Shown here: piece by piece, positions 1-64,000 of the stretch
Position numbering within the stretch: the first letter of the stretch is position 1
Layout of the letters: the number at the start of each line of letters is the position of its first letter
Assembly (NCBI GenBank): GCA_021371795.1
Contig: JAJFVK010000002.1
Span: forward strand, 62,001 to 126,000
Source of the DNA: Planctomycetaceae bacterium
GTDB lineage: Bacteria > Planctomycetota > Phycisphaerae > Sedimentisphaerales > UBA12454
DNA: 64,000 bases
Direction of reading: 5' to 3'
Made by a program: the position numbers and the translations under genes
Notes under the pieces: model-generated
What the model saw: only the letters and a program-made list of their open reading frames with translations
What the model was told of the DNA's origin: nothing
The model's database searches: none

Positions 1-51
1 TTAGCGAAGAATGGATATTACCGCCGCATTTCTTCTTCGTCGTTACAATAA
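1..51 (+). CDS. Possible 3' end of a gene running in from the left edge
   Basis: Frame 1 is open from the first base and ends in TAA at 49-51, giving 16 residues that begin LAKNGYYRRIS. It would be convergent with the dehydrogenase that ends at 61. The fragment is too short to identify, and chance openness over 16 codons is quite likely. The sequence to the left is needed to decide. Confidence 0.2.
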   Translation, partial: LAKNGYYRRISSSSLQ

Positions 52-60
52 ATGTGAATT

Positions 61-951
61 TTATTTGTTTTTATTTTCTGCTAATTGGCGGATGACATCG
101 TAGAGCGATTGAGTGCCGTCGCGGCCGCGGCCTTGTGCCTGCAAAACTGTAAATAATTCTTTTATCATCGCAACGCCGGGCAGCGGTTGGCCAATCTTCT
201 CGGCATACTCAAGCACGAGTCGCAAATCCTTGACCTGCAAATCGACCATAAACGTCGGCTTGAAATCGCCTGCGATAATCTTCGCGCCCAAAACTTTCAG
301 CGAAAAACTTCCGGCTGCGCCTGAAACTGTAGCATCAAGTGTCGTCTGTAAATCCAATCCCGCCTGCTTCGCGAACGCCAGGCCTTCAGCGGTACTCATT
401 ATCGTGTGGACGACCATAACCTGATTTGCGAGCTTTGTTATCTGTCCAAAACCCGACGGCCCGCAATATGTAATCGTTCTGCCCATCGCCTCGAAAACAG
501 GGCGGAGCTTTTCGAAAGCTTCTTTGTTGCCGCCGGCCATAATTGATAATTTTGCTTCGGTTGCGCCGAGCTGTCCGCCGCTGACAGGAGCATCAATCAA
601 AATCACCTTTTTATCAGCGAGTAATTTTGCCATCTCTTGCGTTTCGGTAGGGGAAATGGTTGACATATCAACGCAAATCAATCCCGGTCTTGCGGATTCG
701 ATAACGCCTTGTTTGCCGAGCAAAACATTTCTCACATCAGGCGTGTCGGTAACGCAGGTAATAACTACATCAGCATTTTTCGCCGCATCGGCGGGGGAGT
801 CTGCCCATGTCGCGCCTGCGGAAATTACATCCTGTGCTTTTGATTTTGTGCGCGAATTAATAATTAACGGGAAACCGGCTTTAAGCAAGTTCAAGGCCAT
901 CGGCCTGCCCATTATGCCCATGCCGATAAAGGCGATGTTTGATTTTTTCAT
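61..951 (-). CDS. garR: 2-hydroxy-3-oxopropionate reductase / 3-hydroxyisobutyrate dehydrogenase family
   Basis: A 296-residue NAD(P)-dependent beta-hydroxyacid dehydrogenase of usual family length. The N-terminus carries the Rossmann motif IGMGIMGRP (about residues 9-17), followed by the substrate-binding signature DAPVSGG (about 120-126) and the catalytic-lysine region GFGQITKLANQ (about 167-177). These are the defining motifs of tartronate semialdehyde reductase, 3-hydroxyisobutyrate dehydrogenase and GlyR1-like proteins. The exact substrate cannot be fixed from sequence: tartronate semialdehyde, 3-hydroxyisobutyrate and succinic semialdehyde are all possible. It is monocistronic as far as seen; a repeat-rich gap (960-1050) separates it from the next minus-strand gene. 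Confidence 0.85.
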   Translation of the reverse strand: MKKSNIAFIGMGIMGRPMALNLLKAGFPLIINSRTKSKAQDVISAGATWADSPADAAKNADVVITCVTDTPDVRNVLLGKQGVIESARPGLICVDMSTISPTETQEMAKLLADKKVILIDAPVSGGQLGATEAKLSIMAGGNKEAFEKLRPVFEAMGRTITYCGPSGFGQITKLANQVMVVHTIMSTAEGLAFAKQAGLDLQTTLDATVSGAAGSFSLKVLGAKIIAGDFKPTFMVDLQVKDLRLVLEYAEKIGQPLPGVAMIKELFTVLQAQGRGRDGTQSLYDVIRQLAENKNK

Positions 952-954
952 TGC

Positions 955-1060
955 AATGTCGCTTATATTGAAGATTGAATATTGTAGATTGAAGATTTAC
1001 GGAAACGCCTGTGGCGGATTTGTGCTAATCTTCATTCTTCAATTTTCAATTTATCTAACG
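955..1060. repeat. Intergenic word repeats of the GAAGATTGAA family
   Basis: The gap holds imperfect copies of a word seen on both strands: GAAGATTGAA, GTAGATTGAAGATT and, on the other strand, CTTCATTCTTCAATT. The same words occur at 20390-20418, 28335-28365 and 52213-52285. They flank the stop codon of the gene ending at 1051. No coding or RNA function is evident. Confidence 0.6.
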
Positions 1061-1785
1061 ATTCCTAATCTTCGGAGTGAATTTCTCGACCATTTCATAC
1101 TCTTGACCTGTGCCCAGAGCAGCAGAAGAATTGAAAAACATCCGAGCCCGACGTATCTTGCGTAAACGCTGAATGCCTTTTCGAATGTGTTCATATCAGC
1201 GTACATCAACCAGCTTGCCAGAAGTTCAGCCGGTTTGAAAATTGTGCCGACGCCGACGGTTCTGAAAATGGTCTGCCACGGCATAAGCACGACAATGAAC
1301 AGCAGCGAAATGAAAAACGCTTTTGTAACGTGACTGATTCCACCGAGTTTGCCGACAAGTGAAATCATCAGGCCGAACAGCATCGACATCGCGTAAATCA
1401 CCGAACTGATTATCAGCAGATAATTGCAAATGCGAATTGCCCATGCGATTTTTTCGAAATCAATTTTTGTACTGACTATCTTGTTGGAATATTTGTGCCA
1501 GCCGTCGTTTGGGTCTAATAGAGCTTTGTTTGCGTCAACCATATTCGGCGAAGCTACTTTTGCGGCGGCATTATGGGCAGCCTTTTCGATTGTCGGTGCG
1601 TTCGGCTCGATTTGGCCGTAGTTCACATGGCCGGTTGCCATAAGCCAAAAACATCCCTGCAAAACAAGCAGGCAGATGAAACAGACAAAGAAAAATAGAT
1701 TCTTATTGCTTTTAAGCGTACCGATAGCCTCCAGACAATCTGTGGTTTCAAGAAGCTGGTCCTGCTTTTTTCCGTCTTCAGACAT
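1051..1785 (-). CDS. Hypothetical membrane protein with about four transmembrane segments
   Basis: About 244 residues starting MSEDGKKQDQ. I chose this start because GGAG lies eight bases upstream; a longer in-frame reading of 22 residues has no ribosome site and crosses repeat-like DNA. Hydrophobic segments lie near residues 30-50 (NLFFFVCFICLLVLQGCFW), 120-145, 155-180 and 205-225. An outward or periplasmic loop of about 65 residues separates the first two. The protein has no recognised domain. It ends RRLGIVR directly against a word-repeat region. Function unknown. Confidence 0.6.
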   Translation of the reverse strand: MSEDGKKQDQLLETTDCLEAIGTLKSNKNLFFFVCFICLLVLQGCFWLMATGHVNYGQIEPNAPTIEKAAHNAAAKVASPNMVDANKALLDPNDGWHKYSNKIVSTKIDFEKIAWAIRICNYLLIISSVIYAMSMLFGLMISLVGKLGGISHVTKAFFISLLFIVVLMPWQTIFRTVGVGTIFKPAELLASWLMYADMNTFEKAFSVYARYVGLGCFSILLLLWAQVKSMKWSRNSLRRLGIVR

Positions 1786-1851
1786 TTCTATACTCCAAAA
1801 ATGTATCTCGTTATTCGCGAAGCGTGAAGCGAAATACGAAATACGCTTCAC

Positions 1852-2251
1852 GAGATGCGATGATTATATCGTATCAAGAGCATTTTGTGCAGAAAAAAGA
1901 GTTTTTGCAAATCCTTTTTTTAATATGCCGTCAAAACCATTTCAAAAGCCGGTAATAACTATCTAATACCAATAAATAGGCTTAGGTTGGTTGTAAAGTT
2001 TGCGCATATTCCGCATATTCACACTATTCGGAAATCAATGCCGTTATATGCTGTATCAGATTTTTCCGGATGCTCAATCAGGCTTCATTATGGATACAAT
2101 CTTTAAGTACCCAAAGTGCAAACAGTTGCGTTTAAAAAGGCTTATATTTTGTTATTGCAAAAAGTCTTAAATTGCTTATACTCTCCGGTTTCTAAGTATG
2201 TTTTCTATAAGTCTTTAGAATTAAAATCTTTAAAGTTTTTCGGAGAAAGAT
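1852..2251. other. Gene-free stretch with a promoter for the downstream SurA-like gene
   Basis: Four hundred bases without a convincing gene. The left end (1805-1855) contains a palindromic word, GAAGCGAAATACGAAATACGCTTC-like, of the kind scattered between genes in this window. The right end carries the promoter listed separately at 2155-2182. The rest is A/T-rich and shows no stable hairpin or open frame with a ribosome site. Confidence 0.5.
2155..2182 (+). promoter_or_regulatory. Sigma-70 type promoter for the SurA/PpiD-like gene
   Basis: -35 TTGCAA (2155-2160), 16-base spacer, -10 TATACT (2177-2182). A start near 2189 would give a leader of about 63 bases before the ATG at 2252, which has GGAG seven bases upstream. 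Confidence 0.55.
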
Positions 2252-4453
2252 ATGCATTTGGTCAAGTGGATTCGGAAGAATATGGGCAAATTGATGGCCG
2301 TATTCGTTATTGTAATTATGATTGCTTTTATTATGCCAAGTTTGCTCAATGAGCTTTCAAAGCCGAGATACGGCGGCCAAAGCAATGCGATGTACACTTA
2401 CGGCGACGGCAAATCAATTACCGCACAAGACCTTCAGAATGCTTCGGTTCAGCTTCAGGCTCTTCGCGGTTTGATGGTTGATAGACTTCTGCCGGCATTG
2501 GGCGATTTGCGTTCAGTGCTGCTCGGTCAGCTTTTGTTCCCGGAATCTGAAAACGCCGCTATGGTAAGCGACGAATTAAAAAATGCAGCTATGCAGAGCG
2601 GACTTCGCATTAATTCTTCCACGATTGACGAGTTTTTCAAACAGTCTCGCGGCAGAGCGGAGCTTTTCTTTATCCTTTTACGAGGCCAGGCCGAGAACGC
2701 AGGCTGTGCTGTTACGCCTGAAATGGCTGGCAATACGCTGAAAAATGTTATTCCGCAAATGACTAATAATCAGGTCGATGCCGCTACGCTGGTGAAAAAT
2801 ATTTCTACGTCAACCGGCATGTCCGATGACCAGATATTGAGAGCCTTCGCGGATGTTTTAACAATTATCGCTTATTCGAGAATCGTAACAGATTCTGAAA
2901 ATGTTACTGTATCGCAGCTCGAAAATACCTATGCAAGAATCAACGAAAGAATGGATGCCAATTTCGTTCAGTTCTCCGCGGCTGATTTTGAAGACAAAGC
3001 ATCGCAGCCGACGGATGCACAAATTACAGGTCAGTTCGAGAAATTCAAGAACGTAATGCCGGGCGTTATCACCGAAGAAAATCCAATCGGTTTCGGTTAT
3101 AAGCTGCCTGCTCGCATCGCTCTGGATTATATGCTGATTAAAATCGATGACGTGAAAAAGAATGTAACGCTTCCGACAGAAGAGGAAGTTGAAGAATTTT
3201 ATCGTCAGAATCTTGAGAGGTCTCCGATTACTATCGAAGTTCCGCAAGACCCGAACGACCCGAATTCCAAAACCGTTAAGAAGCAGAGACCTTATGCTGA
3301 AGTCGCTGATATGATTAAAAAGGGTCTGTACGCTCGAAAGGTAAATGCGCAGGGCACAAAAATTATGAGCCGTGCGATTGAGCAGACCGACAGCGGTTTT
3401 GAAGGTGTGGATGTTGAAAAGACAAGTCTTGAAACATTGAAATCGAAAGCGGGCGATTATAGTGCAGTCGCTCAAGCGATTTCCAAAGAGCATAACGTTA
3501 AGGTTTATACCGGCAGAACATCTCTGCTGACAGCCGCTGATCTCCAAGCGGGCAACGACATTAGCGGACTTGTAATAGCCGGTCAAAGCAGAACGCCGAC
3601 GCGTCTTGTTAAGCTTGTGTTTGCCGTTAGTCAACTTGGCGACGAGGCGGGAAAACTGGGACCATTCGAACCTGCCGCTCCAAAAATGTTCGTAAGTGCC
3701 GGGCCTCTTTCAGACATGGCAGGCGATGTTATAGCGATTGTAAGAGTTGTCGATGCAGTTAAGGCACAGGCTCCTGACAGTATTGATTTCAGTTATGTCA
3801 AAAATCTTCCGAATATCGGCGAACCAAATGCCGCTGACGATAAATTCGTATTGAAAGATGTTGTTGTAAAAGATTGCAAAGAGCTTGCCGCTGCCCAAAT
3901 TGCAGACAAGGCCGCCAAAGAGTTCTTCGAAACGGTTAAAAAGGACGGCTGGGATTCAGCTCTTGCAAAGATTAACACTCAATACGGCAAAAAGAACGCT
4001 GCCGACCCGAACGCAAAAACTTTCGATATTCGCAAGATGAATAATCTCAAGAGAGTTTCCGCGATGGATATTGAGCTTACGAAGATGCGGGTTGCTGGTA
4101 TGATGGGTGCTGAAAGCATTGTTGACCAGAGTATGGCTTACGGCAAACTCATCGATTCTTTCTATGCTAAACATCAGGAAATGCAAACCAATAAAGAACA
4201 GTTTCCTGTTATGCTCGAGTTCGATTCGAAGCTTTCAGTTTATGTAATCAAGAGCATGAAAGTTGCAAGCCCCGGTACAGACCAGGAATTTAACAGTATA
4301 CGTCAGCAGATAGCTTTGCAGGAAGATTTTATCGATGCGCAAAGCGCAGCGTTTGGCTTCTTTATGCCGGACAATATTACCGCAAGGTCGAATTTGAAAG
4401 CTATGGAATCTGAAAAAGCCGCTGATGCAAATGATGCCAACGGAGCGAAATAG
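2252..4453 (+). CDS. Membrane-anchored SurA/PpiD-like periplasmic chaperone
   Basis: 733 residues. A cytoplasmic tip (MHLVKWIRKNMGK) is followed by one transmembrane helix (about residues 14-31), then a long periplasmic part of alternating helices. This is the layout of PpiD and of SurA-N-domain proteins: an anchored chaperone that handles exported proteins. I see no clear parvulin signature, so isomerase activity is doubtful. The C-terminus is rich in Ala, Asp and Asn. The ATG at 2252 follows GGAGAAAGAT. Its stop codon overlaps the GTG of the next gene by one base, suggesting coupled translation. Alternative: a planctomycete-specific envelope protein sharing only the SurA-like N-terminal fold. 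Confidence 0.6.
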   Translation: MHLVKWIRKNMGKLMAVFVIVIMIAFIMPSLLNELSKPRYGGQSNAMYTYGDGKSITAQDLQNASVQLQALRGLMVDRLLPALGDLRSVLLGQLLFPESENAAMVSDELKNAAMQSGLRINSSTIDEFFKQSRGRAELFFILLRGQAENAGCAVTPEMAGNTLKNVIPQMTNNQVDAATLVKNISTSTGMSDDQILRAFADVLTIIAYSRIVTDSENVTVSQLENTYARINERMDANFVQFSAADFEDKASQPTDAQITGQFEKFKNVMPGVITEENPIGFGYKLPARIALDYMLIKIDDVKKNVTLPTEEEVEEFYRQNLERSPITIEVPQDPNDPNSKTVKKQRPYAEVADMIKKGLYARKVNAQGTKIMSRAIEQTDSGFEGVDVEKTSLETLKSKAGDYSAVAQAISKEHNVKVYTGRTSLLTAADLQAGNDISGLVIAGQSRTPTRLVKLVFAVSQLGDEAGKLGPFEPAAPKMFVSAGPLSDMAGDVIAIVRVVDAVKAQAPDSIDFSYVKNLPNIGEPNAADDKFVLKDVVVKDCKELAAAQIADKAAKEFFETVKKDGWDSALAKINTQYGKKNAADPNAKTFDIRKMNNLKRVSAMDIELTKMRVAGMMGAESIVDQSMAYGKLIDSFYAKHQEMQTNKEQFPVMLEFDSKLSVYVIKSMKVASPGTDQEFNSIRQQIALQEDFIDAQSAAFGFFMPDNITARSNLKAMESEKAADANDANGAK

Positions 4454-4842
4454 TGGCACAGCCATCAGCTAATATGAAAATGCCCGCCTGGGTACTTACT
4501 ATATTCGCGGGTGTTCTTGCGTGGTGGATACCAGGCGCGGGTCATTGGCTGATTGGCGAACGAAAGCGTGCTGTTATTATTTTTGTTTCGCTTATGTTTG
4601 CTTTTACAGTCGGGCTTTTTATCGGCTCGATGGGCGTTTTGGAAAAACCATGGTTTTATGCGCAGATTTTATTTTCTCCGATAGTCGCATATCTGGAACA
4701 CTTGAGCAGTTCTGTGCTGCATCTGGATTCGTTCGGCAGGCCGCGTGAAATCGGCGAAATTTATACCGGCATCGCAGGAATGATGAACCTTTTGTGTATT
4801 GTCAACGCAATGTATTTAGCACATTGTAAAGTTAATAAATAA
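4453..4842 (+). CDS. DUF6677-like small membrane protein
   Basis: 129 residues with a GTG start that overlaps the previous stop (TAGTG). Four hydrophobic segments are visible: about 12-30 (WVLTIFAGVLAWWIPGAGHW), 38-58, 70-85 and 108-122. The motif PGAGHWLIGERKRA resembles the P-G-x-G-x-x-Y/L turn found between helices of TM2-type and DUF6677 membrane proteins. The planctomycete family named DUF6677 has this length and often follows an export or lipoprotein gene. No enzymatic role is known. Confidence 0.65.
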   Translation: MAQPSANMKMPAWVLTIFAGVLAWWIPGAGHWLIGERKRAVIIFVSLMFAFTVGLFIGSMGVLEKPWFYAQILFSPIVAYLEHLSSSVLHLDSFGRPREIGEIYTGIAGMMNLLCIVNAMYLAHCKVNK

Positions 4843-4864
4843 ATCAGTGTAATCCGTGTAATTA

Positions 4865-5119
4865 GTGATAAATAATACATTACAATTTGTTTTGGCGAGT
4901 TTTACGTCGCCCATTCACATCGGCACAACGCCGTATAGTTTTCTGCTTGCGCTGCCTCTGATTGCGATTATTGCGATTGTTTACAAAGCGACGAAGATGG
5001 AAAAAATCGAACTGGTGCCGTTTGTTCGCGAATCGTTTCTGCTGTTCGGCTCGATTTTGATTTTTATGGTGCTGACAGCCGTCGGTATTTTTGTTTTTAT
5101 GAAATTAACAACCGGCTAA
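4865..5119 (+). CDS. Small two-helix membrane protein, unknown function
   Basis: 84 residues from a GTG at 4865, 22 bases after the DUF6677-like gene, so probably in the same operon. Two hydrophobic helices (about residues 24-40 and 58-80) flank a short charged loop, KATKMEKIELVPFVRES. The ribosome site is weak. Its stop lies four bases from the end of convergent rpoN. Composition is like that of its neighbours, which supports a real gene. No family recognised. Confidence 0.55.
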   Translation: MINNTLQFVLASFTSPIHIGTTPYSFLLALPLIAIIAIVYKATKMEKIELVPFVRESFLLFGSILIFMVLTAVGIFVFMKLTTG

Positions 5120-6573
5120 AATTTCTTTCTAAATCTTGCTGTCGGAACTTTCATAATTTTGCGGTATTTGGCTACCGTTCTTCTTGCGATATCTTTTACG
5201 CCCGCCTCTTCAAGTTTGCTTTTAATCTCGTCATCATTTAACGGGTTCGATTTATCTTCGCCGTCGATAATCTGCTGCATCTTTGCGCGGATAGCCTCGA
5301 AACTCTCGCTGCCTCCACTGCTGCTTTCCATACCACCGCCGAACAAATCACGCAAAGGCATTAATCCCTGCGGCGATTGAATGTATTTACCGGCAACCGC
5401 ACGCGAAACTGTCGCAACGTGCACGCCAATTTTGTCAGCAACTTCTGACATCGGCAGGGGCTTTAGATACATTTTGCCTTTCTCGAAAAATTCGCTCTGG
5501 CTTTCGACGACAGTGCGCGCGACTTTCAGCAGCGTATGTTTCCGCTGCGTAATCGCGTCCATCAGCCATTTGGCCGAACGGATATTGTCGTTAAGAAACT
5601 GCCGTGTTTTCGTATCGAGCTTGCGGTCTCGTGCCATACCGGAATAATATTCATTAATCCGCAGCGAAGGAACGCTTTTGTCCGCAAGCATAACTTTAAA
5701 GCCTCCGCCGGATGTCGGCTCGACGATAATATCGGCTTTGATTGGCGGATTTTTCATTCTGCTGATTTGCAGGCCCGGCGACGTATCGAATTTTCGCAAC
5801 CGCAGAATCGCCTGATTGATGCGTTCAGTACTGCAATTCATTTTTTTTGCTATTTCAGGCAGTTTATTTTCTAAAAGTTTGTCTAAATATTTTGAAATAA
5901 GCTCTATCTCAAAGCTCATATCTTCGGAAGATTGTTTTATCTGAATCAGCAAACACTCTTTCACATCCCGTGCGCCGATGCCTGCCGGCTCAAGTTCGTG
6001 AATGAGTTTCAGTGCGTTTTCGAGGTCTTCAAGATTGAAGTCGTTTCTGTCTTTATTGTAAAGCTGTTCAAGCCGAACTTTCAGATAGCCTTTCTCGTCG
6101 ATGTAATCGATAATCTGTTCGCCGGCGTTTTTCACTTTCTCGTCAGCATCGATAAGCCGCCACTGGTCGAGCAAATAATCGTGCAGCGACATTCCCAAAT
6201 CCGGCGTGTTGTTCATCGCTTCGAGTTTTTTATCCGGCTCGTCATCGCCATATCGCTGAATTTCAGTGCGATAAAAATAACCGTCGGTATCGTCGGCGAA
6301 TTCTTCAACCTTGCTGAAATCCTCGCCTTTTTTGCCGCCGGTACCTATCGCTTCGGCGTTCGCGGTGTTAATTTCCTGCTGCTGGACAGTTTCGGCGTTG
6401 CCGGTTTCTTCCGGCTCTTCGGCTTCGAGCACGGGATTGCTGTTTAGTTCGGTCTCGATTTTTTCAAGAAGTGCCAGTGTTGAAAGCTGCAAAATTTCCA
6501 TAGACTGAATCATCCGCGGCGCAAGCTTCATACGCTGCTCCATACGCATTTGATTCGTCATATCTAATTTCAT
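5116..6573 (-). CDS. rpoN: RNA polymerase sigma-54 factor
   Basis: 485 residues, full length for sigma-54. The N-terminal activator-interacting region includes QSMEILQLST (about 23-32). An acidic linker follows (about 50-110), then the core-binding domain and the HTH for the -12 element. The C-terminus carries the diagnostic RpoN box ARRTVAKYRK (about 463-472), which reads the -24 element. It directs transcription that requires AAA+ activators; none is encoded in this window. A promoter is visible upstream (6609-6637). It is convergent with the membrane protein operon and overlaps its last codon. Confidence 0.97.
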   Translation of the reverse strand: MKLDMTNQMRMEQRMKLAPRMIQSMEILQLSTLALLEKIETELNSNPVLEAEEPEETGNAETVQQQEINTANAEAIGTGGKKGEDFSKVEEFADDTDGYFYRTEIQRYGDDEPDKKLEAMNNTPDLGMSLHDYLLDQWRLIDADEKVKNAGEQIIDYIDEKGYLKVRLEQLYNKDRNDFNLEDLENALKLIHELEPAGIGARDVKECLLIQIKQSSEDMSFEIELISKYLDKLLENKLPEIAKKMNCSTERINQAILRLRKFDTSPGLQISRMKNPPIKADIIVEPTSGGGFKVMLADKSVPSLRINEYYSGMARDRKLDTKTRQFLNDNIRSAKWLMDAITQRKHTLLKVARTVVESQSEFFEKGKMYLKPLPMSEVADKIGVHVATVSRAVAGKYIQSPQGLMPLRDLFGGGMESSSGGSESFEAIRAKMQQIIDGEDKSNPLNDDEIKSKLEEAGVKDIARRTVAKYRKIMKVPTARFRKKF

Positions 6574-6608
6574 ACCACTTCCAGAAAAATAAAGTCGTCC
6601 AACAGCAA

Positions 6609-6637
6609 ATTTTATTCCAGAAGCCCTAATATATCAA
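6609..6637 (-). promoter_or_regulatory. Sigma-70 type promoter for rpoN
   Basis: On the minus strand: -35 TTGATA (6637-6632), 17-base spacer, -10 TAAAAT (6614-6609). This leaves a leader of roughly 30 bases before the rpoN ATG. Confidence 0.5.
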
Positions 6638-6695
6638 ATTTCCATGAGAAAAGCAATTTTTTGGGCGAAAAATGAAGAAAAATTTTGAAAAAACC

Positions 6696-7304
6696 CTATT
6701 CTAAAGGGTTTCTGCCGAGAATAGCGTCTGTAAGGATTGCCCCGCTTGCGTATTCTATTTGGCTTCCGCCCGGTAGGCCTCGTGCAAGGCGTGTAACTTT
6801 AACGCCGAGTGGTTTGATTAATGAGCTGATATATAGTGCCGTGCCGTCGCCTTCGACGGTGGGGTTGGTCGCCATAACGACTTCGCTGATTTTTTCATTT
6901 CGGATTCGGCTGATTAAATGGTCGATTGTCAAATCGCTCGGCTCAAATCCATCGAGCGGTGCGATTCTTCCGCCTAGAACGTGATAGAGCCATTTGCAAA
7001 GTCCGGTTTTCTCAAGTGCGATAAGGTCTTTGAATTGTTCGACAACGCAGATGATGCTTTTGTCTCTGCGCGTGTCTGTGCAAACTGAACACAATTCACT
7101 TTCCGAAAGATTATGACATTGTTTGCACTGACGAACACTGCTTTTGAGTTTTGTGATTGCCTCAGCTAACAGAATCGCTTCAGTTTTTTCAGTCTTGAGA
7201 ATATGAAACGCCAAACGCTCCGCAGTCTTGGGCCCAATGCCCGGCAGTTTTGCAAGTTCATCAATTAATTTATTCAAACTTTGTGTATATGCAGCGTTGG
7301 ACAT
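6696..7304 (-). CDS. recR: Recombination mediator protein RecR
   Basis: 202 residues. Order of elements: N-terminal HhH (LAKLPGIGPKTAERLAFHIL, about 17-36), a four-cysteine zinc site (CKQCHNLSESELCSVC, about 55-70), then a TOPRIM domain with VVEQFKDLIALE and the C-terminal Walker-like TRLARGLPGG. RecR clamps DNA with RecF or RecO to load RecA at gaps. Its ATG overlaps the dnaX stop (TAATG), so the two are translationally coupled. The YbaB-family gene usually found between dnaX and recR is absent here. Confidence 0.96.
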   Translation of the reverse strand: MSNAAYTQSLNKLIDELAKLPGIGPKTAERLAFHILKTEKTEAILLAEAITKLKSSVRQCKQCHNLSESELCSVCTDTRRDKSIICVVEQFKDLIALEKTGLCKWLYHVLGGRIAPLDGFEPSDLTIDHLISRIRNEKISEVVMATNPTVEGDGTALYISSLIKPLGVKVTRLARGLPGGSQIEYASGAILTDAILGRNPLE

Positions 7305-8986
7305 TATTGCAATTCCTCGACATCAATAATATTGCCTTCAAGCTCCGAAAGAATATTTTTTATAAAAGGATTGGCTGCGGCATCGTCCATTACTTTTTTG
7401 CCCGCCTTTGCGCCTTTTGGTTTCGGCATTGCCACATTCTGCGAAGGCGAATTAATCAACTCAAAACTTACCTTCAACTCTTTGCCAATTACTTCAGTCA
7501 ATACCTGTGCAATCGTATCGGCTCTGCCGTTGCTCTGGCAAAGGTTCATCGTAAATTGCTCCGCGGCACCAAAGCCCAGTGCAAGCGTGTCGCCGTTAAG
7601 ATGCATCGGCGTTGCCTTTTTCATAAACTCACCGATTCTTGCATTGGTAATCGATTCGGTGATTTCGTTCCACTTTGCTTTTATCTGCTCGAAACTGCAA
7701 TTGCTGTCGAGAACCTGTTTTTGCTGCGGCGCTGAAGCGGCAGTTTGCGGGGACGTGGACTGTGTTGATTGTGTGGGCTGTGTAGGTTGTTTATAAACGG
7801 GTTTTTCAATTACCGTATTGTTTTTTTTTAAGCTGTCAGCAGAACTGACGTTTGAATTTGCTCCGTTAAGCAGTTCCGGAATGCTCATAAAGTGTTCGGC
7901 AAGAGCGACCCGCAGCAGCGACGCTTCAAGCAACGCACGCGGATTATCGCTGTTCTTCACAGGCCAGCGGAGTTTTTCAAACAGCGAAATATTATAAACG
8001 ATTGCCGGTATGTCGAAATGTTCAGCGATTTTCGACAAGACTTTCTTTTCCGCCTCGGTCAAAATCACAAGCGTGGAAGCGTCTTTCGCCGCTTTAAGCA
8101 CCATCATATCGCGAAAACTTTGAACCATTGCATCGAGCAAACCTGTGCAGCTTAATCCGCCGACGATTAAATCATCAACCGACAGCAATGTTGCGCCGGC
8201 ATCGTTTTGGCCGATTTTTTCAAGCAGCAAATAAACTTTTTCATTGCTCGGCAATCCCAGCAGTTCTTCAAGTGATTTAACACTCAATGGCGGCTCGGCT
8301 GCGCTGATGAGCTGGTCGAGCAGGCTCAACGCATCACGCATCGAACCGTTTGCGAGTCTTGCCAGCGCGATAATGCAGTCGTCTTCGAATTTAATATTTT
8401 CATCGCTAAGTATTTTTTTAAGCTGCGAAATAATATCCGCAGGACTGATATTCGTAAAATCAAACCGCTGACAGCGAGATTGAATTGTTGCCGGTACTTT
8501 GTTGGCTTCGGTGGTCGCGAAGATGAATTTTATATGAGCCGGCGGTTCTTCGAGAATTTTCAGAAGCGCGTTGAACGCTTCGGTCGTGAGCATATGCACT
8601 TCGTCGATGATGTAAATTTTAAATCTTGCTCGTGCCGGCCGGTAAATCGCATTATTGCGAAGCTCGCGGATATTTTCAATGCCGCGGTTAGATGCACCGT
8701 CGATTTCGATAACATCGATATCGTCGCCGCTGTTAATATGCACGCAGCTATCGCACTCCAGACACGGCTCGATTGTCGGCTTGTCGGAATTAAGACAATT
8801 CAGCGACTTGGCGAGGATTCTGGCGGATGTGGTTTTGCCGACGCCTCTTGTGCCGGTAAAAAGATATGCGTGTGCTACTTTGTCGGTTTTTATAGCATTT
8901 TTCAATGTCTGCGAAATCGCAACCTGTCCGACAACATTGTCGAACCGTTGTGAGCGATACCTTCTTGCAAGCACTGTGTAAGCCAT
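7304..8986 (-). CDS. dnaX: DNA polymerase III subunit gamma/tau
   Basis: 560 residues starting MAYTVLARRYRSQ; this start has GGAG five bases upstream, whereas the longer reading adds an unlikely hydrophobic 19-residue head. AAA+ clamp-loader domain: Walker A GTRGVGKTTSARILAK (about 43-58), four zinc-binding cysteines between CLNSD and CDSCVH, a DEVH Walker B, and the sensor motif SRCQRFDF. The lid and collar follow, then a low-complexity Pro/Thr/Ser/Gln linker (about 385-420) and a short tau-like C-terminus. It loads the beta clamp at the replication fork and is coupled to recR. Confidence 0.96.
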   Translation of the reverse strand: MAYTVLARRYRSQRFDNVVGQVAISQTLKNAIKTDKVAHAYLFTGTRGVGKTTSARILAKSLNCLNSDKPTIEPCLECDSCVHINSGDDIDVIEIDGASNRGIENIRELRNNAIYRPARARFKIYIIDEVHMLTTEAFNALLKILEEPPAHIKFIFATTEANKVPATIQSRCQRFDFTNISPADIISQLKKILSDENIKFEDDCIIALARLANGSMRDALSLLDQLISAAEPPLSVKSLEELLGLPSNEKVYLLLEKIGQNDAGATLLSVDDLIVGGLSCTGLLDAMVQSFRDMMVLKAAKDASTLVILTEAEKKVLSKIAEHFDIPAIVYNISLFEKLRWPVKNSDNPRALLEASLLRVALAEHFMSIPELLNGANSNVSSADSLKKNNTVIEKPVYKQPTQPTQSTQSTSPQTAASAPQQKQVLDSNCSFEQIKAKWNEITESITNARIGEFMKKATPMHLNGDTLALGFGAAEQFTMNLCQSNGRADTIAQVLTEVIGKELKVSFELINSPSQNVAMPKPKGAKAGKKVMDDAAANPFIKNILSELEGNIIDVEELQ

Positions 8987-9070
8987 TTTTGCTCCGAAAT
9001 AAAGTGAAAAAATTATAATAAATCTAAATGGCAAATTAGTCAAATTGAATTAATTATAAGGCATTTTAGC

Positions 9071-9098
9071 TTGTTATTTTATTGAAATTTGATACTAT
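9071..9098 (+). promoter_or_regulatory. Promoter of the SRP RNA gene
   Basis: -35 TTGTTA (9071-9076), 16-base spacer, extended -10 TGATACTAT (hexamer TACTAT at 9093-9098). Transcription would begin at about 9104-9105, exactly at the 5' strand of the RNA closing stem. Confidence 0.7.
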
Positions 9099-9103
9099 CA
9101 ATG

Positions 9104-9205
9104 CGGCCGGGGCCTAGGCTATCCGGGTCCGCGAACCTGGTCAGGCGGGGAACCGAGCAGCCATAAGCGATCATCTGGTTGTGTCTGGCAATCCCGGCCT
9201 TTTTT
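9104..9205 (+). ncRNA. ffs: Signal recognition particle RNA, small bacterial (4.5S) type
   Basis: About 100 bases with the SRP helix 8 core: TGGTCAGG on the 5' side, a CGG-GGAA-CCG apical stem with a GGAA tetraloop (about 9137-9146), and AGCAGCC on the 3' side. This matches the universally conserved Ffh-binding element. The ends pair over eight base pairs (GGCCGGGG at 9105-9112 with TCCCGGCC at 9192-9199), followed at once by a T run (9200-9205) acting as terminator. It assembles with Ffh to target nascent membrane proteins. No Alu domain is present. Confidence 0.93.
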
Positions 9206-9284
9206 AAAAAAAAGATATCAGAGCCCTGAACGTTAGTGAGGGGTAATTTAAAAGTGATTATTGTCATTAGTTCGAGGGATGAAA

Positions 9285-9467
9285 ATGAAAGCTAAAATTG
9301 ACGATAGCTGTACCGCCTGTGGTTTGTGTGTTGATACTTGTCCACAAGTTTTCCAAATGGGCTCCGATAAGGCAGAGGTGATTGTCAATGAAGTCCCGCC
9401 GCAGTTCGAAGATACTGCTCAACAAGCCGCCGACGAGTGCCCCGTCGAAGCAATCATCATCGAGTAG
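9285..9467 (+). CDS. [4Fe-4S] ferredoxin
   Basis: About 60 residues starting MKAKIDDSC. GAGGG lies six bases before this ATG; the ATG six bases earlier sits directly against it. The first cluster motif is CTACGLCVDTCP (C-x2-C-x2-C-x3-C, about 9-20). The fourth ligand comes from the late motif DECPVEAIIIE. Acidic and short, it resembles the single-cluster ferredoxins of Thermotoga and Desulfovibrio type. It is a soluble electron carrier; partners cannot be inferred. Only two bases separate it from the convergent signal peptidase gene. Confidence 0.9.
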   Translation: MKAKIDDSCTACGLCVDTCPQVFQMGSDKAEVIVNEVPPQFEDTAQQAADECPVEAIIIE

Positions 9468-9469
9468 AA

Positions 9470-10402
9470 TTATTCAACTTTATTGAATCGCGATAACGGC
9501 CAATAGAGCCAGTTCGCCTTGCCTTTTATCGTTGCAATTGGAATTGTCCCATAATTTCTGCTGTCGTATGAGTTGTTTCTGTTATCGCCGAGAACAAAAC
9601 AGTTATATTTCGGCACGGTTATTTCTGCAAAATCATATTTCTTTTCATCTGCCGACTTCTTCAGGAAAATTTTATATCTTGCGCTGCCGTTTATTTCATA
9701 AAACATATCGCCCTGAAAATTCGGGTCGTTGCCATTGATATTCAGCGCATCAAGTTCTGTTTTTGATAAAGGCTGCCATTCGAGCATTTGGCCATTAACA
9801 TAGAGCCGGTTATTTTTCATTTCAACCCTGTCGCCTGCCATCGCAACAACTCTTTTTATATAATGCTGCAGTCTGTTTTCAGGATTGAGGAAAATTACCA
9901 CATCGCCTTTCCGCGGCTCAAGTTTGTTGTACACGGTTTTATTTGCTAAAACTCTGTCGCCGTTAAGAATTGTTGGATACATAGAGGATGCAGGCACTCT
10001 GAAAGCTTCGCAAATATTTGTTTTTACATAATAAGCAATTCCGACACTGCCGCTCCAGCCGCTCATAAAAATCAACAGTAAATAAACATACCACTTATTA
10101 TATTCCTTTATCTGATAATTTGGGCTGGTATGTTTTGCCAGATATATTGAATCAATGACGGCGATGAGTTCAATAATCCCGCCGAAAATAATCATTCCGG
10201 CAGCGGCCAATATTAAAGTTAAGGTATTCTTGAAGAGAAGAACCATTACGAACAGAGAAATCGGCAAAGTATTTAGTAAACTAAGAAGTAATCCTCTGAA
10301 CAATTTTCCACAGTACACCTGGCCAAGTCCGGGGACAATCATTGACAGCATTATAGCCATCCAAACATGTCTTTTGTGTTTATTTACAGTTATTTCTGTC
10401 AT
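9470..10402 (-). CDS. lepB: Signal peptidase I with an extra N-terminal membrane region
   Basis: 310 residues starting MTEITVNKHK; AAGGAA lies six bases upstream. The N-terminal half (about 10-130) has several hydrophobic segments, including PGLGQVYCGKLFRG, a turn resembling TM2-type domains. The S26 catalytic part follows: serine in VPASSMYPTILNGDRV (about residue 157), lysine in HYIKRVVAMAGD, and the conserved box GDNRNNSYDSRNYG near the C-terminus. It cleaves signal peptides at the outer face of the inner membrane. It is the last gene of an operon after an ECF sigma factor and a small membrane protein, which suggests envelope-responsive expression. Confidence 0.93.
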   Translation of the reverse strand: MTEITVNKHKRHVWMAIMLSMIVPGLGQVYCGKLFRGLLLSLLNTLPISLFVMVLLFKNTLTLILAAAGMIIFGGIIELIAVIDSIYLAKHTSPNYQIKEYNKWYVYLLLIFMSGWSGSVGIAYYVKTNICEAFRVPASSMYPTILNGDRVLANKTVYNKLEPRKGDVVIFLNPENRLQHYIKRVVAMAGDRVEMKNNRLYVNGQMLEWQPLSKTELDALNINGNDPNFQGDMFYEINGSARYKIFLKKSADEKKYDFAEITVPKYNCFVLGDNRNNSYDSRNYGTIPIATIKGKANWLYWPLSRFNKVE

Positions 10403-10413
10403 TTGTATATTCC

Positions 10414-10653
10414 TTAAGCCAATGCCATAAAAATGAAATATATTACTCTTAAAAATCCTGCAACTGCACCTGTTACAATCAAACCATTTCTTATAATTGC
10501 GTGTGTGGAGATAATTTCGATAATCCGCGGGATATCGAACCATCTTGGCCGCCGTTCATATTCAAAAATTCCGCCCATCACCTTGTCTGCAAATGAATCC
10601 GGTATTTCAATTTTTTTCTCTAACCAGCTTTCGTAAATTTTTTTCTTGTCCAT
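10414..10653 (-). CDS. Small membrane protein, candidate anti-sigma partner
   Basis: 79 residues starting MDKKKIYESW; the ATG overlaps the stop of the ECF sigma gene (TAATG). The N-terminal 45 residues are soluble and charged, and one or two hydrophobic segments end the protein (about 52-79). Position and topology fit an anti-sigma factor, but the HxxxCxxC zinc motif of ZAS anti-sigmas is absent, so this role is only inferred from context. It lies 11 bases before lepB in the same operon. Confidence 0.6.
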   Translation of the reverse strand: MDKKKIYESWLEKKIEIPDSFADKVMGGIFEYERRPRWFDIPRIIEIISTHAIIRNGLIVTGAVAGFLRVIYFIFMALA

Positions 10654-11186
10654 TATATTACCCAATCCAGGCCAAGTGCCTTTGCGAGTTTTCGTTTTGC
10701 TCTGTGCAATCTTGTTCTGACAGTGCCTTCGCGAACGCCTTCGATTTGAGCGATTTCTTCGTAAGGCAGCTTTTCAAATTCAGCAAGGACAAAAACTGTC
10801 TTCTGGTCTTTCGGCAGTGAATGTAATTGCCTGTCAAGCTCATTCATAAATTCCTGCTTTTCAAGCTCATCGCCTTTTTTGTTTTCAGCGATTTCCGGAA
10901 ATTCATCGACTGTCTGTGCGTTCTTTTTCTTTATCGCGTTTAAACTTTTGTTGCGTGCGATGGTGAAGAGCCAGGTTGAAAATTTGCCGCGTGCGCTGTC
11001 GAACGTTGAGAGTTTTTTATAAGCGGAAAAAAATACATCTTGCGCGATATCTTCGCAAATATGTCTGTCATTAACTATATTGGCTATTATCCGCATAACA
11101 GAATTTTGATATCGTTCGACCAGCATTCTGAACGCTTCACTGTCGCCGTTAATTATATTTTTGATTATTGCCTGTTCGTCAATCAT
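10653..11186 (-). CDS. ECF-type RNA polymerase sigma factor
   Basis: 177 residues. Sigma region 2 spans about 10-80, with the core-binding block DIAQDVFFSAYKKL and the -10 recognition block STWLFTIARNKSLNAIK. Region 4 spans about 118-170, with LPYEEIAQIEGVREGTVRTR as HTH. Linker and length are typical of RpoE-like ECF factors. The downstream genes are a small membrane protein and signal peptidase, so stress at the envelope or export load is a plausible signal. Upstream (11190-11250) the word TGTAAC occurs twice on the minus strand, a possible autoregulatory element, but this is weak. Confidence 0.93.
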   Translation of the reverse strand: MIDEQAIIKNIINGDSEAFRMLVERYQNSVMRIIANIVNDRHICEDIAQDVFFSAYKKLSTFDSARGKFSTWLFTIARNKSLNAIKKKNAQTVDEFPEIAENKKGDELEKQEFMNELDRQLHSLPKDQKTVFVLAEFEKLPYEEIAQIEGVREGTVRTRLHRAKRKLAKALGLDWVI

Positions 11187-11270
11187 CCGGATATCTTAAT
11201 AATAGTTACAATATGTTATACAGCCGTTTGTTTGAAACGTTACAATAATTCTGGCGATTTTGTTAAGTGC

Positions 11271-11298
11271 TTGCTTTTGCAGGACTTCCGGCTATAAT
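11271..11298 (+). promoter_or_regulatory. Promoter of the methyltransferase gene
   Basis: -35 TTGCTT (11271-11276), 16-base spacer, -10 TATAAT (11293-11298). The ATG lies at 11311, so the predicted start near 11305 gives a nearly leaderless message. Confidence 0.5.
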
Positions 11299-11310
11299 CA
11301 TTCCTTAGAT

Positions 11311-12108
11311 ATGGAATATGTACACGGCTACAACCCACGAGAAAACATAAGATTGCAGGATCAGGCGTCCACGCTGGTCGAGCTTCTGCATTCTGATACT
11401 ATTTACCCCAAAGGCAGTCGAGTTCTCGAAGCAGGCTGCGGGGTTGGCGCTCAAACCATCACGCTTGCTAAAAACAGTCCCGATGCGCAATTTACTTCGA
11501 TTGATATTTCCGAAAGCTCAATAGCGCAGGCGAAAAAGAAAATCGCAGATGCCGGATTTACAAACGTAACCTTTCAGCAGGCCGATATTTTTAATCTGCC
11601 ATTTTCGCCGGAATCTTTCGACCATATATTTTTATGTTTCGTTCTCGAACATCTGCCAAATCCGCTCGATGCTCTGCGTGCGTTGAAAAAATTACTCAAA
11701 CCCGCAGGTACAATTACCGCCATCGAAGGCGACCACGGCTCAACATATTTTCATCCTGATAATAGAGCATCACACAAGGCGATTCAATCGCTTGTAGATT
11801 TGCAAAAGGCCGCCGGCGGAAATGCCAATATCGGCAGAGAACTTTTTCCGCTTTTGAATTCCGCAGGTTTTGAAAAGGTTTCGGTTTCGCCGCGAATGGT
11901 TTATGTTGATGCGAGCAAGCCGAATTTTGTCGAAGGTTTTACAAAAAACACTTTTACCGCGATGATTGAAGGTGTGCGTGAATCTGCTGTTAAAGAGAAA
12001 TTAATAGACGCCGAAACTTTTGAGCAGGGGATTAAAGGATTATATCGAACAACCGAATCGGACGGCGTTTTCTGTTATACTTTCTTCAAAGCAACCGCAG
12101 TGAATTAA
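11311..12108 (+). CDS. Class I SAM-dependent methyltransferase
   Basis: 265 residues starting MEYVHGYNPRE, a start shared by a clade of UbiE/Methyltransf_25-like proteins. SAM motif I is VLEAGCGVGAQT (about 39-50), motif II/acidic loop is FTSIDISESSI, motif III is FDHIFLCFVLEHL (about 112-124). The C-terminal third is a cap of helices. No ribosome site precedes the ATG and the promoter ends 12 bases upstream. Substrate unknown; a small molecule is likely from the fold. It is convergent with proC, sharing four bases. Confidence 0.85.
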   Translation: MEYVHGYNPRENIRLQDQASTLVELLHSDTIYPKGSRVLEAGCGVGAQTITLAKNSPDAQFTSIDISESSIAQAKKKIADAGFTNVTFQQADIFNLPFSPESFDHIFLCFVLEHLPNPLDALRALKKLLKPAGTITAIEGDHGSTYFHPDNRASHKAIQSLVDLQKAAGGNANIGRELFPLLNSAGFEKVSVSPRMVYVDASKPNFVEGFTKNTFTAMIEGVRESAVKEKLIDAETFEQGIKGLYRTTESDGVFCYTFFKATAVN

Positions 12109-12914
12109 CTACCCGATAATTCTTTACTTCTCTTTGCCGCTGCTGCGAGCGCTTCGTTTACAATCTTTTCAAAATTATGTTTTGCAAAGACTTTTAACGC
12201 CGCTTCGGTTGTTCCGTTTGGCGAAGTAACTTTCTGCCGGAGCACATCTACTTTTTCGCCTGCCTTTGCGCGTTCGATTGCCAGCAGTGCTGCGCCGCGA
12301 GCTGTAACTAAAACTGTTCGTTCGGCAAGTTCCTTATCGAGTCCGAGTTTGGTTGCGGTTTTAATCATCTCTTCCATCAGCAAAAAGAAATACGCAGGAC
12401 CTGACCCGCTGACCGCTGTAACGGCATCTAAAAGTTTTTCGTCCTGAACAGAAGTAACATATCCGACAGCGAGGAAAATATGTTCCGCTTCGCCGAGCCG
12501 GTCTTTTGCCGCAGGTGTTGCGTACAAAACGGAAGTACCCTGGCCAATCAGCGCAGGAGTGTTCGGCATTGCGCGAATCACAGAATCAAAGCCGAGATTT
12601 TTGCGAATTGTTTCGGTAGTTATTCCTGCCGCGATGGAAACGATAAGCGTGTCGCCGGTAATTGAGCCTTTGATTTCGCTAAGCACCGCAATCATATTCT
12701 GCGGCTTGATGCTCAATACGAGAATATCGACTGCCCTGGCGAGTTTGACATTCGTTGTAAATGAGATGTTGTATTTTTCAGTAAGTTCATCGAGCCTGTC
12801 TTTGCGGACGTCGGCGATGAGAATATCTTCCGGCCGATAAGTACGCGCATCGATAACGCCTTTGATAATCGCTTCGGCCATATTGCCGGCACCAATGAAT
12901 CCAATTTTCGACAT
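12105..12914 (-). CDS. proC: Pyrroline-5-carboxylate reductase
   Basis: 269 residues, full length. Rossmann motif IGFIGAGNMAEAIIKG (about 3-18), the VLSIKPQ block, and the family signature GSGPAYFFLLMEEM (about 169-182) followed by TVLVTARGAALL and VTSPNGTTEAAL. It reduces 1-pyrroline-5-carboxylate to proline with NAD(P)H, the last step of proline synthesis. No other proline gene adjoins it. A GC-rich palindrome lies just upstream (12943-12958). Confidence 0.96.
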   Translation of the reverse strand: MSKIGFIGAGNMAEAIIKGVIDARTYRPEDILIADVRKDRLDELTEKYNISFTTNVKLARAVDILVLSIKPQNMIAVLSEIKGSITGDTLIVSIAAGITTETIRKNLGFDSVIRAMPNTPALIGQGTSVLYATPAAKDRLGEAEHIFLAVGYVTSVQDEKLLDAVTAVSGSGPAYFFLLMEEMIKTATKLGLDKELAERTVLVTARGAALLAIERAKAGEKVDVLRQKVTSPNGTTEAALKVFAKHNFEKIVNEALAAAAKRSKELSGS

Positions 12915-12942
12915 CTAAAATTTCCTTTGTTCAAAACACAGC

Positions 12943-12958
12943 GTGGGCTAAAGCCCAC
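12943..12958. repeat. Short palindromic repeat GTGGGC-taaa-GCCCAC
   Basis: A perfect six-base inverted repeat with a four-base loop, in the context CGTGGGCTAAAGCCCACCC. This word is a common dispersed palindrome in several bacterial groups, but only this clear copy was seen in the window. Confidence 0.6.
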
Positions 12959-13090
12959 CCTACGAGACGGTCAGAAAACATAGTTTTCTACAATTCTATC
13001 GTATAAATAAAAAATTGCAATCAGCTAAAATGTTAGTAGATTTTTGGCATAGAATCTTCTAAAATAGTGGAGATTTGAAAGGTTGAACTA

Positions 13091-13465
13091 ATGACGCAGC
13101 AGGAGCAGATTCAATATCTTGCCAACTTGTACTTTCTGGCGGGTGCCGGTCGCAGTTTTGAAGTTGAAGAGGATTACGTCTTGCAAGATATTGCCAAGGG
13201 AATAGGAGCCGGCTATCTTGAGACGCGCAAAGCACTCGATTTTTCCGGCCAAAAGGATTTTCAGATAAAACTGCCGACAAGATATTCCGAAAAATTCCGC
13301 TGTCTTGAGGATATGCTTTTTCTGGCGATGAGCGATAATAAATTAGACCAGATGGAAAAGGAAATCATATTAACGTATTCGAAAAAACTTGGCATAAATC
13401 AGCAACAGTTCGACCAAATCCACCAGGAGACAATACAGAGACTCAAAGAGGCGAAGAAACAGTAA
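13091..13465 (+). CDS. TerB-like helical protein
   Basis: 124 residues, all-helical by composition. The central and C-terminal part, CLEDMLFLAMSDNKLDQMEKEIILTYSKKLGI, has the acidic pattern of TerB domains (a D/E-rich metal-binding helix pair seen in tellurite-resistance TerB and DjlA). No signal peptide or membrane segment. It is a single gene between proC and a phosphatase gene. Function unknown; TerB-like domains are broadly linked to membrane stress and metal sensing. Confidence 0.65.
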   Translation: MTQQEQIQYLANLYFLAGAGRSFEVEEDYVLQDIAKGIGAGYLETRKALDFSGQKDFQIKLPTRYSEKFRCLEDMLFLAMSDNKLDQMEKEIILTYSKKLGINQQQFDQIHQETIQRLKEAKKQ

Positions 13466-13474
13466 AGTTAAGGC

Positions 13475-14689
13475 TTACAGTATTTCCAGCGCAATCAGTG
13501 TAATGTCGTCGGGCTGCAGATAGTTTTTGCCCTGTCGGACAACTGTTTCGAATTCAGCCACCAGATTATCAGCGGGCAAACCTGCTATTCCCAGGAACCA
13601 ATTATTAAATTCAAACGATGTATTGTCGTTTGTTGTGTTAATAAACGGTTCTGCGCCGTCAGAATACACAAGCAGTTTATCGCCGACGGACAACTGAATG
13701 GTTTCCTGCTGGAACTGTGCGCTGTCGAAAATGCCGAGCAGCGAGCCTTTTGACTGGAGCAGTTGAGGCTGTTTATTTTTTTGGATCAGAATCGGGTATG
13801 GATGCCCAGCTCTGCAGAATGACAATTCAAGAGTTTCCGTGTTGAGCAGGAAATAACAGCTTGTCGTAAACTGGCAGCCGCTTAAATTCTGTTCAAGCAT
13901 TCGTTTGTTAAGTGTTGTTATAACTTCCAGCGGCGAGAATATTTTGTATTCGTTGCCGGTTGTTTGGCGCATTTGAATAGCATGTTTGAGGAACATCGTC
14001 AACAGCGCCGCGGGTATCGAATGACCGACAGCGTCGGCAAGATAAAATCCGATATGATGTTCGTCAAGTCTTGCGACGTCATAAATATCGCCTGAAACCC
14101 AGTCAGCGGGCATAAACGATATCGCCCAATTGAGCCTGTTGCTATTCGGCAGTTTGCGCGGAAGGAAATCTCTCTGCACAAGGCCTGCCATTTTCAACTG
14201 ATGTTCGAGTTGTTCAGCGTGATATTCTTTTTGCGTTATGTCAATATTCAACGGCTGAATTTTCGGTTTGCGATAGACGTTGCTTATTTTGACTACTGGC
14301 ACAACCTGCGCGAAAGACTGCTTGTTGATAACGTTAAGGATTGAGAATTTGCTCAAGTCGATATTTTCAGATTCGCCGTACAGCACGGTCGGTATTTTCG
14401 CCTTGTCTAATGTTTGAATTACTTCAAGAAGCTGCTGATGCTGTTCGTGCGGAATGGATTCTGTATCGATAATTGCCGTGCCGATTGTTTCGGGATAAAA
14501 CTCTGTTTCCAGAAAGGAATTGAAGTTAGCTTTTTTCCAGTTGAAACGCTCTATATCCAAAACTTTCTGCAGATCCAGTCTGATGGTATCCGCATTTGTA
14601 ATGAAAAGTGCGTCAAAAAAAGTTACCGTAGTTTTATTTGATTTTGCCAATGGCCTATCCTTATCACAGTATTCGATGTATTGATACAT
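13475..14689 (-). CDS. SpoIIE/RsbU-type PP2C protein phosphatase with N-terminal receiver-like domain
   Basis: 404 residues. Residues about 20-135 form a receiver-like domain without a clear phosphoacceptor set; about 150-180 form a coiled linker; about 190-404 are the SpoIIE-type phosphatase. Metal-site motifs are VSGDIYDV, LADAVGHSIPAALLT (the usual DVxGHG is here DAVGHS), CRAGHPYP, YSDG and DDITLI. Such enzymes dephosphorylate anti-anti-sigma (STAS) proteins in partner-switching pathways. A TTG at 14650 has a better ribosome site (AAGGA seven bases upstream) than the ATG at 14689, so the protein may be 13 residues shorter. No STAS or kinase gene is adjacent. Confidence 0.88.
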   Translation of the reverse strand: MYQYIEYCDKDRPLAKSNKTTVTFFDALFITNADTIRLDLQKVLDIERFNWKKANFNSFLETEFYPETIGTAIIDTESIPHEQHQQLLEVIQTLDKAKIPTVLYGESENIDLSKFSILNVINKQSFAQVVPVVKISNVYRKPKIQPLNIDITQKEYHAEQLEHQLKMAGLVQRDFLPRKLPNSNRLNWAISFMPADWVSGDIYDVARLDEHHIGFYLADAVGHSIPAALLTMFLKHAIQMRQTTGNEYKIFSPLEVITTLNKRMLEQNLSGCQFTTSCYFLLNTETLELSFCRAGHPYPILIQKNKQPQLLQSKGSLLGIFDSAQFQQETIQLSVGDKLLVYSDGAEPFINTTNDNTSFEFNNWFLGIAGLPADNLVAEFETVVRQGKNYLQPDDITLIALEIL

Positions 14690-14716
14690 ATATTTTCGGC
14701 TATTTTCGGCTGGGAC

Positions 14717-14745
14717 TTGCGAATAATAGTTATGCCTGATACAAT
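14717..14745 (+). promoter_or_regulatory. Promoter of the small membrane protein gene
   Basis: -35 TTGCGA (14717-14722), 17-base spacer, -10 TACAAT (14740-14745). The predicted start near 14752 excludes the upstream ATG codons and supports the ATG at 14798. Confidence 0.55.
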
Positions 14746-14797
14746 CTTAATATCTTGTTTGTGTTTTATCGGACTTTATTTTGAGAGGGTAAAAAAG

Positions 14798-15058
14798 ATG
14801 TGTCAATCGAATCCGGAAATGATGATAGCACCATTTATGATATTTGCAGCGATTTTCATGCTGATTTCATTTGTTGTGCTTTTGTTTAAAATTTTCCTCT
14901 GGTGGCGTGTATTTTCAAAGGCCGGCTTTAGCGGGGCTTTCGCATTATTAATACTTATCCCCGGTCTGGGCGAATTGATAATTATTTGCGTGCTGGCTTT
15001 CTCGAATTGGCCGATTACAAAAACGCCGCCGTTGCCGCAACAGCAGCCGCAGGCCTAA
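14798..15058 (+). CDS. Small two-helix membrane protein
   Basis: About 86 residues starting MCQSNPEMM, preceded by GAGAGGG eight bases upstream. An earlier in-frame ATG at 14681 lies upstream of the promoter. Two hydrophobic segments (about 8-34 and 46-68) bracket WWRVFSKAGFSGAFA, a pattern resembling DUF805/Blc2-like small membrane proteins with a conserved K-A-G turn. The tail is Pro/Gln-rich. Function unknown. Confidence 0.65.
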   Translation: MCQSNPEMMIAPFMIFAAIFMLISFVVLLFKIFLWWRVFSKAGFSGAFALLILIPGLGELIIICVLAFSNWPITKTPPLPQQQPQA

Positions 15059-15060
15059 TA

Positions 15061-15783
15061 TTAGCCGGCAAAAATCGCTGAACCGATTCGCAGGATAGTC
15101 GCGCCGTATTCGATTGCTGTTTCGTAGTCCTGACTCATACCCATACTTAGATGGTTGAATTCCGGGCCTGCCATTTTTTCGCCTTTGATTTCCTCGAACA
15201 GTTCCCGTGCGCGTGCGAAACTTTCCCTGACCAAATCTTTATTCATAGTCAGCGGCGCCATTGTCATCAGGCCGGCGAGTCTTATATTCGGCATTGTAAC
15301 AATCTGCTCGACAAGATGAATCGCCGCTCCGACCGGCACGCCGTATTTTTGCGGTTCCTGCGAGCAGTTTACCTGCATCAGGATTCTTGGCGTAACAAGA
15401 GCTTTTTCCGCGTCTCTGCTGACTTCCTCGGCGACGCGAAGTGTATCGACAGAATGGATAAACTCGCAGTTGCGCAAAAGCTGGCGGACTTTATTTCGCT
15501 GCAGATGGCCAATCATGTGCCAGTTGATTTTTTTGGGGAACGCAGGGTCGGCTGAATTTTCATTCAGAAAAATATCGAGGTCTTCGGCTGTGATTTTCAA
15601 ATGCTGTACTCTGTTTTCGCCAAGTTCCGTGCAGCCCAGACGCACGACCTGTTTTATCATATCCATATTGGCGGACTTTGTAACAACGACGGTAGTAATT
15701 TCAGAAGTTTGTCTGCCGCATCGCTGACAGGCGGCGGCGATATTGTCCTGAACTCGTTTCAGATTATCTGCGATTTTATTCAT
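15061..15783 (-). CDS. yggS: PLP homeostasis protein, YggS/PROSC family
   Basis: 240 residues, the normal length. The pyridoxal-phosphate lysine lies in TTVVVTKSANMD (about residue 36). The family signature appears as HLSMGMSQDYETAIEYGATILRIGS with phosphate-binding Ser/Gly near the C-terminus (about 212-236). It is a fold-type III TIM barrel that binds and buffers PLP. It stands alone; in many bacteria it sits with proC, which is only 2.1 kb away here. Confidence 0.94.
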   Translation of the reverse strand: MNKIADNLKRVQDNIAAACQRCGRQTSEITTVVVTKSANMDMIKQVVRLGCTELGENRVQHLKITAEDLDIFLNENSADPAFPKKINWHMIGHLQRNKVRQLLRNCEFIHSVDTLRVAEEVSRDAEKALVTPRILMQVNCSQEPQKYGVPVGAAIHLVEQIVTMPNIRLAGLMTMAPLTMNKDLVRESFARARELFEEIKGEKMAGPEFNHLSMGMSQDYETAIEYGATILRIGSAIFAG

Positions 15784-15825
15784 CGGTCCATCTATATAGA
15801 TAAGTAATTTATTTGCGGGATAACA

Positions 15826-16920
15826 TTATGGAAGAAATTTTGCCGGGTTCTTCAGTTTTTTCGGCAAATATTCATTCACAACGAAATCAAGGCCGTGCTT
15901 CGCGAAAGCCTGCTGCTCGACACGGACGCCCATATTAAGCATTTGATTTATCGCCGCCTGCCATGGTTTATGGTGTTTTACGAAGGGGTCGTTTTTCAGA
16001 GCGTCCTTTGCTCGCTTTATATCCACGTCTTTCAGCGGATGCGTCGGCAGTTTAAAGTCTATAATATCCTGCGGCGTAACGCCGAGGAATGATGATTTTG
16101 GAACGCAGAAATATTCGTTAAGATGCGCCGCGTTTCCGGAGCCTACTTTCAATGTTCTGTAAATATTGAAATATCCGTAAGGGTCGCCATCGACAAAGGC
16201 GTAAACAGGAGCTTTCAATTTGTCTGAAAGTCTGCGGATGAAACGTCTGCACGCGCGGGTTGGAACGCCGCCCATACTGATAAGGATGCAGTTGTTCTTG
16301 TCCCAGTAATCGTATTTGACAAGCCGCTGGAACGCACCGGCGGTTTCTATGGCGAGGATGAATTTCGCGTCGCTTTGGAATTCGAGATTCTCAACGTCGG
16401 TGGGAATTGAATATGAACCTGAACCGAATTTTGTGCAGTCGATTTTCAGCTTGTTGCCCTTGGCATCGTGGTCGATGACAAAAAGTTTGCCTGCGACTTC
16501 GCCGCCTTTTTCTTCAGGGATGAATTTCAACTGTTCACGATTGACGCCGAACATCGCCTCGATGTCGTCCATAATCGTGTCGGATTCCGGCTGCTCATCG
16601 AAGCCGGCCTTGCCCCAGTTTTTGGAGATATAGTAGGCCTCTCTTTTGGTTGCCATATCTTTTGTGTCGATTAGCTCTTTCGAGAGAGACATCATTTTTA
16701 ATGTTTGCGCGAAAGTCTTTACTGTGCTGACAGTCAGAGTTCGTACTTTGTTTTTGCCGAGGATTTCGAAATGTCCGGCGTTGGACACATATTTTACGTT
16801 CCCCAGTGAACGAACAGGTGTCGACATCGTCGGCTTTTGCCGTTTCATAATCTTGTCCTGAACGTCCTTAGCGGCGTTTATGATTTTTTCAGTTACAGGT
16901 AATGCTGTTTTTTTAGTCAT
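15826..16920 (-). CDS. DNA topoisomerase VI subunit A (Spo11 family)
   Basis: 364 residues, the usual Top6A length. The winged-helix CAP domain holds the catalytic tyrosine in TKREAYYISKNW (Tyr96 or Tyr97). The TOPRIM domain shows the acidic metal site ILAIETAGAF (Glu192) and FVDGDPYGY (Asp244, Asp246). The subunit cuts both DNA strands by transesterification and normally works as a dimer with the GHKL ATPase subunit Top6B. The gene has its own promoter (16964-16992) and no Top6B gene adjoins it in the window, unlike the usual top6BA pair. Topo VI is mainly archaeal and plant, with scattered bacterial cases, so transfer is likely in its history. Confidence 0.93.
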   Translation of the reverse strand: MTKKTALPVTEKIINAAKDVQDKIMKRQKPTMSTPVRSLGNVKYVSNAGHFEILGKNKVRTLTVSTVKTFAQTLKMMSLSKELIDTKDMATKREAYYISKNWGKAGFDEQPESDTIMDDIEAMFGVNREQLKFIPEEKGGEVAGKLFVIDHDAKGNKLKIDCTKFGSGSYSIPTDVENLEFQSDAKFILAIETAGAFQRLVKYDYWDKNNCILISMGGVPTRACRRFIRRLSDKLKAPVYAFVDGDPYGYFNIYRTLKVGSGNAAHLNEYFCVPKSSFLGVTPQDIIDFKLPTHPLKDVDIKRAKDALKNDPFVKHHKPWQAAINQMLNMGVRVEQQAFAKHGLDFVVNEYLPKKLKNPAKFLP

Positions 16921-16963
16921 TTAATTAGGGCTTCCCGTAGAAATATAAAAATAACAATACGAC

Positions 16964-16992
16964 ATCATAATCTAAAGCCAAAAAATATGCAA
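16964..16992 (-). promoter_or_regulatory. Promoter of the topoisomerase VI A gene
   Basis: Minus strand: -35 TTGCAT (16992-16987), 17-base spacer, -10 TATGAT (16969-16964). Leader of about 37 bases to the ATG. It shows that the gene is transcribed independently. Confidence 0.55.
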
Positions 16993-17086
16993 TTCAAGCC
17001 TAAAGTTTATGCGATTTTAGAGGGAAAAGAGGCTTGACAAGGTGTAAGGTTTCTGATTTTATAGAGTAACTCAAGCGGGAATTCAA

Positions 17087-17115
17087 TTGACTTGCACCCT
17101 TGAAATCGTTATAAT
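17087..17115 (+). promoter_or_regulatory. Strong sigma-70 promoter for a structured RNA
   Basis: -35 TTGACT (17087-17092), 17-base spacer, -10 TATAAT (17110-17115), nearly consensus. No plus-strand open frame follows; the next gene on this side is on the minus strand, so the product is most likely an untranslated RNA. Confidence 0.75.
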
Positions 17116-17118
17116 AAT

Positions 17119-17275
17119 CACAAAGTAAATATCTGCGTGTAGGTAATGCAGTTTTAAAATCCTCGGCGAGGCTGTGTCAAGCCAGTGGTTACCCCCCAGC
17201 CACTTTGACCGTCTCGCCATTATTTTGCGCAGTAAATCACATAGTTGAAGCGTTTCTACGCTTTATGTTGTGGTG
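17119..17275 (+). ncRNA. Candidate structured RNA with 6S-like topology
   Basis: Directly behind a near-consensus promoter is about 150 bases of highly self-complementary sequence. The ends pair: 17119-17129 with 17262-17272 (nine Watson-Crick pairs, one wobble, one mismatch). CTGCG (17133-17137) can pair with CGCAG (17228-17232). An apical arm has three nested helices: GGCGAG/CTCGCC (17165/17213), GTCAA/TTGAC (17176/17205) and AGTGG/CCACT (17184/17200). A small hairpin AAGCG/CGCTT sits on the 3' side. Closing stem, open middle and long apical arm resemble 6S RNA, which inhibits sigma-70 polymerase. The family assignment is uncertain; no T-run terminator was seen. I see no tmRNA or RNase P signature. 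Confidence 0.5.
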
Positions 17276-17686
17276 TTACCGGCCTGTAATCTGGATTTTA
17301 ACGGTTCTTCTGCGGGGGCCGTCGAATTCGCAAAAGTAAATTCCCTGCCAGGTGCCCAGCAGCATTTTGCCATCCTTTATTATTACCGTCTCACTGCATC
17401 CGACAAGTGAACTTTTTACGTGAGAATCAGAATTTCCTTCGCTGTGCCGGTAACCCTTGCGATTTGCGGGGATAATTTCCGAAAGCGTCAGCAGGACATC
17501 GTGCACGACATCGGGGTCGGCATTTTCATTAATTGTTATTGCGCCGGTTGTGTGCGGGCAGAAAATTATTACTGTGCCCTGCGCGATTCCTGATTTGTTA
17601 ATGATATTTTGAACCTCATCGGTAATATCGAGCATTTGATTGCGTTTGTCTGTTTCGACAAAGAATGAATCATTAATAATTTTCAT
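17276..17686 (-). CDS. yjbQ: YjbQ family protein (UPF0047)
   Basis: 136 residues, typical length. Conserved stretch IIFCPHTTGAITINENADPDV (about 41-61) and the C-terminal GTWQGIYFCEFDGPR are hallmarks of the YjbQ family, which has a secondary thiamine-phosphate synthase activity in vitro; the true role is unclear. It overlaps the nucleotidyltransferase gene upstream by four bases (ATGA), so it is co-translated with it. Confidence 0.9.
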   Translation of the reverse strand: MKIINDSFFVETDKRNQMLDITDEVQNIINKSGIAQGTVIIFCPHTTGAITINENADPDVVHDVLLTLSEIIPANRKGYRHSEGNSDSHVKSSLVGCSETVIIKDGKMLLGTWQGIYFCEFDGPRRRTVKIQITGR

Positions 17687-18177
17687 TTTTTTCTTTCATC
17701 TTTTTTAGCCTGTTTTATTGCCTCAAGATGCAAAACATCCTGTTTGTCCTGCGGTCGATTGAGTGTTTTTTTTGACTTAATCAACGCATCCAGGCTTAAT
17801 ACGTTGTATGTTTTTTTATCGATATTGATTGTAATCGCATTTTTTAAAACTTCATCGAATTGGCCAATTCCCTGTACTTCACCGAGGCAATCCAATTGTC
17901 CAATATCTGTGTCTATGTAAAGATTTTTAAATTTTTTTATATTCTCATCGTTTAAAACCAAAACCGGACGCTTAGGATTCATTCTGTGAACTGGATGTTT
18001 ATCCTTAATGGCTCCAAATAATTTGCGAAGATTCTCTGAAGAGAATTTGCAACAGATATCTATGTCCTGTGTGGTTCTGGTTGAACCGTGAATAATGCTC
18101 GCCAGACCACCAATGATAACGAATTCGACATTGTGGTCGCGCAGTTTATCAATCAAATTTATAAATTTATCTTTCAT
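17683..18177 (-). CDS. Nucleotidyltransferase-fold protein (MNT/DUF6036-like)
   Basis: 164 residues. The NT-superfamily motif appears as FVIIGGLASIIHGSTRTTQDIDI (about 19-41, given with G-G and D-x-D as key residues). A third acidic position may be the aspartate in GQLDCLGEV. The C-terminal part has a lysine-rich tail. Such proteins act as antitoxins (AbiEii/MNT type) or as tRNA/antibiotic nucleotidyltransferases. The ATG overlaps the stop of a 58-80 residue small ORF (TAATG) and the gene runs into yjbQ. Function not assigned. Confidence 0.75.
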   Translation of the reverse strand: MKDKFINLIDKLRDHNVEFVIIGGLASIIHGSTRTTQDIDICCKFSSENLRKLFGAIKDKHPVHRMNPKRPVLVLNDENIKKFKNLYIDTDIGQLDCLGEVQGIGQFDEVLKNAITINIDKKTYNVLSLDALIKSKKTLNRPQDKQDVLHLEAIKQAKKDERKK

Positions 18178-18419
18178 TATTTGGCGGTATTATGAAATTT
18201 ACGGAATGTTTGTAATGCGATTGCGTGTCGTTCAAGGCGCTGTTTTGGGGTTCTTTTCAAATTGTCCAAAAGCATATATACATCAATTCCGTGGCGTCGT
18301 GCTCTTCTTAATGCCGGACAGGCTTGAATCAGTTTTTCATATTCAGCAATCATACAGTCACACTGATCGCGATTGAATTTTCCGGATAATCCGCGGGTAA
18401 GTGCTTTGAAAATGATAAC
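18177..18419 (-). CDS. Overlooked small ORF coupled to the nucleotidyltransferase gene
   Basis: From the ATG at 18353 the frame encodes 58 residues, MIAEYEKLIQ...; the same frame is open back to 18419, adding a plausible segment FKALTRGLSGKFNRDQCDC. No ATG, GTG or TTG lies in that extension, so either the ATG at 18353 or a non-canonical ATT/ATC near 18416 is used. The protein is basic and helical, with RRARRHG and PKQRLERH. Its TAA overlaps the next ATG by one base. A length of 58-80 residues is short for a HEPN toxin. A TATAAT lies upstream at 18466-18461. I do not recognise the family. Confidence 0.55.
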   Translation of the reverse strand, partial: VIIFKALTRGLSGKFNRDQCDCMIAEYEKLIQACPALRRARRHGIDVYMLLDNLKRTPKQRLERHAIALQTFRKFHNTAK

Positions 18420-18466
18420 TTACCATTTCAATCGCGGGAATTTACTACCCTGAAGGGTATATTATA

Positions 18467-20209
18467 TCACATTTTTTCGAGAACGTCTATGCCAAGTAAA
18501 TTTGTCAAACCGTGCTTAATTATTTGTGCCGTTAGCTCGCAAAGCAAAAGCCGCGATGCTCTTGTTTCCGGCTCGGAATCCAGAACAGGGCACGCATTAT
18601 AAAACGCGCTGAACTTACCCGCCAAATCGTAAAGATAAGCAGTAAGGAAATTCGGCTTCAAATCGGCAATCGCGACATTAAACGCTTCGCCGTACCGGAT
18701 GAGCTGTTTAGCCAGTTCTAATTCCGCAGGCTCGTTTAAAGTAATTTGTTTTAAATCGGCCAATTCTTTTACGGTATCGATGCCTTTTTCCAGTCCTTTT
18801 CGGCCGATGGATTTTACACGCGCGTAAGCGTACTGCATATACGGAGCGGTGTTGCCGTCCATCGCCAGCATCTTATCGAAACTGAAAATATAATCGCTCG
18901 TTCTATTGTTTGCATAGTCGGCGTATTTGACCGCGCCGATACCGACAGCCTGTGCGATTTGTTCTTTTTCATTTTCAGCAAGCTGCGGATTTTTTTCTTC
19001 GACGACCTGCTTTGCTCTTTTTACCGCCTCATCAAGCAGCTCTTTGAGTTTCACATTTTCGCCGGAGCGTGTTTTTAAAGGCTTTCCGTCTTCGCCGAGA
19101 ACAGAGCCGAAAGTGATATGAACAAGATTTGTATTTTTCTTCCAGCCGGCCATTTCAGCTACTTTAAACAGCATTTCAAAGTGCAGCTTCTGCCGAGCGT
19201 CAGTTACATAGATAATTTCATCTGCTTTTAATTCGTCAACACGGAAACGCAGTGCCGCCAAATCCGTTGTCGCGTAAAGAAACGCGCCGTCAGTCTTTTG
19301 GATGATGAAAGGCATAGGATTGCCTTCTTTTGTTTTGAATCCTTCCGGGAAAACGCAAATCGCACCGTCAGATTCAACCGCCAATCCCGCTTTTTTTAAG
19401 TCGTCAACGACATTTGCAAGCATATCTCTATAATAACTTTCACCTCTAACGTCTTTCCGCGTTAAAACGGCATTTAGCGTTTTGTAAATTTCTTCACAGG
19501 GTTGAAGAGATTCCTCTACAATATTTTTCCATTCTTGAATGATTTCTTTATCGCCAGAATGTAACTTGACTACACAATCACCAGACATACTTGCAAAATC
19601 GGTATCTGTGTCAAATTGTTGTTTAGCCTCACGATATGATTTTTCAAGATCAGAGATGTCATAAGATGTTTTATTGTTCTTTTTACGATCAGCTATCAAC
19701 ATTCCAAATTGTGTTCCCCAGTCGCCGATATGGTTTTGCGGGATAACATTACAGCCGGCCTGTTTCAACATTCGGCAAATACTATCGCCGATGATTGTGC
19801 TTCGCAAATGGCCGACGTGCATCTGTTTTGCGATGTTCGGGCCGGAAAAATCGACCACGACAGTTTTTGCTTTTTGGGATTTATCGATGCCGAGATTTTC
19901 GGTATCGTTTTTTATATCAGAAAGAGATTTTGTAATAAATTCCGGTTTCAGTCTTAAATTTATGAAGCCTGCGCCGGCAATTTCCGGCGTTTGGCAAATA
20001 TCGTCTATTTCAAGATTGGCTATAATCTTTTCAGCAAGCTGGCGGGGGTTTGCCTTTAATTGTTTGGCAAGGGCAAGCGCGTTATTGCTTTGATAATCGC
20101 CGAATTTCGCGTCGGTGGCAGCCGTTACAATCGCGGGGATATTTTGGCCGGTTGCCTTTTGAATCGCGTTACTTATTCGTTCAGAAATTATTTGAATTGC
20201 AGGTTTCAT
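18467..20209 (-). CDS. argS: Arginyl-tRNA synthetase
   Basis: 580 residues, full length class I synthetase. N-terminal additional domain (about 1-100), then the HIGH-type motif HVGHLRSTIIGD (about 132-143) preceded by VVDFSGPNIAKQMH. The KMSK loop is degenerate (LKTRSGENVKLKEL), as in many ArgRS enzymes. The C-terminal DALR anticodon-binding domain contains YMQYAYARVKSI. It charges tRNA-Arg. The last codons overlap the likely promoter of the small ORF downstream. Confidence 0.97.
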   Translation of the reverse strand: MKPAIQIISERISNAIQKATGQNIPAIVTAATDAKFGDYQSNNALALAKQLKANPRQLAEKIIANLEIDDICQTPEIAGAGFINLRLKPEFITKSLSDIKNDTENLGIDKSQKAKTVVVDFSGPNIAKQMHVGHLRSTIIGDSICRMLKQAGCNVIPQNHIGDWGTQFGMLIADRKKNNKTSYDISDLEKSYREAKQQFDTDTDFASMSGDCVVKLHSGDKEIIQEWKNIVEESLQPCEEIYKTLNAVLTRKDVRGESYYRDMLANVVDDLKKAGLAVESDGAICVFPEGFKTKEGNPMPFIIQKTDGAFLYATTDLAALRFRVDELKADEIIYVTDARQKLHFEMLFKVAEMAGWKKNTNLVHITFGSVLGEDGKPLKTRSGENVKLKELLDEAVKRAKQVVEEKNPQLAENEKEQIAQAVGIGAVKYADYANNRTSDYIFSFDKMLAMDGNTAPYMQYAYARVKSIGRKGLEKGIDTVKELADLKQITLNEPAELELAKQLIRYGEAFNVAIADLKPNFLTAYLYDLAGKFSAFYNACPVLDSEPETRASRLLLCELTAQIIKHGLTNLLGIDVLEKM

Positions 20210-20418
20210 TTGCCACAGAGTTTTTCTTTATTTAATTTTAGCCACGAATTATTTTTGTTACTTTTTATTAACCACGAATTAACACGAATTGACACTAATG
20301 ATTTTTTTGTTTATATTTATTCGTGTTTATTTGTGTTCATTTGTGGTTACCTTATGGTTTTTATTTTCATTAGTGGTTAATTTTTTAAATCTTCAATCTT
20401 CATTCTTCAATCTTCAAT
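20210..20418. repeat. Dense intergenic word repeats reaching into rsfS
   Basis: The stretch is built of repeated words: GCCACGAATT, ACCACGAATTAACACGAATTG, TTTATTCGTGTTTATTTGTG, GTGGTTA (three times) and, at 20390-20418, TCTTCAATCTTCATTCTTCAA-type copies. The last block overlaps the 3' end of rsfS, so the C-terminal residues KLKIEE are encoded by the repeat. Related blocks lie at 20818-20895 and 28228-28370. Confidence 0.7.
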
Positions 20419-20798
20419 TTTTCAGCGTCTCCCCATAGCAGTTCCAAATCGTAAAACTGCCTGAACTCTTCGTTGAATACGTGAACAACCACGGTCACAA
20501 AATCCAGCAGAACCCATTTGCCCTGGTCGTAACCTGCGCGGCCGAAGATTTTGAAATCGTGCTTCTTGCCATACTCGGTAATATCGTCGGCGACGGTACG
20601 AGTCTGACGGTCGCTTGTGCCGGTTGCGATAATGAAATAATCGGTCGCGGGGCTTTTGCCGGTAAGGTCGAGAACAACTACATCCGTACAATTGTTATGC
20701 AGAGCGATTTTCGCCGCTTCAATCGCGAATTCCCTTGCGGTTGTTTCAGCTTTCTTTTTCGAAGTCTTCTTTTTTACAGCAACTTTTTTCTTTGCCAA
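20400..20798 (-). CDS. rsfS: Ribosomal silencing factor RsfS (Iojap family)
   Basis: 132 residues: a lysine-rich N-terminal tail ([18 protein letters not shown]) and the RsfS domain (about 22-125) with [20 protein letters not shown] (about 42-61), the typical TDYFIIATG strand, and [11 protein letters not shown] near the end. RsfS binds ribosomal protein L14 and blocks subunit joining in stationary phase. The final six residues, KLKIEE, are encoded by the dispersed GAAGATTGAA repeat, so the repeat has displaced or extended the original end. Confidence 0.93.
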
Positions 20799-20814
20799 AT
20801 TTCTTCACCTTCAG

Positions 20815-20895
20815 ATTCGGCCACAGAGTTCTCTTTGTTTTAGCCACAGAGCTTATCCCCACGGGGACTTCCGCTCCGCTCCAGCAGAGACCACA
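20815..20895. repeat. GCCACAGAG word repeats
   Basis: Three copies of a (G)CCACAGAG word occur upstream of rsfS at about 20819, 20844 and 20891. The same word is found upstream of the nitrilase gene (28224-28300). Between copies is a GC-richer insert, CCACGGGGACTTCCGCTCCG. Confidence 0.55.
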
Positions 20896-21018
20896 GAGCC
20901 TTATTTATAAAAAAAAACGGGGTCGAGAAACATTCCCGACCCCGATAGGATACAGTTTATTGACCTATAAGTCAACCCTACACCTTTTTTACTATTCACT
21001 TAAAGGTATGCGAGTAAA

Positions 21019-23430
21019 CTATTTGCCTAAATGCAGAAACTCCGAAATCATAGGTGCGAATTTAACGATAACGCCGGAGAACACAACGCTGACCATACAC
21101 ATCAGTTTGATAAGAATGTTCATACTTGGGCCGGCAGTATCTTTAAACGGGTCGCCGACAGTATCGCCTACAACCGCAGCCTTGTGAGCCGGGGAGCCTT
21201 TTCCGCCGTGAGCGCCTTTTTCGATATATTTCTTTGCATTGTCCCATGCGCCGCCTGCGTTGTTGAGCGTAATCGCAAGAACGAATCCGCAGGTAAGGCC
21301 GCCTGTCAGCAGACCCATAACGCCAGCTACGCCAAGCAGGAGACCCGTGGCTACCGGTACGATGATAGCCAACAACGATGGAAGAACCATTTCCCTTTGT
21401 GCGCCTGCGGTAGAGATGGATACGCATCTGGCGTAATCTGGTTTTCCAGTGCCGTCCATGATACCGACGATTTCCTTAAATTGTCTGCGAACTTCATTAA
21501 CCATTGCGCCCGCGGCTCTGCCGACAGCTTTAATGGTCATAGCACAGAATACGAACGACATCATAGATCCGATGAACAATCCGCAAATGAGTTTCGGGTT
21601 CATAATTGTAAGTTCATAAGCACGAACGAAATCGGTGATTGCCGCTGTTTTTGCTGAAACGGTGCCTTCGACCTGACCGTTTGAGCTGAACAGGTATTGT
21701 CCGACCTGATAAACTTTTTCAGGAGCTGCATCGGCAAGACGACCAATCCAGATTCTGATTTCTTCGATGAATGAAGCAAGAAGAGCCATAGCTGTCAGAG
21801 CGGCTGAACCGATAGCGAAACCTTTGCCTGTCGCCGCTGTTGTATTGCCCAATGAATCGAGAGCATCTGTTCTTTTTCTTACTTCTTTGTCAAGTCCGCT
21901 CATTTCAGCGTTTCCGCCTGCGTTGTCAGCGATTGGGCCATAAGCGTCGGTTGCCAGTGTAATGCCCAGAGTTGAGAGCATACCAACTGCTGCAAAGCCG
22001 ATACCGTAAAGACCCATTGTCGGGGTTGTGAAGCCGCCTGCGAAGGCGAACGCACAAATGATGCCGATAACGATTGTGATAACAGGAAGACCTGAAGAAT
22101 ACATACCTGTCGCGAAACCATCGATGATGGTTGTGGCCGGGCCCATAACAGCCTGGTCTGCGATGCCTTTTGTAGGCTTATATTCATCTGATGTGTAGTA
22201 TTCGGTAAACTGGCCGATAATTACGCCGGCGATAAGACCTGATATTACAGAACCGAAAACGCCCCAGGTAATCCATTCGAATTTCACAAGGAAAAGGAGT
22301 CCGAAGATGATAAGTACCGAACTTCCCAAAGTTCCAATCAGAAGCGAACGCAGCAGATTTTTCTGTGTCGCGTCTTCTTTGCATCTGACCATAAAGATAC
22401 CGATAATTGAGAGAATAATGCCAATGCCTGCGACAACCATTGGAGCCAAAACTGATTTAAGAACATCAGCATCGGTTTTCATTGCCATAGCGGCACCCAG
22501 AGCCATAGTAGCCAGAATCGAACCGCAATAGCTTTCGTAGAGGTCTGCACCCATACCTGCGACGTCGCCTACGTTATCGCCTACGTTGTCAGCGATTGTA
22601 GCCGGGTTTCTTGGATCGTCTTCCGGAATACCGGCTTCAACTTTACCAACGAGGTCAGCGCCAACGTCAGCAGCTTTTGTGAAGATACCGCCGCCGACAC
22701 GAGCGAACAGAGCCTGTGTCGAAGCACCCATACCGAAAGTAATCATTGTAGTTGTTATTTCAACGAGTTTATGTTCCGCGTGCATTCCAACCGGCACAAG
22801 CTGAAGGCCGAGAAAATTCAAACCGGTCGCCATATTCTTTGCGGTATAAACGAATTGGTCAAGAATAATGAACCAAAGAGAAATATCGAAAAGACCGAAA
22901 CCTACTACGACCAAACCCATAACAGCGCCGCTTCTGAACGCGACCTGAAGACCTCTATTAAGGCTTTCGCTTGCGCCTTGTGCTGTTCTGTTAGATGCGT
23001 TCGTCGCGGTCTTCATACCCAGAAAGCCGCAAATACCGCTAAACAAACCGCCGGTTAAAAACGCGACCGGCACAAACGGGTTCTGGATTCCCATTTTCGC
23101 CAGTACAGCGAAGATGACCAGAAGAACGACAAAAACCATCGCTACAACTCTGTACTGTCTGAAAAGGTAAGCATAAGCGCCTTCCTTTACATACTGTGCG
23201 ATTTCAATCATCTTAGCGTTGCCGGGATTTGCGCCCATCATCATCTTGTAGAAGACGTACGCGAAAATCAGAGCCGCTATCGATGACAGCGGGGCGATCC
23301 ACCATAACGTGGGAATCGACCCAAACGTTGAGGCCAATGAACATCCTGTGGCGCATTCCTGTGCCATCGCCGCTGCTGCCATAAACAATACAGCGACTAA
23401 TGATCCAGTCCTTGTGAACGAATTTTTCAC
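21019..23430 (-). CDS. hppA: Membrane-bound ion-translocating pyrophosphatase (K+-dependent type)
   Basis: 803 residues from a GTG with AAGGAG seven bases upstream; an earlier ATG lacks a ribosome site. A signal-like N-terminus ([15 protein letters not shown]) precedes about 15-16 membrane helices. Active-site motifs: [30 protein letters not shown] and, late, [20 protein letters not shown]. It couples PPi hydrolysis to H+ or Na+ pumping. The position that separates the two subclasses reads [11 protein letters not shown], with Ala where K+-independent enzymes have Lys, so K+ dependence is expected. Ion choice is undecided. Upstream lies a promoter and a set of spaced repeats. Confidence 0.96.
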
Positions 23431-23465
23431 TTTCAAACTCCTTATAAATATAAAAAACAATAAAG

Positions 23466-23563
23466 TTTTAATACGCAAAAAAACAATTTTTGAATACGCG
23501 AAACCAAATTATAATTCAATTTTGGATACGCGTAACTTAAGAAACATAAATTTTGGATACGCG
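23466..23563. repeat. Spaced TTTTGGATACGCG repeats upstream of hppA
   Basis: Two perfect copies ATTTTGGATACGCG (23519-23532, 23550-23563), a variant ATTTTTGAATACGCG (23486-23500) and a shorter TTTTAATACGC (23466-23476). Spacings of the main copies are 31-33 bases, close to three helical turns. They lie between the hppA promoter and start codon, so they are in the leader. Confidence 0.75.
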
Positions 23564-23577
23564 CGAAATTAGCGAAC

Positions 23578-23605
23578 AGTGTAGTGATAATCAGTTTTTT
23601 TGCAA
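23578..23605 (-). promoter_or_regulatory. Promoter of hppA
   Basis: Minus strand: -35 TTGCAA (23605-23600), 16-base spacer, -10 TACACT (23583-23578). It predicts a leader of about 140 bases containing the repeats. A second TATAAT lies nearer the gene (about 23513-23508) and may be another promoter. Confidence 0.5.
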
Positions 23606-23633
23606 GGAAATAAGCACTAAAAATTTTAAAATC

Positions 23634-23650
23634 GGTCTATAAAATAGACC
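23634..23650 (-). terminator. Terminator after the Sel1/protease gene
   Basis: Perfect seven-base stem GGTCTAT/ATAGACC with an AAA loop. On the minus strand it is followed by a T-rich tract (GATTTTAAAATTTTT). It lies just past the stop at 23724 and upstream of the hppA promoter. Confidence 0.55.
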
Positions 23651-23723
23651 ATTTAAAAACGTTTACTTGTTAAAGCGTTAAGCCTATGCGTATTATCGAC
23701 TTACAACTGTACAATTCTGTAGT

Positions 23724-25376
23724 TTATTTACGTGCGGTAATTAAAACTACAGATTTTTTGGCGTTGTCGATAGCGGAGGCTCTGTTTTTTTCTGAACTAT
23801 TTGATGTGAGCTTTTGGGCCAGCTGGGGCGTGGAGTTTAAAAAGTTCAGAATAAACGTGCTTTTCAGTGCGTAATTGACGTTTTGAGGTACCGACCCTGT
23901 GGCCAAAAGGGCGGATATATCGTTGAGTCTTGCGACAACCATACCTATTACTTCGCCTTGTTGACTGATGAGCGGCCCGCCGGAATTACCCGGCTGGACA
24001 GGTACGCTGATTTGGAAATAGTTTGGATTGTCAGCCGAGCCGGAAAGCGAACTGATTGAGCCTTCGGTAAATTTCGGTTCTGTGCCCTGAAGCGAAACCT
24101 GCGGATAACCTATCGTAAATACTGCATCGCCGGTGTGCGCTGTAGAATCTGATAATGGTAAAGTTGAAAAATCGTTACCGTCGATTTTCAGCAGGGCGAT
24201 ATCGAGTGATTCATCCGTGCCGACTATTTTGGCTTTATATTGCTGCTTATTGTGAAGTACCTGAATATTTTCAGATTTTCCCACTGCGTGATAAGCTGTC
24301 AGGATGTATCCGTCCGATGTGATAAAAAATCCCGTTGCCGTGTATTCTGCTTTTTCCGAAGCGGCGCCAGCGTTTTTCAGGCTTGTTTCTTTTTCGACAA
24401 GGTAACCTTTTACTTTTTTTATTTTGTTGATTCTTCTTTGTGCCTCTTCTATTTCAGCGTCGGTCATTTTATCGCGGATTTCATTTTTGAGCAGTCTGGC
24501 GTCTTTATCGCCGTTCATAGTGGCAAGCGACATCCATTTTAAACTTTCCACATAATCGATGGCAACGCCCTGGCCGTTCCAGTAGCAGGCTCCGAGAACT
24601 AATTGCGCTCTTGCCGAACCCTGCGAAGCGGCCTTTGTGAACCATTTGGCGGCTGTTTTATAATCCTGCGGCACGCCTTCGCCTCTGCAATACATCACAC
24701 CAAGAAGGTATTGCGAGTCAATATGATTTTGAGCGCCTGCCTTCGAGAACCACCTCACCGCTTCTTTATAATTATGTTTAATTTCGTCGTCTCTGTCTTT
24801 GCAGTACAAAAGGCCGAGGCAATATTGTGCCTTGGCGTTATTCTGCTGGGCAGCCTTGATGAGCCATTTTTCCGCCTCTGCGTCATCCTGCTCAACGCCG
24901 TGTCCCTTGAAGTACATAACACCAAGCTCAAATTGTGCCTCGTTCATTCCCTGACCGGCAGCCATAGTGAACCATGAAAGAGCCTGATTGTAATCACGGC
25001 CTGTTCCGACGCCGTCCTTGTAGAATCTGCCGAGACTGTATTGAGCTTTTGCGCAGCTTTGAATTGCGGATTTAGCGTACCATTCGAACGCGAGATTATA
25101 ATTTTGTACGACGGATTGGCCGTTTTCGTACATTTGGGCCAGTTCGTATTGGGCTTTTGCGTTTCCCTGCTGGGCTGATTGTGAAAACCATTTTATCGCT
25201 TCGTTGTAATCCTGATCGACATTTCGGCCTACGTGATACATTATGCCGAGCGAATATTGGCTGTTCGCGTCGCCTGCCTGCGCCTGGACAAGCAATTCAT
25301 CAATTGACGGAGAGGAAGCCTTACATACGCTGTATGATGTAAAAATGACAATTAGCAGGAATAAACGTATTCGCAT
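23724..25376 (-). CDS. Secreted Sel1-repeat protein fused to a trypsin-like serine protease
   Basis: 550 residues. A signal peptide (about 1-20) precedes seven Sel1-like repeats (about 28-290), each with a pattern like QYSLGxMYxxG..DYxxAxxWFxxAA. The C-terminal DegP/trypsin-type domain (about 340-545) has His in ILTAYHAVG, Asp in DESLDIALLKI and Ser in QPGNSGGPLIS, a full catalytic triad. No PDZ domain follows. It probably acts in the periplasm, with Sel1 repeats as a docking platform. ATG 25376 is chosen over a TTG two codons earlier. A promoter is seen at 25405-25433. Confidence 0.9.
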   Translation of the reverse strand: MRIRLFLLIVIFTSYSVCKASSPSIDELLVQAQAGDANSQYSLGIMYHVGRNVDQDYNEAIKWFSQSAQQGNAKAQYELAQMYENGQSVVQNYNLAFEWYAKSAIQSCAKAQYSLGRFYKDGVGTGRDYNQALSWFTMAAGQGMNEAQFELGVMYFKGHGVEQDDAEAEKWLIKAAQQNNAKAQYCLGLLYCKDRDDEIKHNYKEAVRWFSKAGAQNHIDSQYLLGVMYCRGEGVPQDYKTAAKWFTKAASQGSARAQLVLGACYWNGQGVAIDYVESLKWMSLATMNGDKDARLLKNEIRDKMTDAEIEEAQRRINKIKKVKGYLVEKETSLKNAGAASEKAEYTATGFFITSDGYILTAYHAVGKSENIQVLHNKQQYKAKIVGTDESLDIALLKIDGNDFSTLPLSDSTAHTGDAVFTIGYPQVSLQGTEPKFTEGSISSLSGSADNPNYFQISVPVQPGNSGGPLISQQGEVIGMVVARLNDISALLATGSVPQNVNYALKSTFILNFLNSTPQLAQKLTSNSSEKNRASAIDNAKKSVVLITARK

Positions 25377-25404
25377 AATCAAAATCTGTAATCAGGTTGG
25401 CGTT

Positions 25405-25433
25405 ATTATACAGACTCCAATTGTGCAAAACAA
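25405..25433 (-). promoter_or_regulatory. Promoter of the Sel1/protease gene
   Basis: Minus strand: -35 TTGTTT (25433-25428), 17-base spacer, -10 TATAAT (25410-25405). Confidence 0.5.
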
Positions 25434-25463
25434 GCAATAACGCTTATAAAACCAGAGTTTTTC

Positions 25464-26666
25464 TTACGTATGATAATCGGCGTTAATTGTTACATAGCCT
25501 TTGCTCAAATCGCAGCCGTAGCAGAAATCGCTGGATTTTCCCGCACCGAGATTTACAACGATAGTATGCTCTTTTTGCGATATGATTTTGGAAACTTTTT
25601 TCGGGTCGAATTTGACCGGCTGGCCATTTTTGAATACTGTAACGCCGCCGATTGAGCAGCTTAATTTGTTTGTATTTAATTTAACGCCGCAGCTTCCGAC
25701 CGCGCAGATGATTCTGCCCCAGTTCGGGTCGCTGCCGTGGATTGCGCATTTGACAAGGTCATAATCCGCAACCGCGCGGGCGGCTTTGATAGCTTCAACT
25801 TTTGATGCTGCGCCGTTGATTACGATTGTGAACATTCTCGTTGCGCCCTCGGCGTCGAGTGCCATCTGCTTCGCCAAATCTGTCATAAGCTCATCGAGTG
25901 CCGCCGCGAATTTTTTATAATTGCTGTCTGCCTTTGTGATTGCCTTGTTGCCAGCCAATCCTGATGCGAGGATTATCGCTGTGTCGTTTGTGCTCTGATG
26001 GCCGTCAACGGTCAGCTTGTTGAGCGAATTGCCGATAGCGTCTTTCAATGCAGTCTGCAAAAGATTTTTCGAGATGTTCGCGTCGGTTGTGATAAAGCAC
26101 AGCGTAGTCGCCATATTCGGCCCAATCATTCCTGCGCCTTTGGTTGTGCCTGTGATTGCGACTGTCGCGCCGCCGAGTTTCAATTCTTTATACGCCTGTT
26201 TGCATTTTGTATCGGTTGTCATTATCGCGTGCGCGAAATCGCTGCCCGCATTTGTACTGCTCGATAGTTTCGCTGCTGCTATGATGATGCCGCTGCTGAT
26301 TTTTTCCATCGGAAGTTGATGGCCGATAATGCCCGTCGATGCGATGAGAACCTGATTCGCTTTTGCGTCGATTAATTCCGCTGCTGTTTTGCACATCGTC
26401 TCTGCGTTGAGCAGACCTTGTTTGCCTGTGCAGGTGTTCGCGTTTCCGGAGTTGACGATGACAGCTTCTGTTACAGCGGATTTAATATGTTGTTTGCAGA
26501 CGGTAACAGCCGCTGATACGACTTTATTGGTTGTAAAAACTGCCGCCGCTTTTGCGCCGCTCGGGCAGCAAATCATTCCGATATCTTTTTTGCCAGAAAC
26601 TTTAATTCCGCCGCTTATTCCCGCCGCAAGAAATCCTTTTGGTGCCGTTAATGTTGTGTTTTTCAT
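25464..26666 (-). CDS. argJ: Glutamate N-acetyltransferase / amino-acid acetyltransferase
   Basis: 400 residues, full length. The self-cleavage site is in KGAGMIGPNMATTLCF (about 177-192): the precursor is cut between Ala and the nucleophilic Thr of MAT|T type. Other conserved parts are VNSGNANTCTG and DGHQSTNDTA. It recycles acetyl groups between N-acetylornithine and glutamate in arginine synthesis and in bifunctional forms also makes N-acetylglutamate. The argC gene is 1.7 kb upstream on the same strand but separated by a toxin-antitoxin pair and a nitrilase. Confidence 0.96.
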   Translation of the reverse strand: MKNTTLTAPKGFLAAGISGGIKVSGKKDIGMICCPSGAKAAAVFTTNKVVSAAVTVCKQHIKSAVTEAVIVNSGNANTCTGKQGLLNAETMCKTAAELIDAKANQVLIASTGIIGHQLPMEKISSGIIIAAAKLSSSTNAGSDFAHAIMTTDTKCKQAYKELKLGGATVAITGTTKGAGMIGPNMATTLCFITTDANISKNLLQTALKDAIGNSLNKLTVDGHQSTNDTAIILASGLAGNKAITKADSNYKKFAAALDELMTDLAKQMALDAEGATRMFTIVINGAASKVEAIKAARAVADYDLVKCAIHGSDPNWGRIICAVGSCGVKLNTNKLSCSIGGVTVFKNGQPVKFDPKKVSKIISQKEHTIVVNLGAGKSSDFCYGCDLSKGYVTINADYHT

Positions 26667-26700
26667 AATTTATCTTTACCCAATTAACATAGAAATACGA

Positions 26701-26729
26701 TTGACTTATAGAACCCAAGTATTTATCAT
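26701..26729 (+). promoter_or_regulatory. Promoter of the DUF433/DUF5615 pair
   Basis: -35 TTGACT (26701-26706), 17-base spacer, -10 TATCAT (26724-26729). A further TATAAT at 26734-26739 may also serve. The ATG at 26768 has GAGGTG upstream. Confidence 0.55.
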
Positions 26730-26752
26730 ACATTATAATATTGTAAAATTAA

Positions 26753-26995
<243 letters not shown>

Positions 26996-27000
26996 AATTT

Positions 27001-27354
27001 ATGCAATTCAAAATTGATGAAAATCTACCGGCCGAATTGTCAGAACTGATAAAACAGTCCGGATACGATTCCAAAACTGTATTTGAACAGCAGCTTGCGG
27101 GCGCTAATGATTCGCGACTTGGGGATGTTTGTCAAAAGGAAAATAGAATATTGGTAACGCTTGATACGGGCTTTGCTGATATAAGGTCATATCCTCCGAA
27201 AAACTATCCCGGCATAATTGTCTTGAGATTAAGCCGGAGCGATAAACAGTACATTTTGAAAATATTTGCAGATGTAATGCGTTTATTTACTGCCCAACAA
27301 ATTGAAAAACGTTTATGGATTATCGAGGAAGGTAAATTAAGAATCAGAGATTAA
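27001..27354 (+). CDS. DUF5615 PIN-like toxin
   Basis: 117 residues. Starts MQFKIDENLPAELSELI, with the first PIN acidic residue in IDENLP (Asp6), a second cluster in NRILVTLDTGFADIR (Asp near 57 and 61) and PGIIVLRL. This is the Mut7-C/PIN-like fold of DUF5615, a predicted RNase toxin. It pairs with the DUF433 gene upstream. No own ribosome site is visible, so coupled translation is expected. The pair is on the opposite strand to the arginine genes around it, consistent with insertion. Confidence 0.88.
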   Translation: MQFKIDENLPAELSELIKQSGYDSKTVFEQQLAGANDSRLGDVCQKENRILVTLDTGFADIRSYPPKNYPGIIVLRLSRSDKQYILKIFADVMRLFTAQQIEKRLWIIEEGKLRIRD

Positions 27355-27375
27355 ACTCCGGCGTATAGGTTGTCT

Positions 27376-28227
27376 TTACAGTGATTTTATGTCCTTGCTT
27401 CTTGGGTCGTTTATATCGTCAGGCCCGTTTGTCAAAATGCCGTTCATCGCAATCGCTCTGAATTTTGCTGAAGGGTCGTAGAATGATATTGATGTATCGA
27501 TTGTATTAACCATCATATCCGGCTGATGAGATTTTAATTCTTTTACAATTTCGCCATCCGGCTGAATAAAACATGAAGAATATGGGGCGATTTCACCGCA
27601 CGAATTCGCCATACTCGCCCAGAAATAATTCGACGCGACGTTGGCCTGCATTGTTTGCCTGATTATGTGTCGATGAACGCTTTGTTCTTTTTGCCGTGCA
27701 TTATAAAACGATTGCAATACGCACTGAACTTTCAGTTTATTAAGTTCCCGATAAATTTCCGGAAACCGCAAATCAAAGCAAATCAGCAATGCGCATTTAA
27801 CGCTGTTAATCGTAAACGTTACAAATCGATTGCCCGGCGTGTAATGCATCAAATCGCTTTCAGTGCCGAACCTTTTATCGTATCGGTTTTCAATTTGTCC
27901 CTGCGGATTGATTAGATAAATGCAATTATGCGGCTTGTTCGGCGGCGTAAGTTTATGTGTACTGCCCAGTACGACCCAAAGGTGTAATTTGCCGGCAAGC
28001 GACATAATTTTCTTTGTCTCTTCGATAAGCAGCGACCAGTCGTAACCTTCGAAGCTGTCGAAATCCGCGCCTGCGTATCCGCTCAACGCGCATTCTGAAA
28101 AATGAACAATGTCAGCTTCGGCCGCTTTTGCGTCCTTGAGAAAATCCTGTATATACTCCGAGTTCCGCCTGATATGCTCGCTTACAGGAAACTGACACGT
28201 CGCGATTTTTAATTTTCCGTTTGCCAC
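27376..28227 (-). CDS. Carbon-nitrogen hydrolase (nitrilase superfamily)
   Basis: 283 residues with the full Glu-Lys-Cys triad: Glu in IVHFSECALSGY (about 45), Lys in NRYDKRFGTE (about 118) and Cys in CALLICFDLRFPEIYR (about 151). These enzymes cleave or transfer amides. The substrate cannot be named; a cyanide, omega-amide or carbamoyl-type substrate is possible. It sits between argC and the toxin-antitoxin pair, downstream of a repeat-rich gap. No signal peptide, so cytoplasmic. Confidence 0.88.
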   Translation of the reverse strand: MANGKLKIATCQFPVSEHIRRNSEYIQDFLKDAKAAEADIVHFSECALSGYAGADFDSFEGYDWSLLIEETKKIMSLAGKLHLWVVLGSTHKLTPPNKPHNCIYLINPQGQIENRYDKRFGTESDLMHYTPGNRFVTFTINSVKCALLICFDLRFPEIYRELNKLKVQCVLQSFYNARQKEQSVHRHIIRQTMQANVASNYFWASMANSCGEIAPYSSCFIQPDGEIVKELKSHQPDMMVNTIDTSISFYDPSAKFRAIAMNGILTNGPDDINDPRSKDIKSL

Positions 28228-28370
28228 AGAGTTTTTTACCTTTTTTTATTAGCCACAGAGCTCACAGAGATACTAAATTATAGCCACAGAGAACACAGAG
28301 TTCACAGAGATTTATTTGTGTTCATTGTGGTTAATTCAATCTTCATTCTTCAATCTTAAATTCTTTCTGG
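28228..28370. repeat. Intergenic word repeats between argC and the nitrilase gene
   Basis: CCACAGAG words at about 28225, 28253 and 28283, further CACAGAG copies, GTGTTCATTGTGGTTA and CAATCTTCATTCTTCAATCTT follow one another. All recur at 20210-20418 or 20815-20895. No promoter or hairpin stands out. Confidence 0.65.
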
Positions 28371-29375
28371 CTATTTTAACCCGTCTGTTTCATCGAAACC
28401 ATACATAATATTCATATTTTGCACAGCCTGGCCGGATGCACCTTTAATCAGGTTATCGACATCGCTGAAGATTACAATCTTATCTTTGCAGATTGTCGGA
28501 TAAATATGACAATAGTTTGTGTTCGCGATATCTTTGAGCATCGGCGGAGCGTTAAGCACCTGCACGAAAGGTTCATTCTTGTAAAATTCTTTATAGAGCT
28601 CCGTCAACTTTTCAGCGGTGATTTTTTCTTTCGGCTGGCAATAGATTGTTGACATAATACCGTAATCGAACGGACCGACGTGCGGCTGGAAAAGCACTTC
28701 AACGTGTTTGCCCGCAAGTTCGCCTGCGATTTGTTCCATCTCCGGCTGATGACGATGTTTGCCGATTCCGTAAGCGAATAAGTTTTCATTCATATTCGGG
28801 AAATGGAAATTTTTCGACGGATTTTTGCCCGCGCCGCTTGCACCGGTAACTGAATTTACTATTACAGTCCCTTCGACAAGTTTGTTTTTCAAAAGCGGAG
28901 CAGTGCCGAGAATAAAAGTCGTCGGGAAGCAGCCGGGGTTGGCGATGAGTTTCGCGGTTTTGATTTTCTCGCGATTCAGTTCGCACAATCCGTAAACCGC
29001 CTGCTTGAGATTTTCTTTATCTGTATGCGGCTGGTAATATTTTTCGTAAACGCTGACGTCTTTGATTCGATAATCTGCGCTGAAGTCGATAACTTTCAGA
29101 CCTGCCGTCAAAAGATTCGGAACAAACCCCATCGAAACTTTATGCGGCAGACAGCAAAGCGCGACTTTTGCGCTGCTGATAAGTTTGTTCATATTCAGCG
29201 GTTCGATTTCCAGCGAGCAGCGTCCTCTGAATCGCGGGAAGATGTCCGGCACTTTGCCGCATTCTTCCGGCAGAGCGGTCAGATATGTAAGTTTCGCCTG
29301 TGAATGGCGCATAAATATTTCGATTGCCTGTGCGCCGGTATATCCGCTGGCGCCGATGATTGCTACGGGTAACAT
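28371..29375 (-). CDS. argC: N-acetyl-gamma-glutamyl-phosphate reductase
   Basis: 334 residues. NADP-binding motif VAIIGASGYTGAQAIE (about 4-19), catalytic cysteine in IANPGCFPTTFILG (about 144-157), and the conserved SVTGASGAGKNP and GKHRHQPEMEQI. It reduces N-acetylglutamyl phosphate to the semialdehyde in arginine synthesis. It ends 143 bases before the nitrilase gene and starts two bases after the CmpB-like gene ends, so it is probably cotranscribed with that gene. Confidence 0.97.
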   Translation of the reverse strand: MLPVAIIGASGYTGAQAIEIFMRHSQAKLTYLTALPEECGKVPDIFPRFRGRCSLEIEPLNMNKLISSAKVALCCLPHKVSMGFVPNLLTAGLKVIDFSADYRIKDVSVYEKYYQPHTDKENLKQAVYGLCELNREKIKTAKLIANPGCFPTTFILGTAPLLKNKLVEGTVIVNSVTGASGAGKNPSKNFHFPNMNENLFAYGIGKHRHQPEMEQIAGELAGKHVEVLFQPHVGPFDYGIMSTIYCQPKEKITAEKLTELYKEFYKNEPFVQVLNAPPMLKDIANTNYCHIYPTICKDKIVIFSDVDNLIKGASGQAVQNMNIMYGFDETDGLK

Positions 29376-29377
29376 AA

Positions 29378-29878
29378 CTAAGACTCCTTTGTCGTATTAT
29401 GAGTATTTTTCTGAATTTGATTTTCTATGTCTGACGATTTTAGTTTTCCCGCCAGTGCCAGACTGCACATATCTGCTTTAGGATAAATCAATTCGGCGCC
29501 CATTCCGAGAAAATACCAGAAAGGGGCGTAATATAACGCGATTTGTCCGTGTAGATTGTAAGGCAGCTTACTGTAATCCCATATCTTCAGTCCTGCGCCG
29601 GTGAAAAGGCATCCCGATATATATTCCACCGTGTAAATGTAGAGCATATAAACAACAGCTCTTGCAGGCAGCGGGAGTTTATGTTTTTTCAGGAAATCGG
29701 CTATCGGCATAAGCAGTATGGCCAGCAGGCCGTAATCGATAATCATCCATGGCGAACTGGCTCCGTACATATTTATGTTTCCATTTACAAGGTTTCTGAT
29801 GGCTATCAAAAAAACTTCAAGAAGCATACCGAGAAGCCCGAAGATAAAAAATCGAAATATAATGCGTTTAGCGTTTAT
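29378..29878 (-). CDS. CmpB-like (putative ABC transporter permease type) membrane protein
   Basis: From ATG 29827 it is 149 residues, but the reading is open to 29878, where an ATA codon begins NAKRIIFRFFIFGLLGMLLE with AGGGA nine bases upstream. This extra segment matches the usual N-terminal helix of PF06541-type proteins, so the real start may be the ATA. Four or five helices are present, with the signature GAGLKIWDYSKLPYNLHGQI (about 80-99 from the ATG). The role is unknown despite the family name. It ends two bases before argC. Confidence 0.7.
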   Translation of the reverse strand: MNAKRIIFRFFIFGLLGMLLEVFLIAIRNLVNGNINMYGASSPWMIIDYGLLAILLMPIADFLKKHKLPLPARAVVYMLYIYTVEYISGCLFTGAGLKIWDYSKLPYNLHGQIALYYAPFWYFLGMGAELIYPKADMCSLALAGKLKSSDIENQIQKNTHNTTKES

Positions 29879-29894
29879 TTTTAAATTTCCCTAT

Positions 29895-29924
29895 AAAAAA
29901 AAGGCCGCGTATCTTTTCGCGGCC
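29895..29924 (-). terminator. Terminator of rplM-rpsI
   Basis: Minus strand: GGCCGCG (29924-29918), eight-base loop, CGCGGCC (29909-29903), followed by eight T (29902-29895). A textbook intrinsic terminator, 30 bases past the rpsI stop. Confidence 0.9.
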
Positions 29925-29953
29925 ATTGTAATATTCCATAATATATTTTGCAA

Positions 29954-30430
29954 TTAGCGTTTTGAGAACTGGAATCTCTTTCTTGCGCCAGCCTGGCCGG
30001 GTTTCTTTCTTTCGACCATTCTGCCGTCTCTTGTCAGGTAGCCGCCGTCGCGAAGTGCCTGTAAAAGAGAAGGATCGTAGTTCTTCAGAGCCCTTGCGAT
30101 ACCCTGCATAACAGCGCCGCTTTGGCCTGTGATGCCGCCGCCATTGACGTTAACGAAAACGTCAAGGCTCTTTTCAGTCTTTGTTGCTTTTAACGGAGCG
30201 ACAACGTTGCTGACATCCTGCGGGCGTGTGAAGTAGTTATCGAGTGCTCTGTTATTGATTTTGAACTCACCTTTGCCCGGTCTGATTCTGACTCTGGCAA
30301 CGGAGGTTTTTCTTCTGCCTGTGCCCCAGGTATAACCGCCTTTTGATGCAGCTTTCTTGGTTGTTTGGCTTTCTGTCGAAAGCTTCAGTCCTGCCAGCGG
30401 GGTATTTGTGTTTGTAACGTTATCTGCCAT
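29954..30430 (-). CDS. rpsI: 30S ribosomal protein S9
   Basis: 158 residues with a nonconserved N-terminal extension of about 30 residues, then the S9 core: GTGRRKTSVARVRIRPGKG (about 37-55), GGGITGQSGAVMQGIARAL and the invariant C-terminus ending RKRFQFSKR, whose tail reaches the P site. Follows rplM by 21 bases in the usual L13-S9 operon. Confidence 0.98.
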   Translation of the reverse strand: MADNVTNTNTPLAGLKLSTESQTTKKAASKGGYTWGTGRRKTSVARVRIRPGKGEFKINNRALDNYFTRPQDVSNVVAPLKATKTEKSLDVFVNVNGGGITGQSGAVMQGIARALKNYDPSLLQALRDGGYLTRDGRMVERKKPGQAGARKRFQFSKR

Positions 30431-30451
30431 ATTATATTTCCATCAATTGGG

Positions 30452-30880
30452 TTAAAGTTCGATTTTTTCAGGTGCTTGAGCGGTATATTTATGCTCTGTG
30501 CCGCGACAAACTTTCAGTTTCTTGACCATTCTGTCGCCCATAGCACTCTTCGGAAGCATTCTCTTGACGGCCAGTTCGATAATCTTCTCTGGATTTTTCG
30601 CCATCATTTCCGGGAATGTGAGATATTTATGACCGCCCGGATAAAAAGTATAATAGTCATACAGTTTTGCTTCTTCTTTTTTGCCCGTCAGCTTGATTTT
30701 CTCAGCATTGAGCACGATAACATAATCGCCAGTATCAACGTGCGGAGTGTAGGTGGGTTTATGTTTACCCATCAGGATTGTCGCGAGTTTCACGGCCAAT
30801 CTGCCTAAAATAGCCCCATCGGCGTCAACTAAAAGCCATTTATGCTGTACATTTTCATTTCTTGCTAAAAAACTTTTCAT
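30452..30880 (-). CDS. rplM: 50S ribosomal protein L13
   Basis: 142 residues, normal length. Characteristic KWLLVDADGAILGRLAVKLA (about 14-33), LMGKHKPTYTPHVDTGDYV and KRMLPKSAMGDRM. An early-assembling 23S rRNA-binding protein and translational regulator of its own operon in some bacteria. A leader of about 125 bases with a duplicated element precedes it. Confidence 0.98.
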   Translation of the reverse strand: MKSFLARNENVQHKWLLVDADGAILGRLAVKLATILMGKHKPTYTPHVDTGDYVIVLNAEKIKLTGKKEEAKLYDYYTFYPGGHKYLTFPEMMAKNPEKIIELAVKRMLPKSAMGDRMVKKLKVCRGTEHKYTAQAPEKIEL

Positions 30881-30940
30881 ACGGATCCTACATAAAATTC
30901 ACAAGTTACTACGCAGGTAAAGCGAAGCGGGTACCTAACT

Positions 30941-31210
30941 AAACCTTGCCGCGCGAAGTAATAATGCCAACTGGCATCATAGACTCTTTCTACAATTTTT
31001 GGAAAACGGCAAATTATACCTGCCTATACGGCTATGTCAACCATTATTTTGCAATAAAAAAGAAGTTTTAACACATAACCTGTTAAATAAAAGGAAGTTA
31101 TAAGCATATAATACGAGTTTCAAAAATTATTCCGCTTGCATCCCTTTGGGGTCGGCAGGGAATTTAGCGAAACCTTGCGATGCGCGGGCAATGGTACCAA
31201 TTGGCATTAT
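30941..31210. repeat. Duplicated 40-base element upstream of rplM
   Basis: AAACCTTGC...CGCG...AATGCCAACTGGCATCAT (30941-30980) and AAACCTTGC...CGCG...TACCAATTGGCATTAT (31170-31210) share order and most bases. The first lies in the predicted rplM leader; the second lies upstream of its promoter and next to the LuxR-type gene promoter. Each ends in a short palindrome (TGCCA/TGGCA). Confidence 0.6.
31013..31040 (-). promoter_or_regulatory. Promoter of rplM-rpsI
   Basis: Minus strand: consensus -35 TTGACA (31040-31035), 16-base spacer, consensus -10 TATAAT (31018-31013). Start near 31006, leader about 125 bases. Confidence 0.85.
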
Positions 31211-31212
31211 GC

Positions 31213-31241
31213 TTGTCAATTTCTTATCTGATTGTTACACT
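31213..31241 (+). promoter_or_regulatory. Promoter of the LuxR-type gene
   Basis: -35 TTGTCA (31213-31218), 17-base spacer, -10 TACACT (31236-31241). The ATG at 31274 has AAGGAG ten bases upstream. Confidence 0.5.
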
Positions 31242-31273
31242 GGTACAAGACTAATCTTAAGGAGAATAAGATT

Positions 31274-31555
31274 ATGGCAGATAGTACGGATATATTTTCG
31301 GAAGTTGAATGGGGAGAGATAGCAAAAGCCCTCTCTTTGTCAAAACGTGAATCGCAGATTATCAAAGAACTTTTTGCCGACAACTCGGACAAAAGAATTG
31401 CATTGGATTTGGAGATAACCATTTCTACCGTCAGAACTCACATAAGCAGATTATTCAGAAAGCTCAATGCCGATTGCAGGATGGATGTAATACTCCACGT
31501 CTTTAGATGTTTCCGTGATAACTGCTGCAAACTCAACTGTCCCCGTCAGCGATGA
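31274..31555 (+). CDS. Orphan LuxR-type HTH DNA-binding protein
   Basis: 93 residues from the ATG with AAGGAG upstream. Residues about 20-75 are the GerE/LuxR HTH: LSLSKRESQIIKELF, then LDLEITISTVRTHISRLFRK with the recognition helix. There is no receiver, sensor or dimerisation domain, only a 15-residue head and a Cys-rich tail (CFRDNCCKLNC). Such orphan HTH proteins may bind as dimers or act as accessory regulators. A small ORF with a strong ribosome site and a terminator follow. Confidence 0.85.
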   Translation: MADSTDIFSEVEWGEIAKALSLSKRESQIIKELFADNSDKRIALDLEITISTVRTHISRLFRKLNADCRMDVILHVFRCFRDNCCKLNCPRQR

Positions 31556-31667
31556 TAGCAGAAATACCGACTGTACGTGGTTTTGTTGACAGGTATAATA
31601 CTCACCCCAAAGATGGGGATATGCGATAAGCGGTTAGAGTAAAAAGAAAATTGGAACAGGAGGCGAT

Positions 31668-31760
31668 ATTGTTTCATCGGGCAGTGTTATGGCCAATATC
31701 CCCGAACGGGTGAAGCTGATTTTGCTGGTAACAGATTTGCTTGCGATCAGAAGAAAATAA
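31668..31760 (+). CDS. Possible small peptide gene downstream of the LuxR-type gene
   Basis: A perfect AGGAGG (31658-31663) is followed four bases later by ATT, opening a frame of 30 codons that ends TAA at 31760. Inside it an ATG at 31689 starts 23 residues, MANIPERVKLILLVTDLLAI plus RRK, an amphipathic, partly hydrophobic peptide. TTG at 31669 in another frame stops after 14 codons. Just after, AGGAGAAAGGATAGAAGAAG precedes an ATG-TAA start-stop. May be a decayed gene or a small peptide; uncertain. Confidence 0.3.
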   Translation: MVSSGSVMANIPERVKLILLVTDLLAIRRK

Positions 31761-31787
31761 TAGGAGAAAGGATAGAAGAAGATGTAA

Positions 31788-31823
31788 AAACAGGCTGTCT
31801 TTTAAGACAGCCTGTTTGCTTTT
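31788..31823. terminator. Bidirectional terminator between the LuxR-type gene and nrdJ
   Basis: Perfect 12-base stem AAACAGGCTGTC/GACAGCCTGTTT with loop TTTTAA. T-rich tails occur on both strands (GCTTTT on plus, a run of five T on minus), so it can end transcripts from both sides. Confidence 0.85.
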
Positions 31824-31851
31824 ATGAATTAGACTCAAAACTAAAAACTGA

Positions 31852-34800
31852 TTAACTGCATCCCATCGAGTTGCCGCAGTTGAAGCATTTATAACAGGAG
31901 CCGTTGCGGACGGTTATCGAGCCGCAAATATCGCACGCCGGTGCATCGTCCTGAAAATGCTCGAACTGTGCGTTGAACTGCTGCATTGTTGAGCCTTCGG
32001 TTTGTGTGCCGTCGCCTTTAACGACGGAACTTACTGTTGCGACCGCTCTGTCGGCCATGTCGGCAATTCTGTTCTTTTCAGTTTTTTCTTTTATTTCAAC
32101 CACCTTAACCGCCGGCTTTGCCTGAACAGCCTTTACTTCCGCGATTTTTTTGGCAAGGTCTTTTGTTTTTTCTACCAGAACTTTTGCTGTTGTCGTTGTT
32201 TTGTTTGTAACCTGAACATTATCCCGATTCGGCGTGTTTTTTTCCGCGTAGCCCGGTATGAACTGACAGCCCATCCAGCAGAAGATATAATCAATCAGGC
32301 TCTTTGCGAACGGTATGTTCTTATTTGATGTCATACCTGCCGGCTCGAACCTTGCGTGCCTGAATTTATCGACAAGCGTAACAAGCGGAACGCCGTACTG
32401 CAGCGACATCGAAACGCACGTGCCGACGACATCCATCAAACCGCCGACGGTACTGCCTTCCTTGGCCATCGTGATAAACAGTTCACCCGGCTGCCCATCG
32501 TCATAAAGACCGACAGTCAAATAGCCTTCGTGTCCTGCGACCGAGAATTTATGCGTAATGCTCTTTCTGGTTTCCGCAAGTCTGCGTCTGTATGGTTTCG
32601 GCGGAGCGGTAATGACTTTCGTTTCTTCTTTGGCCTCGCCGTCTTTATGTTCATCGGTTTGCACCGGCTGAAGCATCTTTGAGCCGTCGCGATAAACAGC
32701 CACTGCTTTCAGCCCCATTTTCCAGCCTTCCATATATGCCGAGCTGACTTCCTCTGCGGTTGATTCTTTAGGCATATTGATAGTCTTGCTTATCGCGCCG
32801 CTGATAAACGGCTGAACAGCGGCCATCATTTTCAGATGTGCCATATAATGGATGCTGCGAACGCCTTTTTGTGCCTTGAAAGCACAATCAAAGACCGGCA
32901 AATGTTCCTTATCAAGTTTTTTGCTCGTCTCGATGGTATCGTCTTTATCGATATCGTCGCATATTTGCTTGATATCGTCGGCGCTGTAGCCGAGTCTTTC
33001 CAGTGCCATCGGGACGGTTTTATTTACGATTTTTAAAATTCCACCGCCTGCGAGAAGTTTATATTTCACCAGTGCTATGTCCGGCTCGACTCCCGTCGTA
33101 TCGCAATCCATCATAAATCCGATAGTGCCTGTCGGAGCAAGAACCGTAACTTGTGCGTTTCTGTAACCGAATTTTGTGCCCGCATCAAGTGCCTGGTCCC
33201 AGGCGTCTCTCGCTGCGCTTAGCAGATAATCCGGGCAATTAACTTCAGATATATTTTTGCACTGCTGACGATGCATATCGATAACGTTCAGCATATATTG
33301 TGCGTTTTCGTGATATTTGTCGAATGTTCCCTTAACGCCGGCAATTTCCGCGCTGGCGATGTATGCGGTACCGGTCAAGATTGCCGTAATAGCAGATGCG
33401 ATTGTCCTTGCCTGTTCGCTGTCATAAGGAAGGGCAAGACTCATAATCAAACTGCCTAAATTGGCATAACCAAGTCCCAATGCCCTGAAATTATGACTGT
33501 TTTCAGTGATTGGAGCGTTTGGGTAACTGCCGTTATCAACAAGAATTTCCTGTGCGATAACGTATAATCTTGCAGCGGTCTTGAACCTTTCGACGTCGAA
33601 CGAGCCGTCTTCGTTTCTGAACTTAATCAGGTTAAGCGAAGCCAGGTTGCAGGCCGAATCGTCGATGAACATATATTCACTGCACGGATTCGATGCGTGA
33701 ATTGGACCTGCTGCCGGGCAGGTATGCCATTTGTTGATTGTGGTATGATATTGCAGACCGGGGTCGCCGCAAAGCCTTGTCGCTTCAGAAAGTAAGTCGA
33801 ATAATTCGCTTGCCTTATATTTTACCGATGGTTTGCCGGTCGTAACTTCGGTGGTCGTCCATTCTTCGTCTTTTTCAACAGCTTCCATAAATTCGTCAGT
33901 TACTCGTACCGACAAATTGGAATTCTGGAACATAACGCTGTTGTATGCTTCGTTATTGAATTGGCCGCCATAACCAGCATTGATAAGAGCGCGAGCTTTT
34001 TTCTCTTCCTCCATCTTGGCACTGATGAATTCTTTAATGTCAGGATGCGATACCATTAACGACTGCATCTTGGCGGCACGTCTTGTTTTTCCGCCGGACT
34101 TTACAACAGCTGCGATTTGGTCATAAACACGCATAAAGCTAAGCGGGCCTGATGGCTTTCCGCCGCCGGCGAGTTTTTCCTTACTGCTGCGGAGAGTTGA
34201 AAGGTCTGTGCCGGTGCCCGAGCCGTGCTTGAAGAGCATTGCTTCGCTGGCCGCCAGACTCATAATATCTTCCATTGTGTCTTTTACAGACTGGATGAAA
34301 CAGGCCGATGCCTGCGGATATTCATAACTGCTCTTGCATGGAACAGCTTTATTTAACTTGTTATCCCAATGATAGTTATGTTCGCTGCCCTCGATACCGT
34401 AAATATCTTTAAGCCCGACATTGAACCATACCGGCGAGTTGAACGAGCCGTATTGATTAACGCACAGCCATGTAAGTTCGTTGTAGAAGTTTTCGGTATC
34501 GGTTTGGGTTGCGAAGTAGCCGTCTTTTTGGCCGCGGTCAGCGATTGTTCGGCAGACTCTGTGAACGAGCTGTTTTACTGAATTTTCACGATGTCCGGTC
34601 TCGATATCGCCGTAGAAGTACTTGCTGACAACGACTTTTGTCGCAAGTTGGCTCCAGGTAGCGGGAACTTCGACGTTATTTTGTTCAAAAATGACCTCGC
34701 CGCCGTCGCCGGTGATTTTTGCCTGTCTGGTTTCCCATTCAAGCTGGTCAAAAGGATGGATTCCAGGTGTAGAGAACTGCTGATTTACTTTCAGTCCTCT

Positions 34801-34884
34801 TAATCTCGCATTAGGTGTATTCTTCCAATTATTCATACCGCTTTTATCATTTCCGTTCAAAAAACCATTCGAATTGCCGGCCAT
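31852..34884 (-). CDS. nrdJ: Adenosylcobalamin-dependent (class II) ribonucleoside-diphosphate reductase
   Basis: 1010 residues. Catalytic core landmarks: FNSPVWFN (about 134-141), [35 protein letters not shown] (about 397-416) and the [15 protein letters not shown] loop. The late part has a TSCPD-type domain (about 800-870) with [19 protein letters not shown], a lysine/valine-rich linker, and a C-terminal zinc ribbon CDICG...CYKCFNCG near the C-terminus. It makes deoxyribonucleotides in the cytoplasm using vitamin B12 and needs no oxygen. Two NrdR boxes lie upstream; GGGAGG precedes the ATG. Confidence 0.96.
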   Translation of the reverse strand: [1010 protein letters not shown]

Positions 34885-34944
34885 AGTCAGTTGCCTCCCT
34901 GCAAAACACGCTTCCGTGCGGTTTATATATGTTTATCAAACAAT

Positions 34945-34990
34945 ACACTACATATTGTGATATTTAGGGTTTTAAAACAATATATAGGTG
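34945..34990 (-). promoter_or_regulatory. Pair of NrdR boxes upstream of nrdJ
   Basis: Two 16-base sites matching acaCwAtATaTwGtgt: ACACTACATATTGTGA (34945-34960) and AAACAATATATAGGTG (34975-34990). Their centres are 30 bases apart, about three helical turns, the arrangement NrdR needs for cooperative repression. They lie 60-105 bases before the nrdJ ATG. Confidence 0.8.
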
Positions 34991-35348
34991 TTAGTCACGT
35001 CCCTCCTATACTACGCCTATGAATATTTTTTTCAATCTAAAAAACGGAAAAAAATATTAACGTTTTGTTAGTCCTTGTGGATTATGAACCTGCGCCAAAA
35101 AAAATTTCTAAAGAATTTTTAAAGAGTATAAATTTCCTAAAACAGTTATTCGTTAGATTACGATTTTTTCATACGTAAATTATTATCGGACGTTGGGTTA
35201 GTGCGATAGAGTAGCGGTGATGAAGTTTTTAAGGGATAATTGATTTAAAAAAGATATAATGATATAGTTTGTTAGTTGATTATTACGGAGAATGAAAAAG
35301 TTATCTGTGTCATGATTTATGAAAACTTATGAAAAAGTAAGATTTTTC
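34991..35348. other. A/T-rich gap between nrdJ and the AbiF locus
   Basis: About 360 bases without a convincing gene. It has A-runs, TATAAT-like words (35253-35262) and a seven-residue ORF from an ATG after GGAGA at about 35287. The direct repeat ATTTATGAAAAC/ACTTATGAAAAA is seen near 35310-35340. The nrdJ promoter must lie at the left end but I cannot place it exactly. Confidence 0.4.
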
Positions 35349-35378
35349 TTGAACTTTCCTATGTATATATGCGATACT
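35349..35378 (+). promoter_or_regulatory. Promoter of the AbiF-associated RNA
   Basis: -35 TTGAAC (35349-35354), 18-base spacer, -10 GATACT (35373-35378). The word CTATGTATA occurs twice as a direct repeat across it (about 35359-35367 and 35377-35385) and may be an operator. Start expected near 35386. Confidence 0.5.
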
Positions 35379-35385
35379 ATGTATA

Positions 35386-35442
35386 GGAAGCCCGCCAAGC
35401 CTCTGTCTTCGGACAAGCTAAATCTGGTGGGCGTTTCTTTTT
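35386..35442 (+). ncRNA. AbiF-associated structured RNA with built-in terminator
   Basis: Eight-pair outer stem GCCCGCCA (35390-35397) with TGGTGGGC (35425-35432), a 3' bulge AAATC (35420-35424), an inner helix AGC/GCT (35398/35417), an internal loop and TGTC-TTCG-GACA (35404-35415) with a UUCG-type tetraloop. TTTCTTTTT follows at 35434-35442, so the same fold ends transcription. It lies 10 bases before an Abi_2 gene, the position of the known abiF RNA motif. Inference: this RNA is an antitoxin or guide-like partner of the HEPN protein. Confidence 0.7.
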
Positions 35443-35452
35443 AGGGGGATAG

Positions 35453-36364
35453 ATGAGGTACACAAAACCACCTCTTTCATTCGAGCAACAGGCGGAACTT
35501 CTTATATCCCGCGGTCTTGAAGCTGATAAAAATGACCTTGTGTCAAAACTCCGTGTTGTAAATTATTATCGTCTTAGCGGATATTGGTACCCATTTCGTG
35601 AGCAGGGGAGTGAAAATTTCAAACCGCACACAACACTTGAAAAAATCTGGCGAAGGTATGCTTTTGATCGACAGCTTCGATTGCTGACTATGGATGCTGT
35701 CGAACGTGTGGAAATTGCAGTCAAGACAAGCATAATCTACTATCACAGTCATAACTGGGGAGCATTCGGGTACACTGCCAATATGTATTTACCAAATCTC
35801 GATGAAAAACGATATGCGGTTTTTATGGAGAAGATTAATGAGACAACTTCGCACAGCAAAGAGGGATTTGTCGAGCATTTCAAAACAATTTACGGCGATA
35901 CACATTCCCTTTTGCCATTGTGGATGGCTGCGGAGATTATGACATTTGGAATGATGCTGACAATGTTCAGAGGTATTGAAATGAAATTACAGCAGGCGAT
36001 TGCTCGTGATTTTAATATTTCTGACAAAGTTTTTCTTTCGTGGCTTGTGGCGATAAACACAATACGAAATGTTTGCGCTCATCACGGAAGATTAAGAGAC
36101 AGGGTATTGGATTATACGCCGATGATACCGCGAACAAATAAATATCCGGAATGGCACAATCCTGTTAACATTCCACAAGACCGAATATTCGGTATCCTGA
36201 CTATATTAAAATATATGATGAATATCATTGCTCCCCAAAGCGGTTGGAGTGAGCGATTCAAAAGTTTGCTGGATCAATATCAGGAAATACCAATAACATC
36301 TATGGGGATGCCGACAAACTGGCTGGATTGTCCTATATGGGCATTAAATGCGTCATTGCATTGA
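35453..36364 (+). CDS. abiF: AbiF/AbiD-type Abi_2 family HEPN protein
   Basis: 303 residues. The N-terminal Abi_2 signature is YYRLSGYWYPF (about 38-48). The HEPN ribonuclease motif R-x4-H appears as RNVCAH (Arg205-His210) followed by HGRLRDR. Abi_2 proteins (AbiD, AbiF) stop phage growth by abortive infection; recent work links AbiF HEPN proteins to Cas13 origin and to RNA antitoxins encoded just upstream. GGGGG lies five bases before the ATG and the RNA gene is directly upstream, so translation depends on read-through of its terminator or on another start. No integrase or transposase is nearby. Confidence 0.92.
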   Translation: MRYTKPPLSFEQQAELLISRGLEADKNDLVSKLRVVNYYRLSGYWYPFREQGSENFKPHTTLEKIWRRYAFDRQLRLLTMDAVERVEIAVKTSIIYYHSHNWGAFGYTANMYLPNLDEKRYAVFMEKINETTSHSKEGFVEHFKTIYGDTHSLLPLWMAAEIMTFGMMLTMFRGIEMKLQQAIARDFNISDKVFLSWLVAINTIRNVCAHHGRLRDRVLDYTPMIPRTNKYPEWHNPVNIPQDRIFGILTILKYMMNIIAPQSGWSERFKSLLDQYQEIPITSMGMPTNWLDCPIWALNASLH

Positions 36365-36376
36365 AGTAATATTTTG

Positions 36377-37699
36377 ATGGCGGATAAATTCACAAAAATT
36401 CGAGAAATGATTAAGACGTTTCCAACTGGGCCGGGCTTGTATTTTATGAAAGATGCGAACGGTACGGTTCTTTACGTCGGCAAAGCGGCCAATCTCCGCT
36501 CCCGCGCCGGCAGTTATTTTCAGCCGGCAGCGGACATTGAGTCCACCCGCGGGCCGAAAATCGCCGAAATGCTCAAAAAAGTCGCCGAAGTGGATTTTCT
36601 CGAAACACAAAGCGAAGTCGATGCTCTTCTGCAGGAAGCTCGGCTCGTCAAGGACATCCGCCCGCCATACAATTCCGATTTGACCGACGATAAATCATTT
36701 CCGTATCTTGAAATTACAATCCGCGATGACTACCCCGGCGTTTACATCACGCGCCAGCCGCGCGAAAAGAGTAAATTGTTCGGCCCATTCGCCGGCGTGG
36801 GCGACTTACGAGCCGCAATGGTTGTGCTGCAAAAGATTTTCAAATTCCGAACCTGCGGCCTTGAGATTGACGAATCAGACGACAAGCGAAAATTTTTCAG
36901 ACCCTGCATATTATATAGTATCAAACAATGCATCGCTCCGTGCGCCGATTATATCAGCAAAAAAGATTACCGAAAAAACATCGCCGATTTGATTAATTTT
37001 TTAAATTCAAAACGAACGACAGTCCTGCGCGAACTGAATCAGCAGATGGAAGCTGCCGCAAAGACTATGGATTATGAAGCCGCTGCGATGTATCGCGACA
37101 GGATTCGATTGATAGAAAATCTCGACAAGCGAGGCTCACTCGATGAAAATGTTCAGCCGGAGGTTTTCTTTACCGACCCGACCGAATCACTTGAGAAATT
37201 GCAAAAACTGCTCGGCAGTGCAAATCATATCCGCATAATCGAGGGTTTCGATATCGCGCACATCGGTGGCTCTGAAACTGTCGGCTCACTTGTACGTTTT
37301 ATTGATGGCAAACCTTTTAAAGCTGGCTACCGAAGATACAAAATCAAAACCGTCAAAGGTGTTGATGATTATGCGTGTCTGAAGGAAGTTTTATTGCGAA
37401 GATTTTTCCACGCCGCCGCAGGCGAAGAGCTTTGGCCTGATTTGGTTTTGATAGATGGCGGAATTGGTCAGCTTCACGCAGCCGAAGATGCGTTTAAGGA
37501 ATTGAAAGTTATACCGCCGGTTTTGGCTTCGCTTGCGAAAAAGGAAGAGATAATTTTCGTGTCAGGAAAAAACGAACCGTTGAAGCTGCCCGCCAATAAT
37601 CCGGCAAAAAAACTTTTGCAGTATGTCCGCGACGAATCGCACCGTTTCGCGCAGCATTACCACCATATCCTCCGCCGCAAAAAAATGCTTAACGAATAA
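36377..37699 (+). CDS. uvrC: UvrC-like excinuclease subunit lacking the tandem HhH tail
   Basis: 440 residues against about 600 in typical UvrC. Present: GIY-YIG nuclease (about 14-95; GPGLYFMKDANGTVLYVGKA), a four-Cys region (TCGLEI, RPCILYS, KQCIAPC; Fe-S site in UvrC), a UVR domain (about 215-250) and the RNase H-like nuclease with FDIAHIGG and LVLIDGGIGQLH, ending DESHRFAQHYHHILRRKK. Absent: the C-terminal (HhH)2 domain; the interdomain region is also short. It should make both incisions in nucleotide excision repair with UvrAB, but 5' incision usually needs HhH. ATG 36377 is preferred to a TTG one codon earlier. It begins 13 bases after abiF. Confidence 0.88.
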   Translation: MADKFTKIREMIKTFPTGPGLYFMKDANGTVLYVGKAANLRSRAGSYFQPAADIESTRGPKIAEMLKKVAEVDFLETQSEVDALLQEARLVKDIRPPYNSDLTDDKSFPYLEITIRDDYPGVYITRQPREKSKLFGPFAGVGDLRAAMVVLQKIFKFRTCGLEIDESDDKRKFFRPCILYSIKQCIAPCADYISKKDYRKNIADLINFLNSKRTTVLRELNQQMEAAAKTMDYEAAAMYRDRIRLIENLDKRGSLDENVQPEVFFTDPTESLEKLQKLLGSANHIRIIEGFDIAHIGGSETVGSLVRFIDGKPFKAGYRRYKIKTVKGVDDYACLKEVLLRRFFHAAAGEELWPDLVLIDGGIGQLHAAEDAFKELKVIPPVLASLAKKEEIIFVSGKNEPLKLPANNPAKKLLQYVRDESHRFAQHYHHILRRKKMLNE

Positions 37700-37776
37700 A
37701 CCCAAACACCACATTGTCATTCCCGCGAAAGGCGGTTGGAGCGTTATCGCAAACCCCTTTGGGGGAATCTATACCG

Positions 37777-38783
37777 TTATATTACTATATCTGTGCATTT
37801 CTTTAAACGTACATTATTCCCAAAACGTTTTTTATCTTTACAGTTTTTTAACTGTTTGTAGATTTTTTGCATAATCGCTGATGCTTTTACTTCGCCGTTT
37901 TTGCCAAGCGTTTCGTTTGAAGTGTAAATCACAATTTCATCGGCCAGTTTTTCTTTTAAGAAAGATGTTATAACTTTTGCTCCGCCTTCGACAAGCAGTT
38001 GCTGAACATTCATTTTGCCGAGTCTGGTCAGAACATCGTTTAAATTTCTGCCGTTGAAAACATAAACAGGCCATTTTTTTGCGGTCTTTATTAAATTACA
38101 GTTTTGCGGCAGTTTGGATTCTTTGCCGAGAACTATTCTTAAAGGCTGCCTGCCATTGTCCGGCCTGACTGTAAGCATTGGGTTATCTTCGAGAACGGTA
38201 TTTATGCCGACAAGCACTGCCTGTACTCGCCTGCGGATTTTTTGAACGTCTTTTCTGCTCACGGCGTTGCTTATCCATCGTTTGCTGTCGTTTCGTGCGA
38301 GAAAACCATCTTTGCTCTGTGCCCATTTGACGATTACATAAGGTTTTTTTGTCCTGGCGAATTTGAAAAATGGTGCGTTTAATTCTTTGGCTTGTTTTTC
38401 ACAAACTCCGCAGACAACTTCAATGCCCGCTTTCTTGAGAATCTTAAAACCTTTGCCTGCGACTTTTTTTGTCGGGTCGCCGACAGCCGCAACGACTTTT
38501 TTGATACCTGCTTTGATAACCGCATCTGTGCAGGGCGGCGTTTTCCCAAAATGACAACAGGGTTCAAGCGTTACATACAGTGTCGCACCTTTTGGCGAAA
38601 CTTTGCAGTTTTTCAATGCGTTGATTTCCGCGTGCGGCCCGCCGAATTTTTCGTGGAATCCAGCGCCGATGATTTTGCCATTTTTGACAATGACAGCACC
38701 AACCATCGGATTCGGCTCAACATTGCCCTCACCTTTTTGAGCGAGCAGCAAAGCGATTTTCATGAATTTGATATTTGTCGTCA

Positions 38784-38784
<1 letters not shown>
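37777..38784 (-). CDS. ribD: Riboflavin biosynthesis protein RibD
   Basis: 335 residues with two domains. The deaminase (about 1-145) has the zinc motif HAEINAL (about 51-57) and EPCCHFGKTPPC (about 74-85). The reductase (about 146-335) has KWAQSKDGFLA, the SRKDVQKIR region, VGINTVLEDNP and LLVEGGAKV. It converts the GTP cyclohydrolase product in two steps toward riboflavin. Its ATG overlaps the ligA stop by one base, so the two genes are coupled. Confidence 0.96.
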
Positions 38785-40796
<2,012 letters not shown>

Positions 40797-40800
40797 TCAT

Positions 40801-40833
40801 AAAAAAACCCGCACCTGATATTCAGATACGGGT
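40801..40833 (-). terminator. Terminator of the OmpA-like lipoprotein gene
   Basis: Minus strand: ACCCGTATCTG, loop AATAT, CAGGTGCGGGT, then seven T (40807-40801). It lies 38 bases past the stop at 40872 and separates this gene from ligA. Confidence 0.88.
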
Positions 40834-40871
40834 TGTTATTGTAAACGTTTATTTTGTGAAAATAAATTAAA

Positions 40872-41660
40872 TTATTTGGTGCTGCCTGCCGGAACCAAGT
40901 ACAGTTCAACACGTCTGTTCTTTGGATTGCCTTTATTGCCGGCTTCATTAGCTTCAAGCGGTCTGTATTCGCCGTAGCCTTTTACGCCCATACGTTTCGG
41001 ATTAACGCTGCTTGATTCCATAACTTTCTCAACGGAAATCGCTCTGTGAACTGAAAGATGCCAGTTTGTCGGGTGTGCGCTCATTGTTTCCGACTTCTTA
41101 ATCGGCATATCATCAGTGTGGCCGATGATTGTAACATCGAAGCCTTCAGCGGCGTGCGAATTGATAATCACGCAGAGTTTTTTCAGCATTTCAACGCCGT
41201 TCGGCGCTACAACATCGCTGCCTTTTTCAAACAGCAAATCGCTTTTGAACTTAACCATTCCGGTCGCTTCGTCGAAGGTAACCATATCCGGATTTTCAGC
41301 CGCGAATTTTTGCAGCTCGCTTGCCAGTTCAGGCGGAAGTATCGAGCCGCCGAGTTGACCCTGCATCTGTTTAATCAATGCTTCTTTCTGTGCGATGTCA
41401 GCTTCGAGCGCCGCGATTTTCTTGTTCAGTGCATCGAGGTCTGTATCCAAACCTGCCTGACAGTCGGCAAGTTGTTTTTCTAATTGTGCCATTTTTAATT
41501 TAGCGACGTTGAGCTGACTTTCAAGTTCGTCGATACGAAGCTGCTGATTGCGGTTACGTACTTTTAAATCGTCAACTTCACGCTGATTAACACAGCCGCT
41601 GCCTAACAGCGCGAGAGTTAATGAGACTGCTACGAGACATGTGATATTTTTGAGCTGCAT
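40872..41660 (-). CDS. OmpA-family lipoprotein with coiled coil
   Basis: 262 residues. Lipobox LLGSGC with Cys at about 23, then a coiled coil (about 28-100; repeated Leu/Lys/Gln heptads) and a C-terminal OmpA-like peptidoglycan-binding domain (about 130-258) with VTIIGHTDD, the diagnostic TDD/HTD turn, and NRRVELYLV at the end. It resembles Pal and MotB-type proteins and probably tethers the outer membrane to peptidoglycan. A 19-base inverted repeat lies in its leader. Confidence 0.88.
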   Translation of the reverse strand: MQLKNITCLVAVSLTLALLGSGCVNQREVDDLKVRNRNQQLRIDELESQLNVAKLKMAQLEKQLADCQAGLDTDLDALNKKIAALEADIAQKEALIKQMQGQLGGSILPPELASELQKFAAENPDMVTFDEATGMVKFKSDLLFEKGSDVVAPNGVEMLKKLCVIINSHAAEGFDVTIIGHTDDMPIKKSETMSAHPTNWHLSVHRAISVEKVMESSSVNPKRMGVKGYGEYRPLEANEAGNKGNPKNRRVELYLVPAGSTK

Positions 41661-41686
41661 TTTTATTGTCCTTTCCTGACAAAACC

Positions 41687-41705
41687 GTTCACTGATTTAG
41701 TGAAC
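41687..41705. promoter_or_regulatory. Inverted repeat in the leader of the OmpA-like gene
   Basis: GTTCACT-gattt-AGTGAAC, a perfect seven-base inverted repeat, lies 27 bases upstream of the ATG at 41660 and just downstream of a likely promoter (TTGCAC, 17 bases, TACTAA at 41745-41717 minus strand). It could be a repressor site or an mRNA hairpin. Confidence 0.5.
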
Positions 41706-41896
41706 TTAATCCGTTATTAGTACTGATAATACTGTTACAGTGCAAAATCCTATCACAAGCAAAAATGAAATGCCAATAAAATTTGCTGAAAAAATTGCTG
41801 ACAACCCGGCATACAGCCGATTCGAGGTGTCTATATATCCGCAGACAAAGGCCTTAAAATCAAACGTTACATTTCTAACAAAGAACGTCAGCTATG

Positions 41897-43132
41897 TTAT
41901 TTTTTAGCTTTCTTTTCTTTTGGCGGTTTTGGAGCCTTTGGTGCTTTCGGAGCTTTCGGTGCCTTTGGAGCTTTTGGCTTCTTAGGTGCGCCGGAAACAG
42001 ATGCCACCAGAACGCCGATAATCGTAGCGCCTGCCAGACCTGCCGCAACATACCATATTATAGGACCAACTGCCGATACTACAGGCAGATTTACAGGTTT
42101 AAAACCTGCGATAACTACAATTGCGCTATACACTAACACGATGAACGGAATGAAGAGTAACGCTCCGAACACATTGCTTGTCGTGTCAGCCGGTGCTTCA
42201 TAAGCTATTGCTGCTCCGACAGGTACAGCCGATGGCTGCTGTGGAATATCATCTGGAACATCAACGATATCCTGCTCTTGCGGAGAAGCCTGGAACATTT
42301 TGTCATCTTCGGCTGCCGGTGCTTCTTCCATCATTGACGGCAATGGAGGAGTCTGATCGATGCCTCCCGCCTGTGCTCCTGCGTTTTCAGGATAAATATC
42401 GTCGAGCACTGCGCCAAGCGAAGTATCGTCTGCCTGCAGAGAAAGGTCTAACAATCCCGAACCGCTGCCTGCGCCTTCGAGGTTGATATCTTCGTCGAGT
42501 CTTGCGATACTGCCGTCGTCGAACGAGCCTTTCTGGTCGAGCGGTTTCGGCTGCTTGTCAAAAACTTTTGTATCGCCGCTGGCATCGTCTGAAATTTTGT
42601 AGCCTGTATCAGAATCGCTCAATACATTGATTGTTTCGCCGCCGGCTGCGATTTTCGTATCGCCGCTGGATGTATCCGGCCCCTGTGAACCGTCTAAAGA
42701 GATGCCGCTGCCTGTTGCGCTTGAAGGGCCTGCCGTTTCTGCCGGTGAAAGCAGTACTTCACTGCCGCTGCTCTTTGTGCCCGCAAGCGGCGTTTCGTCG
42801 AGTTTTTCATCGCCGAGCAGTTCGCCGGTTTCGTCGAGTTGGAAATTTGTTTCAAGTTTTTTATCGCCTGTTCCCATCAGAACGTCGAGTTCTTCGGGAG
42901 CCAGCGAGACTTCGCCGGATTCATCAATGGAAATTTCTAAAGAATCGTGCAAGTTTACCGGGCCGCCTTTGCTGGAAGATGCAATCGCGTCAACGTCCTC
43001 GATTTTGTAGAAAGGTTTGTTGCCGTCGCGAAATTCACGAAGCTTGCCTTCTTTGACAAGGTTTGTAATCTCTTCTTTGCTCTTAGCGAGCTTTTCAACA
43101 GCCTGGTCTAATGTGTAGAATTTTCCAGCCAT
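41897..43132 (-). CDS. HTH-domain protein with acidic linker, two membrane helices and lysine-rich repeat tail
   Basis: 411 residues. N-terminus: an excisionase/MerR-like HTH (about 5-55; FYTLDQAVEKLAKSKEEI, EGKLREFRDGNKPFYKIED). A long acidic Ser/Gly/Asp region follows (about 60-320). Two hydrophobic helices are at about 325-350 and 355-382. The C-terminus repeats KAP (PKAPKAPKAPKAPKAP) and ends PPKEKKAKK. This layout, a cytoplasmic DNA-binding head tied to the membrane, is seen in planctomycete proteins of unknown function. No ribosome problem; the promoter is at 43206-43233. Confidence 0.75.
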   Translation of the reverse strand: MAGKFYTLDQAVEKLAKSKEEITNLVKEGKLREFRDGNKPFYKIEDVDAIASSSKGGPVNLHDSLEISIDESGEVSLAPEELDVLMGTGDKKLETNFQLDETGELLGDEKLDETPLAGTKSSGSEVLLSPAETAGPSSATGSGISLDGSQGPDTSSGDTKIAAGGETINVLSDSDTGYKISDDASGDTKVFDKQPKPLDQKGSFDDGSIARLDEDINLEGAGSGSGLLDLSLQADDTSLGAVLDDIYPENAGAQAGGIDQTPPLPSMMEEAPAAEDDKMFQASPQEQDIVDVPDDIPQQPSAVPVGAAIAYEAPADTTSNVFGALLFIPFIVLVYSAIVVIAGFKPVNLPVVSAVGPIIWYVAAGLAGATIIGVLVASVSGAPKKPKAPKAPKAPKAPKAPKPPKEKKAKK

Positions 43133-43205
43133 GAGAATTTCCTATTATTTTATAAGTTAAATTATTGCTTTGCCGTTAGTTATAATTAGCTACCCATTTT
43201 AACAC

Positions 43206-43233
43206 ATTATAACTTTGAATGCAAGCAGTTCAA
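43206..43233 (-). promoter_or_regulatory. Promoter of the HTH-membrane protein gene
   Basis: Minus strand: -35 TTGAAC (43233-43228), 16-base spacer, -10 TATAAT (43211-43206). Confidence 0.6.
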
Positions 43234-43260
43234 GTTTTTTAATAAACTATTGCTAATACA

Positions 43261-44019
43261 CTATTTCGACTTGAATATATCGAACTTTACGAGCCCGAAC
43301 TTTTGCAAAATATATTGCAGCATTGTATAAAGTGTTAGCATGCCATATCTTATGCTCCGCGGCAGATTTATGCTGGACGCCTCCTGAAAATATCGGCAGG
43401 GCACGGGAGCGTCGGAAATTTTAAAGTTAAAATATGCAGACTGGGCAAGAAATTGTGAATCGAAAACGAAATCGTCTGAATTTCGTTCGTAAGGAATCTT
43501 CTCGAGAACCGCTCGTTTGTAAATCCTGAACCCGCTGTGAAAATCGCCGAGATTCTGGCCGAGAATCAGGTTTTCCGTAATAGTTAACATTCTATTGCAC
43601 AGGTACTTATATAACGGCATACCCGATTCGAGCGTTTCTTTTCGTGTTCGGATTCTGCTGCCGAGCATTACATCCGCAACGCCGGTGGTCAGATAGCCAA
43701 CGAAAAACGGAATCAATCGGCCATCATACTGATAGTCAGGATGCAGCATTACAATAATGTCCGCGCCGCGCTCCAGAGCGGCTTTGTAGCAGGTCTTCTG
43801 GTTTCCGCCGTAACCTGTGTTCTTTTCGTGTTTTATGACCGTAAGGCCGAGCTTTTGGGCCAGCTCGACGGTGTTGTCTTTACTGCAATCGTCAACGAGG
43901 ATTATATCCTTGCGGAACTCCGGCGGAATGTCGTTGAGCGTCGCTTCGAGAGTCGCGGCCGCGTTGTAGGCGGGCATTACGATTACAGTCTTTAAATTTT
44001 CGTAACTTATTTTTAACAA
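43261..44019 (-). CDS. Family 2 glycosyltransferase (dolichol-phosphate mannosyltransferase-like)
   Basis: 252 residues. GT-A fold motifs: [17 protein letters not shown] (about 13-29), [12 protein letters not shown] (about 39-50) and the metal-binding variant [14 protein letters not shown], then GSRI and [15 protein letters not shown]. The last 30 residues are hydrophobic or membrane-attached ([16 protein letters not shown]). It moves sugar from a nucleotide donor to a lipid carrier or envelope glycan; the acceptor is unknown. It is downstream of the Nfu gene (21 bases), so likely cotranscribed. Confidence 0.88.
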
Positions 44020-44040
44020 GTGAGTTGCAACCTTTATTTG

Positions 44041-44301
44041 TTATTTAACAGCTACGACTTCCTTGACTTCGGGAACTCTCTGCTTGAGCAGCCGTTCAAC
44101 GCCCATTTTCAGAGTCATAGCCGCACCCGGACAGCCTTTGCAGGCGCCCTGAAGGCGGACTTTTACGGTATTGTCTTCGGTAAGTTCGACGAATTCGATA
44201 TCGCCGCCGTCGTTTTGAAGCATCGGCCTGATACCGTCGATTACTTCTATCACCTGGTCTTTTATGGACTTACCGCCGTGGCATCCGCAATTTTCACACA
44301 T
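44041..44301 (-). CDS. NifU/Nfu-type Fe-S scaffold domain protein
   Basis: 86 residues. Starts MCENCGCHGG, a Cys-rich head not found in the minimal domain, then the Nfu domain with DGIRPMLQNDGGDIEFVEL (about 22-40) and the cluster-binding motif GACKGCPGA (C-x2-C, about 52-60). It carries [4Fe-4S] clusters to target proteins. First gene of a short operon with the glycosyltransferase downstream. Confidence 0.9.
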   Translation of the reverse strand: MCENCGCHGGKSIKDQVIEVIDGIRPMLQNDGGDIEFVELTEDNTVKVRLQGACKGCPGAAMTLKMGVERLLKQRVPEVKEVVAVK

Positions 44302-44557
44302 ATTTTAAGCTCCGTTAATAAATTACATAAGGCAGGGATTATAACAATTGTTGGGGAAAAATAAAAATCAAATATCCGCTTTTGCGGACAATTCTTATAG
44401 CAGGGGATAGAACGTAGAACACAGAACTTAGAACATAGAATAGTGAAAAATCCGAAATCCTAAACTCTAAATCCTCTGTAAAAATGCGCACGGGAATTCC
44501 TGCACAAATCTTGCATACTGGCGCGTTATTTCAGCAAAAAATCGTTCAAAACACGTC

Positions 44558-44620
44558 AAAAACACATTGACTTGCGCACATTTAAACGAAAAAACACCTG
44601 ACTTGCACATATTTACACGC
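44558..44620. repeat. Tandem of two 31-32 base units
   Basis: Unit one runs 44558-44588, unit two 44589-44620; both contain AAAAACAC, TGACTTGC, CACAT and end ACG. A partial AAAAACAGTC copy follows twice. Confidence 0.7.
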
Positions 44621-44937
44621 AAAAACAGTCAAAAACAGCAAATTCCTCTGCTTTTTGACAATTTTCGTCCCCCTAAAGGGGATTTTCGCTTCGCTTCAAC
44701 AACTTAAATGCAACTGAATGAAAGTAAAATGAAGTGGAATGCACTGGAAACAACTGGAAATCAACTGGAATGCACAGAAAAAACAAAAAATGACAACAGA
44801 TTTTTTTAACTGCGAATTACGCAGATTTCATTGAGTGTATTTCACCACCGAAGGCACAAAGAAAGTTTTAAATTTTTAATGCTTAATTTTTAATTGTGGA
44901 ATGCTACGCGGAAATTTGATTTGATAGGAAATGCACC

Positions 44938-44971
44938 GGACACCTTTAATTCTTGGACACCTTTAATTCTT
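44938..44971. repeat. Perfect 17-base tandem repeat
   Basis: GGACACCTTTAATTCTT occurs at 44938-44954 and again at 44955-44971, followed by a degraded copy GCCTTTAGTTCTT. Located 120 bases upstream of the unknown gene pair. Confidence 0.85.
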
Positions 44972-45090
44972 GCCTTTAGTTCTTGTTATTTTTCAAATAG
45001 AAATGAAAAGTGCTTACTTTTGGAAAACAGTGTGATATAATCCAGACTCGGGATACAGAATAAAAGGAGTTAGAAGGAAATATTAATTTT

Positions 45091-45477
45091 ATGGATATTT
45101 TGGATGACATTGGACATATGGCACAGTCAGCAGCCTGTAAATTGCATGTAAAAAGTGCGCTTAATCCTATGTTATGGCTTAGTGCAATAACAGTACCTTT
45201 ACTTCTTACTTTTGCATATTGTTTTCGTGACATTAAGCAAATAATGTTCTTACTCGTTATTATGGCATTGGTACCTGTTGGATTTACTTGCTTAGGCTTT
45301 GTTTACTTCGCACTTTTCAAACCCGAGAAACTTCAATCCGAAGATTATCAAATCCGACACGAATCTTTACAAATTATTCAGCAAAAGAGTGGGCAAAAAA
45401 TATTTCCATCTGCAACGATTGAGGCTATAGCCAATCCTGATAGACCTAGGCTGATAAGTGGGGTAGATAATGCTTAA
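45091..45477 (+). CDS. Hypothetical membrane protein, first of an unknown gene pair
   Basis: 128 residues. Two hydrophobic helices (about 29-45 and 52-75) sit between an N-terminal soluble head (MDILDDIGHMAQSAACKLH) and a C-terminal soluble tail of about 50 residues. Its 3' end overlaps the next gene by eight bases. A strong ribosome site with GGAG/AAGGA lies upstream, and the base composition is lower in G+C than core genes. I do not recognise the family. The tail might interact with the soluble partner. Confidence 0.6.
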   Translation: MDILDDIGHMAQSAACKLHVKSALNPMLWLSAITVPLLLTFAYCFRDIKQIMFLLVIMALVPVGFTCLGFVYFALFKPEKLQSEDYQIRHESLQIIQQKSGQKIFPSATIEAIANPDRPRLISGVDNA

Positions 45478-45760
45478 ACCATATCTTCTCATTTTTGACG
45501 CCAACTATGGCAGTAGACAAGATATACTCGATTATCTAGATACATGTCCAGATGTAAAACATTGGTTTGCATTTATGCCCATGGGAATAATCATAATTTC
45601 AGACAAAACTGCAAACGAGTTATGTAAACTTTTCCAAAATAAATATCCTAATCGACTTCATCTGATTACAGAAATCACAAAGGGCAATAATGATGGGTGG
45701 TTACATAAAAAGGTCTGGGACTTTATTAATGCCCCCCAATCATCTGGACGTTGGTCGTAG
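45470..45760 (+). CDS. Hypothetical small soluble protein, second of an unknown gene pair
   Basis: 96 residues starting MLKPYLLIFDANYGSR. Pattern of alternating strands and helices (LLIFDA, FAFMPMGIIIIS, LHLITEITKG) suggests a small alpha/beta fold; I see no catalytic motif. The end, GWLHKKVWDFINAP, is aromatic. It overlaps the membrane protein gene by eight bases, so the two are co-expressed. The pair lies in a repeat-rich gap, a site type that often holds accessory genes. Function unknown. Confidence 0.55.
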   Translation: MLKPYLLIFDANYGSRQDILDYLDTCPDVKHWFAFMPMGIIIISDKTANELCKLFQNKYPNRLHLITEITKGNNDGWLHKKVWDFINAPQSSGRWS

Positions 45761-45764
45761 TTCT

Positions 45765-45835
45765 TTAATTGCGGGAAAAATAGAACTTCCAACATCGAAC
45801 TTTGAACATCCAACTTCCAATGTGGAATTTGATTT
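45765..45835. repeat. AACTTCCAACTTCGAA-type word repeats
   Basis: Words such as AACTTCCAACATCGAACTTT and CATCCAACTTCCAATGTGGA form a block downstream of the unknown pair. It happens to be open in one frame (reading SNFEHPTSNVE), which should not be taken as a gene. Confidence 0.6.
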
Positions 45836-45889
45836 TCTTATGTCGTTGATTTCGGCAGCAAAAAAGTTACCGGCAAAAATCGGCAGTTC

Positions 45890-46234
45890 CTAATTATTCC
45901 TTACTCTTAGACTGTAATAAACATCATATACATTGCCTAATAAAGCTTTATTTTTTAGAATTGGCTGTCGTGAGAGTATTTCATAGTTATTCGGATCATA
46001 TCCGTTATCAGACAACAATTGTTCAAGCATTTCCATTCGATAAGCTTCCCCATTTTCGTCTAAAGTATGTATAGAATCTGCGAACGCTCTATATTTAAAA
46101 CAATCATATCCTTCCACACATTTCTCAACAGGTTCTAGATTGGTGCACATTTTATCCATATTTGCACATCCCGTACAAATCCATAAAATTAAAAACACAA
46201 AGAACGTTATTGAATAATTTTCTTTTAATCTCAT
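45890..46234 (-). CDS. Hypothetical lipoprotein
   Basis: 114 residues. A signal peptide with hydrophobic core ITFFVFLILWI is followed by lipobox ICTGC with the lipidated Cys at about 23. The mature part has several cysteines (MCTN, EKCVEG, YDCFKY) and ends YDVYYSLRVRNN, a beta-strand-like end. No domain recognised. Exported and anchored by lipid. Convergent with the unknown gene pair. Confidence 0.65.
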   Translation of the reverse strand: MRLKENYSITFFVFLILWICTGCANMDKMCTNLEPVEKCVEGYDCFKYRAFADSIHTLDENGEAYRMEMLEQLLSDNGYDPNNYEILSRQPILKNKALLGNVYDVYYSLRVRNN

Positions 46235-46254
46235 AAAATTATTATATTTCCCTT

Positions 46255-46380
46255 TTCGTTATTCTCAATGAGAAAAATCCTTTATATTTAGTATTTGGCA
46301 TATGGTATTTTGTATTTAGGTTAAAATTCAAAAAACAAATTCCACAATCTAAGTTCTATGTTCTCGATTCTATGTTCTGG
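46255..46380. repeat. Word repeats upstream of tgt
   Basis: TATTTAGTATTTGG, TATGGTATTTTGTATTTAGG and ATTCTATGTTCTGG/AAGTTCTATGTTCTC are of the same kind as in the 44.4 kb block. They lie between the lipoprotein gene and the tgt promoter. Confidence 0.55.
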
Positions 46381-46389
46381 TATTTCATC

Positions 46390-46418
46390 TTGTCAAAACA
46401 TGCTTTTTATACTATACT
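46390..46418 (+). promoter_or_regulatory. Promoter of the tgt-yajC-secDF operon
   Basis: -35 TTGTCA (46390-46395), 17-base spacer, -10 TATACT (46413-46418). Start near 46425 gives a leader of about 30 bases. Confidence 0.65.
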
Positions 46419-46454
46419 TTGCAAACTTTTTAACTCATTAATTAGACTAAAGAT

Positions 46455-47597
46455 ATGAATGTTTTTGAAATACTGAAAAAAGACCCGAACTGCAATGCGC
46501 GGACGGGTATCCTAAATACCGGGCACGGCAAAATCAAAACGCCGGTGTTTATGCCGGTCGGCACTCGCGCGACTGTCAAAGGCCTTCTGCCCGCACAACT
46601 CTCTGACGCAGGTTCGCAAATCATCCTCGGAAATACATTTCACCTGATGCTCCGGCCGGGCACCGAAATCATCGAAAAAATCGGCGGCCTGCACAAGTTT
46701 ATGGCGTGGGACAAACCAATCCTCACCGACAGCGGCGGCTTTCAGGTTTTTTCGCTTAGCGAAATAAATAAAATCGACGACAACGGTACGGAGTTCGCCA
46801 GTCCTTACGACGGTGCGAAAATCAAACTCGACGCAATCAGCGCAACCACGATTCAAAACAAACTCGGCGCCGATATTATAATGTGTTTCGACCAGTGTCC
46901 GGCTCACGATGCACCTGAAAAGGAGCAGTTAAAAGCCGTCGAACGCACAATTCGCTGGGCGGGCTTATGCAAAAAACATCATCAAAATGATAAACAGCTT
47001 CTTTTCGGGATCGTGCAGGGGCAAACAGACCTAAATCTCCGCAAATCCTGCGCAGATGAATTAATAAAGCTGGATTTCCCCGGCTATGCGCTCGGCGGGT
47101 TGAGCGTTGGCGAAGGCACGGAGCAAATGTTGAAAACCGTGCGTTTTGCAGCACCGCTTCTGCCGGAACATAAGCCTCGATACCTGATGGGCGTCGGTAC
47201 GCCTGCGGATTTGATTCAATGTGTCGAGGCGGGCATTGATATGTTCGACTGCGTAATGCCGACACGAAATGGCCGAAATGCGTTGGCTTTCACATCCGAA
47301 GGTCCGATAAGGCTGCGAAATTCGATGTTTATTGACGACCCTGCACCCATAGATTCGCAATGCGGCTGTTATTGCTGTCGAAATTTCACTCGTTCTGCCA
47401 TCCGGCACTACTTTAATGTTGGTGAAATGCTCGGGCCGATACTACTTTCGCTGCATAATATCGTTTTTTATCATAATTTGATGGACAAAATACGCGAAAA
47501 CGTGGAAAATGACACGTTTCCAAAATGGGCGGCATCGGCTTTGCAAAGTCCTGCCTATGCCCGCAGTAGTCAGGCGACTGACGATAAGAATAATTAA
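46455..47597 (+). CDS. tgt: Queuine tRNA-ribosyltransferase
   Basis: 380 residues, full length. Catalytic and base-binding motifs: DSGGFQVFSL (about 92-101), the GIVQGQTD segment, YALGGLSVGE, and FDCVMPTRNGRNA with the nucleophile Asp near 264. Zinc site CGCYCCRNFTRSAIRHYFN at the C-terminal side. It swaps guanine for preQ1 at the wobble base of certain tRNAs. First gene of tgt-yajC-secDF, a common bacterial order. Confidence 0.97.
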   Translation: MNVFEILKKDPNCNARTGILNTGHGKIKTPVFMPVGTRATVKGLLPAQLSDAGSQIILGNTFHLMLRPGTEIIEKIGGLHKFMAWDKPILTDSGGFQVFSLSEINKIDDNGTEFASPYDGAKIKLDAISATTIQNKLGADIIMCFDQCPAHDAPEKEQLKAVERTIRWAGLCKKHHQNDKQLLFGIVQGQTDLNLRKSCADELIKLDFPGYALGGLSVGEGTEQMLKTVRFAAPLLPEHKPRYLMGVGTPADLIQCVEAGIDMFDCVMPTRNGRNALAFTSEGPIRLRNSMFIDDPAPIDSQCGCYCCRNFTRSAIRHYFNVGEMLGPILLSLHNIVFYHNLMDKIRENVENDTFPKWAASALQSPAYARSSQATDDKNN

Positions 47598-47621
47598 AAT
47601 GAAACAAGAGAAAGGAATAGT

Positions 47622-48032
47622 ATGAACATGTACTGGATTTTAGCAGAAAGTAATACCCCCGCGAAGGATGTCGTTAAAGCAGACGATATCAACGCACAGC
47701 AGCAGACCGCAACCACAACAAAAACGACCGCCGATGCAAACGGCGTTGCGGCACCTGTGAAGAAACCGCAGCCTGCGTATCAAACATTTATTTTCCTTGG
47801 TCTGATGGTTGTGCTTCTTTATTTTATGATGTTCAGAGGCCCGAAAAAACGCCAGCAGCAGCAGGACCAGATGGTCAAGGCTCTGAAGAAGAACGACAGA
47901 GTTCAGACTATCGGCGGAATTCTCGGCACGATTTTAGATGTCAGCGATACAGAAGTTACGCTGAAAATCGATGAATCAAATAATACCAAAATCAAAGTAG
48001 TACCGTCAGCGATTAGCAAGGTACTTGGCTAA
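47622..48032 (+). CDS. yajC: Preprotein translocase accessory protein YajC
   Basis: 136 residues. A longer than usual N-terminus (about 1-48, rich in Gln, Thr, Ala) precedes the single transmembrane helix (FIFLGLMVVLLYFMMFRGP, about 53-71) and the conserved KKRQQQQDQMVKALKKNDRV (about 72-91) and GGILGTILDV. It binds SecDF at the translocon. The N-terminal extension may be periplasmic. RBS AAAGGA lies before the ATG. Confidence 0.93.
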   Translation: MNMYWILAESNTPAKDVVKADDINAQQQTATTTKTTADANGVAAPVKKPQPAYQTFIFLGLMVVLLYFMMFRGPKKRQQQQDQMVKALKKNDRVQTIGGILGTILDVSDTEVTLKIDESNNTKIKVVPSAISKVLG

Positions 48033-48071
48033 TATATTGATTTGATAATTTTTTTTCAGGGAACCATTCGT

Positions 48072-51000
48072 ATGGATAAAAATGTTGTTCGTTTCGGATT
48101 TTTGGCGGTACTAATTCTTACGATTTTTGCGGCAGTGAATCTTTGGCCGCCAGATGAAAAACTCAAACCCGGTCTTGATTTGGCCGGCGGTACGAGTCTT
48201 ATTTATGAAATCGATACGACCGGTCTGGCCGGCTCGGAAACCGATAATCTGGCACAGAAACTGGCTCCGATTCTGATGAAAAGAATTGACCCGGGCAACG
48301 TGCAGAACATCATTATGCGTCCGCAGGGCGATACGAGAATTGAAATCCAGGTTCCCCTTGCAAGCGCCGATACGCACAGAAGACGCGAAGCTTATGATAC
48401 GGCTCTTGCGGATATTATGCAGGGCAATATAAACCTTGCGGTTATCAAACGCGCTTTGACAAAAGACGCTGCTGAAAGAGAAACACTCTTCGCACAGTAT
48501 GCCGGCGACAGCAACGACAGAAAGACGATTCTTGAAAGTCTTGCGACGAGCCATGATGCGAAAAGGGCAGCACAGGAAAAACGCGACGCATTCGTCAAAC
48601 AGCTTAATGACATTTCTGAAAATCTCACCAAGTCGGGCGTAGCAGTAGATACGCTGGCTTCACTTGCTTCGCAGGATGCCAATGCACAGCAGACGAGCAT
48701 TGACGGTCTGGTCGCCAATATTTCCTCTGACAAGGCCAAGAAGGCACGCGGACAAATCGAACAATATATAAATATTCAAAAGCAGTGGGCACAGGTTGTT
48801 AATCTTTTGACGGCGCCTGAAACCGGATTGAACGCGGTTTACAGAGCGGCTGAAACCAACTTGAGCAATTTCAATCTGAATACCGAAACGCTTACGGCTG
48901 TGCTTGATATGCCGGAGAGATCTTCAAAGCGTGCGGAGATGATTTCGCAGTTCAAGAGCAGATTTCCGGCAAGAGTAGAAAAAATCGATGCGCTGGTATC
49001 TGCGTTTACCAATTATCGTTCGGTACGCGGAAGAATCGACGGCCCGGATGACGTTAAGAGAATGCTCAAAGGTGCCGGCGTTTTGGAATTCCGCATTCTG
49101 CCGAAAGACGGCGACGGCAGAACAAACAAAGATGAATTGAACTCTTATGTTGAGGCGCTCAAGACGAAAGGCTCGAAACTCGCGTCGGACAGCAAATATG
49201 TATGGATTGAAATAGAAAATCCAAAAGACGGCACATGGCAGGGCGGCGGGCTGGTTATCGGCACATTCGGCGAAAAAGCTTATGTGTTGACAAGCAATCA
49301 GAAAAACGAATGTATGCTCAAGCATACCGGCACAAAGCCGTGGAAGCTGACGCGTTCGCGACCGACAATCGACCAGATGGGCAAACGCGCGATAGACTTC
49401 TCATTTGACGAAGTCGGCGGTTCAATTTTCTACAACATTACGCACAACAATCTGCAAAGACCTCTTTGCATTATTCTTGATAATATGGCACTTTCCGCAC
49501 CGAACATCCGCAGTGAGATTCGCAACAACGGTATTATCGAAGGCAATTATTCTCAAACCGAGCAGATGGATATGGTTGATAAGCTCAACGCAGGTTCGCT
49601 GCCGGCAAGACTTATCGAGCCCCCGATATCTGAAAAGACAATCGGTCCGAGCATCGGTGCTGATAACCGCGACGCCGGCATCAAATCCGGCTTAATCGGT
49701 CTCGGCGTGGTTATGGTATTTATGATTGTTTATTATACGGTCGCCGGCTGTGTGGCGGGCGTGGCACTGGCACTGAATATTCTGTTCCTGCTGGCGATAA
49801 TGGCATTGAGCAAAGCGACATTCACATTGTCTGGCATCGCGGGCGTTGTTTTGACTATCGGTATGGCAGTTGACGCTAACGTGCTTATTTATGAGCGCAT
49901 ACGTGAAGAAAAGAATAAGGGCGCTTCGCTGCGGTTGTCCATTACCAACGGTTACAAAAGAGCATTCTCGGTAATTTTCGACTCGAACGTTACATCTATT
50001 CTTACAGCGATGATTCTGTATTTGGTGGCTTCGGAGGAAATTAAAGGATTCGCCATCACATTGATACTCGGTCTTGTGTCGAGTATGTTTACTTCGCTGT
50101 TTGTTACAAGAATCATATTCCAGTGGCTGCTCAATGTCGGCATTATTCGCGACCACATGGTAATGCTTCAGATTATTAAAAGTCCGAAGATTAACTGGAT
50201 GAAACTGCGGCCGGCGATGTTGACAGTTTCGGCGATACTTGTTATCGGCGGTCTTTTCATGTTCTTCACCCGCGACGATTCGAAGAACAACAAATACGAT
50301 ATCGAATTCACCGGCGGTACAAGTGTGCAGATTGATTTGAAGCCGGAGTTCGCGATGGACAGAGCCGGCGTCGAACAGGCCATCCGTCTGGAAGGTGAAA
50401 AGATTGGCAACTCCGCGATTGCCGCTGCGAAGGTTTACAGCATTGTCGGTCAGCAGACAACATTGCAGTATGAAATTACAACAACGGAAACAAACAAGGC
50501 ATCTGTAACGATTACATTCAAAGACAGTTCAAACACGATTACATCGATTACGGAGGCTGTAAAAGCGACACAGAAAAAGATGCGAGGTCTTATGACCAAC
50601 CTGGTTGTCAAAGCAACAGACGACCCGGCCAAATTTGTTCTGACGACATCGCAAACAAATAAACAAATAATCAATAACATTCTTAGCAAAGCCTTCGGCG
50701 ATAAGGTTGAAATTTCGACGCCTGAATTAGCCGAGACAGTTACATCAGCGGTTATCGACGCCTTCCATGGCAAACTTCAACTGCTCGAAAATCTTAACCC
50801 GACTATCGTTTCGACCGAAAGCATTACAAACGACGTTGTAGATAAGATTCCTGAACTGGGCGATTATCTTGACGGCATTAAAATCGAATTCAAGGTTGAC
50901 AGACCTGTAACGCTGGATGAAATGAACAACAGATTCACAAGCCTGCGCGACAAACCCGATATGAAAGATATTGCGTGGTTTAAATACCAGATAACAGGGC

Positions 51001-51752
51001 CGGACTTCGCCGCTGATTCGAATAAACCTATGACCGATTTCGTCTATGTCAGTGTTCCGCAGGATGCGGGTTACAGGCAGTTGGCTGAAGGCGAATGGGC
51101 GAGCTTTGCCGCAAATGAAAAGACAAAAGTAACAGCGGCCGCAGAACTGAAAACTTCTTTGTCGAGAGTTACGCAGTTCGCTCCGTCTATCGGAAGTGAG
51201 TCGAGAACAAGAGCGGTTATGGCGATTGTGCTTTCGCTGATTGCGATGATGGCTTACCTGTGGATACGGTTCGGCGATTTGCGTTACGGCCTTGGCGCGA
51301 TTGTTTCTCTTGCACACGACGTTTGCATCGCTCTTGGCTTTATTATGTTCTCGGCATTTTTGTCAACAACGTTTATTGGTCAGAAACTTTTGGTAGCTGA
51401 CTTTAAAATCGACCTTGCCATCGTTGCGGCGTTGCTGACCCTCGTCGGTTACAGCGTAAATGATACTATCGTTGTGTTCGACCGTATTCGTGAGAACAAG
51501 GGCAAACTTTCCATACTGACGGATGAGCTGATTAACGACAGTATTAACCAGACACTCTCAAGAACGATTTTGACATCGTTCACTACATTCCTCGTTGTCA
51601 TCATTATGTACATCTTTGGCGGTTCCGGATTCAGGGGCTTCAACTATGTTATGACAATTGGTATTGTAGTCGGTACATATTCGTCTATTGCGATTGCTGC
51701 TCCGCTGCTGGTATTAGGACACAAAGTGGCAAAGGCCAAACGGCATAATTAA
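48072..51752 (+). CDS. secDF: Fused protein-export membrane protein SecD-SecF
   Basis: About 1226 residues starting MDKNVVRFGF; CAGGGAA lies upstream. Twelve membrane helices in two halves. The SecD half has the P1 beginning LKPGLDLAGGTSL (about 37-49) and GVVLTIGMAVDANVLIYERI (about 603-622); the SecF half has FTGGTSVQIDL and LVGYSVNDTIVVFDRIRENK. It uses proton motive force to pull proteins through SecYEG. Between RIEIQVPLAS (about 98) and MLKGAGVLEFRIL (about 335) there is a mostly helical insertion of over 200 residues, absent from classical SecD. Confidence 0.96.
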   Translation: MDKNVVRFGFLAVLILTIFAAVNLWPPDEKLKPGLDLAGGTSLIYEIDTTGLAGSETDNLAQKLAPILMKRIDPGNVQNIIMRPQGDTRIEIQVPLASADTHRRREAYDTALADIMQGNINLAVIKRALTKDAAERETLFAQYAGDSNDRKTILESLATSHDAKRAAQEKRDAFVKQLNDISENLTKSGVAVDTLASLASQDANAQQTSIDGLVANISSDKAKKARGQIEQYINIQKQWAQVVNLLTAPETGLNAVYRAAETNLSNFNLNTETLTAVLDMPERSSKRAEMISQFKSRFPARVEKIDALVSAFTNYRSVRGRIDGPDDVKRMLKGAGVLEFRILPKDGDGRTNKDELNSYVEALKTKGSKLASDSKYVWIEIENPKDGTWQGGGLVIGTFGEKAYVLTSNQKNECMLKHTGTKPWKLTRSRPTIDQMGKRAIDFSFDEVGGSIFYNITHNNLQRPLCIILDNMALSAPNIRSEIRNNGIIEGNYSQTEQMDMVDKLNAGSLPARLIEPPISEKTIGPSIGADNRDAGIKSGLIGLGVVMVFMIVYYTVAGCVAGVALALNILFLLAIMALSKATFTLSGIAGVVLTIGMAVDANVLIYERIREEKNKGASLRLSITNGYKRAFSVIFDSNVTSILTAMILYLVASEEIKGFAITLILGLVSSMFTSLFVTRIIFQWLLNVGIIRDHMVMLQIIKSPKINWMKLRPAMLTVSAILVIGGLFMFFTRDDSKNNKYDIEFTGGTSVQIDLKPEFAMDRAGVEQAIRLEGEKIGNSAIAAAKVYSIVGQQTTLQYEITTTETNKASVTITFKDSSNTITSITEAVKATQKKMRGLMTNLVVKATDDPAKFVLTTSQTNKQIINNILSKAFGDKVEISTPELAETVTSAVIDAFHGKLQLLENLNPTIVSTESITNDVVDKIPELGDYLDGIKIEFKVDRPVTLDEMNNRFTSLRDKPDMKDIAWFKYQITGPDFAADSNKPMTDFVYVSVPQDAGYRQLAEGEWASFAANEKTKVTAAAELKTSLSRVTQFAPSIGSESRTRAVMAIVLSLIAMMAYLWIRFGDLRYGLGAIVSLAHDVCIALGFIMFSAFLSTTFIGQKLLVADFKIDLAIVAALLTLVGYSVNDTIVVFDRIRENKGKLSILTDELINDSINQTLSRTILTSFTTFLVVIIMYIFGGSGFRGFNYVMTIGIVVGTYSSIAIAAPLLVLGHKVAKAKRHN

Positions 51753-51828
51753 TAACGCGTTAAACTTTGCCAATTTGCGATGTTCGAACGCAGTTTATGG
51801 CTGTTGGTATTAAGCCTTAAAGCAATAA

Positions 51829-52212
51829 ATGCGAAAAGATGTTAAGACAGGTTTGTTAATCGGCACAGGATTGTGTCTGGTCGCCGCGGTGTGGTTTTCT
51901 GTCCGTCAACCGGTCGTAAACCAGCCGCGGATAGAGGATTTGCTGGCTCAAAAAAGGGATTTGCTGGCTGTTAAGGAAGAGCCGAAGTTGCAAATAAACC
52001 TTACTGATACTCCAGATGCGCAAACTCCTGTCGAATCCGCGCCATCGGTAAGAATGCACATCGTTGCGACCGGTGAGACATTGAGCGATATATCCAAAAA
52101 ATATTATGGCACCGTCGGGAGCTGGAACAAAATCTATCAGGCGAACAAAGACCAGATGCCAAGAGGACCAAACGCACTGAAAACGGGAATGAAATTAGTC
52201 ATACCGCAGTAG
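51829..52212 (+). CDS. LysM-domain protein with one membrane anchor
   Basis: 127 residues. One hydrophobic segment at about 8-23 (GLLIGTGLCLVAAVWF), a linker of about 50 residues, and a C-terminal LysM domain (about 75-127): HIVATGETLSDISKKYYGT...WNKIYQANKD...GMKLVIPQ. LysM binds peptidoglycan, so the protein is placed in the periplasm. No ribosome site is obvious before the ATG; it starts 76 bases after secDF and may be cotranscribed. Word repeats follow the stop. Confidence 0.85.
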   Translation: MRKDVKTGLLIGTGLCLVAAVWFSVRQPVVNQPRIEDLLAQKRDLLAVKEEPKLQINLTDTPDAQTPVESAPSVRMHIVATGETLSDISKKYYGTVGSWNKIYQANKDQMPRGPNALKTGMKLVIPQ

Positions 52213-52285
52213 AATTGAAGATTGAATAATGAAGATAGAAGATTACTCGAACCAAATCTTCAATTTACAATCTACATTCTTCAAT
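52213..52285. repeat. GAAGATTGAA word repeats between convergent genes
   Basis: GAATTGAAGATTGAATAATGAAGATAGAAGATT on one side mirrors AATCTTCAATTTACAATCTACATTCTTCAATTT on the other, making a large imperfect palindrome about 70 bases long that could act as a two-way terminator. Same words as at 955-1060. Confidence 0.65.
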
Positions 52286-53039
52286 TTGAGAGTTCTTTCG
52301 CTGCGTCGCTGTCGATAAGCCAAACTACCTTTTTGAGAAACGGCCATAAAGTATGAACCGGATACTTGATTTCGTTCGGTTTTGTTGTGAAAGCCGTTTT
52401 GAGCATTTCAGCTTTTTCGCTGCCGGAGACAAGGACAAGTATTTTTTGAGAATTGCATATAACCGGATGCGTCAGTGTGATTCGGTTGTATCCGCCGGTC
52501 TTGTGATAGACTTCAGAGACAAGAGTGTTCCTGTCGAAATCGTAAGAATCTGGCAATAATGAGCCGATGTGTCCGTCCGGCCCCATACCGAGAATCGTTA
52601 AATCGAACGCGGGAACTTCCCATTCCTCTATTTTAAAAACTCTTTGCAGTGTTTCGGTGTATTCCTGAACCGTCTGCAAATAATCAGGATACTCGCCTGC
52701 GATTCTGTGGATGTTTTGTTTCGGTATAGCGACGGCATTCAAAAAAGTATCAGCTGCGAGTTTGAAATTGCTGTCCGGCGAATCCGGCCCGACGCACCGC
52801 TCATCAACCCAGAAAAGTTCAATTCTGCTCCACGGCAAATCAAGACTCCGTCTGTCTGTGCCGAGCAGTTTGTAAAAATCAGCGGGCGTTCTGCCGCCTG
52901 AAATCGCCAAATAAAAAACGTTTTGTTTTTTCAATGTTTGGCTCACTGAATCGACAAAAAGTTCGAGAGTTTTTTGCGAAAGCTGCTGTAAATTTTCCGC
53001 CTGAACGATTTTAATTTGTTTGCTGTTCAATTTTTCCAT
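52281..53039 (-). CDS. pgl: 6-phosphogluconolactonase
   Basis: About 252 residues starting MEKLNSKQ. NagB/RpiA-type sugar isomerase fold: AISGGRTPADFYKLL (about 42-56), FWVDERCVGPDSPDSNF (about 75-91) and LTILGMGPDGHIGSLLPDS (about 140-158) with the catalytic His. It hydrolyses 6-phosphogluconolactone in the oxidative pentose phosphate path. Its start overlaps the end of the RND transporter gene, an unusual partner that suggests NADPH supply and efflux are tied, or simple read-through. Confidence 0.92.
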   Translation of the reverse strand: MEKLNSKQIKIVQAENLQQLSQKTLELFVDSVSQTLKKQNVFYLAISGGRTPADFYKLLGTDRRSLDLPWSRIELFWVDERCVGPDSPDSNFKLAADTFLNAVAIPKQNIHRIAGEYPDYLQTVQEYTETLQRVFKIEEWEVPAFDLTILGMGPDGHIGSLLPDSYDFDRNTLVSEVYHKTGGYNRITLTHPVICNSQKILVLVSGSEKAEMLKTAFTTKPNEIKYPVHTLWPFLKKVVWLIDSDAAKELSN

Positions 53040-56000
53040 TTTTAAACAATCCTTTCGCATCTTCAATAATCATATATAACGCAGGCACGATATAAAGTGT
53101 GATTGTCGTGGCGAACATTACTCCGAAAGCAAGGCTGATGGACATTGGAATCAAAAATTTAGCTTGAAGGCTTTTTCCGAAAATCAGCGGCGCTAATCCG
53201 AGAAAAGTAGTTAATGAAGTAAGCAATATCGGACGAAACCGGGTGGTTGTACTGTCACAAAGCACTTCTGTCAGGTTGGAATTTTCTTTTCTTAACTCGT
53301 TAATCAGGTCAATGATAATAATCGCGTCATTAACGACAACGCCGGCCAGCGCTACAATGCCGAACATCGAAAGCAAACTGATGTTATATCCGAGCAGCAG
53401 ATGACCTATTACAGCGCCGACGATTCCGAACGGAATTGCCGTCATAATAATAAAAGGCTGCGAATAACTCCTGAACTGAACCGCCAGCAGCGCATACATC
53501 GCCAGCAGCGCAAGCGGGAAATAAATTTTCAGTGTGCCAAGCGATTCGTTTCGTTCTTTTTGCTCGCCGGCGAATTTAAACTGAAGGCCGGGGTAATCAG
53601 CCGCCAGTTCAGGTAAATTGCTCATCATAAGCTGCTGATTGATTTCATTGCTGTTTGCGACGTCCCCATCGACGTCGGCGGTTACGGTTACAACTCTTCT
53701 TCGGTCTATTCTGTCTATGGCTGCGTAGCCTCTTGAATATGTTATTTTCGCGACGGTATTAAAAGGAATTTCAGTTTCATCGGCCAGTCTGATTCGCATA
53801 TTCTCAACATCCGCGATGCTCCTTCTCTGTTGCTGCGGATAGCGAAGCATTACGCGAATATCGTCTCTGCCTCGCTGGATTCGCTGTACTTCATAGCCGT
53901 AAAAACCGTATCTGACCTGCTGTGCCAAATCATTCAGTGTAAGTCCGAGCATTCGTCCGCTTTCTGTGAGGTTGAGCCGGATTTCCGCTTTGCCTTCTTC
54001 AAAACTGTCGGCGATGTCCGTTACACCGCTGTATTGGCGTAAAGCGGTTTTCAGCTTTTCCGCACAATCAAGGAGGACATCGAAATTTTCATGCGAAAGT
54101 TCAATGCTTATTTCGTCTCCGGCGCTGAATATTTCAGATATGAAGGTCAGCGACGAAATGCCGGGAATGTCTCCTGCGATTTGACGCCATCTGTTCTTCA
54201 TATCAACGCTTGAGATTTTTCCGCGATGTTCGCTGTCGAGCAGTTCAACATTTACTTCTCCAAGATGCGCCTGTCCGGAAGAACTGCTGCTTTTTGCGAC
54301 AGGACCTCCGCGGGACAAAGCGGGCTGAGAGCCGATTGTCGCTGAAATATGTTTCACAATAGAAATATCGCCTTTCAATTTTTTGTCGAATTCAAGCCTT
54401 ACCTGTTCGGCGGCTTTTTCGAGTCTTTCAACTACTTCGCCAGTTTGTTTATACGGCGTTCCCATCGGCATTACAACTGTCGCAACCATATTGTCCGCTT
54501 CAGCGGAATCAAAAAATGTGAACTTAATCCATCCGCCTGCGATTGTGCCGATTGTTACGATTAAAATCGCCAGACTTATACTTAATGTCGCGTATCTGTT
54601 CTTAATCGAAAGTTCAGATGTCCGTTTGAAGGGACCGTATATAAATTTATGAAGGTTTACTCTTGTAATATTGTGTACTTTGTCTAAAATTTTTGTAAAA
54701 ATGTTCGGCTTATAAACTCGTGTCGAAGAAAGATGGGCGGGAAGAATCAATAAAGCTTCCGCAAGCGAAATTGAGAGTACGCAAACAACAATAATCGGCA
54801 TCGCCCGCAGAATTTTCCCCATTACACCGCCTGTGTACGCAAGCGGCACAAATGCTATAACCGTAGTAAACACAGACAGAAAAACCGGAATAGCCATTTC
54901 TTTTACACCCAGCACGGCCGAGTCAGTAATTGGCAGCCCTTTTTGTTTCAGCGCGAAAATATTTTCACCGACTACGATTGCGTCATCTACGACAATGCCT
55001 ACAACCAGAATAAACGCGTAAAGCGTCATCATATTGATAGTCATATCCCACATGGGCATAAGCCAGAATGCGCCGAGAAAACTTGTTGGTATTCCCCAGG
55101 TAATCCAAAACGCCAGCCGAAAATCGAGGAACAGCAGCAGACATATAAAAACAAGAATGAGACTGGAAATACCGTTATTTAGCAGCAGACTCATTCTTGA
55201 TTTTAAAATAATTGTATCATCTTCCCACATCGCAAGTTCGATGCCCTTCGGCAGCGAGTTTTTTTTCTGCTCAATATAAGTTTTAACCGCTTTGGCGACA
55301 TCCAGAACATTTTGTTTGCCGATTCTTCCGACCTGAATTTGAACCGCGCGTTTGCCGTCAAAGCGGCAGAATAAATCTGTATCCTCGAAAGCGTCGCGTA
55401 TTTGTGCAATGTCGCCGAGTCTGATTTTCGTGCCGTCGTTTCTGCTCAACAGAACTATGTCGGCAAATTCTTCGCCGTGATATTTCTGTCCTTCTGTCCG
55501 CACAAGAATTTCGCCGCCCTGTGTTTTAATTGAACCTGCCGGGATGTCGATGGAAGACGAGCCGACGATTTTTGCCACTTTGTCGAAGCTCAATCCGTAT
55601 CGCCGCATCGCCTCTTCGGATACTTCTATCGCGATTTCATAAGGCCGAACACCCCAGATGCTGACCTGACTTATTTCTTCCATCGTGGTTAAATCATCCC
55701 GTATTTGCTCGGCAAGATGTTTTAAGGTTTTTTCCGTCGCTTCGCCGAATAACACAATGGAAATTACTTTATGCGTTGTTTTCATTTCCGAGATAACCGG
55801 TTTTTCTGTTTCGACAGGAAAAGTTGTAATTCTGTCAACCGCGGCTTTGACATCGTCGAGAACTTCCTGAACGTCGGAATATTCTTCAACCTCAATGATT
55901 GTGCTGGCCGAGTTTTCGGAAGCGGTTGAAAGAACACGTTTAACGCCTTCGATTCCGTAGACAGCTTCCTCGACGCGAAGAACAACACCCTGCTCGACGT

Positions 56001-56205
56001 CTGCCGGCGTAGCGCCTCTGTACGGAACAGTGATTGATATTCGGTCGAGAGAAATTTCCGGAAAGACTTCAGTATTAATATTGAGAGCAGACAAAAATCC
56101 GCCGACCATTACAAACATCATCAGCAGATTTGCTGCGACGTGATTTGTCGCGAACCACGCGAGAATTCCTTTGTGTTCGACTTTATTTGTATTCGATTCG
56201 TTCAT
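53011..56205 (-). CDS. RND efflux transporter, inner membrane permease (AcrB-like)
   Basis: 1064 residues, the AcrB length. Twelve helices in two halves with two large periplasmic loops. TM4 has the proton relay: GIVVDDAIVVGENI (about 400-413; two Asp). The PN/PC subdomains begin VPYRGATPADVEQGVVLRVE. It lacks the classical multidrug loop signature so could belong to the metal or lipid subgroup; substrate unknown. It needs the adaptor encoded just upstream (ends overlap by four bases) and the TolC-like protein. Confidence 0.94.
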   Translation of the reverse strand: MNESNTNKVEHKGILAWFATNHVAANLLMMFVMVGGFLSALNINTEVFPEISLDRISITVPYRGATPADVEQGVVLRVEEAVYGIEGVKRVLSTASENSASTIIEVEEYSDVQEVLDDVKAAVDRITTFPVETEKPVISEMKTTHKVISIVLFGEATEKTLKHLAEQIRDDLTTMEEISQVSIWGVRPYEIAIEVSEEAMRRYGLSFDKVAKIVGSSSIDIPAGSIKTQGGEILVRTEGQKYHGEEFADIVLLSRNDGTKIRLGDIAQIRDAFEDTDLFCRFDGKRAVQIQVGRIGKQNVLDVAKAVKTYIEQKKNSLPKGIELAMWEDDTIILKSRMSLLLNNGISSLILVFICLLLFLDFRLAFWITWGIPTSFLGAFWLMPMWDMTINMMTLYAFILVVGIVVDDAIVVGENIFALKQKGLPITDSAVLGVKEMAIPVFLSVFTTVIAFVPLAYTGGVMGKILRAMPIIVVCVLSISLAEALLILPAHLSSTRVYKPNIFTKILDKVHNITRVNLHKFIYGPFKRTSELSIKNRYATLSISLAILIVTIGTIAGGWIKFTFFDSAEADNMVATVVMPMGTPYKQTGEVVERLEKAAEQVRLEFDKKLKGDISIVKHISATIGSQPALSRGGPVAKSSSSSGQAHLGEVNVELLDSEHRGKISSVDMKNRWRQIAGDIPGISSLTFISEIFSAGDEISIELSHENFDVLLDCAEKLKTALRQYSGVTDIADSFEEGKAEIRLNLTESGRMLGLTLNDLAQQVRYGFYGYEVQRIQRGRDDIRVMLRYPQQQRRSIADVENMRIRLADETEIPFNTVAKITYSRGYAAIDRIDRRRVVTVTADVDGDVANSNEINQQLMMSNLPELAADYPGLQFKFAGEQKERNESLGTLKIYFPLALLAMYALLAVQFRSYSQPFIIMTAIPFGIVGAVIGHLLLGYNISLLSMFGIVALAGVVVNDAIIIIDLINELRKENSNLTEVLCDSTTTRFRPILLTSLTTFLGLAPLIFGKSLQAKFLIPMSISLAFGVMFATTITLYIVPALYMIIEDAKGLFKNGKIEQQTN

Positions 56206-57419
56206 TTATTTTCCGAGCTTATGCGGATTTTCATTCCGTCAACGACAGCGTTAACGCTTCCGGTAACGATTTCGATTGCGTCATTGCTTCCGGTCTTAAT
56301 GTAAGCGTATTCCTCATCGGCACGCACGATTTCCACCGGCATAATACTTAAAACATCATCTTCCACTGTCCATATTTCTTCGCCGTTTCTAATCCAGTCT
56401 CTTTTGATTGCGAATGCGTTTTTGAAAGTTTTGCCTTTGATGCCGATGGTGACAAATGTGCCGGGCAAAAGGGCGTCTTTGATTGCGCCGTCTTCGTCGA
56501 TATGATTTGCGACTTCAACTACGACATGAACAAGTCTGGAAAATTCATCGACCTGTCCTGTTGTGCGTTTCACCTGTCCGTTAAAAACTCTTGCCGCTCC
56601 GGCGAAATCGGCTTTCACCTCGGCGATGCTGCCGGGCATATCGAACCACGCAAGCTCACCATCTTCCAGCGGGACTTCTATTTCAACTGCGTCGGTTCCG
56701 TACGCGCTGCCGACCGATTGGCCCGCGGCGATGTACTGACCCAAATCAACTTTTTTTTCCGTTACGCAAGTATCAATCGGAAGCGTAATACTGGTGCGTT
56801 CAAGATTTAGTTTCGCTTTCGACAGGGCGGCTTTTGTCGAATCCAGCATTGCCTGCGCCTGCTTTATTTGCGGCTCTCGAAGAACAAGCATCGAATTCGG
56901 CTCGCTGTCGGGATTTATCTGATGCCATTCTCTTTTCGCCACGGCAGCTTCCGATTTTTCGATGTCGAGTTTTACTTCCGCTTCTGCGACATTCGCCTGC
57001 GCCTGCTCGACCGCCAGTTCGTAATCTTTCGGCTCTATGCGAAATAACTCCTGACCGGCTTTGATAACTCCGCCGGCTCTGAACAGCGGATTGAGCAAGA
57101 CAACTTTTCCCGCCACCTGCGGCACTATCTGCACCTGCGATTTTGGTTTTACCGTGCCGTACCCATTGATTACCATTTCGATATTCCGCGGCGAGACAAT
57201 GGATGTCTTTACAAGCGGAGCGACTTCAGGATAACTCTCTTTTGCAGGCGACTTCTTTATCGCTATCATTATAATTGTCAGCAATACGCCCGCGATGATA
57301 ACAATCGCTGAAATTGTAAACTGCCGGTGCCGTTTGCGGAAGTTCGTAAACTGTTCAGATTTAATTTTTAACTGCTGCAGCAGCCGCTGCTGTGCATTTT
57401 TTAATTTTTCTTTATCCAT
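56202..57419 (-). CDS. RND efflux periplasmic adaptor (membrane fusion protein)
   Basis: 405 residues. Cytoplasmic head, one transmembrane helix (about 34-53), barrel-sandwich half motif (about 80-120: QIVPQVAGKVVLLNPLFRAG), a coiled-coil hairpin (about 120-200: AQANVAEAEVKLDIEKSE), second half motif, then beta-barrel and membrane-proximal parts. An HlyD/AcrA-type adaptor linking RND pump and outer membrane channel. It follows the TolC-like gene by four bases. Confidence 0.93.
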   Translation of the reverse strand: MDKEKLKNAQQRLLQQLKIKSEQFTNFRKRHRQFTISAIVIIAGVLLTIIMIAIKKSPAKESYPEVAPLVKTSIVSPRNIEMVINGYGTVKPKSQVQIVPQVAGKVVLLNPLFRAGGVIKAGQELFRIEPKDYELAVEQAQANVAEAEVKLDIEKSEAAVAKREWHQINPDSEPNSMLVLREPQIKQAQAMLDSTKAALSKAKLNLERTSITLPIDTCVTEKKVDLGQYIAAGQSVGSAYGTDAVEIEVPLEDGELAWFDMPGSIAEVKADFAGAARVFNGQVKRTTGQVDEFSRLVHVVVEVANHIDEDGAIKDALLPGTFVTIGIKGKTFKNAFAIKRDWIRNGEEIWTVEDDVLSIMPVEIVRADEEYAYIKTGSNDAIEIVTGSVNAVVDGMKIRISSENK

Positions 57420-57423
57420 TTCT

Positions 57424-58845
57424 TTATCCCGTCCAGTCTCCGCCTAAAGCGAGGAACAGATTAACTCTTGCGTTCCAAATTTGACCTTTAAGTATAGCAA
57501 GCGAATCCTCCGCCGAGTTTCTTCGGCGTTCAGTCTCAAGAACCGTCAGCAGCGTTTCCACGCCTCTGCTGTACCGGTCGCGGGCAAGTATTTCAGCGGC
57601 CTTTGCCTCGTCGAAACTTATTTGCGCGTATTGCAGCCGTTTGCGCAGCAGGTTTTCCGAAGCGGCCTGATCTTCGACTTCACGCATCGCCGTTACTACC
57701 GTTTTTGCGTATTGGGCGGCATGTTGGCTGAACAAAGCTTTGTCGTATTCGACCTGCGCTTTTAGTTGTCCGCCCATAAATATCGGCTGCGAAATACTCA
57801 ACAGCGCCGAATAAAGCCACGCTTCATCAACGAAAATAGAGTCCGAAGCATTCGACCTCCAACCCATTGAGCCGGTGAAAGTCAAACTCGGATACATATT
57901 CGCGATGCTCTGTCCGATTTTTTCATTTTGTGCTTTTAATTTAAATTCAGCCGCGACGATATCCGGCCTTCGCTGCAATAAAGTCGCCGGCAGTCCGACA
58001 GGTATTGTCTGCGGCAAAGGCAAATCGGCTATCGTATCGCTTATCGGTTTGGTTTTGCCCGGCTGGACTGCGATAAGAACATCAATCGCGTTTTGCGCCA
58101 GACGCAGCGACAACTCATAATCAGGAATCGCACTTTGCGCAGCGGCGTAATTTTGTCGTGCCAGCCGAACATCGACAGGGCCGACAAGTCCGAGCTTGTA
58201 TCTGTCTTCGACGATATTTAGAGTTTTGCCGAGACTTTCAGCGTTCGACTTTGCGATTGCCAGTCTGTTTTGCATCGCCGCGATGTTTATTCTGGCGTTG
58301 ATTACCGAAGCAATCAGCGAATTTATCACCGCGTTCTTGTCAGCTTTCGACGCGAGCAGTTTATTATATTGCGATTGTTTCGCGTGCCGCAGTCCGCCGA
58401 AAAGGTCGAGCACGTAACTTACGGAAAAAACATTTGTGTATGTACGTGTCTTTGTAACTCTGCCGGTTTTTTCAAGCGCAGAACCGGGCGGTCCTGAATT
58501 TTGTCGCAGTAATTGACTGTCCGAATTAGCTGTAACGTGCGGCAATAGTGCTCCGCCTGCGATTTTGTATGTCGCCTCGGCCTGAAGAACCTGCGCAGCG
58601 GCTATTCTTATATCGTAATTTCTCGCGATGGCTTTTTCTACAAGCTGATTGGTAGTATCATCGTTGAATCTTTCCCACCATCTGCCGGGATTGTTCGAGT
58701 CGGAGCTGTATGAAGCGTTCTCAAACGACCAGCCCGCTTTATCCGCGATGGTTTCCTGACGATTATATTTCGGCCCGACCATACAGCCGGTAAGAAAAAT
58801 ACCGCTCGTGATCAAAACAAAATATATTTTATTTTTGAACTGCAT
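57424..58845 (-). CDS. Outer membrane efflux lipoprotein, TolC/NodT family
   Basis: 473 residues. Lipobox LTGC (Cys at about 21), then paired OEP domains with the NodT-type segments RWWERFNDDTTNQLVEKA (about 56-73), DIRIAAAQVLQAEA and LLQRRPDIVAAEFKLKAQN (about 283-301). Three such chains form the alpha-barrel exit duct. Its start overlaps the end of the TetR gene by 17 bases, so this is the second gene of the operon. Confidence 0.94.
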   Translation of the reverse strand: MQFKNKIYFVLITSGIFLTGCMVGPKYNRQETIADKAGWSFENASYSSDSNNPGRWWERFNDDTTNQLVEKAIARNYDIRIAAAQVLQAEATYKIAGGALLPHVTANSDSQLLRQNSGPPGSALEKTGRVTKTRTYTNVFSVSYVLDLFGGLRHAKQSQYNKLLASKADKNAVINSLIASVINARINIAAMQNRLAIAKSNAESLGKTLNIVEDRYKLGLVGPVDVRLARQNYAAAQSAIPDYELSLRLAQNAIDVLIAVQPGKTKPISDTIADLPLPQTIPVGLPATLLQRRPDIVAAEFKLKAQNEKIGQSIANMYPSLTFTGSMGWRSNASDSIFVDEAWLYSALLSISQPIFMGGQLKAQVEYDKALFSQHAAQYAKTVVTAMREVEDQAASENLLRKRLQYAQISFDEAKAAEILARDRYSRGVETLLTVLETERRRNSAEDSLAILKGQIWNARVNLFLALGGDWTG

Positions 58846-59488
58846 AGTTTCTGCACAATCCGCTGACAGCTTCGTATGAAAATTCGATTATATGTTCAAT
58901 TCGCTGCTGAAGCGTGAAGGAAGTAAACTCCTGTCGTTTGACTCCTGAAAATAGATTATCCAACTGAATACTGTGCATCAATTGTGCTACAATGGAAGCG
59001 ATGCACAAAAGCGATTTTTCTTTCGGCAGACTCGGACATACCTTTGAAAATGCGCCGAGCATATGTTGAATTACCGGCTTAATCATCTCGTCTAAAAATC
59101 TATCTTTTGAAAATTTCGGATTTAGCATTTCCCATCCGCACATTTTTAAAAATCTTCTGCCGCCCGCTTCATTCGTAAGAGGTTCTACAAAAGATTCCGC
59201 GAAAACGGTAATAAGCTCCTTAAGAGTTAATTCATCGCCTCTTTCGTTGATAACTCTATCAATGATTTCTATCCTGCGTTCACGCAAATACTTCATTTTT
59301 CTGCTGATTACTTCAGAGTATAACTCAAATTTGCCGCCGAAGTAGTAATTTATCGCAGCCAGATTGCACTTTGCTTTTTGAGTCAACTGCCTTGCGCTTG
59401 TACCTTCAAAACCATAATCAGCAAACAATTCCTCGCCAGCATCCAGCAGTCTTATTTTAACATCACCATTTTCAATTTTATTTTCCAT
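58829..59488 (-). CDS. TetR-family regulator of the efflux operon
   Basis: 219 residues starting MENKIENGD; a longer reading of 10 residues crosses the operator and lacks a ribosome site. N-terminal HTH (about 10-55): IRLLDAGEELFADYGFEGTS, then AKCNLAAINYYFGGKFELYSE. The C-terminal ligand domain resembles CerR/PaaR-like DUF1956 (WEMLNPKF...MIKPVIQHMLGAF). It is the first gene of the efflux operon and sits on a promoter with two identical operator words. Confidence 0.93.
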   Translation of the reverse strand: MENKIENGDVKIRLLDAGEELFADYGFEGTSARQLTQKAKCNLAAINYYFGGKFELYSEVISRKMKYLRERRIEIIDRVINERGDELTLKELITVFAESFVEPLTNEAGGRRFLKMCGWEMLNPKFSKDRFLDEMIKPVIQHMLGAFSKVCPSLPKEKSLLCIASIVAQLMHSIQLDNLFSGVKRQEFTSFTLQQRIEHIIEFSYEAVSGLCRNYAVQK

Positions 59489-59503
59489 ATATACACCTAT
59501 TTT

Positions 59504-59552
59504 AAACATACGTTTCATACTAAAGTATAAAACATACGTTTAAAATAGTCAA
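59504..59552 (-). promoter_or_regulatory. Promoter with two TetR operator copies
   Basis: Minus strand: -35 TTGACT (59552-59547), 17-base spacer, -10 TATACT (59529-59524). AAACATACGTTT occurs at 59504-59515 and 59530-59541, 26 bases apart. One copy fills the spacer and the other covers the predicted start. Both have AAAC/GTTT symmetry, typical of a TetR-family site. Confidence 0.85.
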
Positions 59553-59611
59553 GAAACATTTTTTTATGGAAACCGGCAAAAGAAGATACGATATGTTTGT
59601 GTGTAAATAAT

Positions 59612-59646
59612 AAGGGATGGAAAAGATGTAAGCAATTCCATCCCTT
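59612..59646 (-). terminator. Terminator of the sensor kinase/response regulator genes
   Basis: Eleven-base stem AAGGGATGGAA/TTCCATCCCTT with a 13-base loop, 28 bases past the response regulator stop. On the minus strand a short T-rich tract (ATTATTT) follows. Confidence 0.75.
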
Positions 59647-59673
59647 TATATGCGTTTATATGACTAACGGCGG

Positions 59674-60138
59674 TTAAGCAGTTTGTTCTTGCGGTTGAGC
59701 GTCGACTTCGTCTGATTTATAATCCATCGGCGGCAGTTGGCTCAAAGTCCAGTACATATTAATGGTCTTCATAGCATCGAGGAACTGCTTGTAATCGACA
59801 GGTTTGACTATGTAGCCCGCGACGCCCAGGTCGAAACTGTCGAGGATATTCTGGTCAACGTCTGATGTCGTCAGAACAACGATCGGTATTCGCTTGAGGT
59901 CGGCGTCTGCCTTTGCGACCTTAAGGAACTCAAAGCCGTTCATTCTCGGCATATTCAAGTCCAGCAGAATGACACACGGTTTTGCATTGTTCGGGTCTCT
60001 TAAATACTCGAGCGCATCCTCTCCATCAACTTTGCGAAGCAGTTCGTTGGTGATTTTTAAGTCGTTCACCGCACGCTGTGTGATAATCGCGTCAACATCG
60101 TCGTCATCAACTAATAGAATTGGTTTGAAGTTTCGCAT
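59674..60138 (-). CDS. Single-domain response regulator (Rcp1-type)
   Basis: 154 residues: one receiver domain with acidic pocket VDDDDVD, phosphoacceptor Asp60 in VILLDLNMPRMNG, Thr/Ser near 90-91 (VVLTTSD), and Lys112 in YIVKPV. No output domain; a Gln/Asp-rich tail of about 25 residues ends it. It resembles Rcp1, which partners phytochrome-like kinases. Its start overlaps the kinase gene by 32 bases, so the pair is fixed together. Confidence 0.93.
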   Translation of the reverse strand: MRNFKPILLVDDDDVDAIITQRAVNDLKITNELLRKVDGEDALEYLRDPNNAKPCVILLDLNMPRMNGFEFLKVAKADADLKRIPIVVLTTSDVDQNILDSFDLGVAGYIVKPVDYKQFLDAMKTINMYWTLSQLPPMDYKSDEVDAQPQEQTA

Positions 60139-61993
60139 GTTTAACCTCTGTCTTTTCCTTTCTTAATGTAAAGTGGAATGTACTTCCAACTGTCGGCTGG
60201 GATTCGACCCAGATTTTTCCGTCGTATTTTTCAATAATTCTTTTAACTACTGAAAGACCTATGCCGGTGCTTTCCTCTTCGTCGCGTCTGACAAGGGTCT
60301 GGAAGATTTTGAAAATCTTTTCGAAATATTTTTCTTCGATTCCGCGTCCGTTATCGGAAACGCTAAACTTCCAGCAATCGCCATCATCGATGCATTTCAG
60401 GCGTATATAGCCGTTCGGTTTATCCATATATCTAACCGCGTTATTGATTAAATTCTGGAATATCTGCTGCATATGCGTTTTGCTGCATACAAGCGTCGGG
60501 AAGTCAGTTTCGAATACTATTACAATATTATGCGGAATTTCGGTATTGGCTATGATTTGCCGAAGCATATCATTTATACTTACCGGCAGAATATCTTTTG
60601 CGTGGCCGAGTTCAGAATAAGTAAGAATACCGCTGATAAGTTCGCTCATGCGTTCTGTTCTTTTTAGCAGCGTATGCAGATAATATCTGCCCTGATCGTC
60701 GAGCTTCTTTCCGTAATCTGTCATAAGTATTCCCGCCAGACTGCCGATAGCACGCAACGGAGCTTTAAGGTCGTGTGCTGCCACGTGCGCAAAATCAGAA
60801 AGTTCTCTGTTGGCGATTGTCAGATTTTTAATGCTTTTTTCGAGTTTTTCATTAAGGCTTTGCTGTTCGGCTTCTGCTTTTTGGCGTTCGACGATTTCCT
60901 TGTTGAGATTAACCATTGACGTTGTGGTTAACTGCAGATTTTCAGTCATTCGATTAAACGCCGCGGCCAGATGTCCCATTTCGTCTTTCGAATCTACATC
61001 TACTCTTTGCGAAAAATTACCCATTGCTATCAAAGCAGTAGTCCGCAGCAGTTTTGAAATCGGTCCGGTTATGTCCGACGCTACAAAGATTGATAACACA
61101 ACGCCCGCTATCAGGATTGTCAGCCCGACAAGAATCGTTGTGTTTCGCAATGCGGCAAGTTTCCTGCTGAAGCCTTCATACTGATACACTGTTATTATGC
61201 AGAATTTTTCATTTTCAATCGGCACATACGCGATATAACTGTCCGCGCCCCAGACAGAAGCACGCTCGAAACCTATTTTTGATTTTTTAAGTTCCGATAG
61301 AACATGTTCTGTTCTGCCGTTGGGCAGTTCCAGCCTTCTGAACAGCTTGCTCTTGTCTCGACAAGCCAAAACGGTACCATCATAATCGATAAGAATAATA
61401 GAAATGTCCTTGTCCTGAACAAAGCTATGGATATTTCCGACTAATTGTGTAATAGGTATCCTGGCTAAAATAAAACCCATAAAGTCGTCGAAAAAGTCCC
61501 TCTCGCAGAATCCTATTTCCACACAAGGCTCATCTAATTCCGGCACATAGGGGTTATATGCACTGAACGCTTTGTTGGGGTTCTTTATCGCTTTTCCGAA
61601 AACTTCGGAATTACTTATATTCGAAAAATTTACTACCTGCTTTCCATAAACTAATTTTAATTCTTCCTGTCCTGTTTCTTTGGTGTAAGAAATGGAGCCG
61701 AACTCCGGTGTAAATTTTTCAAGATACCCGACAAGGAAGTTTTCCTGTTGTTTTTTGAAATAAGTTGTTACGGCTTCAGAGTGGCCGATTTTCTCCAGTA
61801 ATTGTTCTTTGTTGTTTATCGCGATTTTTATTTGTTCGCCGGTATGGTTGGCGTAATATTGCAGTTTTTCTTTTTGGTCTTGTTTGATAGAATTAAACGT
61901 AAGTATATACGAAGCGATACCCAGTGCGACAGTAACCGCAAGGACAAGCCCTGTTTGCAAGACCATAATTTTTATTCGTATCGACTTAAACAT
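60107..61993 (-). CDS. Membrane sensor histidine kinase with periplasmic sensor, HAMP and phytochrome-type kinase core
   Basis: 628 residues. TM1 (about 10-31), a periplasmic dCACHE-like region (about 33-285), TM2 (about 288-308), HAMP (about 308-360), a coiled coil (about 365-400), the HisKA box FAHVAAHDLKAPLRAIGSL with His, and an ATPase with N box IFQNLINNAVRYM, G1 DNGRGIE and G2 STGIGLSVVK. Its core resembles cyanobacterial phytochrome-linked kinases. It follows the PstS-like gene by 17 bases. Signal unknown; the neighbours suggest a solute taken up by the porin and binding protein. Confidence 0.93.
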   Translation of the reverse strand: MFKSIRIKIMVLQTGLVLAVTVALGIASYILTFNSIKQDQKEKLQYYANHTGEQIKIAINNKEQLLEKIGHSEAVTTYFKKQQENFLVGYLEKFTPEFGSISYTKETGQEELKLVYGKQVVNFSNISNSEVFGKAIKNPNKAFSAYNPYVPELDEPCVEIGFCERDFFDDFMGFILARIPITQLVGNIHSFVQDKDISIILIDYDGTVLACRDKSKLFRRLELPNGRTEHVLSELKKSKIGFERASVWGADSYIAYVPIENEKFCIITVYQYEGFSRKLAALRNTTILVGLTILIAGVVLSIFVASDITGPISKLLRTTALIAMGNFSQRVDVDSKDEMGHLAAAFNRMTENLQLTTTSMVNLNKEIVERQKAEAEQQSLNEKLEKSIKNLTIANRELSDFAHVAAHDLKAPLRAIGSLAGILMTDYGKKLDDQGRYYLHTLLKRTERMSELISGILTYSELGHAKDILPVSINDMLRQIIANTEIPHNIVIVFETDFPTLVCSKTHMQQIFQNLINNAVRYMDKPNGYIRLKCIDDGDCWKFSVSDNGRGIEEKYFEKIFKIFQTLVRRDEEESTGIGLSVVKRIIEKYDGKIWVESQPTVGSTFHFTLRKEKTEVKHAKLQTNSIS

Positions 61994-62010
61994 TTTGCTT
62001 CCTGAAATTA

Positions 62011-62841
62011 CTATTCAGCTTTTACCGGTACCGCGCCGGTACTTCTGACAATCTCTGCCGCATCTTCACTGTAAAGAAAATCAATAAATTCTTTCGCCAG
62101 TCCTGCCGGCTGACCTTTACAAGCAATGCCGAGCGGAATAACGTGTTTGTATTCACCGTTGAGTACGTTTTCACTCGAAGGCTCAATGCCGTCAACTTTC
62201 AATATTTTCAGTTTGGTATTAATAACCGCCGACAATGGCAGAAAACCAATCGTCTGCTTGTGATCCAGCATTGCAGAGACAGCTTCAGGCGTAAGATACA
62301 TTACTTTTGCCGCCGGACTGTTCACATCGGCAAACCCAGGCAGCGTTTTACCAAGAACGCTTAACGCAGAGTCGCCGGCCTCTCTGGTCAGCGGATATAT
62401 CTTGCCGGGCTTTACGCCGAGCTGACTCCAGTTTTTTATTTCGCCTTTATAAATGCTGAAAATCTGCTGCGTTGTGATGTTGTTAATATCGTTGGTGTCC
62501 CATCGAACGACGAAGACTATTGGCGTTTTGGCGAATACTACTTGTGTTACGCCGGCGTACTTTTCAGCGTCTTTGAGTTCGCGTGCTGTTCTGGCCAAAT
62601 CCGCTTTGTCTGCTATGACAGCCTTTATACCGGCGGTGGAACCGATGCTCTCGGGAATCTTGATTTTTGTTCCGCTGTGTTTGGCCTCAAAAGCGGTCGC
62701 CAGAGTACGTAAAAGCTCTGCGCTGTCGCCTGTGCCGGTGATTGTTATTTTATTTGTCGATGCGCTGTTGGCGTCAGAGGCACCAAACGCCGCTGAACAT
62801 ATTAAAATAACTGCTGCTAATGTTAAAATTATATTTTTCAT
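62011..62841 (-). CDS. Phosphate-type substrate-binding protein (PstS-like)
   Basis: 276 residues with signal peptide (about 1-20: ILTLAAVILICSAAFGA). PBP-like family 2 fold: ITITGTGDSAELLRTLATAF (about 32-51), IGSTAGIKAV, and FSIYKGEIKNWSQLG (about 127-141), the hallmark of PstS-like proteins. No pstCAB genes follow, so it may be a sensor partner or work with a distant transporter. It is between a porin and a sensor kinase on the same strand. Confidence 0.88.
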   Translation of the reverse strand: MKNIILTLAAVILICSAAFGASDANSASTNKITITGTGDSAELLRTLATAFEAKHSGTKIKIPESIGSTAGIKAVIADKADLARTARELKDAEKYAGVTQVVFAKTPIVFVVRWDTNDINNITTQQIFSIYKGEIKNWSQLGVKPGKIYPLTREAGDSALSVLGKTLPGFADVNSPAAKVMYLTPEAVSAMLDHKQTIGFLPLSAVINTKLKILKVDGIEPSSENVLNGEYKHVIPLGIACKGQPAGLAKEFIDFLYSEDAAEIVRSTGAVPVKAE

Positions 62842-62853
62842 TTTTGTTTCCTT

Positions 62854-64000
62854 TTATAGCGTCCAGTAGAAACCATACCGCAGAAAAACTGCGGGGTCGT
62901 TCTTCGCCTGGCTGTAGAAATTGCCCGGCAGGAACAATTCCGCCTCTAATCTATGCTCGATATTTTTGCACGGTTTATATTTCAGCATAGTCTTCAGAAG
63001 TTGTCCTTTGAAGTTTCCGCTTTTGCTCATACCGTTTGTTCCGCCTGCGGAAGTATTATCATCCGCGAACAGAAGCGCATATCCGCTAAGCAGTCTTGCT
63101 TTCTTTGTAACATCTGTTTCCCAGTCAACATAGAGCCTGTGCAGATTTGCGTTGTCATACGACCTGCCGTCGATAGCATCGAGATTGCCCTGATAGAGCA
63201 CGCTCCATGTATCGACTCTGCCGAAGCATTTATCGAAATTATTATTTCTGTCATCGCCGCCTGAAAGATACTCATAACCCAAAGTCAGCATATTGTTCTT
63301 TTCGTCGTTGAAATTATAAATAAGCTGGTCATTTGTGGCGAATGAGCCGAGGCTGTTTCCGTTTTTGTGGCCGAACTGCGGCGCAAATTCCATACTGTAA
63401 TCCCAGTGGTCGGTCAGCGTGCCGTATTTTCTCAAGCCAAGCGTATGAACTTCACCCTCATAACTGTTGGCTGCGACTTGTTCTGTATATTGTTTATAAA
63501 TGTAATACAGGTCTAATCCGCTTTTCTTGCCGGTCTTTTTGGACCAGTAAGCGATAAAACCTTTTTCATCCTGTTCTGCCAAATCGAAATCTCTGTCGTG
63601 GAACGGATTGAAAATTTTTCCGCTGTCGGCGTGATTATCAATCAATATCAAATCAAGCACCGAATCTTTTCCATCGATGTCATAAGTAAATCTCAACGCG
63701 TCGAAGAACGCCGAGCGTCCGCCATCGCACGGAGTGCCGTCGCAAATCAGCCAGCCGCTGCCGAGGATAATATCTTGTCTGCCTGCGGTGATTGTCAGCG
63801 GCAAATCGAACGCGTTTCGCACAACAAGGTTGAATCGGTCAATCAGGATTTCATTCCTGTCGAATTGCGGGTCCTGCGATTTCGGCTGAATGTAATAGCG
63901 GGGTTCAGTTACAAATCTGATGTTGAAATCCACATCGTCGGTAATTTTTACTTTAGCACCGGCCCTTAATCTGTAGCGAGGGAAAATAAGCTGTTCGTGT
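62854..64000 (-). CDS. Porin-like outer membrane protein (incomplete at the window edge)
   Basis: Open to the right edge; about 381 residues visible, no start codon in the window. The visible part is rich in alternating strands with aromatic girdle residues and ends LRYGFYWTL, a C-terminal aromatic strand typical of beta-barrels. Segments such as RYRLRAGAKVKITDDVDFNI and LTITAGRQDIILGSGWLIC resemble alginate-export or OprP/OprD-like porins. It is the upstream gene of the PstS-like protein and kinase pair, so the cluster may sense and take in one anionic solute. Confidence 0.8.
   Translation of the reverse strand, partial: HEQLIFPRYRLRAGAKVKITDDVDFNIRFVTEPRYYIQPKSQDPQFDRNEILIDRFNLVVRNAFDLPLTITAGRQDIILGSGWLICDGTPCDGGRSAFFDALRFTYDIDGKDSVLDLILIDNHADSGKIFNPFHDRDFDLAEQDEKGFIAYWSKKTGKKSGLDLYYIYKQYTEQVAANSYEGEVHTLGLRKYGTLTDHWDYSMEFAPQFGHKNGNSLGSFATNDQLIYNFNDEKNNMLTLGYEYLSGGDDRNNNFDKCFGRVDTWSVLYQGNLDAIDGRSYDNANLHRLYVDWETDVTKKARLLSGYALLFADDNTSAGGTNGMSKSGNFKGQLLKTMLKYKPCKNIEHRLEAELFLPGNFYSQAKNDPAVFLRYGFYWTL

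Follow-up and report, generated by a model that had tools for sequence, protein, structure and literature searches.

The window (the whole 64,000-nucleotide stretch of DNA that we analyzed) was found to carry an RNA-protein pair that we read, with a probability of roughly 0.85, as a chromosomal, laterally acquired toxin-antitoxin module of the AbiF/AbiFr type (type III-like). The gene, the structure of the RNA, its conservation, its linkage to abiF and the mobility of the cassette were observed directly. The AbiF/AbiFr family is already known from other bacteria and the window module is ordinary for its kind; what is new is a planctomycete branch that falls below the Rfam threshold, an empty site together with movement of the cassette, a shorter bulge and a relative with tandem RNAs. 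Covariation, a naturally empty site and the joint movement of RNA and gene place the AbiF-RNA module firmly in the Planctomycetota, and the general picture of the AbiF/AbiFr system is unchanged.

Layout of the locus and the AbiF protein

The promoter element, the folded RNA and the Abi_2/AbiF gene named in a preliminary description of this DNA were borne out by sequence, fold and ORF, down to the eight-pair outer stem, the AAAUC bulge, the UUCG loop, the T-tail, the 10-base gap and the RNVCAH motif. The parts of the locus and its neighbors are as follows.

35316..36364, + strand: RNA-abiF cassette, the stretch common to loci L005 and L007, with unrelated flanks; left edge approximate, 35316-35318 (blastn)
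35349..35378, + strand: promoter TTGAAC, 18-base spacer, TGC-GATACT (extended -10), from the sequence; block conserved in L005/L007
35385..35443, + strand: abiF-type small RNA with a T-tail of its own, candidate antitoxin resembling AbiFr (RF03085, model R2, covariation, fold)
35390..35432, + strand: hairpin with outer stem 35390-35397/35425-35432, AGC/GCU stem, AAAUC bulge and UUCG-capped inner hairpin (fold and covariation)
35433..35442, + strand: T-rich tail GTTTCTTTTT, a probable intrinsic terminator separating the RNA from the toxin gene (sequence; a tail is usual in the family)
35443..35452, + strand: ribosome-binding site AGGGGGATAG before abiF (sequence)
35453..36364, + strand: abiF gene, Abi_2, HEPN RNase toxin by homology, 303 aa, RNVCAH at residues 205-210 (PF07751, PADLOC AbiD, PDB 8vz6_A)
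31852-34884, - strand: class II ribonucleotide reductase gene (nrdJ), divergent, left neighbor of the abiF unit
36374-37699, + strand: uvrC, short, right neighbor of the abiF unit

The promoter (TTGAAC-18-GATACT, with a TG ahead of the -10) had 8 of the 12 consensus bases, which is under the threshold of a simple promoter scan; it was conserved in L005 and L007 and looser in L006, L036, L037 and L038. We placed the start of the small RNA at 35385, where a conserved A marks the likely start of transcription, giving a length of ~59 bases, and the end of the T-tail is separated by 10 bases from the abiF ATG. The 9-base repeat CTATGTATA, present at 35359 and 35377, had been suggested as a possible additional control across the promoter. 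We rejected it as a control element since one copy was kept in L005 and none in L007, and it is most likely a chance overlap with the promoter.

The AbiF protein matched PF07751 (Abi_2) with an E-value of 1.3e-50 and 172.7 bits, over the curated Pfam cut-off of 25.6, and PADLOC AbiD with an E-value of 1.9e-69; no Pfam family other than Abi_2/HEPN was found on it. It aligned end to end (residues 3-296, E-value 1.6e-48) with PDB 8vz6_A, the PbAbiF protein of an AbiF-ncRNA complex. The RNVCAH motif (HEPN RxxxxH) was aligned to R210/H215 of 8vz6_A, making R205/H210 the counterparts of two residues whose double mutant is inactive in PbAbiF (PMC12373285). Both the ORF and the catalytic motif are intact. 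On its sequence, the window AbiF is assigned to the HEPN-family RNases and is probably a dimer. The search of the 2.85-Mb genome identified no second AbiF at E-values up to 1, and a search of viral contigs for close relatives, with the protein as query, gave no match.

The small RNA and its conservation

Folding of 35388-35443 gave eight outer pairs (GCCCGCCA/UGGUGGGC), an AGC/GCU stem of three pairs, the AAAUC bulge and, innermost, a UGUC/GACA hairpin capped by a UUCG loop; the dG was -21.2 and the z-score relative to shuffles -3.6. This hairpin was not listed by the terminator scan, presumably because the loop limit of 3-8 excludes an interrupted hairpin. The covariance search with the Rfam abiF model (RF03085) that had been suggested earlier gave a divided answer: the match at 35391-35432 was full length (model 1-37) and the best in the whole 2.85-Mb genome (E-value 0.12), but its 23.2 bits did not reach the gathering score of 37, a point against our reading. 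The match lies 20 bases before the sole AbiF gene of the genome, a position that carries evidential weight of its own, apart from the score. None of the planctomycete loci tested reached the gathering score, and matches at L009 (33.8) and Clostridium L028 (36.1), both preceding AbiF, were also sub-threshold. The Rfam cut-off for RF03085 hides the planctomycete clade, and public RNA annotation misses the module in this phylum.

We built a covariance model, R2, from nine homologues (alignment A3) with the window's clade left out; a further model, R1, was also made. In the 3' stem, three rows of A3 sit one position out of register, an error expected to cost the held-out test strength and not to lend it any. 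R2 found the window RNA at 38.6 bits (E-value 2.6e-7), with the next best match in the 64 kb scoring 13.5, and it also found the RNA at four AbiF loci outside its training set (L005, L007, L065 and L066). The highest scores among ordinary terminators in the genome were 31.8 bits (R1) and 28.2 bits (R2), which also weighs against our reading; part of the R1/R2 score comes from terminator-like make-up, and covariation and linkage are the stronger arguments. Two candidates for second RNA copies in the genome, L046 and L045 (the latter adjoining a gene with a trigger-factor-like product), were rejected as ordinary T-tailed hairpins in which both the inner hairpin and the GCCUCU segment are missing.

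A MAFFT alignment of 15 related hairpins (A4), a small set of related rows, had standard pairs in 97.5% of the pair cells and two-sided changes at 7 of the 14 pairs. No more than 1 of 500 shuffles was as high, and slid partners paired in 30-45%, a control that is somewhat favorable because the structure was derived from the A4 sequences themselves. Covarying stems in homologous upstream regions, on which the preliminary description had let its RNA stand or fall, were thus found. The RNA was identical at 47/48 bases to each of L005 and L007, while the coding DNA was 75-80% identical; this higher conservation of the RNA points to selection on it. Taken with the held-out model and the covariation, the 47/48 identity puts the window RNA beyond chance.

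The hairpin might be a mere attenuator or terminator in the abiF leader that binds no protein, which the T-tail directly 3' of a stable hairpin and the R1 scores of ordinary terminators would fit. A terminator, however, has no need of the GCC(U)CU loop or of the A-rich bulge, both of which are conserved across phyla, and the RNA is linked specifically to AbiF and matches an RNA family shown to bind AbiF. We consider such a plain leader element improbable. Less probable again is an inert or decaying module, a remnant without toxic activity; the intact ORF and catalytic motif, together with stronger conservation of the RNA than of the coding DNA, argue against decay, which the chromosomal site between housekeeping genes would otherwise suit.

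Linkage and mobility in the Planctomycetota

AbiF was present in 10 of 392 genomes of the phylum, and further loci came from other scans. When near-identical records were counted once, 15 planctomycete loci had an intact upstream region, and R1/R2 identified the RNA upstream of AbiF, on the same strand, in 13 of them. Five RNA-bearing loci (the window, L005, L007, L065 and L066) lay outside the R2 training. L042 had a longer RNA variant (22.8-23.9 bits), and at L043 a hairpin unmatched by R1/R2 stood upstream of AbiF. L065, in the same-family genome G398, had a single AbiF preceded by two tandem abiF RNAs (2160-2285), both carrying a T-rich tail; a window-like pair (L075) is present in G398 as well. 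In a tree of 36 AbiF proteins, the rows labeled RNA-bearing fell on one side of a branch with support 98/98. These labels were set before all rows had been checked and are incomplete, since L010 and some Actinomycetota labeled 'without RNA' have similar hairpins, and the split is therefore not to be read as a single gain.

Comparison by blastn aligned the window with L005 over 35316-36340 (77.8%) and with L007 over 35318-36349 (81.8%), and in both cases the flanks were unlike. The L007 cassette lies between dctP-like and dctQ-dctM-like TRAP transporter genes and that of L005 downstream of ABC-transporter-like genes, all named from sequence only. Ten genomes from the window's own genus or family (L049-L058) have nrdJ directly next to uvrC, with no intervening abiF. 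Native intergenic sequence could be traced in the window to ~35194 and uvrC resumes at 36374-36377, indicating an insert of roughly 1.05 kb; exact junctions and a mobilizing enzyme were not found. The presence of the cassette at three unrelated sites, along with ten relatives whose nrdJ-uvrC site is empty, indicates that the RNA and the gene move as one unit. On our reading, the chromosomal module was laterally acquired.

On the right side of the insert, uvrC starts 9-12 bases past the abiF stop codon, and the abiF insertion may have exposed this repair gene to transcription reading through from the abiF unit. The UvrC protein is short (441 aa), likewise in relatives.

Known systems and a proposed mechanism

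The nearest structural comparison is the PbAbiF-AbiFr pair of a Prevotellaceae bacterium (PDB 8vz6; Zilberzwige-Tal et al., via PMC12737573 and PMC12373285), in which PbAbiF binds one AbiFr per monomer and the bulge bases inhibit the RNase (PMC12737573). The two proteins are homologous end to end and share the RxxxxH residues, and each gene has one hairpin RNA with a single-stranded bulge. PbAbiF comes, however, from another phylum, and counterparts of the bulge contacts of 8vz6 (C32, U38) in the window RNA are putative. The window RNA matches the conserved CCCGCCAAGCCUCU and AAAUC of RF03085, but the bulge of its clade is one base shorter (AAAUC for CAAAUC) and is closed by an extra A-U pair. 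This shorter bulge tells against our reading in that the same binding contacts are not certain.

In C. difficile, AbiFCd is toxic, and the RNA RCd22 binds it directly and so neutralizes it both in cis and in trans; cis repression is by termination, and stem-breaking mutants of RCd22 fail while compensatory mutants work (PMC12373285). The RCd22-AbiFCd locus (phi027) has the same order of promoter, abiF-motif RNA, terminator and abiF gene as the window, and it is co-transcribed by read-through (PMC12373285), which for the window is a proposal. RCd22, located in a prophage, combines two abiF motifs with a separate terminator, whereas the window has one motif with its own T-tail on the chromosome. 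It is the L065 relative that resembles RCd22 in its two tandem motifs. Fusion of RNA and terminator was rejected as a planctomycete speciality, since hairpins of Pseudomonadota and Bacillota likewise run into T-rich tails. There, RF03085 matches start just past a promoter-like stretch, and the tail behind them is T-rich (6-9 T in 10 for most), with a separate terminator hairpin as well at some Bacillota loci.

Like the type III systems ToxIN, CptNI and TenpNI, the window carries, in this order, a candidate RNA antitoxin, a probable terminator and a protein RNase toxin, but the toxin family is unrelated and the tandem repeat array is absent. With a single RNA motif and an Abi_2/HEPN toxin, it is not a classical ToxIN-like system, and the single RNA copy speaks against our reading to the extent that repeats are a key feature of that class. 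The earlier proposal of an AbiF HEPN protein with an RNA antitoxin draws strong support by homology (8vz6, RF03085) and from conserved pairing and linkage. Such a pair has been shown to act through an RNA antitoxin in C. difficile (PMC12373285) and for PbAbiF (reviewed in PMC12737573).

By analogy with these homologues, the window copy of AbiF would be toxic, and its RNA would bind it, neutralize it and terminate transcription. We propose that a single promoter transcribes the short hairpin RNA, and that most transcription would stop at the hairpin's own T-tail, giving an excess of RNA, while occasional read-through would yield abiF mRNA. Unchecked, AbiF would arrest growth; the hairpin RNA would bind it via stem and bulge and block the RNase. 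A drop in transcription, for example on phage infection, would exhaust the RNA first and let the toxin act; this trigger and a role in phage defense are speculative. That the RNA's terminator limits toxin expression, as the preliminary description had it, is plausible, a T-rich tail being usual across the family. The same description had the RNA either neutralize or guide the toxin, and it is neutralization that the homologues favor. A guide or sensor directing AbiF to targets in a Cas13-like manner is hardly credible despite the proposal of AbiF as an ancestor of Cas13 (AbiF literature), since the conserved 59-base RNA is all hairpin and tail with no variable spacer or target-like part, each of the two closest relatives has the same base at 47/48 positions, and known AbiF RNAs inhibit.

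Returning to the RNA as antitoxin, a single element would serve as both terminator and toxin-binding hairpin, so AbiF, by binding it, could alter termination and set its own expression. We regard it as rather unlikely that AbiF on nascent RNA alters termination (autoregulated attenuation) and that the shorter bulge gives a cognate specificity separating two pairs per cell. If true, autoregulated attenuation would be a regulatory layer without description in the AbiF literature cited here, and cognate specificity could apply to the L075 and L065 pairs in G398. Minimal single-motif pairs and a two-pair genome are material for studying RNA-antitoxin recognition by a HEPN protein of this proposed Cas13-ancestral family.

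Outside the planctomycete clade, ten actinobacterial Abi_2 loci (L097, L098, L099, L100, L101, L107, L019, L026, L027 and L029) had a different upstream hairpin followed by a T-rich tail, with a long outer stem, an inner stem and no A-rich bulge. Two-sided changes occurred at 4/7 consensus outer pairs (ten sequences), and seven loci scanned at a permissive threshold gave no relevant Rfam match; this hairpin is possibly a second AbiF-linked RNA class. Other actinobacterial Abi_2 loci (L102, L103, L104, L105, L111, L115 and L116) had abiF-RNA-like hairpins, that of L103 (ACCCGCCAAGCCTCTGCATTGCATGCTCAATTATGGTGGGT) being near the planctomycete form. RF03085-like matches at L078, L084, L087, L090 and L091, near which AbiF was not found with the window protein as query, are possibly solitary RNAs or accompany more distant AbiF genes. 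In a Pseudomonadota Abi_2 clade of proteins mostly 320-340 aa long (L012-L015, L017, L020-L022, L024, L030, L031 and L034), no abiF RNA was found by model before the gene. One of these, L013, lies downstream of an ORF whose end resembles a type I restriction specificity subunit.
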